From a virus, in IMG/VR virus record IMGVR_UViG_3300034198_010696, positions 1 through 23,669 of that record: a DNA stretch of 23,669 nucleotides. One strand, 5' to 3'. This document shows positions 1 through 23,669 of the stretch, one piece after another. Within the stretch, counting starts at the first letter, position 1, and the number at the start of each line of letters is the position of its first letter. A model generated the notes under the pieces. It was not told where the DNA came from and did no database searches. It saw only the letters and a program-made list of their open reading frames with translations. A program made the position numbers and the translations under genes.

Positions 1-46
1 GATCCAGTTGGTTGTTGCGGAGCGTGGTGGAGAATCCGAGTGCCAT
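1..46 (-). CDS. Small virion protein, N-terminal fragment cut by window edge
   Basis: An ATG at 46 opens a minus-strand frame that runs off the window after 15 codons (MALGFSTTLRNNQLD). The LRNNQLD start resembles the beginning of small phage structural proteins often found in this kind of late operon. It begins 5 bases after the stop of the upstream gene, which supports a real coupled gene. A weak purine-rich site (AGGCTGA) lies upstream. The rest of the protein is not visible, so the function is inferred only from these residues and from position. Confidence 0.55.
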   Translation of the reverse strand, partial: MALGFSTTLRNNQLD

Positions 47-51
47 CTAGA

Positions 52-435
52 TCAGCCTGCCGTTGTGATGGTGAGAACGATGGCACCCACGGCAGCGGTG
101 AACGTGTCGCCTGCCGTGTACGGGTTGGCGGTGATGGTGCCGCTGAACTTGAAGGTACCAGTGCCGTCCGTAGCGGTGTTCCAGATCGTGAAGTGCGTCG
201 CATCCTGCGAACCGGCGATGTTCGTCCATTGCACTTGCGCCGTGTTCGTCATGGTGGACGTGCCAGCAGAGTTGGTGGCTGCGCCGAACGTCACCGCCTT
301 ACGGGTGACTTCGGTCGCCTTATTAGCGACACCACTTACACCGGGGTCACCCACATGCAACTGAATGTACGGAGTGTCCGTTCGGATTGCGTCCAGCGGG
401 GTGTTTGCACCTGCGGGTGCGAGTCCAGTAGCCAT
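52..435 (-). CDS. Small virion structural protein (LHVGDPG family)
   Basis: A 127-residue protein with LHVGDPG near residue 27 followed by a Ser/Thr/Ala-rich, probably beta-rich body (MTNTAQVQWTNIAG, ATHFTIWNTATDGTGTFKF). This layout matches a widespread group of small phage virion proteins whose exact position in the particle, fibre or capsid decoration, is usually not known. ATG at 435 has AAAGGA 5 to 10 bases upstream. It lies in the late structural run, between the 52-residue gene and the cut gene at the left edge. The virion role is an inference from pattern and context. Confidence 0.65.
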   Translation of the reverse strand: MATGLAPAGANTPLDAIRTDTPYIQLHVGDPGVSGVANKATEVTRKAVTFGAATNSAGTSTMTNTAQVQWTNIAGSQDATHFTIWNTATDGTGTFKFSGTITANPYTAGDTFTAAVGAIVLTITTAG

Positions 436-455
436 GGGTGTCCTTTCTAACCCGA

Positions 456-614
456 CTATGCGGGAGGCGTATTCTCTTCTGAATCGTACTGCGATTGCTG
501 AACCGATTGGGCGACCTGCAACGCCGAAAGAAGGATGGCGTTGTCACGCGTCAAGGCAGCGATTTGGTCAGCCAGCAACTGGATGACTTGCTCAGAGTTG
601 TACGGGATGTCCAT
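456..614 (-). CDS. Small hypothetical protein, 52 aa, helical
   Basis: A frame of 52 codons (MDIPYNSEQVIQLLADQIAA... ending SEENTPPA) with ATG at 614 and a GGAG ribosome site 4 bases upstream; stop TAG at 456-458. Residues 8-40 have a heptad-like spacing of Leu, Ile and Val and many Gln, so a short coiled coil or amphipathic helix is likely. It fills the space between the terminator at 641-672 and the gene starting at 435. I do not recognise the family. A small oligomerising virion or assembly protein would fit, but this is only a guess. Confidence 0.55.
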   Translation of the reverse strand: MDIPYNSEQVIQLLADQIAALTRDNAILLSALQVAQSVQQSQYDSEENTPPA

Positions 615-640
615 GATTCTCCATGACGATGGATATGAGA

Positions 641-672
641 AAGCCCGAGGGGGATAGGAACCCCTCGGGCTT
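641..672 (-). terminator. Intrinsic terminator-like hairpin
   Basis: A perfect 12-bp stem (AAGCCCGAGGGG pairing with CCCCTCGGGCTT) closes an 8-base loop. It lies 19 bases past the stop of the gene at 691-1164. On the minus strand the stem ends in CTTTCTC, a modest U-rich tail. It could stop or reduce transcription before the last small genes. Confidence 0.7.
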
Positions 673-690
673 CTCTCCTGTGGGGGCAGG

Positions 691-1164
691 TCAGACGGTG
701 ATGCGGAAGATGCCGTTGGCGTTCCACACCACGGTGAGGACGCCGCTGGTCACGCTGTTGGCACCACCGAAGTAGTTGTAGCAGACGCCCTGCTTGGGGG
801 CCTTGGTGTCGTTGTAGATGAGGCTGCCGTACACGTTCGTCAAGGTGGCCGAAGCGCCCGAGGCGGTGTCGGCAGCGTCGAACATGATCACGCCGGAAAC
901 CGGAGTGGTGATGGCCATGCTGGCGAGAGCCACGCCACCGACTGGCCACGTCACGGCCTGACTGATCTCGTTGCCGGTGACCCATGCGCTGCTAGCAGCG
1001 GCGTACGTCGACTGGGCAGCGGTAGCGTCCTTGTCAGGGGTGCCGGTGTTGTTGTACAGGGCCACCTTGTAGACATCGGTGGGGGCGTTGAGGTCGAAGA
1101 CCGCCGTACCAGCGAAGGTATCGGCGACCATCTGACGGAAAATTGCGGAGGCGGTGAACGCCAT
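691..1164 (-). CDS. Virion structural protein (KVALYNNTGTPD family)
   Basis: A 157-residue protein. Residues 33-50 carry VALYNNTGTPDKDAT, followed by WVTGNEISQAVTWPVGG and a beta-rich C-terminal half that ends WNANGIFRITV. The pattern of a short N-terminal helix, VALYNN, a GNEI...W..GG core and an IFR end is familiar from phage structural proteins encoded near capsid and tail genes; their precise role is unsettled. ATG at 1164 has AAGGAG with good spacing, almost the same leader as the major capsid gene, which suggests high expression. A terminator follows directly. Confidence 0.7.
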   Translation of the reverse strand: MAFTASAIFRQMVADTFAGTAVFDLNAPTDVYKVALYNNTGTPDKDATAAQSTYAAASSAWVTGNEISQAVTWPVGGVALASMAITTPVSGVIMFDAADTASGASATLTNVYGSLIYNDTKAPKQGVCYNYFGGANSVTSGVLTVVWNANGIFRITV

Positions 1165-1176
1165 GGTGTTGTCTCC

Positions 1177-1527
1177 TTATGAGGCTTGGATGTTCAGGTT
1201 GACGGCGGGGGCGAGAATATGGCAATCCTCGCCATCCTCCCGCATTGTGTAAACCGACATGATCGGACGGCCTTTGGCATCCAAGAATGGAGTGTCTTTG
1301 CCGATGTAATCCTGCCGTTCTTCCACTCGCAAGCGAGCAGTCGAATTTGCGGGTACGAACGGCACCCAAGCCCCCGCCATCCCGCCACATGCATGCATGG
1401 GAGTGATGACTTCGGCCCTTGCCGGTTCGACGTGCTGCATCCCACAGGAATTGCATTGCCAGTTGGTGTCCATGCGGACCACGATCCCGGCGTTGAAGGC
1501 TGCGCTATGTCCCGATGCGTTACTCAT
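1177..1527 (-). CDS. Zinc-ribbon phage protein (CNSC...HAC)
   Basis: A 116-residue protein with Cys25-x-x-Cys28 and His45-x-Cys47 (WQCNSCG, PMHACGG), a likely zinc site, then EERQDYIGKDTPFLDAKGRPIMSV and REDGEDCHILAPA. This arrangement resembles a conserved group of small proteins in actinobacteriophage structural modules. No enzymatic role is known to me. ATG at 1527 has GAGGAAATC just upstream. It sits between the CTCG...CGC zinc-ribbon gene and the YNNTGTPD gene. Family recall is from memory of the pattern, not a search. Confidence 0.65.
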   Translation of the reverse strand: MSNASGHSAAFNAGIVVRMDTNWQCNSCGMQHVEPARAEVITPMHACGGMAGAWVPFVPANSTARLRVEERQDYIGKDTPFLDAKGRPIMSVYTMREDGEDCHILAPAVNLNIQAS

Positions 1528-1538
1528 GATTTCCTCAA

Positions 1539-1784
1539 TCAGTATCCAACGACAATGTTACACCATGCATCGGTGCTGTGGTGGATACGGGAGTTTCTTG
1601 CTCTCTCCGCTTTATAGCATCCGCAAGAGACAGTACCCGGCTCTCGGAATAGGTTGGACGCTTGAGTCCAGTACTCCTTGCCGCACGTGCAGCGAAGAGT
1701 GGCACCACGTTTCCCATTTCGTCGTCCGACTGAGGTGACAATTCCCCTCCCAAATGTTTGTCCTACGAAAAGGAGATGTTTCAC
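1539..1784 (-). CDS. Small zinc-ribbon DNA-binding-like protein (TCG...SCGC)
   Basis: An 81-residue protein with GQTFGRGIVTSVGRRNG followed by RCTCGKEYW and TVSCGCYK, so the Cys pairs are C32/C34 and C54/C56. This is the pattern of small phage proteins of the type G-Q-x-F-G-R...C-x-C-G...S-C-G-C, often seen alone or fused to HNH or AP2-type homing endonucleases, where it probably binds DNA. No nuclease motif is present here. It starts with GTG at 1784, overlapping the TGA of the gene before it (GTGA), so translation is probably coupled. Another open frame overlaps it (see findings). Confidence 0.6.
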   Translation of the reverse strand: MKHLLFVGQTFGRGIVTSVGRRNGKRGATLRCTCGKEYWTQASNLFREPGTVSCGCYKAERARNSRIHHSTDAWCNIVVGY

Positions 1785-2401
1785 TGCGTATCCAGCCAGA
1801 TGTCTCCCACCTGAGGATTGGTGGGGGCAGTAGGACCGAGAACCACTTCAGGAGTGGTTGGGGTAGTCGGGTTCAACGGGGGAACCGGGAACCAAGCGTC
1901 GGGGACGTTATCCAAGTTCAACTCATCCGCAGGTTTAGTCTCAATACAGGACACACCGATAACCACATCTTCACCTTGTAGACGGCCACGAATCTGGAAG
2001 TTGCTGATCTCGTAAAACCTGCCGTCGTAGAAGATGATGTCGTTGAGTCGGTCGTCCTTCCACACAGGTGATACCTGAGTATCAGAAATCCTGTTCCCAT
2101 GGGCCTCGGTAACCGAGATTCCCTGCTCAAACAACTGCCTCGCTCCGACAGCGAAACGAAGTCGCTGGGAAGGTCGACGGCCTTCCGGTGAGTAATCCTC
2201 GGCGGCTTCCTGCTGGTCAGTCCAAAGTACTGGAACCCTTAGGGGCAGTTCGTAACGACGGTATCCCTCGTCGTACACCGAGTCATACTGGCTGTTGGTC
2301 GTGTCGAACACGTACCACAGCACGGCTTCACCAACCGTGTTCTGGTACCGAGTGAATTCTCGGGCGACGTGCCCGGCTTCACGACGAGGGTCGATGGCCA
2401 T
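1781..2401 (-). CDS. Virion protein, possible neck or connector component
   Basis: A 206-residue protein. The middle has LWYVFDTTNSQYDSVYDEGYRRY and IIFYDGRFYEISNFQIRGR, then a Pro/Thr-rich linker and a final GPTAPTNPQVGDIWLDTQ. The FYDGRFYEI strand pair and the V-G-D-I-W end are common in phage structural proteins, so a virion role is likely. A neck role is only a guess from position after the capsid and fibre genes. ATG at 2401 overlaps the previous stop (TGATG); a GTG at 2413 would add four residues. Confidence 0.55.
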   Translation of the reverse strand: MAIDPRREAGHVAREFTRYQNTVGEAVLWYVFDTTNSQYDSVYDEGYRRYELPLRVPVLWTDQQEAAEDYSPEGRRPSQRLRFAVGARQLFEQGISVTEAHGNRISDTQVSPVWKDDRLNDIIFYDGRFYEISNFQIRGRLQGEDVVIGVSCIETKPADELNLDNVPDAWFPVPPLNPTTPTTPEVVLGPTAPTNPQVGDIWLDTQ

Positions 2402-2742
2402 CAGTACATCCACCCTGTCGTGCCCACTGCTGGGTGATCAACAGTGGGGTTCTCGTCATCCACATGGTGGAGGTCGTGCCACCCATACTGCGGTTCCCCC
2501 CGTTCCTTCGGAGCAGTGGAGGTCACGATAGGAACTCTCCTACCAAGGGCGGCGTAGGCGGCGGCGGTGTGGTGCCCGTCCACAATCTCGTATTCACCGT
2601 TCTCATAGGAGGTGACCTCCACCTCGGGCACCTCCCCGTCAAGGATGTCGTGGACCTTCTCAGTGACAATGTCACTGTGAACGACGAACTGAGTGGGGGA
2701 GAGGGAGTGGTGAGGTACCAACTTGCGCTTCGTGACAGGCAT
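2401..2742 (-). CDS. ParB-like nuclease domain protein
   Basis: A 113-residue protein with the ParB/sulfiredoxin-like core: a basic N-terminus, VTEKVHDILDGE, a strand pair (VEVTSYENGEYEIVDGHH) and the signature DGHHTAAAYAALG at residues 55-67, equivalent to the DGHHR box of ParB-like domains. The Arg of that box is replaced by Thr, so nuclease or CTPase activity is uncertain. The C-terminal third is rich in His and acidic residues. ATG at 2742 has GGAGG 7 bases upstream and overlaps the previous stop (TGATG). It is coupled to the ADP-ribosyltransferase-like gene. Confidence 0.65.
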   Translation of the reverse strand: MPVTKRKLVPHHSLSPTQFVVHSDIVTEKVHDILDGEVPEVEVTSYENGEYEIVDGHHTAAAYAALGRRVPIVTSTAPKERGEPQYGWHDLHHVDDENPTVDHPAVGTTGWMY

Positions 2743-3101
2743 CACATCACCTCCCCGTTGTAATCGGCGTAACCAGCCAGCCGCTTCACAGTCATCCCAT
2801 GAGGGTCGCCCACGTAGGACTCTCCGGTATCCCAGTTGATTCGCTTCAAATCTTCTTTAGGGCTAGTTGGCTCTACCTCGTACACCGGGGAGAAGAGAGG
2901 AGGCTGTGCAGATCGCTTACCCTTGGCTGCGGAGTACCTTGCCGCACCCTCCAAGGATGTGGACCCCCAAGCAGCAGGTTGTATATTGCGCCCAAGCACC
3001 CTCTTCGGTGTAACGCCAAGAAGACCGTGCCAAGAAGGATCAACCTTTGCGCCGGGAAGGAACCAGTTTGCTGTTCCGTGGAACAGCGCCAACCGGGACA
3101 T
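2742..3101 (-). CDS. Arr-like mono-ADP-ribosyltransferase domain protein
   Basis: A 119-residue protein resembling the compact rifampin ADP-ribosyltransferase (Arr) fold: FHGTANWFLPGAKVDP (HGT at 8-10), WGSTSLEGAARYSA at 45-58, VYEVEP at 73-78, and a late GDPHGMTVKRLAGY segment. In Arr enzymes the HGT histidine and a central aromatic residue contact NAD+; here the second position appears to be Trp or Ser rather than Tyr. Activity is therefore unproven. ATG at 3101 overlaps the preceding stop (TAATG). It could modify a host target after injection or during assembly; rifampin resistance is not implied. Confidence 0.6.
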   Translation of the reverse strand: MSRLALFHGTANWFLPGAKVDPSWHGLLGVTPKRVLGRNIQPAAWGSTSLEGAARYSAAKGKRSAQPPLFSPVYEVEPTSPKEDLKRINWDTGESYVGDPHGMTVKRLAGYADYNGEVM

Positions 3102-3967
3102 TAGATGCCCCCGTTGGTTCCACCGGACTGCCAGCCACCAAACCCAAGGTCAGCGGACTCACGGCCGATCTCTTCCACTGTTGCTACTGGAGTTCCACCG
3201 ACACCGGGGCCGGGGTCGTGCGTAGACAGGTCGGGGATGTTCTGGTACACGCGAGTCGGGGGGTTATGGTCGTCGTATTCCCGGTCCTTGTACATCGGGA
3301 CGAACCTTCCAGTCATCTTCGCAACCCGTCGCAGGTTGAAGATGTCGATGTTCTGAAGGCCGACGTTGAGGCTCTTTGCCCTGTCGTTGTAGTGCTTCTC
3401 CCAGTACTCCAACATTTGCCATACCTGCTGGAACCGCTGGCGGGCCGGGATGAACATGCCCTCAGGGCTATTCACATCAATATCGGTACTGAACTCGGTT
3501 ACCAGTGACCAAAGGGCACGGACCACGGTACCGATGGCGATCACATCCAGTTCAACCGTACTGATTGAGGACAAGTTCTGGTCGTGGCGCTGAAAGAAAT
3601 GCTCTCCGACAGTGGCCGAAGCGTAGAACGCAAGGTCAGCGTTCAAGAACCACTCGTAGTGATACCCGGCTACGAACACACGCTGACCTTGGTATTCCGT
3701 CGAAGAGAACTTCAACAGCCCGTTTCTCTCGTCAACTGTCCACGCTGTAACCGGAAGCATGACAAGGTGTTCTGCATCAACAGCGTTCGGACCCGGTTGG
3801 GCTGCGGTATAAACCTGAAGAGTGTCGCCTTCCACGTTCGGGTGGGGAAGACGGATAGTGCTAACCCTTAGAGGTCCAAGGTCTACTTCAAAGAACAGAG
3901 GAAAGTCGCGCAGCAGGTTTCGTGCCGACAGGACAATTCCTTCCAGAGTGGGAGCGGTAGCAGACAT
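3101..3967 (-). CDS. Virion protein, possible connector or tail-associated
   Basis: A 288-residue protein. It begins SATAPTLEGIVLSARNLLRDFPLFFEV, has a beta-rich first half, then a helical region (RFQQVWQMLEYWEKHYNDRAKSL) and a Gly/Pro-rich disordered end (PGPGVGG, GGWQSGGTNGG). I do not recognise a named family. Position among fibre and decoration genes and the start/stop overlaps on both sides suggest a particle component. ATG at 3967 forms TAATG with the previous stop; an ATG at 3982 would add five residues but has a purine tract too close for a good ribosome site. Confidence 0.55.
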   Translation of the reverse strand: MSATAPTLEGIVLSARNLLRDFPLFFEVDLGPLRVSTIRLPHPNVEGDTLQVYTAAQPGPNAVDAEHLVMLPVTAWTVDERNGLLKFSSTEYQGQRVFVAGYHYEWFLNADLAFYASATVGEHFFQRHDQNLSSISTVELDVIAIGTVVRALWSLVTEFSTDIDVNSPEGMFIPARQRFQQVWQMLEYWEKHYNDRAKSLNVGLQNIDIFNLRRVAKMTGRFVPMYKDREYDDHNPPTRVYQNIPDLSTHDPGPGVGGTPVATVEEIGRESADLGFGGWQSGGTNGGI

Positions 3968-4371
3968 TAGAACTGAAACCATTTCCCGGTGTTGTTCGTC
4001 GCCATGAATCCTTCAGGACGAACGATCACATCCCCGTTGGTAGCAGTAGTGATGGCGTTATCGAAGCAGACAAGGGGGGCGTACCCACTTCGGTCGCCGT
4101 TGGTATCCAAGAAGAGGATCAAGTCATAGGGTCCGCCAGATTGCACCACTGGAAGCAAGACCGGCTGAGAAGAAGCCCAACCGTCAGTGGTTACTTCCTT
4201 GCCCATCAGAGGGGCGACGGAAAGCACGGTAACGCCGCCCAGTTGCATGTCGAACAGGTTTGTATCTGTCTCGTTGAAAGTGTGGTTACCCACAGCAACG
4301 GCAAAGACACGTGCCGTAGCCCAGTCCAACAGTCCGGTCGCAAGAAGACTGCGAAGGGCGATGTACTTCAT
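3967..4371 (-). CDS. Small virion structural protein (helix plus beta domain)
   Basis: A 134-residue protein with ALRSLLATGLLDWATARVFAVAVG, then NHTFNETDTNLFDMQ, SGGPYDLILFLDTNGDRSGYAPLVCFDNA and a final GDVIVRPEG...KWFQF. This order (LL-dW start, H-T-F, D-L-I-L-F-x-D-T, P-L-V-x-F-D, N-G-D-V-x-V) matches a widespread type of small phage structural protein found near fibres and capsid decoration genes. ATG at 4371 overlaps the previous stop (ATGA). Its exact place in the particle is unknown. Confidence 0.65.
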   Translation of the reverse strand: MKYIALRSLLATGLLDWATARVFAVAVGNHTFNETDTNLFDMQLGGVTVLSVAPLMGKEVTTDGWASSQPVLLPVVQSGGPYDLILFLDTNGDRSGYAPLVCFDNAITTATNGDVIVRPEGFMATNNTGKWFQF

Positions 4372-4961
4372 GAAGTCACCACCGCAGCGTTATAGGCATA
4401 ACCGGTTCCGTAGGTTGGGATGGGGTAACTGCCATCCAGTTGGGTCACGCCCTGCTGAAGAGTTACTCGGCTTTGCGGAATGATGGTGATCTCGGTGCCG
4501 TTCTGACGAATCTCCGCATCCCAGACGCCTCTGGTGGTTCCATACGACGTGGCAACCTGCGTCTCGTAAGGAGACAGCCAGAACCGAACATGTGTGGCAT
4601 CCATGATTTCAGCATGCATGGTCGCCAAGAGCATTCCGTACTGGTTATCGGAGCGCACCTGAGCAACGATTTCTCCGCCCACCAGCGAAGGCACGGAAGT
4701 GATCGTCATGATCACGTCGAAAGTTCTTCCGCCCACAATCGTAATTGCGGTAAGAGAAGAGGGGGACACGTAGAAGGGCACTGGCGTATCGTAGACCGGT
4801 TGGCCGGGCAAGGTGTCACCTACCTCTGTCCACTGGACTGTGGAACTCTGAATGCGAGTGTACCCACCCCAGCCGGTTCGACCAGTGACCTTGTAGCCGT
4901 CCTTGGCTACAACTGCGGCACCAATCGCTACCGCACTTGCGGTTGCGGAGGTGGTGTCCAT
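4368..4961 (-). CDS. Virion structural protein, beta-rich
   Basis: A 197-residue protein with a Thr/Ala/Val-rich N-terminus and a C-terminal stretch GVWDAEIRQNGTEITIIPQSRVTLQQGVT. That WDaEi...i...V.l..gVT pattern is typical of beta-rich phage particle proteins. No enzyme motif is seen. ATG at 4961 has AAGG 7 bases upstream; a GTG at 4967 overlaps the fibre stop (GTGA) and would add two residues. It directly follows the fibre gene, so a fibre-associated or baseplate-like role is possible. Confidence 0.55.
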   Translation of the reverse strand: MDTTSATASAVAIGAAVVAKDGYKVTGRTGWGGYTRIQSSTVQWTEVGDTLPGQPVYDTPVPFYVSPSSLTAITIVGGRTFDVIMTITSVPSLVGGEIVAQVRSDNQYGMLLATMHAEIMDATHVRFWLSPYETQVATSYGTTRGVWDAEIRQNGTEITIIPQSRVTLQQGVTQLDGSYPIPTYGTGYAYNAAVVTS

Positions 4962-4963
4962 CG

Positions 4964-6520
4964 TCACACCTTGATGTAGGTGTAGACGGTCAGGTACTTC
5001 GGAACGATGTTGACGGGTGCGCCGTTACCGACGGTCGATTCGTTGACCGTGTGGCTATGAGCCGGGGTGGCGTCCACTGTCAAGGTATGAGTGTGGTTTG
5101 GTTCGTTTGTCGTGACATGGTCGTGGGACCCCGACGAACTGTCGATTTGGATACCGGTCTTTGCGGGGGCCGTGTACTCCCACGGCTTAGTTCTCCATGA
5201 ATGCGACATATCTGCTTGGACGCTGTCCAAGTTAGAGTCACCAAGCACATCGACCATGATGTATCCCTGACCAATAACTGCGGGGCCGTGCTTATGCCCA
5301 TTGTCGATGACCTTGTGGTCATGTGTCCCGCCGTCCACCGTCCCGTGCGAATGCCCTCCAGATGGGCTGGAAGTAGCGGTGTGGTCATGCTCGCCAGCAT
5401 CGTTTACTGACACGCTGTGAGAGTGTGACGGGAGATTGCTGATGGAGAGAGTTACGGTATCCGACCCGCCAACCACGCCGGGAGTGACAGAACCAATCAG
5501 CGTGCGCTGAGTGGCGTTAGGAAGGTCCATGTACCGGGGGCTGGCGTTAGTGATGTAGGGCTGAAGACCTTCCACAAGGAACAGCAGCGGATATTGATCC
5601 TCAGTAACCCGCTGACCAGCAAGAGGAATCCATCCCGGCATCTGCGCTGCGGAGCGCATGGACTGCTTGATGTCACCGGGCTGGTTGGTGTTGGAAGCGG
5701 TACTGATTTCCTCCCAGTTCATCGTCACAGTGGACGATGTCTGGATGTAGACCCTGCCCTCGTTTGCCCCGCCACCCGTGTACTGAAGAATTGTTCCCTT
5801 GGGGGCTGAGGGGAAAGAAGCCTCTTTGCGGAGGTTATACGAGCGCATGTCCCCACTGATGAGGGCGTCACCTGCGACTACAGCGTCGGAACCGACGTTG
5901 AGTCCGCTGTCGATGACGAAAGAAGAGTGGAGGCGCAAGGTCCCCACTCCTGAGCGGTACAGATACGTGTCGGAGTTATTCCACTCCAAACGGCCGTTAC
6001 CGTCGATGCGGAACACGTCGTTACCGGCATAACGGTTGAGAAGGACTGGCCCGTCGCCGTTCACCGTGGCGACGAATACCGGCTGAAGCATGTTCCGCTT
6101 GTCAGTATACGTCGACTCAAACTGGCTGCTTCCAATGGGTACATACACCGCCGCTAGAACGGTGATGTTCGCAGGAACATCGGGAAACAGGGGATCGGCA
6201 GCGGGACTACCGGGGATCGACACAAGCGTCCCACCGATATTCACACCGATGAGGTCGAATCGCGGCTGCGATCCGCCCGCCCCCAACGTCACGCTCTGCC
6301 CGCCGGTCATGGCGACAACAGTGCCGTTGACGAGGGCAACACCGTTAGAACCCACGGCTGTGGAGGCAACCGTTCCCGATACGGTTACATCACAGCCGTA
6401 GACCACGCCCCAACGGGAGTTGCCGAGGATGTTGAAGTCGATCTGGTCGGGTTCCGACATCTTCGTGCTGAACACGCCGTCAGCATTTGGGATGAGGAAC
6501 CCACCATGCGTTGTCGTCAT
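4964..6520 (-). CDS. Tail fibre with collar domain and HxH metal-binding tip
   Basis: A 518-residue receptor-binding fibre. Residues 1-145 form a beta-rich attachment domain ending ESTYTDKR. Residues 160-275 hold repeated short strands of a shaft. Residues 280-316 (PGDIKQSMRSAAQMPGWIPL...DQYPLLF) are a phage collar domain. The C-terminus carries eight His-x-His motifs (366, 378, 390, 400, 409, 466, 476, 488) and ends KYLTVYTYIKV. In phage T4 gp37, HxH motifs from three chains bind a row of iron ions in the needle tip; the same is inferred here. ATG at 6520 has AGGAG 10 to 11 bases upstream. It lies between the capsid block and the other virion genes. Confidence 0.88.
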   Translation of the reverse strand: MTTTHGGFLIPNADGVFSTKMSEPDQIDFNILGNSRWGVVYGCDVTVSGTVASTAVGSNGVALVNGTVVAMTGGQSVTLGAGGSQPRFDLIGVNIGGTLVSIPGSPAADPLFPDVPANITVLAAVYVPIGSSQFESTYTDKRNMLQPVFVATVNGDGPVLLNRYAGNDVFRIDGNGRLEWNNSDTYLYRSGVGTLRLHSSFVIDSGLNVGSDAVVAGDALISGDMRSYNLRKEASFPSAPKGTILQYTGGGANEGRVYIQTSSTVTMNWEEISTASNTNQPGDIKQSMRSAAQMPGWIPLAGQRVTEDQYPLLFLVEGLQPYITNASPRYMDLPNATQRTLIGSVTPGVVGGSDTVTLSISNLPSHSHSVSVNDAGEHDHTATSSPSGGHSHGTVDGGTHDHKVIDNGHKHGPAVIGQGYIMVDVLGDSNLDSVQADMSHSWRTKPWEYTAPAKTGIQIDSSSGSHDHVTTNEPNHTHTLTVDATPAHSHTVNESTVGNGAPVNIVPKYLTVYTYIKV

Positions 6521-6561
6521 CGACTTCTCACTCTCCTGCGTTTGATAGGCCGGTTAGAGCC

Positions 6562-6831
6562 TCAGTGCCAAACGTAGCCGAGACCGTCCAAGTAACTGGC
6601 GATGTGGCGAGGCATGCGGTACCGCTTTCCCGCCTCCAACTTGTAATGCACGTGGGGGTTGCCGTACGTGAAGTCATCCAGCGTGGTGTTCATGCGGATG
6701 ATCTGCATATCCGAACGGGGTCCGCTATCGGGAACCTCGGTGATGCTGTCCACGACGATCTCACGGGAATTGCCCATGAGGTCGGCCATGGTGGTGACTT
6801 CGTTGTCTTCTGGGGTCTGGCTCTTTGCCAC
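6562..6831 (-). CDS. Small conserved phage protein next to capsid genes
   Basis: An 89-residue protein. The N-terminal part is acidic and polar; the C-terminal half is IRMNTTLDDFTYGNPHVHYKLEAGKRYRMPRHIASYLDGLGYVWH, a compact domain with a likely short beta-hairpin followed by a helix. I recall proteins with a similar Y-x-[VM]-P-x-x-[VI]-A-x-x-L-x-x-x-G-Y end beside capsid genes in other phages; no function is established. The GTG start at 6831 has AAGGAG 8 bases upstream, the same leader as the gene starting at 19102. Confidence 0.6.
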   Translation of the reverse strand: MAKSQTPEDNEVTTMADLMGNSREIVVDSITEVPDSGPRSDMQIIRMNTTLDDFTYGNPHVHYKLEAGKRYRMPRHIASYLDGLGYVWH

Positions 6832-6859
6832 GATGTGTTCTCCTTCGTGTGTATCGGTG

Positions 6860-6880
6860 CGTCACCGTAGCACGGTGACG
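6860..6880 (-). other. Intergenic hairpin
   Basis: A 9-bp perfect stem (CGTCACCGT with ACGGTGACG) around a 3-base loop, in the 55-base gap after the gene at 6887-7090. There is no T-tract on either side, so an intrinsic terminator is less likely than an RNA-processing or mRNA-stabilising hairpin. Confidence 0.5.
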
Positions 6881-6886
6881 GGTTCG

Positions 6887-7090
6887 TCAGTAGCCCGTAA
6901 CTCGGGTGGGCTGGAGCGCCTCAGACGAGGCCGACGCTGTCACGGCAAGAGCCGCAGTGCCGGTGCTAGTCGTGGTGGCATCATATGCCGTACCGACCGA
7001 AGCGCCAGCGGTAGCCATGCCAATAGGGTCATTGGCTTGGTCAGTGGGGTCACCCCAAGTGGTGGGGCCATGGACTGCAACAATGCTCAT
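6887..7090 (-). CDS. Small virion-associated protein, 67 aa
   Basis: A 67-residue protein beginning MSIVAVHGPTTWGDP and continuing as a low-complexity Ala/Thr/Ser stretch. The VAVHGPTTWG opening resembles small proteins encoded just after capsid genes in other phages, sometimes joined to an Ig-like domain that is absent here. Its composition would suit a capsid-surface or linker peptide. ATG at 7090 has a strong AAGGAG 9 bases upstream. It is flanked by hairpins on both sides. Function is not established. Confidence 0.55.
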   Translation of the reverse strand: MSIVAVHGPTTWGDPTDQANDPIGMATAGASVGTAYDATTTSTGTAALAVTASASSEALQPTRVTGY

Positions 7091-7120
7091 ACGGGGGTTC
7101 TCCTTGAGAAGATCGAAGAG

Positions 7121-7142
7121 GTGGGGGGCCGAAACCCCCCAC
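7121..7142 (-). terminator. Hairpin after the major capsid gene
   Basis: An 8-bp GC-only-core stem (GTGGGGGG with CCCCCCAC) with a 6-base loop, 20 bases past the capsid stop, followed on the minus strand by CTCTTCGATCTTCTC. A second small palindrome (TGAGC-ATC-GCTCA, 7153-7165) includes the capsid stop codon. The pair may act as a leaky terminator or an mRNA end-protecting structure that sets capsid protein above downstream genes. Confidence 0.5.
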
Positions 7143-7162
7143 CCAATTCCGATGAGCGATGC

Positions 7163-8473
7163 TCAGTTGGTGACGATCTTGCAGACCGCCGACTCGGTGA
7201 TGAGGCCCCAGCCCCAGATGGAGTACCAAGCGAGGGCATGCTCACGACCGAAGTCCAGCACGCCACCGTCACGGAGTTCCACCGGGAGGCTCACAGCCTG
7301 ACCGAAGGCGTTGTCACCGAGCATGATGGCCTCGTAGGCCGTGCCACTCGGAACCCACGCCTGACCCCAGCCGGGGGTGGCCACACCGTCGACATTAGAC
7401 TGGGCGTCGGCACGACCGTCCTGCCACGTGGCGGGGACAGCGGTGATGTCCGAACCATCCGTAGCCGTACCGAAAAGGTCAGTACGGAAATCGGGGTTGG
7501 TCTGGTTCGGCTCCACCGTCTTACCACCGGGGAGGGTGGCCGAGTCATCGGTATCCATGGTGGTAGCGAGCGGTGCGCCGATCTGCGTGGTTTCGATGAA
7601 CACCACATCGCCAAGGCGACCGATCTCACCGAGCATGAAGTTGCCGGGGGCGGCGTACTTCGTGACTTCGATCCACTCGGGGGTGTCACGCAGACGACGC
7701 GACTGGTGCGGGTGAATGAAGGCGACGTACGTCTCGCCAAGGCGCGGGATGTTCTTGCTGGACAGCACCTCGACAGCGTCCTTCACCGAGTGCGGGTGGA
7801 GGTAGTAGTCGGTGCCGCCGGTCACCGCAGCGACCGTCGTAGCAGCCGTGCCCGGCTCGTACACGCCGTAGCCGGTGTTGATGGCGGTCGGCTTCTGACG
7901 ACCGAACACCACCGACGACGCACGCTGGAGCGTCTGGCGAGCCTGCGTGTCCATGTACAGGGCCATGTTGCGACCGAGCAGACGGCTGGCCGAGGCCATC
8001 ACGTCATCGAACGAGGCATTGAGCAGCAGTTCCGAGACTGCCACGCCGAAGCCCTGCTCCTGCACGGTGATGCTGTACTGGTTTGCCGTGATGGCGTGCG
8101 TCCGCATGCGGATGCCTTCCACCAGCGGACCCGCCGGAACCGGCAGGTTGTTGTATCGCATGAAGTTGACGACCAAACCGGGCATGACACCCAGTTCCGT
8201 CTTCTTCACAGCGAACTGCTCAAACCGCAGAACGGGCATCGACTGGAACAGGATTTCCTTCGACCAGATGGTCTGGATCGCTGGACCCATCATGCTGGTG
8301 CCGGTGGTGATACCTGCCGAGTTGCCGACGCCAGTGCCATCGAAGCCGGTACTGGCGTTATAGCCGACCGCTGTGGTGTACTGACTGTTGCTGCCGCCGG
8401 TACCGACACGGGTGGTGCCCGTGATACCGGAAGTGTTGGGAAGTTGGCCTCCGAGGCCGTCTCCGACTGCCAT
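7163..8473 (-). CDS. Major capsid protein, N4-gp56-like (HK97 fold)
   Basis: A 436-residue protein that builds the head shell. The Gly/Ser/Thr-rich first 60 residues are followed by a helical and beta-rich core. Characteristic segments are ITVQEQGFGVAVSELLLNASFDDVM (135-159), TDYYLHPHSVKDAVEVL (221-237), YVAFIHPHQSRRLRD (249-263), GEIGRLGDVVFIETT (282-296) and the late AIMLGDNAFGQAVSLPVE...ALAWYSIWGWG. These fit the N4-gp56 family of capsid proteins, with usual length. ATG at 8473 has AAGGAG 7 bases upstream. The scaffold gene precedes it, the normal order in phage head operons. Confidence 0.92.
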   Translation of the reverse strand: MAVGDGLGGQLPNTSGITGTTRVGTGGSNSQYTTAVGYNASTGFDGTGVGNSAGITTGTSMMGPAIQTIWSKEILFQSMPVLRFEQFAVKKTELGVMPGLVVNFMRYNNLPVPAGPLVEGIRMRTHAITANQYSITVQEQGFGVAVSELLLNASFDDVMASASRLLGRNMALYMDTQARQTLQRASSVVFGRQKPTAINTGYGVYEPGTAATTVAAVTGGTDYYLHPHSVKDAVEVLSSKNIPRLGETYVAFIHPHQSRRLRDTPEWIEVTKYAAPGNFMLGEIGRLGDVVFIETTQIGAPLATTMDTDDSATLPGGKTVEPNQTNPDFRTDLFGTATDGSDITAVPATWQDGRADAQSNVDGVATPGWGQAWVPSGTAYEAIMLGDNAFGQAVSLPVELRDGGVLDFGREHALAWYSIWGWGLITESAVCKIVTN

Positions 8474-8531
8474 GTTGTGTCTCCTTCAAGACGCTGGGAC
8501 GGGGGTTAGGCCCCGGTGGATGGATTTGGGG

Positions 8532-9350
8532 TCAACGACCCCGGTACTGCTGACTGGCCGAAGCCAAGAGGCTGTCCCGATACTTCTTGTACGTCTCGAT
8601 GTCCATTGACCGGATGTCATCCGGTGTAAGCCGTTGTGTAGTCGACAATTGTTCCATAGGACCGACCGGAGGTGCGGTAGGGCTAGCCCCACGATAGACC
8701 TGCGGCGGTTGCTGTTGCTGTGATACTACTGCACTCACGTTGCCCATGATGGCATTAGTGCGTGCCTTCATCTCTTCAATGGCGGCGTCAATCTGGCTGG
8801 GGTCGTTGCCCTTCACCAGATCACGCAGTTCGGGAAGGATGAATTCCTGCTCCTGCTGGAGGCGGGCGAACTTGTACTGCTCAGTCTCAGCCAGTTTCCG
8901 CTCCATCTCAAAGACGGCCCGGTCCTGCTCACGCTGCTGTTCGATGGTCTGGAAGCGTTCATTCCACTCCCGTTCCTTCTTCTCCAGCAGGGCACGCACG
9001 GAGAGGGCGTCCTCTTCCTTCTTCTTTGCCTCTTCGGCCATACGGTCGGCTTCCGCCTGACGTGCAGTCTCCATGGACTCCCGCTCCTGCTGAAGCGCCT
9101 TCAACTGGGCGTCCATGCTTTCGATGCGGGGGTACAACTTGTCCTTCTCCTGCTGACGGGCCTTGTTCAGGTCCTCTTCGGTGAAGAACCGCCCAGTCGG
9201 CATTCCCTGACCGTAGTCATTGGGCACAACCACTGCGGGCTGTGACACCGCCTGAGAGGCATTCTGCGTCGGCCAGTCATTGGCCATACGCGGCTGTGCG
9301 GGGTCTGCGCCGACAATGAAGCCGGTGCCGTTGTCTCCTTGATTTCCCAT
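8532..9350 (-). CDS. Capsid assembly scaffolding protein
   Basis: A 272-residue protein. After a polar, Gly/Gln-rich start, residues about 56-172 are dominated by Glu, Lys, Arg and Gln with regular Leu and Met, a long coiled coil (KALQQERESMETARQAEADR and similar). A Gln/Pro-rich linker leads to a C-terminal helical segment (DDIRSMDIETYKKYRDSLL), the part of scaffolds that usually contacts the capsid protein. ATG at 9350 has AAGGA and AGGA upstream; the frame remains open to 9428, but the added residues look non-coding. Position between portal and capsid protein supports the call. Confidence 0.85.
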   Translation of the reverse strand: MGNQGDNGTGFIVGADPAQPRMANDWPTQNASQAVSQPAVVVPNDYGQGMPTGRFFTEEDLNKARQQEKDKLYPRIESMDAQLKALQQERESMETARQAEADRMAEEAKKKEEDALSVRALLEKKEREWNERFQTIEQQREQDRAVFEMERKLAETEQYKFARLQQEQEFILPELRDLVKGNDPSQIDAAIEEMKARTNAIMGNVSAVVSQQQQPPQVYRGASPTAPPVGPMEQLSTTQRLTPDDIRSMDIETYKKYRDSLLASASQQYRGR

Positions 9351-9393
9351 TGTTCCTGTTCCTTGATCGGTGTGTTGTCCGGTAATCGTGTTT

Positions 9394-9422
9394 ATATCAC
9401 ATCGTGACAGTGGTACACGCAA
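9394..9422 (-). promoter_or_regulatory. Candidate promoter before scaffold/capsid genes
   Basis: In the 123-base gap between portal and scaffold, the minus strand has TTGCGT (9417-9422) and an AT-rich TGATATAAA with TGATAT at 9394-9399, 17 bases apart. It is one of the few AT-rich spots in the late region. A GC hairpin (9443-9463) lies upstream. The match to a sigma70-type promoter is only partial. Confidence 0.3.
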
Positions 9423-9473
9423 ACCCACATCGTTTACCCTTTGAGGCCGCGACTTCGCGCCTCTGTCTCGGCG

Positions 9474-11141
9474 TCACGGGTCGCCTGCCTCAAAGTCCAC
9501 CACTTCTGGCGGCATTGGCTGGTAGGCCCTTGTCATGATTTCCTGAGCGAGGGCAGGGTCGACCATGGGTGCAGGACCCATCGGCTTACCATTCTCGTCC
9601 ACCTGTCCCGGCACCACCAGCGGCTGTCCATCTGGGGTCATACCGGTTGCCTGCATGGTGAATTGAGCAATCTGCGCTTGGATAAGGCCGAGGGCACCCT
9701 GCTCCTTGGCATCCTCCACGATCTCCTCAAAGATTTCTTGCATCTTCTGATCGGGAAACTGCGTGCCGAGGTCACGCAAAGCGCCACGCTTGGATTCCAG
9801 TCCCATAGCCATCTTTGCCTGAATCTCGTTGATCTTGATGAGCGTGTCCATCGGCATGGGCGACGGCCAGTCCACGTAAGTCCGGTATGAAAGCGGGTCC
9901 CGGGGGTCCAACTTCGGGTACTGGTCGGGCTTCAGCATCACACCAGAGATGTAGGGGTTGTACTCCGTCAGGTGCGGGGCATACAGGAAAGCGTGCTTCA
10001 TGATCAGAGTGTTGATGTGTTCAAACATCTTCACGTACTGAACCTTCTTGCGGTCGTGCTTCAGCATCAATGGCTGATACTGCAACTGCAAGGCTGTGCC
10101 CGAAGTGTTGGAGATGGGCTGCAACTGGCCGAGTGCGCCACCGGGAACGCCAGTCAGTTCGTGCATAGCCTGCTTTAGCAGTTCCATGTACCCAAGCGGG
10201 CCGGTGAAGTTCGTCTGCAACTCCAAGTTCTGGATGCTGGCGTCCTTGTTACCGATGGCCCAAACTTTCTTGGCACCCTTCTCAAGGTTGCTCGCCTTGG
10301 CACCGATAATCACTGTCACCGGAGAGGCGTGATAGTTGATGATGTCGGAGATTTCCGTGGCCTTCTCGTTGTACTCACGGTTCAGTCCGATGATGTCCTG
10401 AATGTCCGAAAGTCCCCACGGGCTGCTGGCGACCGGGAAGTTGGGGCAGAAGGAGATGGGAATCTCGCCAAGAGGGTTAGGACGGGCGTCGATCAACTCG
10501 TCGTTGATGTATTCCTCAATCGTGTCCTCGGTCATCAGTTCCACATAGGTGAATACCTGACGAGTGCCGTCACCAGCGGTGCCCCAGAACTTGTACTTCA
10601 ACTTGAAGCGGATGAGCCGGGTCCGGTCGTGAGGGTGAAACTCGGGGAAGCAGAAAGCCGGGTTGAGCGGAAGGATGCGAATCTTTCCGTCGATGGGAAG
10701 GCCGGTGGCGTCCACGTACGGTTCTTCCCATGCGACCTTGACGAACACATCGCCAGACACCGACCCCAACTGACCAATCTCCATGATGACGGCCGACTTG
10801 TTGTTGTCGATCTCCCATACCCGCTTTAGAGCATGCGGAATGATGGCAGAGGTGGCCTCAGGACTGTGGAAATTCACGCCCTTGCCGAACGAGAAGTTGA
10901 CAAGGAAATCGCTGAATGCCTTGATCCAGTTGAACGTCAACTGCGGCTCGCCAGCCTCACGACGGTATGCCCAGTGATGACCGAGATACCAAGCCCAGTT
11001 ACTGGCGTATCGGTTCAGGCGAGGACCGTGGACCTCAAATTCCTCGTCAGCCAGTTCCACCAAGCCCAACGGGCTGATGGCAATAGTCAGGTCGGACTGC
11101 GATGCCCGGTATGACGGAGACTGAAAGGAAATGCCACTCAT
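9474..11141 (-). CDS. Portal protein
   Basis: A 555-residue protein of the SPP1 gp6-like portal type, the 12-subunit ring at the head vertex through which DNA passes. Seen features: an N-terminal helical part with NWAWYLGHHWAYRREAGEP, the wing and stem region (PLNPAFCFPEFHPHD, FTYVELMTEDTIEEYINDEL), LGEIPISFCPNFP followed by DIIGLNREYNEKATEISDIINYHASP, and LTGVPGGALGQLQPISNTSGTAL, typical of the portal clip-to-crown helix. The C-terminus is Met/Gln/Pro-rich. Length is normal for the family. ATG at 11141 lies 3 bases after the previous stop; no good ribosome site, so it probably relies on coupling. Confidence 0.9.
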   Translation of the reverse strand: MSGISFQSPSYRASQSDLTIAISPLGLVELADEEFEVHGPRLNRYASNWAWYLGHHWAYRREAGEPQLTFNWIKAFSDFLVNFSFGKGVNFHSPEATSAIIPHALKRVWEIDNNKSAVIMEIGQLGSVSGDVFVKVAWEEPYVDATGLPIDGKIRILPLNPAFCFPEFHPHDRTRLIRFKLKYKFWGTAGDGTRQVFTYVELMTEDTIEEYINDELIDARPNPLGEIPISFCPNFPVASSPWGLSDIQDIIGLNREYNEKATEISDIINYHASPVTVIIGAKASNLEKGAKKVWAIGNKDASIQNLELQTNFTGPLGYMELLKQAMHELTGVPGGALGQLQPISNTSGTALQLQYQPLMLKHDRKKVQYVKMFEHINTLIMKHAFLYAPHLTEYNPYISGVMLKPDQYPKLDPRDPLSYRTYVDWPSPMPMDTLIKINEIQAKMAMGLESKRGALRDLGTQFPDQKMQEIFEEIVEDAKEQGALGLIQAQIAQFTMQATGMTPDGQPLVVPGQVDENGKPMGPAPMVDPALAQEIMTRAYQPMPPEVVDFEAGDP

Positions 11142-11144
11142 AGG

Positions 11145-11612
11145 TCAACTGCCAGAAATACGGGTGTAGACCTCCAAGAGGAGGTCCCCCATAGCGGTAT
11201 GGACTGCCCTTTCGGCAGCGGCCTCTAAGGCAGCACCTTCTTTACCGTAGAAGATGCGATCTTCACGGATTCGTTCCCTGACCTGTGCAGACAGGGCCAA
11301 CCGGACATCCCACACTCCCCGAAGGGCGGGGAACAGGCGAATAATCTCATCGCCCAACTTGTCGATGTTGGCACCAACCTCACCAAATTTTGTCGATAAC
11401 CCCACCGAATATGCGGCAGGATCGCCATTGACCGTAGGGCGCATTCCCAGACCAGCGGGAATGAAAGTGGCATCAACGATGGCGTCCGCCACTTCATCGT
11501 CGGTAGGCCATTCCCCATTCGTGTGGTACAGGGAGTACAGCGCTTTCTCCTCCTCAGTGGGGGGGTCGATGGGGTCCGGGTTCCAGTCCCGAATTTGAAT
11601 GGTCATTGACAC
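11145..11612 (-). CDS. Hypothetical protein upstream of portal
   Basis: A 155-residue protein with a Pro/Asp/Glu-rich start (WNPDPIDPPTEEEKALYSLYH) and an alpha-helical body ending AAAERAVHTAMGDLLLEVYTRISGS. No motif is recognised. It overlaps nothing but ends 3 bases before the portal start, so it is translated as part of the same unit. A portal partner or minor head protein would fit its position. GTG at 11612 has GAGGTG about 5 bases upstream; ATG at 11606 is an alternative start. Confidence 0.55.
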   Translation of the reverse strand: MSMTIQIRDWNPDPIDPPTEEEKALYSLYHTNGEWPTDDEVADAIVDATFIPAGLGMRPTVNGDPAAYSVGLSTKFGEVGANIDKLGDEIIRLFPALRGVWDVRLALSAQVRERIREDRIFYGKEGAALEAAAERAVHTAMGDLLLEVYTRISGS

Positions 11613-11622
11613 AGTCGCACCT

Positions 11623-13266
11623 CTACAAACGGAATGTCTCAGGAATGCGTTGTGGGTTCAGCGCAAGTTCCATGTTTGATTGTACATCCTGATGGATGAG
11701 CGACTTGGTACCGGCGGCAATCGCTGCCTTTCCTTGCGGGTATGCGGCCTGTATGGCTCCCCAACCCCACGCTTGCCGGATATGAGGAGTCATGTTGAAC
11801 TTGCCGTGCCCGGGGACATTGACCGAGTTATCACCGTGAGCCATGGTTTGGTGTTCCTGCGTCAGATAAGCGAGGTGGGGAGCCAACAACCCAGCGGGGG
11901 CATTCTTCGTGCCCACAAGATGGCGCATATGAGCAGGAACCACGAACCGTGCATCTGGACGAATCGGGTCATCCAGACTCTTAGCAAAGGCCGGGGAAAG
12001 ATTACTGACAGCGCGAGCATGGTGAATGTCAGAAGTCACAAATGGATTACGCATCCCGAGATCGTTGATATGACGGCGAACGTGGGCAGCAGCCTGAGGG
12101 TTCCTCTGCCAGTACGTATCACCGTAAACCTTGGCCCCAACTAGATGGCGAATTACTTCAGCATGCTCAGGAACTGAGGTGAGCGTTGTCAATCCATAGG
12201 TGAGAAGTTTCTGTTCTCCCTCATCGGACGGCTTGATGACTGAAGGGTCATTCATGATGGCCATCGACTTGTGGATAGCGGGAATACCACTTGTTCCTGC
12301 TGCACCACGAATTGCGCGTGCGGGGGCTGACCAATCTGAACCTGTTCCGTAATCAATATGGGAGGTCAAATCGCTCAGAACTCCACCGGCACCGGCACGA
12401 TGGGCGATGATAATTGCTTGGTGTGCCGGGTCCAGATCACCGAAACGGTGTGTACCGGCTTCCATCTGCTTCTTAGGAGCCAGTTCGGGGTCAATGATAC
12501 GCTTACCCCTCACCTTCTTGAGCGGCTCTCCTGTCGATGACAGCAACCCTGCTCCATCAGTATCCACGCCGTGAATTTGAGCGTTGATCATCTGGTTCAC
12601 AATTTGTGCGCCTGACTGAGACAGGCGAACACCGATGTCCCCCCGGTGGGCGTGAATAGCGGCAATTCCAGACGCTCCCTGAATTTCAACCTGAGGAGCA
12701 GCCCCTGCACTAAAGCGGGTTCCTGCCAAGATCAAATTTCTGTGCAATCCGGGGGAGTAGTCGCTGCCGTACGATTCTGTGCCCACATGCTTGTAGTTAG
12801 CATGGTGAACTGGGTAGAACTCCGGCCCGGCAGGAAGATACAGGACACCGTGGCCGGGACTCTGCTGCTCTTCAAAGTTTGTGCGGGAACGGGCAGCACG
12901 GGAAGTGGCGTGTACCAGATTAGAGAATGCCCTTGCACCCGCTTCCATACCGGTGTCAGGGCGGCTTTGAATCTCTTCCTGAAATTCTGGGGAGCGTAGG
13001 CGTTCCGCTGCTCGGGCGGCGTTTATGCGGTTTGTTTCGTTGGCATTCGGGCTATTGGCCGTCCGGTCGTAACCTGCTAGCCAATGCCCTACCAATTCGG
13101 GGAGATGATGCCCCATGAATCCGACCCGTTCCGCGGCAAATTCTTGGTGCTGAGGAGAAGCCGTAGCGAGAGTCACGGTGCGGGGAGAAGCAACCCCATG
13201 AGTATCTTCGTATTCTGACGTCCAAGCCGATAGGGCGTCGGCGGCATTACGCCGAGTCACAGCCAT
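11623..13266 (-). CDS. Large unrecognised phage protein, 547 aa
   Basis: A 547-residue protein rich in Ala, His, Gly and Arg with no hydrophobic membrane segment. Visible landmarks: HLPELVGHWLAGYDRTANS, SNLVHATSRAARSRTNFEEQQ, GVLYLPAGPEFYPVHHANYKHVG, AIHAHRGDIGVRLSQSG, YGDTYWQRNPQAAAHVRRHIND, FVTSDIHHARAVSNLS and a C-terminal GHGKFNMTPHIRQAWGWGAIQAAY. The many His residues and the VTSDIHHAR segment hint at an enzymatic or metal-binding domain, but I cannot name one. ATG at 13266 overlaps the previous stop (TAATG). Being in the head operon, it may be carried in the virion. Confidence 0.55.
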   Translation of the reverse strand: MAVTRRNAADALSAWTSEYEDTHGVASPRTVTLATASPQHQEFAAERVGFMGHHLPELVGHWLAGYDRTANSPNANETNRINAARAAERLRSPEFQEEIQSRPDTGMEAGARAFSNLVHATSRAARSRTNFEEQQSPGHGVLYLPAGPEFYPVHHANYKHVGTESYGSDYSPGLHRNLILAGTRFSAGAAPQVEIQGASGIAAIHAHRGDIGVRLSQSGAQIVNQMINAQIHGVDTDGAGLLSSTGEPLKKVRGKRIIDPELAPKKQMEAGTHRFGDLDPAHQAIIIAHRAGAGGVLSDLTSHIDYGTGSDWSAPARAIRGAAGTSGIPAIHKSMAIMNDPSVIKPSDEGEQKLLTYGLTTLTSVPEHAEVIRHLVGAKVYGDTYWQRNPQAAAHVRRHINDLGMRNPFVTSDIHHARAVSNLSPAFAKSLDDPIRPDARFVVPAHMRHLVGTKNAPAGLLAPHLAYLTQEHQTMAHGDNSVNVPGHGKFNMTPHIRQAWGWGAIQAAYPQGKAAIAAGTKSLIHQDVQSNMELALNPQRIPETFRL

Positions 13267-13562
13267 TAGTAGTGACCTTTCGGATTACGCCAGCCCTTGC
13301 TGATCTGGGCGGCGCGATGCTTCTCCAGAACGGCAGCAGACTTGGGGGCCAGTCCCGGGGGGAGACTGGCTGACTTGATGTACTTGTCCATTGCGGCCTG
13401 AATCGGTGCTGGGGTGTCGTTCAGGAAGGTGAACCCACTCGCCAGCCGATCCGTAGACCGCAGCATGAGAGGACGCGTATTGCTGACCGGACGGCCCGCT
13501 GGGGCCGTCTGAAACTGCTTGAGCGTCTGGGCTGTGCCTCGGAGTGCTGGGTGCTGAAACAA
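13266..13562 (-). CDS. Hypothetical small basic protein, 98 aa
   Basis: The frame begins with TTG at 13562 (FQHPALRGTAQTLKQFQTAP) and ends KHRAAQISKGWRNPKGHY, then couples to the next gene through TAATG. It is basic and Pro/Ala-rich with no recognised domain. The TTG lies in the loop of a perfect inverted repeat and lacks a clear ribosome site; the next in-frame ATG is at residue 32. The start is thus uncertain, while the frame itself is supported by the coupled stop and by fitting the gap between neighbours. Confidence 0.45.
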   Translation of the reverse strand: MFQHPALRGTAQTLKQFQTAPAGRPVSNTRPLMLRSTDRLASGFTFLNDTPAPIQAAMDKYIKSASLPPGLAPKSAAVLEKHRAAQISKGWRNPKGHY

Positions 13563-13572
13563 GGGTTTCAGC
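13553..13572 (-). repeat. Inverted repeat around a TTG start
   Basis: GCTGAAAC and GTTTCAGC form a perfect 8-bp stem around a 4-base loop. On the minus strand the loop CCTT abuts the stem such that the proposed TTG start codon is at the loop/stem junction. It could mask or expose the start, or be a processing site. Confidence 0.5.
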
Positions 13573-13578
13573 CGTTCG

Positions 13579-14073
13579 TCAACGCTTGAAACCGGGGAGA
13601 TGCGAGTAATTACGCTCGTTATCGGCGGTCAAGGGCATGGCGTGTGCGCCCTCACGAACATCAGAAACATCACTACCAGCAGCACTAGGCAGAATGGCCA
13701 TACGCTGACCGACCATGCTTTTGTCTCCCCTACCCCATGCCGTATCAGGGATTTGAAGGCTGTCGCTGCTGCCACCGCCAGTGGCGTCAGCAGAAAAGTA
13801 GTGGTTGTTGTCCTGTTTGCCCATATAGGTGCCGACAAACCCACGCTGCCAAGGACCACCAGAACCGGTGGCAGCAGCACCTGCTTGACTTGTTTCAGAA
13901 GCGTTCTGAAAGTAATGCGCTACGGGGCCACGCGTTCCAGCCGAATCAACGGACCAACTGGGAGCGTATGTGGCAGGTGTACCGGCCCCCTGAGAGATAT
14001 TATCGAAGGCCGAACGAGACGCCATGCGATTGGGGTTGCCTTCGTCTCGCTGTCCACCATTAGGGAAAGTCAT
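13579..14073 (-). CDS. Hypothetical protein, Gly/Ser/Ala-rich, 164 aa
   Basis: Begins MTFPNGGQRDEGNPNRMASR and stays rich in Gly, Ser, Ala and Asn, with short segments such as GGPWQRGFVGTYMGKQDNNHYFSAD and DKSMVGQRMAILPSAAGSDV. Such composition suits an extended or mostly disordered virion protein. No domain is recognised. ATG at 14073 has GAGG 5 bases upstream, better than the upstream in-frame starts, which would run into the preceding coding region. The stop is followed 17 bases later by the next frame. Confidence 0.55.
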   Translation of the reverse strand: MTFPNGGQRDEGNPNRMASRSAFDNISQGAGTPATYAPSWSVDSAGTRGPVAHYFQNASETSQAGAAATGSGGPWQRGFVGTYMGKQDNNHYFSADATGGGSSDSLQIPDTAWGRGDKSMVGQRMAILPSAAGSDVSDVREGAHAMPLTADNERNYSHLPGFKR

Positions 14074-14080
14074 GGCGACC

Positions 14081-14446
14081 TCAGTCCTGCACGGAGGCGA
14101 TGTTCGGGCGGTACAGGCGCATCTCGCTGCCGTACTCCAGTTCAAACTCGGGCATACCGTGAGCGGCGGTCACGCCGTACACGAAGTCCTGAAGCATGAC
14201 GGGAGCCTCAATCCACGTGGCCGAGCCGACATGGACCCGCTCACGGGTCGTCTGCATCGGGTCCTTGCGGACGGTGAAACTACGGCCACGCGCATCACCT
14301 GCGGTGTCCCCGTAGGCACCAAGGCCGAACTCGACCGGGATGTCGGTGTCAGTGGCCACGCCTTCCTCAAAGCGGAGCGGACCACGACGGATGTTGTTGA
14401 CGGCGATTGCGCCTTCATACTGGACTTCGGGCGGCGGGTATGCCAT
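14081..14446 (-). CDS. Hypothetical phage protein, 121 aa, first gene of structural unit
   Basis: Begins MAYPPPEVQYEGAIAVNNIRRG and ends EFELEYGSEMRLYRPNIASVQD. It appears to be a beta-rich domain without Cys residues or membrane segments. I do not recognise the family. ATG at 14446 has a very strong AGGAGGA ribosome site 7 bases upstream, and a candidate promoter precedes it, so it is probably abundant. As the first gene of the unit leading to the portal and capsid genes, a structural role such as head decoration is possible but unproven. Confidence 0.55.
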   Translation of the reverse strand: MAYPPPEVQYEGAIAVNNIRRGPLRFEEGVATDTDIPVEFGLGAYGDTAGDARGRSFTVRKDPMQTTRERVHVGSATWIEAPVMLQDFVYGVTAAHGMPEFELEYGSEMRLYRPNIASVQD

Positions 14447-14476
14447 AGCAGAATCCTCCTGAGGGGTGTGATAGCG

Positions 14477-14509
14477 ATGTTACACGTACGGAGTGCCGCA
14501 GTGTGTCAA
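14477..14509 (-). promoter_or_regulatory. Candidate late promoter for head genes
   Basis: In the 63-base gap before the gene at 14446, the minus strand has a perfect TTGACA (14504-14509) directly beside the endolysin stop, with TGTAAC (14479-14484) 19 bases downstream and an overlapping TAACAT. Spacing is longer than the usual 17. It is placed correctly for driving the portal-capsid unit. Confidence 0.4.
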
Positions 14510-15301
14510 TCAGCGAGCAGCGACCGCATTTAGTACGGGCCACGTCTTCTGGCCGACGACTCCGTCAGCGAGAAGACCATGCTTCGTCTGGAAGTGCTGG
14601 ACGATCAACTTCGTCTGCGTGCCGAAGTTTCCGTCGATGGTGATGCCGAATCCGTCCTTCTTGCATGCCGCCTGAACGAACTGCACCCACGAACCGGTGG
14701 AACCGAGTTTGAGAGTGGGACGCTGGGGGAAGGGGACCAGTACGGTAAGCCCAAACTGGAGCATCGGAAAGTTCACGGGAGGAAGAGGCGGGGTGCCGGG
14801 AGGAGGGACAACGCCCAACTTCTGAACCACCGAAGCGCCATCGCTCCACTGGGTGGGATTGACTTCGATGTGCAACCAACCAGCCCACGGCTGACCTTCG
14901 CCGTACTGGCTCGGGGTGGCGGGCTTCCATCCGTTGTACTGGTCGGCGCTACGGGAAGCATTCCACGTACGGCATCCGACGTAGTCCACGATCAACTGGA
15001 TTCCCAGTTCCTTGCTGTGGTCGATGAGGATGGGCAGAACTTCATTGAGCATCTTGGCCCGACCAACCAGACCGGTCTGATCGGCGCTCATGTACCGCCA
15101 GTCAAGGGCAGCACCGAAAGAGTGGCTCGAGAGCGAACCGCCGCCACGCACATCCCGAACGCCGTAAATGCCGAGATTGATACCGCCATATCGTGACATC
15201 AAGAAGTCACGAATGCTGATCAGAGCAGGAGACGGTCCCTTTCCGTACAGCGGATGAGCAGTGGTGGCTTTCTGCCAGTTGAAGTATTCAGTCGCTTCCA
15301 T
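14510..15301 (-). CDS. Endolysin: M15-type peptidase plus peptidoglycan-binding domain
   Basis: A 263-residue lysin that cuts cell-wall peptide links to release progeny. Residues 46-67 hold S-x-H-x-x-G-x-A-x-D (SSHSFGAALD; His60, Asp67) and residues 142-146 W-x-H-x-E (His144, Glu146), the zinc ligands and catalytic site of M15 D,D-/L,D-carboxypeptidase-like enzymes. A Pro-rich linker (165-177) leads to a C-terminal PG_binding_1-type domain (196-260: LKLGSTGSWVQF...DGNFGTQTKLIVQHFQTKHG...DGVVGQKTW). No signal peptide is seen, so a holin encoded elsewhere is expected. ATG at 15301 has GGAG 4 bases upstream. Confidence 0.88.
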   Translation of the reverse strand: MEATEYFNWQKATTAHPLYGKGPSPALISIRDFLMSRYGGINLGIYGVRDVRGGGSLSSHSFGAALDWRYMSADQTGLVGRAKMLNEVLPILIDHSKELGIQLIVDYVGCRTWNASRSADQYNGWKPATPSQYGEGQPWAGWLHIEVNPTQWSDGASVVQKLGVVPPPGTPPLPPVNFPMLQFGLTVLVPFPQRPTLKLGSTGSWVQFVQAACKKDGFGITIDGNFGTQTKLIVQHFQTKHGLLADGVVGQKTWPVLNAVAAR

Positions 15302-15308
15302 GGTTCTC

Positions 15309-15599
15309 CTAGCACCCGATGCAGGGCGGTTCTCCTTCGTGGTGAATGGTCAACGGGGCAGGAGTCTGCCCCTCTGTGAATGCTTTGCGACGGCTAAGGA
15401 TTCCCCGCACCATTTCCATGCCCTTACGGTTGATCTCCATCTGCTCGGGCGAAAGTTGGTAATTGGGGCCTAGCGGCAACGGCTCGTCATTGACAATGCC
15501 GGGAAGTTCCATCTGCCCAGTGGGTTCAGGGTTCACCTGTTTGCGGATGCGGTTCTTGGTTATCTCGCCGCGAATGTATTCCTCACGGGATAGGTCCAT
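15309..15599 (-). CDS. Hypothetical protein, 96 aa
   Basis: A charged, Pro/Glu-rich protein: MDLSREEYIRGEITKNRIRK, then ELPGIVNDEPLPLGPNYQLSPEQMEINRKGMEMVRGILSRRK, ending HHEGEPPCIGC. The end has two Cys and two His (HH...C..C), a possible small metal site. No family is recognised. ATG at 15599 has GGAGG 4 bases upstream and overlaps the previous stop (TGATG). It directly precedes the endolysin gene, but there is no membrane segment that would make it a holin. Confidence 0.55.
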   Translation of the reverse strand: MDLSREEYIRGEITKNRIRKQVNPEPTGQMELPGIVNDEPLPLGPNYQLSPEQMEINRKGMEMVRGILSRRKAFTEGQTPAPLTIHHEGEPPCIGC

Positions 15600-15994
15600 C
15601 AGTCCTCCAGACCCGGTATCTGAATGTCGTAGAGCCGATGAAACTGCGGAGAACTTGACACCGCTTCGGGAACGGCATCAAGCCGGTTCTTCGGTTTGAA
15701 ATGCTGAGTCATCGGTACGCCTCGGTGAGTAGGAAGCCAAGCAGCGTTCGGGCGATGGCCGAACTTGAGAATATCCTGCACGTAACTCGTCACGGATTCA
15801 CCGAGGTCGCTGGACCGAAGTGAAAGAGGAACCACGTAGCCCTTCGCAGGACCATCAAGGTCATCTTCTTCATGAACACTGTCGAACATGACTGTCTGAG
15901 AATGGCCAAGTTCTGCCACAGCGTCATACCAATCCCGATCTGACGCCGCCGGGTAGACCCGAGTTCCGGGCAGGGGGCGATCACCGTCGGTCAT
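15599..15994 (-). CDS. Hypothetical protein downstream of terminase, 131 aa
   Basis: An acidic soluble protein with RVYPAASDRDWYDAVAELGH, FDSVHEEDDLDGPAKGYVVPLSL and SPQFHRLYDIQIPGLED. It has an alpha/beta pattern and no catalytic signature that I can identify. ATG at 15994 lies 9 bases after the terminase stop with a weak ribosome site, so coupling to terminase translation is likely. A terminase accessory role is possible from position only. Confidence 0.5.
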   Translation of the reverse strand: MTDGDRPLPGTRVYPAASDRDWYDAVAELGHSQTVMFDSVHEEDDLDGPAKGYVVPLSLRSSDLGESVTSYVQDILKFGHRPNAAWLPTHRGVPMTQHFKPKNRLDAVPEAVSSSPQFHRLYDIQIPGLED

Positions 15995-16003
15995 GACACA
16001 ACA

Positions 16004-17614
16004 CTAGCCCCTGTAGAAGGGCGAGTCGTAGACCTCCACAGTGGGGGTGGCCTCAATCTGGCTGCACATACACGCCAGCGCCAACGAGTCCACGAAGTCA
16101 TCGTGGGCTTCTCGCTCCCCCTCTGGGGCCTGCACCAGCAGGTACTGGCCTTTCATGACTTTCTCCACGTCGATCATCTGCTGCCGGAACCGCCGCCATA
16201 CCCGGGTACGGCGGGCCTTGGAATGGGCCGGGTACACGACCATGCGACGCTGAATCAGGGCGATGAGATGCTTCCACCGGTCGGCTTGATTCTTGGAGTC
16301 CGAGTTGAAGGGAATGACTTCACACCGACCGGCAAACAGCCGTTTCAAACGGTCGGCTACGGCACTACCCATGCCTTGAGCATCCACACCGATGTAGGCA
16401 ATCCAGTACTGGTCAAGGAAATCCATGATCTGGAAGTACTGCTCTTCCCACTCTGTGTTGTGGATTTCCAGCCAGTTCAGAACACGGTGTTCCCGATACC
16501 CGGCTCCATCCGGGTGGTCCCAATCCACCCAGCACACAGTTACCACCGTGGAGTCCTTGACGCGAGCCGGGTCGATTCCGACCACCACCGGGGTTCTCCA
16601 CCAGCCCTTGACCAACTGCATGGACGGGTCACCGAGATAGTCCAGTTCATCCTCGGTGATGAGCATGCCTCGTTCCAGCATCCATTTGAGGGCGTAAGAC
16701 ATCTGGAATTCTTCCGAGTCCTCACCCAGCCGCAACTTCTCCTTGGTGATGAACTGGGCGTAGTAAGGGTTGTACTTGCCGACCGTTCGGTAGTCGTACT
16801 CAAAGTGGTTAGGCCGGTTACCTCGCCCCCGGGAGGCACGACGCTTGTTCAGGTTGATGGCCTTGTAGAAATCGCCCTTGGTGTATGACGGGGTACCGAT
16901 CTTGCACATCGTTCCTGCGTAGGCAGCGAGCATCGGGTGGATGGACTTACGGACCACTTGGTCGTCGCAGTCCTGCGCCTCGTCAATCACGATGATGTGG
17001 TACGACGAACCTTCGATCTTGGCCCTAGGGCTGGCCGTCTGACGGCGGCAGAAGGACCCTGACCGCAACTTGACGATCTTGGACCGACCGTCAGGCTTCT
17101 CGTCAATTTCAGGGTCCGAGAGAATTTCAAATGCCCGGTCACTTGTAAGCCGGGTAACAATTCGCCCAAATACGATCTCACTCTGATCGTCCACGGGGGC
17201 GAACACTCCGACCCACAGACCACGCTTGAATCTCTCCAGCATGGGGTAGGACATAGCCAACTTGGGCAGCACGACCATGCACCCAGCCAGAACGGTGGCA
17301 AGAGTTTCCGATTTACCCGACTGTCGTGCCCATAGGGCGGTGATTTCCTCAGAGTCGCCAATCACCAGCGATTCAATGAGCCGGTAGGCAAGGGACCGCT
17401 GATAGGGGCGGAGTTCAAACCCGGCCAGTTCTTCGCAGAAGAAGATGATGCGCTTGCACAGTTCATCCACGAACCCTGCCATCTCAGGGTCCAATTCCAT
17501 CTCTTCACGGGAATCGGACGGCTCGTCTGAGGGCTGTTCGTCGTCAACCGCCTCGTCCCACACCGATTCTTCGGGAAATCCGAGGTCTTCAATCTCCAAG
17601 GGCACATCAACCAT
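16004..17614 (-). CDS. terL: Terminase large subunit (packaging ATPase and nuclease)
   Basis: A 536-residue motor that pumps DNA into the head and cuts it. From the ATG at 17614: Walker A-like WARQSGKSE (95-103), Walker B IIVIDEAQD (207-215), coupling motif GTPS (240-243), then an RNase H-like nuclease with VVGIDPA (Asp348), IGVDAQG (Asp411) and AHDDFVDSLALA (Asp505, Asp506, Asp509). All catalytic positions expected for this family are present. The N-terminus is acidic. A terminator hairpin at 17633-17668 just upstream supports this start over TTG at 17695, which would put the hairpin inside the gene. No small subunit is recognised nearby. Confidence 0.95.
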   Translation of the reverse strand: MVDVPLEIEDLGFPEESVWDEAVDDEQPSDEPSDSREEMELDPEMAGFVDELCKRIIFFCEELAGFELRPYQRSLAYRLIESLVIGDSEEITALWARQSGKSETLATVLAGCMVVLPKLAMSYPMLERFKRGLWVGVFAPVDDQSEIVFGRIVTRLTSDRAFEILSDPEIDEKPDGRSKIVKLRSGSFCRRQTASPRAKIEGSSYHIIVIDEAQDCDDQVVRKSIHPMLAAYAGTMCKIGTPSYTKGDFYKAINLNKRRASRGRGNRPNHFEYDYRTVGKYNPYYAQFITKEKLRLGEDSEEFQMSYALKWMLERGMLITEDELDYLGDPSMQLVKGWWRTPVVVGIDPARVKDSTVVTVCWVDWDHPDGAGYREHRVLNWLEIHNTEWEEQYFQIMDFLDQYWIAYIGVDAQGMGSAVADRLKRLFAGRCEVIPFNSDSKNQADRWKHLIALIQRRMVVYPAHSKARRTRVWRRFRQQMIDVEKVMKGQYLLVQAPEGEREAHDDFVDSLALACMCSQIEATPTVEVYDSPFYRG

Positions 17615-17632
17615 GGGTTGGGACACTACCCC

Positions 17633-17668
17633 TAAAAAAGGTTGTGGGCCGGGTTTCCCCGACCCACT
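17633..17668 (-). terminator. Intrinsic terminator upstream of terminase
   Basis: On the minus strand GTGGG-T-CGGG, loop GAAA, CCCG-G-CCCAC form a 9-pair stem with one mismatch, followed by AACCTTTTTTA. It sits 56 bases after the stop of the gene at 17723. It should end transcription of the small-gene unit, with partial read-through or a separate promoter feeding terminase. Confidence 0.75.
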
Positions 17669-17722
17669 TCCTCCCGACTCAGTCACACGTGGCAAGGCCG
17701 CATGCCCTAAGTGATAAGAAAT

Positions 17723-17929
17723 CTACCGACCGTCTTTCGACTTGTCAACCTTCGGCGGGCGCTTTTCTAGCGGGTACCCATCCAAAAGAATGTAGTTACG
17801 CACCTTACGGGCCTTGGGACTGGGACAGTGGTGCGTGGGAGCGGTGTACATCGGCAGATAGGTAGTCCACTTCTGGGAACACTTATCGCATCCCCAGTGA
17901 GCCACTGTGTCAGTCTTGGTTCTTGCCAT
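17723..17929 (-). CDS. Small zinc-ribbon protein, 68 aa
   Basis: Starts MARTKTDTVAHWGCDKCSQKW with Cys14-x-x-Cys17 and a second pair HHC at 33-35, giving a likely single zinc ribbon, then a basic tail (KRPPKVDKSKDGR). Basic small zinc proteins in phages often bind nucleic acid or act as regulators; no specific role is known here. ATG at 17929 has AAGGA 5 bases upstream and lies inside the end of the preceding gene (20-base overlap). A terminator follows. Confidence 0.6.
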   Translation of the reverse strand: MARTKTDTVAHWGCDKCSQKWTTYLPMYTAPTHHCPSPKARKVRNYILLDGYPLEKRPPKVDKSKDGR

Positions 17930-18179
17930 CGGATTCCTTCTTCTTTGCCCGATATTCCTTGTAGTACAGGGAATACACGGCTTGACAGGCATCTCCCCTG
18001 CACCCGTTCGACTTCCTCCAGAGGGAGGCGTCCGCACAGGAAGCCGAATCCCGAGAAGGGTCCAGACCACACTGGTGCGGCTCCGAAACGATGATCGGCT
18101 TCAACCTGCGGCCGGGGCGGCTCTTCATGAGGAAGGCCACCTGCTCTTCAAGAGCAGTGAGTCGTTGCTCCACGGTCAC
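17910..18179 (-). CDS. Small Cys-rich protein with coiled-coil start
   Basis: An 89-residue protein. Residues 2-19 (TVEQRLTALEEQVAFLMK) are a short coiled coil; then come Cys37, Cys48, Cys60 and Cys65 in a pattern ending NGCRGDACQAVYSLYYKEYR, similar to the GCRCxxCRxA...Y box of small proteins in actinobacteria and their phages. The tail is very basic. GTG at 18179 has AAGGA upstream and overlaps the previous stop (GTGA). The function is unknown; a nucleic-acid-binding or oligomeric zinc protein would be consistent. Confidence 0.6.
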   Translation of the reverse strand: MTVEQRLTALEEQVAFLMKSRPGRRLKPIIVSEPHQCGLDPSRDSASCADASLWRKSNGCRGDACQAVYSLYYKEYRAKKKESDGKNQD

Positions 18180-18454
18180 AGCGGGTTTCCTTCGCTGTCG
18201 TAGTACTTGTCTTCCATGGTGACTTCCAGTCGGACTTTGAGTCCGTTCTGGTCGAAACCAGCGAATCCCGTGGCGGACTCGTCGTCCCACTCATCACCCC
18301 ACAGAATTCCCTGCGAGAACATGAGGAAGACACCAAAGCCACGCACGGCATCCATGGCCTCGTCTAGCGAGGCAGCGGAGACAAGTGGCCAGTCCTCCGT
18401 TCGGATTGGCGTGGACAGGCGAGCCGTGTAGGCAATATGGGCTGTGTCAGACAT
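18176..18454 (-). CDS. Hypothetical acidic protein, 92 aa
   Basis: Begins MSDTAHIAYTARLSTPIRTED and has SLDEAMDAVRGFGVFLMFSQG, ending EDKYYDSEGNPL. It is acidic and likely a small alpha/beta domain. No family is recognised. ATG at 18454 lies 13 bases after the previous stop without a clear ribosome site. It is coupled to the next gene by a 4-base overlap. Confidence 0.5.
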   Translation of the reverse strand: MSDTAHIAYTARLSTPIRTEDWPLVSAASLDEAMDAVRGFGVFLMFSQGILWGDEWDDESATGFAGFDQNGLKVRLEVTMEDKYYDSEGNPL

Positions 18455-18467
18455 GCTGACTACGGTA

Positions 18468-18716
18468 TCAACGGCTTTGCGCTATTGCAAGTTTCCGGCG
18501 AAGCATTGAGCGGATGCCTGCTTGTGCGTCTGATAGGGCGGTATCGCAGTTGTGGAGGTGTACGACGATCTTCTCGTCGTACGTGTTCCGTGCCTGACTG
18601 AACGAATCCAAGGCGGTAGAAAAAGCCTGCTCTACCAGCACGTATAGGGTTTCATCGTCCAGACGGTCGAAGCGGCTGGCTTCTGGCATCGGTATCTTCT
18701 TCTTCAGAAGCCCCAT
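18468..18716 (-). CDS. Small helical phage protein, 82 aa
   Basis: After a basic start (MGLLKKKIPMPEA) the protein is almost all helix: DDETLYVLVEQAFSTALDSFSQARNTY and HLHNCDTALSDAQAGIRSMLRRK. It resembles small helical-bundle proteins of phage early or accessory regions, but I cannot name a family. ATG at 18716 overlaps the previous stop (TAATG), showing translational coupling. Confidence 0.55.
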   Translation of the reverse strand: MGLLKKKIPMPEASRFDRLDDETLYVLVEQAFSTALDSFSQARNTYDEKIVVHLHNCDTALSDAQAGIRSMLRRKLAIAQSR

Positions 18717-19102
18717 TACTGCGCTCGCAGTTCATCTGCTTCTGCCTGCATCTGCATGTACAGGCCAAGGGAGGCGCTGGAGTTGGCAAGGATTTCGGCC
18801 TGCAACTGTTCTACTTCGCCTGACGCCTGTGAAAAATTGCTAGGGCCGCGCCATTCGGCAATCTCATCGGGCGTCACATCCAGACCCTGACCCTCCCATC
18901 GGGCAATTTCCTTGGGGTCCTTCTCACGCACGCAGAACCCGAAGTGGATCGCCCTGTGCCCGATGGCAAATAGATGACCCCATTTGGACTTCCGATAGGG
19001 AGGTGTCGTCTCCACGACCCACGCATACGACGATGCGGAACCTGTGTGTTCAGGGTCATAACCCCAGTACACAGGCCCAATGCCACGCACTCTGATGGCC
19101 AC
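18716..19102 (-). CDS. Hypothetical protein, 128 aa
   Basis: Begins AIRVRGIGPVYWGYDPEHTGSASSYAWVVET, with KWGHLFAIGHRAIHFGFCVRE in the middle and a C-terminal helix (EVEQLQAEILANSSASLGLY...QAEADELRAQ) that may form a coiled coil. No domain is recognised. GTG at 19102 has AGGAG 8 bases upstream, nearly the same leader as the gene starting at 6831 (shared AGGAGAACACAT). Confidence 0.55.
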   Translation of the reverse strand: MAIRVRGIGPVYWGYDPEHTGSASSYAWVVETTPPYRKSKWGHLFAIGHRAIHFGFCVREKDPKEIARWEGQGLDVTPDEIAEWRGPSNFSQASGEVEQLQAEILANSSASLGLYMQMQAEADELRAQ

Positions 19103-19113
19103 TATGTGTTCTC

Positions 19114-19656
19114 CTACTTTGAATCCCTTGTTCGGGACGGTGCGCGGTAACGAGGGTTGGACGGCGCACCATACTCGTCCATAGACATGCCTTTATAGCC
19201 CAATCCGTTGAGCAGCGTGTTGACTGACTTGCCCTTTGACATGGAACGGGCGAACTGTCGGAATGTCTCATAGGTAACGGGCGAGACTGCGATCTGTCCT
19301 TGCCCTCGGGGGGCCACCGAGGGCCTTGCCCAAGCCTGCGGGTCTTGGTAGATGCGCTCACCTTCTCGGGCGTACCCTGCGCCGTACACCGTGCCTGACA
19401 CATCGGTAGGGCTGGAGTGGCCGGTTCGGGCCTTCTTGTTGTTCTTCCACATCACCTGCATAGTGTCGTTTAGGTAGTCATACCGGTATTTCGACACGCG
19501 AGTGGAGTTGGGAGTTTCGATCCACGGACCGAAATCAGTGCTAACTGATTCGTAGGCAGCGGACCCACGAAAGCCTTTCGGCTGGGGGACAGAAGAATTG
19601 GCCTTCTCAATAGAACGGGCAATGGTCCCCGAGATGTTGGACTTACTCTTCGCCAT
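19114..19656 (-). CDS. KTSC-like domain protein
   Basis: A 180-residue basic protein. Residues 51-70 (STRVSKYRYDYLNDTMQVMW) and 124-154 (VSPVTYETFRQFARSMSKGK...LLNGLGY) match the two halves of a KTSC-type domain (S-T-x-V-x-x-Y-x-Y-D...M-x-V-x-W; Y-x-x-F-x-x-A-x-S-x-G-K), with a Gly/Arg-rich insertion between. The activity of KTSC domains is not well known. ATG at 19656 has no good ribosome site; an in-frame ATG at 19704 would add 16 residues and touch the start of the opposite-strand gene. Confidence 0.55.
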   Translation of the reverse strand: MAKSKSNISGTIARSIEKANSSVPQPKGFRGSAAYESVSTDFGPWIETPNSTRVSKYRYDYLNDTMQVMWKNNKKARTGHSSPTDVSGTVYGAGYAREGERIYQDPQAWARPSVAPRGQGQIAVSPVTYETFRQFARSMSKGKSVNTLLNGLGYKGMSMDEYGAPSNPRYRAPSRTRDSK

Positions 19657-19683
19657 GAAACAAAGGTACCACGCACCTTGCGC

Positions 19684-19698
19684 TTGAGGTAGCCTCAA
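19684..19698. promoter_or_regulatory. Palindrome between divergent genes, candidate operator
   Basis: TTGAGG-TAG-CCTCAA is a perfect 6-bp inverted repeat with a 3-base centre, 4 bases before the plus-strand start at 19703 and about 28 bases before the minus-strand start at 19656. A second weaker inverted repeat (AAGGT...ACCTT) lies at 19663-19679. The site could be an operator for either gene. Confidence 0.35.
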
Positions 19699-19702
19699 CG
19701 AC

Positions 19703-19963
19703 ATGGACGACTACAGAACCGCCGACTCACTGGGAGCAGGACTCACCTTGGACGCAGACCGAGAAGTCACGGTCGTGCTGATGGTGACCGTTGGGGAAGA
19801 AACCATTGCAGTGCCCCTGACGGTGGAAATGGCAGAGGACATGATCGAAAGCCTTGAAGGGCTGACGAGAGAAGCCCACTTGGTCCGTGAGGCGACACTC
19901 ACCATGCCCCCCGAATCCGCCCGGGAGTATCTGGATAACTGGAACGCTCGCCTGCGGGGCTAG
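19703..19963 (+). CDS. Small hypothetical protein, the only plus-strand gene
   Basis: An 86-residue acidic protein (MDDYRTADSLGAGLTLDADR...REYLDNWNARLRG) with a beta-rich middle (VTVVLMVTVGEETIAVPLTV) and helices after it. Amino-acid order and codon pattern look coding, whereas the opposite frame is a Ser/Thr/Val shadow. ATG at 19703 is back to back with an ATG at 19704 on the other strand; GAGG of the palindrome lies about 13 bases upstream, far for a ribosome site. The TAG overlaps the TAG of the convergent gene (CTAG). Family unknown. Confidence 0.55.
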   Translation: MDDYRTADSLGAGLTLDADREVTVVLMVTVGEETIAVPLTVEMAEDMIESLEGLTREAHLVREATLTMPPESAREYLDNWNARLRG

Positions 19964-20583
19964 CGACCACGGAGGAACTGGCGGACACGGGTACGTGCCT
20001 CCTGAACCTCCTCATGGGGTATTTCCTGCCACGGTGAATACCCACGCATAGGAACTTGATCGGCTTTAGGCCAGACCATGTTGCTGTACCGTTCTACAGG
20101 GATGACATGGCGTTGGCCATACCTACCTTCCCCTTCGGCAGTGGGGTTGGCTCTGTTGGGGACAACCAACCCCTTATCCAAGGCTCGTCGTGCTAATCGG
20201 CTGCTTTGGATGCTTAGGGATTCGTCAGGTGCCGTGGCCCCGGACAAACCCAGTCTTTCTGGCGTCCCTAACGTGAGAGCCGCCAAAGTAGGTGCGGCGT
20301 GACGAAGGTCCTCGTCAACAAACAATTGACGGAAGACGTGCGGCTTATCTGCTGACTTGCTGAGTTGAATCTTAGAAAGTCCATAGGGAACACTGGGTCC
20401 CTCGGTGCCCATAACAACATGTCGGCTCCACCGGTGTTCCGGCGTCTTGAGGCTGTCCATGTGGGGTAGGACGAAAAGTTCCGCAGAGGTGAGGTTTCCT
20501 CCCGCCTGTCTTTCTCCGCCCCTCCAGTCAGGCGAGAATAAAGTAAAGGAAGGAGTTGTGTAGGTGCGCCTGAAGTACCTCAT
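19960..20583 (-). CDS. PTLAAL-family protein, copy 1
   Basis: A 207-residue protein beginning MRYFRRTYTT. Shared core with the next gene: VPYG..K..LS, PHVFRQLFVDEDLRHAAPTLAALTL, SSRLARRALDKGLVVPNRANP and GYSPWQEIPHEEVQEARTRVRQFL. No known domain is recognised. The 54 residues that could be added upstream are not similar to the paralogue, while AGGAGG 5 bases before ATG 20583 fits well; that ATG overlaps the previous stop (ATGA). It is probably a tandem duplicate that has diverged. Function unknown. Confidence 0.6.
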   Translation of the reverse strand: MRYFRRTYTTPSFTLFSPDWRGGERQAGGNLTSAELFVLPHMDSLKTPEHRWSRHVVMGTEGPSVPYGLSKIQLSKSADKPHVFRQLFVDEDLRHAAPTLAALTLGTPERLGLSGATAPDESLSIQSSRLARRALDKGLVVPNRANPTAEGEGRYGQRHVIPVERYSNMVWPKADQVPMRGYSPWQEIPHEEVQEARTRVRQFLRGR

Positions 20584-21257
20584 TCCGACCTCCTCTGAAG
20601 GCGACTCTGGCGCATAACCTCGCGAGATTCGGGTGAGGACAATATCTGACGAACAAATGCACGTGCGGCGTGAACCTCTTCGTCTGGGACAGGACTCCAG
20701 CCAGACCACTTTCCCATCCCATAGGCGTCGGCCATGGGACTCCACACGCCCGACGAGGCCGTGTCACTCAGCACATGCTCCAACTTTTCGGGGGTCAGCA
20801 CCCGTTCGTAGGAGGAACGGCCGTCGGGAGCGGTGAAATTGGTCTGAGTGGCTTTAGGGTTATAGCGGTTTGGGGTGACAAGACCCAAACTGAGGGCCTT
20901 CGTAGAAAGCGAACTGCTGTGGGCCGAAAGGTCACTTGAAGGGACTACAAAGTGGTCAGCAGGAACACTGCGGAGTGTAAGAGCAGCGAGCGTTGGGGCG
21001 GCGTTCTGAAGTGAATGATCAACATTCAGTGAACTAAACATGTGCGGGTTCTGCTCAGAACCACCCTTCCCCTCCAAAGGATGGTCTTGGCTGAGAGACA
21101 TCATTGAGTCCCCATAGGGGACTAAGTCACCGCCCCAGTGACTACGGGCCGCAGGGCTGATCTCGGCCGGTGCGTTGCCGATCACCATGAAATGTTCTCC
21201 GGTGTGGGCTGCTCCTTGCCACGTAGTCAGGTAATGGGACCTACGGAAGTACCTCAT
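20580..21257 (-). CDS. PTLAAL-family protein, copy 2
   Basis: A 225-residue protein beginning MRYFRRSHYL, the same six residues as copy 1. It shares LVPYGDSMMSLS, PHMFSSLNVDHSLQNAAPTLAALTL, SSSLSTKALSLGLVTPNRYNP and WSPVPDEEVHAARAFVRQIL in the same order. The C-terminal tail (SPESREVMRQSRLQRRSE) is extra. ATG at 21257 overlaps the previous stop (ATGA); a GTG at 21266 is less likely because copy 1 also starts at MRYFRR. No enzyme motif is visible. Two tandem copies suggest selection for diversity. Confidence 0.6.
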   Translation of the reverse strand: MRYFRRSHYLTTWQGAAHTGEHFMVIGNAPAEISPAARSHWGGDLVPYGDSMMSLSQDHPLEGKGGSEQNPHMFSSLNVDHSLQNAAPTLAALTLRSVPADHFVVPSSDLSAHSSSLSTKALSLGLVTPNRYNPKATQTNFTAPDGRSSYERVLTPEKLEHVLSDTASSGVWSPMADAYGMGKWSGWSPVPDEEVHAARAFVRQILSSPESREVMRQSRLQRRSE

Positions 21258-21466
21258 CTTCGCCACACCGAGGGTGCGTGATTCGATTCTACCGCCAGAC
21301 GATGCTCATGGTCTTCATAGATACGGACCACGAACAGGCAGGGGTCGCTCTCTTCAAACTCCTCGTCTTCGTCAGCGGTCGTGGGGTAGCCGTCGTGGGT
21401 GATGCAAACCGACGGGCCGATGAACCCCATGTCCAGCCCGTACTGGTACCACTCGTCCTTTGTCAT
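21254..21466 (-). CDS. Small conserved phage protein, 70 aa (THDG)
   Basis: Reads MTKDEWYQYGLDMGFIGPSV then CITHDGYPTTADEDEEFEESDPCLFVVRIYED. The pattern of a helix, F-x-x-x-x-C-x-T-H-D-G-x-P, an acidic stretch and C-[LV]-x-V-V-R-[IV]-Y resembles small proteins common in actinobacteriophages. Two Cys and one His may bind a metal. ATG at 21466 has a strong GGAGGA 8 bases upstream; longer starts overlap the preceding gene. It sits between PTLAAL copy 2 and an unrecognised 253-residue gene. Confidence 0.6.
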   Translation of the reverse strand: MTKDEWYQYGLDMGFIGPSVCITHDGYPTTADEDEEFEESDPCLFVVRIYEDHEHRLAVESNHAPSVWRR

Positions 21467-21470
21467 GTAA

Positions 21471-22232
21471 TTAGTCCTCCAAGAAACGGAACCCGCCAGT
21501 TCCTGTGTGAAACGCTCCCATGCGGGAAACTCGCTCCGCATCAGAAAGTGACCAGCGGTTATCTGATGGTCGCCTTGCGGTGAGGCGAAGGGGGTTCGTT
21601 TTTACAAGGATTTCTTCCTTGCCAAGACCACTGTCTCTGTTGATGTCTGTGCGGGTACGCAGTCGGGCGCTGTTATCGGAAATGTCCTCAGCCGACGGGG
21701 GGTGATCATTCTGGTACCGCTGCATTTCCCTAAACATAGTTTCAGAAGGAACATTTTCGTTCTTGTGGAAGAGGTGCCATCCGGCCCCCCGTTGCACGGC
21801 TGACCGAGGCGTGGAGTTGGCAATCACCCGACGTGGGCCGGGACCGGGATGGAGGCCATCCACTACTGTTGAAGACCAGTTATCCATTGGCGCGGCAATA
21901 GTCCCGAACTGAAGCCCAAGAGTGTGCCACGTATCCCCATCAAGGCGTCTTGGATCGTCAGAAGAGGGATGGAAGGTGCGCGCGGTTAGATCGGTGAGAT
22001 TTCCACGCTCATCGGGTAGAAGTGCTCTCACCCTAAAATCTCCGGGGGTTTCGTGCGCTGCGGGGCTAGCGAAGATAGTCGGAACGCCCGGAGACTTCGG
22101 CCGACGAACTCCCGGCCGACCCCAGCCGAATGTGACCTCACGTGGGCCAATGCCCAAGTCCATCTTCGCCCTAATACCCTCCAGACCCTTCCCGATGGTG
22201 TCAGCCCAGTATCCAGTCGATTCCTCAGGCAT
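21471..22232 (-). CDS. Unrecognised 253-aa protein in accessory block
   Basis: Visible segments: WADTIGKGLEGIRAKMDLGIGPREV, WHTLGLQFGTIAAPMDNWSS, GAGWHLFHKNENVPSETMFREMQRY, SGLGKEEILVKTNPLRL, MGAFHTGTGGFRFLED. The LQFGTIAAP segment loosely recalls the H-x-G-T strand seen in ADP-ribosyltransferase-like phage proteins, but the rest does not settle it. It shares no clear PTLAAL core. ATG at 22232 overlaps the previous stop (TAATG), so it is coupled to copy 3. Confidence 0.5.
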   Translation of the reverse strand: MPEESTGYWADTIGKGLEGIRAKMDLGIGPREVTFGWGRPGVRRPKSPGVPTIFASPAAHETPGDFRVRALLPDERGNLTDLTARTFHPSSDDPRRLDGDTWHTLGLQFGTIAAPMDNWSSTVVDGLHPGPGPRRVIANSTPRSAVQRGAGWHLFHKNENVPSETMFREMQRYQNDHPPSAEDISDNSARLRTRTDINRDSGLGKEEILVKTNPLRLTARRPSDNRWSLSDAERVSRMGAFHTGTGGFRFLED

Positions 22233-23017
22233 TAGAACAACCTCAACTGCTCATGGCCGTCATGGAATGAACGGCGGCGGCTCGTAGCGTTGAGACTAGT
22301 GGGAAAAGCGTTCTCAAGGGCGTCTTCCTGCGCCCTGCCGATTTCTTCGTCAGAGTACGAACGGCCTTTGAGATCAAGGTCACCGCCAGCAAGTACATTA
22401 GGGTCAGGGCGGGCCGAACTCATCTCGTCCATGATCTTTCGGCCAATGTACAATCCATCACCGCTACCGGGTTCTGCACTTCCGATGGAGTTGAATTGTT
22501 GGTTCAGCGGAACCGTGTGCGGCATGTCCCGGTGGGCTAGCGCAGCCAAGGTGGGGCCAACATGCTCCATGTTCAGGTCAACACTGGCTTGGGTCACCCT
22601 GCCCGGAACGTGAGTGAACAACTCGGTAGGCGTATTTTCGTACCGAACGGCAGAACCACCCCGAGAGGCGTATGGGTAGGAAAAAATCGGTTCTGCTGAC
22701 ATTGCCCCGGTGGAATCAGCAGGTGTCCACTCCAAAGCGCGATCTTCGGAAAAGTTCGGCAATTCCATCGGCTCATGCACGTTCAGCGTGGCGTACCGAG
22801 TAAGCCCGCCGTTGCTGTCAATCCTGTCGGAGTCGTAATCAACGTCAAAATCCGGGTGCTCAGTAGCGGAATAGCGAACTTCAGCGGGGTAAGCGTGGCC
22901 GAGAGTGCCCGAATAAGGGTCGTCCTCAGGCGTGATCCTTATACTTGGTGTGAAGGAACTCATCCGCTGCCGAGCAAACTGGTCGCCATCTCCGCTGCTG
23001 CGTTGTCCTGATCTCAT
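22232..23017 (-). CDS. PTLAAL-family protein, copy 3 (diverged)
   Basis: A 261-residue protein with SVDLNMEHVGPTLAALAHRDMP in the middle, matching the core of copies 1 and 2, and SYSDEEIGRAQEDALENAF near the end, like the DEEV..AR segment of the others. The N-terminal half (SSFTPSIRITPEDDPYSG, DFDVDYDSDRID) is different and acidic. It ends HEQLRLF, close to the bacterial sliding-clamp binding motif QLxLF. ATG at 23017 has no good ribosome site; ATG at 22963 is an alternative start. Function unknown. Confidence 0.55.
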   Translation of the reverse strand: MRSGQRSSGDGDQFARQRMSSFTPSIRITPEDDPYSGTLGHAYPAEVRYSATEHPDFDVDYDSDRIDSNGGLTRYATLNVHEPMELPNFSEDRALEWTPADSTGAMSAEPIFSYPYASRGGSAVRYENTPTELFTHVPGRVTQASVDLNMEHVGPTLAALAHRDMPHTVPLNQQFNSIGSAEPGSGDGLYIGRKIMDEMSSARPDPNVLAGGDLDLKGRSYSDEEIGRAQEDALENAFPTSLNATSRRRSFHDGHEQLRLF

Positions 23018-23055
23018 GGTGCAACGATACCCCGGTTACATAAGGAGAAATGGGA

Positions 23056-23607
23056 TTACAGGTCCAAATCCAGCGTCAACTGCTCGGGCTTGCGCTGGCG
23101 ACGCCGCCGCTCCTTCGGAGGTGGAGCGGGTGATCCTTCCACGAATCGTGTCCTCCCAGACTGACCGCCTTCTTCTGCAATTTCACGGGCATCGGCAGCA
23201 ACGAGCGAGGCGTAGAAATCGCCATGTTCCCTGTCAGTAGGTCGTGCGGATTTCGGGATGTGCCCGCCAGTGGCCTTGGCAAAGGCATATCCAGCACGAC
23301 TCAATGCCCCGGAATGGGCAAGAACGAAGCCCGGACCTATTTCCCGGCTGGCAATACGGTGGAGTTCTGAGCCGATGCCCATCCGTTGGTACGGGCGTTC
23401 CACACTGGCGGCGGTGATACGCGGCAAGGCTGTGCTGACCATCGTCCCAGCGGTTTCGTCAATATCTGCCCATGCCGCTGGCCCGTGGAACGTGATCGCC
23501 CCGACTGGATTCCAGTTTCCCGCATGGTCTTGTGCATGTGCGCGAACAGCACCAAGACTGCCGAAATGCCCTGCGGGCGTGTAGGAGAATCGGATAGGTG
23601 GCCTCAT
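23056..23607 (-). CDS. GNAT-family N-acetyltransferase-like protein
   Basis: A 183-residue protein with a GNAT pattern: VGAITFHG and WADIDETAG as first strands, ITAASVERPYQRMGIGSELHRIASREI at 64-90 with the acetyl-CoA loop QRMGIGS (74-80), and FVLAHSGALSRAGYAFAKATGG as the last conserved helix. GNAT enzymes move acetyl from acetyl-CoA to an amine; the substrate is not predictable. The tail is very basic and ends EQLTLDLDL. ATG at 23607 has AGGAGA about 10 bases upstream. It leads the accessory block and could modify host or phage proteins. Confidence 0.7.
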   Translation of the reverse strand: MRPPIRFSYTPAGHFGSLGAVRAHAQDHAGNWNPVGAITFHGPAAWADIDETAGTMVSTALPRITAASVERPYQRMGIGSELHRIASREIGPGFVLAHSGALSRAGYAFAKATGGHIPKSARPTDREHGDFYASLVAADAREIAEEGGQSGRTRFVEGSPAPPPKERRRRQRKPEQLTLDLDL

Positions 23608-23633
23608 CTACGTGAACTCTCCTGAATTAGCGC

Positions 23634-23669
23634 TCACCGGAAGTAATCCTCGGGAAGATTCTCGGCAAA
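23634..23669 (-). CDS. C-terminal end of a gene cut by the window edge
   Basis: The minus strand entering from the right edge reads FAENLPEDYFR and stops at TGA (23634-23636), 26 bases before the acetyltransferase start. It is open to the edge, in the same orientation as its neighbours and at normal spacing, so it is probably the end of a real gene. Eleven residues are too few to name it. Confidence 0.45.
   Translation of the reverse strand, partial: FAENLPEDYFR

Follow-up and report, generated by a model that had tools for sequence, protein, structure and literature searches.

A recurring family of predicted phage proteins, previously unnamed, and a terminal tag shared by many of its members with unrelated late-strand neighbours

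Three neighbouring genes in a virus record encode proteins with the short core PTLAAL in common, which raises the question of whether they represent one protein family and what such a family might do. The window, meaning the whole stretch of DNA that was analysed, is a record of 23,669 bases in which the terminase, portal, major capsid and tail genes are all encoded on the minus strand. Its terminase and that of Streptomyces phages such as BRock share 48% identity, which makes an actinobacterial host likely. The three PTLAAL copies lie upstream of the terminase gene and on the same strand. Gene calls throughout were mechanical open reading frames (ORFs), and the three ORFs and their cores (APTLAAL in copies 1 and 2, GPTLAAL in copy 3), which the first-pass annotation had described, were confirmed on the minus strand at the positions given in Table 1. 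The region upstream of the terminase large subunit gene (TerL) also contains a conserved protein (19114–19704, minus strand) with homologues in more than 30 loci and a weak KTSC match below the cut-off. An 86-aa ORF on the opposite strand (19703–19963, plus), convergent with copy 1, resembles a real protein and had no family match. A tRNA-SeC called by ARAGORN at 11517–11601 (plus) within a minus-strand gene is probably spurious.

Table 1. Features of the window, with positions counted from its first base
Feature	Position	Strand	Remarks
ParB-like protein	2401..2745	-	weak PF08857 match, E 0.0025, below cut-off; N-terminal tag-like SLSPTQF
96-aa protein between TerL and portal	15309..15599	-	internal QMELPGI (15496-15515), of the tag motif class
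Terminase large subunit (TerL)	16004..17695	-	anchor for finding related phages
PTLAAL copy 1, 207 aa	19960..20583	-	MRYFRR start; without terminal tag
APTLAAL core of copy 1	20275..20295	-	placed by residue numbering
PTLAAL copy 2, 225 aa	20580..21257	-	4-base overlap with copy 1 start; without terminal tag
APTLAAL core of copy 2	20979..20999	-	placed by residue numbering
Unknown protein, 95 aa	21254..21541	-	PTLAAL block; homologues in L023 and L005
Unknown protein, 253 aa	21471..22232	-	PTLAAL block; homologue in L007, E 9.5e-36
PTLAAL copy 3, 261 aa	22232..23017	-	diverged after core; C-terminal EQLRLF tag
C-terminal tag EQLRLF of copy 3	22235..22252	-	
GPTLAAL core of copy 3	22538..22558	-	placed by pairwise alignments with copies 1 and 2
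GNAT-like protein, 183 aa (YQRMGIGSEL, HSGALSRAGYAFAKATGG)	23056..23607	-	PTLAAL block; C-terminal EQLTLDLDL
C-terminal tag EQLTLDLDL of GNAT-like protein	23059..23085	-	

Copies 1 and 2 aligned end to end with 34% identity (BLASTP, E 1e-22) and, judged from their sequences, are clear homologues. In the end DEEV..AR..VRQ that had been reported for both, copy 1 reads HEEV and not DEEV. BLASTP aligned copy 3 with copies 1 and 2 over no more than 18–29 aa at the core (E 0.002 and 8e-4), so that from the window alone the membership of copy 3 was open. The final profile used in our family search contained the window copies and other seed members, whose own E-values in that search are circular, and the clean membership test was therefore a leave-out profile of 19 members, all from outside the window. 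This profile found copy 2 with E 1.2e-22, copy 1 with E 8.4e-22 and copy 3 with E 2e-9, and none of the 900 shuffled and 3 reversed decoys scored below E 3. The match on copy 3 extended over approximately 100 residues (64–167), beyond the short PTLAAL stretch, and therefore places the N-terminal half of copy 3 in the family. This half retains PDF...PTELFT.VP, an element that also occurs in L095-type members and was lost from copies 1 and 2. The first-pass annotation was thus mistaken in regarding the N-terminal half of copy 3 as new; the diverged part is the half after the core. By these profile matches copy 3 truly belongs to the family despite its divergence, and the common ancestry proposed for the three copies is borne out.

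Related phages were gathered by TerL, with 78 contigs from a first scan and 80 from a second scan that partly overlapped it. An iterated profile seeded by copies 1 and 2 detected relatives first in records G003, G004 and G018, and next matched 9 of 31 further records. After additional scans, the family was found in 19 of the 55 related records searched, with at most four copies per record; since these records are fragments, absences carry little weight. The presence of three copies in the window, three to four in G003, G018 and G062 and one to two in the other records supports the local expansion that had been suggested. A weak match in L098 was set aside as a probable chance hit. No match to the family was detected in Pfam, PHROGs, NCBIfam, PADLOC or PDB sequences. 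The named phages tried likewise gave none with copy 2, copy 3 or two relatives as query, and the family can rightly be called unrecognised. Pattern-based scans with copies 1 and 2 found no relative, and TerL anchoring succeeded instead. No family member was detected when bacterial and archaeal genomes were scanned with one relative as query, and BRock has neither the PTLAAL family nor either of the two DNA motif patterns. The predicted PTLAAL proteins make up one previously unnamed phage family, found repeatedly and frequently in multiple copies among related uncultured phages.

The family alignment starts with N-terminal MxRYxR and an often kept PTELFxxxP, followed by the core A-H-P-x-M-R-x-x-x-P-T-L and, after it, by LSxxSSRLAxxGxxxGL, the C-terminal helix V..A+..LR..L and then a linker that varies. 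Each member has a single domain in a length of 178–318 aa, and none joins two or more effector domains in one polypeptide. AlphaFold models were obtained for copy 2 (pLDDT 69.6, pTM 0.68, 12 sequences) and for the relative L193:10001-10657 (pLDDT 87.5, pTM 0.78, 22 sequences), and the order of elements, the feature that was compared, was similar in the two. The PTLAAL body would be a compact mixed alpha/beta domain of approximately 180–200 residues, behind which there is usually a flexible tail that carries a short tag at its end. The fold search with the L193 model gave no significant PDB match. The copy 2 model matched A0A6J5QYR8 (E 4.6e-7) and A0A6J5QTJ8 (E 1.4e-4) in BFVD, uncharacterised proteins of 223–225 aa from uncultured Caudovirales phages, and their likeness to copy 2 is structural.

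The body could conceivably be a degenerate GNAT domain that may bind a partner rather than catalyse, with the PTLAAL loop as the acetyl-CoA loop (RxGIAT changed to RxxxPT) and LSxxSSRLAxxG as the following helix, a reading that we consider doubtful and that is compatible with either docking role of the tag discussed below. A strand, the PTLAAL helix, a short strand and a helix follow in the same order in both models, the PTLAAL and GNAT families were placed in the same register by hhalign, and the ESCO1 and xEco2 GNATs were among the weak PDB matches. However, the hhalign E-value was only 0.051 with a probability of 1%, neither fold search gave a significant PDB match, and a Pfam GNAT match was detected in none of 22 members. 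The Q/RxxGxG/A acetyl-CoA loop is absent from the family alignment, which has RxxxPTLxA or similar instead. With no Pfam GNAT match and this hhalign E-value, GNAT membership was rejected at the sequence level. The GNAT acetyltransferases of the same phages (window 23056–23607 and L095:2745-3095) possibly share the order of elements and the register with the PTLAAL body, but show no significant match to the family in sequence or structure.

Two-thirds of the PTLAAL members, among them copy 3, have a short tag at their end (EQLRLF, EQLTLPGI, QPQLPGMEDK). Most relatives end in EQ[LM]xLPG[IM], QPQLPGMEDK or similar; copies 1 and 2 lack such an ending, as do the L007 copy and two of the four from G003. 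The motif also occurs in unrelated proteins encoded nearby in these phages, either at the C-terminus or, as A.E.LSxxQF, at the N-terminus. The motif Q[LM]x[LMF](F|P[GF]|[DGEP][LF]) was counted in 1581 proteins (60% non-redundant), whose interiors served as one control; shuffled tails and unused frames were others. At the C-terminus it was seen 19 times against 0.37 expected per 5-residue bin from interiors, an approximately 50-fold enrichment which, like the other ratios, is large but not exact because the regular expressions were set after examples had been seen and homologues remain, related proteins not being independent counts. Near the N-terminus there were 7 occurrences at residues 5–9 and 10 at residues 10–14, against the same expectation of 0.37 per bin. 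The C-terminal carriers belonged to 8 unrelated clusters (18 seen, 0.75 expected from shuffles). In loci spanning the early–late junction, tags were present on 40 of the 126 proteins encoded on the late (+) side and on 2 of the 80 from the early (-) strand (Fisher p 3.8e-8). The tag, kept at the end of variable linkers in several families, is enriched at protein termini and restricted to the late-side block.

The PTLAAL genes sit in a single late-strand block of small accessory proteins, comprising putative GNAT, ADP-ribosyltransferase, ParB-like and zincin-like proteins along with unknowns, and many proteins of this block bear a related tag at one end. Pfam matched tagged neighbours to Arr-ms (E 1.5e-6) and GNAT (E 1.4e-11), and tagged proteins had below-cut-off matches to ART-PolyVal, M43-like, ParBc_2 and DUF7178. 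Homologues of the GNAT-like protein of the window end in EQLRLDL (L007) and EQLELPF (L005). A tagged family with the motif AVHDVFGHA shares 40% identity across 190 aa with gp205 of Rhodococcus phage E3, in which the AVHDVFGHA domain is fused to DUF7178 and whose label "structural protein" is the annotation of its record; gp205 would combine in one polypeptide what the clade of the window encodes as separate proteins. Since most PTLAAL members and many unrelated neighbouring enzymes have the same terminal tag, our data suggest that members and tagged enzymes act as one effector set with a common docking or packaging signal. An anti-host role of the family is plausible from this tag and from the context of ADP-ribosyltransferase, GNAT, ParB-like and zincin-like neighbours.

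Several further proteins of these loci were recorded. L076:495-821 matches Arr-ms at 1.5e-6, and in the window a 119-aa protein (2742–3101, minus) with LFHGTANWFLPGAKVDP and PVYEVEPTSP recalls Arr-type ADP-ribosyltransferases and had no Pfam match. E3 gp205 and gp206 correspond to L204:5653-8229 and L204:8229-9488, the latter matching GNAT weakly. Near the portal, a 547-aa protein (window 11623–13266, minus) shows weak kinship (E 5e-4) to a tagged DUF7178-like family of 440–520 aa in the relatives. For these tagged 440–520 aa proteins a glycosylase-like reading was dropped because the DUF7178 match reached only E 0.019. Two small proteins just upstream of TerL, L141:1306-1593 and L049:9695-9898, end in NPDQLSLF and SENQLTLF, an exact form of the sliding-clamp motif.

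In the BRock-like clade, which is large and mostly metagenomic, we see a slightly less than even prospect that a single portable terminal tag (N-terminal A.E.LSxxQF, C-terminal EQ[LM]xLF or EQ[LM]xLPG[IM]) makes a dozen unrelated small domains, PTLAAL included, into one co-delivered or co-localised arsenal; such an arsenal would, at the same level of confidence, amount to polyvalent proteins taken apart and rejoined via a docking signal. Somewhat more tentatively, the accessory set would be a separate-protein counterpart of the polyvalent proteins of other actinophages. Its proteins would be synthesised late, collected by the tag as the virion assembles and carried into the next host together with the DNA, where they would target host proteins at an early stage of that infection; the PTLAAL body would serve to bind or inhibit. 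Late expression (from strand only), packaging, delivery and the host target are the parts of this scheme that we infer. A link to the virion is supported by the homology of the tagged AVHDVFGHA family to E3 gp205, annotated as structural, and T4 internal proteins are targeted to the head by an N-terminal sequence of approximately 10 residues (PMC7697877). Against packaging, the members listed above are untagged, and the likeness of the tag to the bacterial clamp-binding consensus would point to a different target.

That other target would be the host sliding clamp (DnaN), to which carriers, PTLAAL copies included, would bind by the tag and so be tethered to the host replisome, inhibiting, modifying or redirecting replication. 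C-terminal QLxLF is the clamp-binding consensus (PMC4549789), Streptomyces NucS has a C-terminal KLRLF (PMC11109965) close to the QLRLF of copy 3, and QLxLF, QLxLDL and QLxLPF replace one another among the GNAT orthologues. No phage-encoded clamp of the bacterial type (PF02767) was detected in 22 records, therefore the clamp would be that of the host. However, tags are nearly absent (2 of 80) from the early strand, which encodes a helicase-like gene, the domains of the carriers are not replication enzymes, and many tags fit the consensus poorly, including N-terminal A.E.LS..QF without the LF part and C-terminal LPG[IM]. We judge clamp docking, for which the tag sequence is a good argument, rather unlikely, and the parallels with the zincin and ParB-like domains of polyvalent proteins, together with the homology to E3 gp205, lead us to favour the virion-delivered arsenal over it. 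Accessory regions of phages are mosaic, and the block could also be an ordinary assembly of fast-turnover genes of unrelated function, in which the tag marks late proteins in general. This would suit the untagged copies, but it fits poorly with the position of the tag, its enrichment, its restriction to one block and the fact that several families keep it at the end of linkers that vary, and we consider this reading improbable.

If the virion-delivered arsenal is correct, PTLAAL would be a phage effector family not described before, for which there is a confident model but no known fold match, and the tag would be a short signature for spotting effectors in phages where unknown genes abound. 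Direct tests could then ask whether one docking partner, be it the virion interior or the host sliding clamp, serves a dozen unrelated phage proteins.

Similarities to known systems can be recognised. As in clamp-binding proteins (PMC4549789) and the actinobacterial NucS with its KLRLF (PMC11109965), a peptide of the QLxLF type closes copy 3, there (EQLRLF) at a flexible terminus, and several of its neighbours, whereas copies 1 and 2 have none. Many tags of the clade deviate from that form (LPG[IM], LSxxQF), the carriers are not replication or repair enzymes, and binding is a prediction. As in the internal head proteins of T4 (PMC7697877), different proteins with variable gene content carry a common terminal sequence, of approximately 10 residues in T4, and a terminal tag shared across unrelated proteins is found in the clade of the window; here, however, it is also C-terminal, and the likeness is one of arrangement, seen in the genes alone. 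The polyvalent proteins of phages and conjugative elements, in which zincin and ParB-like domains have been described (Iyer et al. 2017, PMC5512222), are thought to be delivered with the genome and have an overlapping repertoire of zincin peptidase, ParB-like and effector enzymes. The PTLAAL domain differs in matching no library model. The polyvalent domains are fused in one long polypeptide, whereas the clade of the window has separate small proteins with a common short terminal tag.
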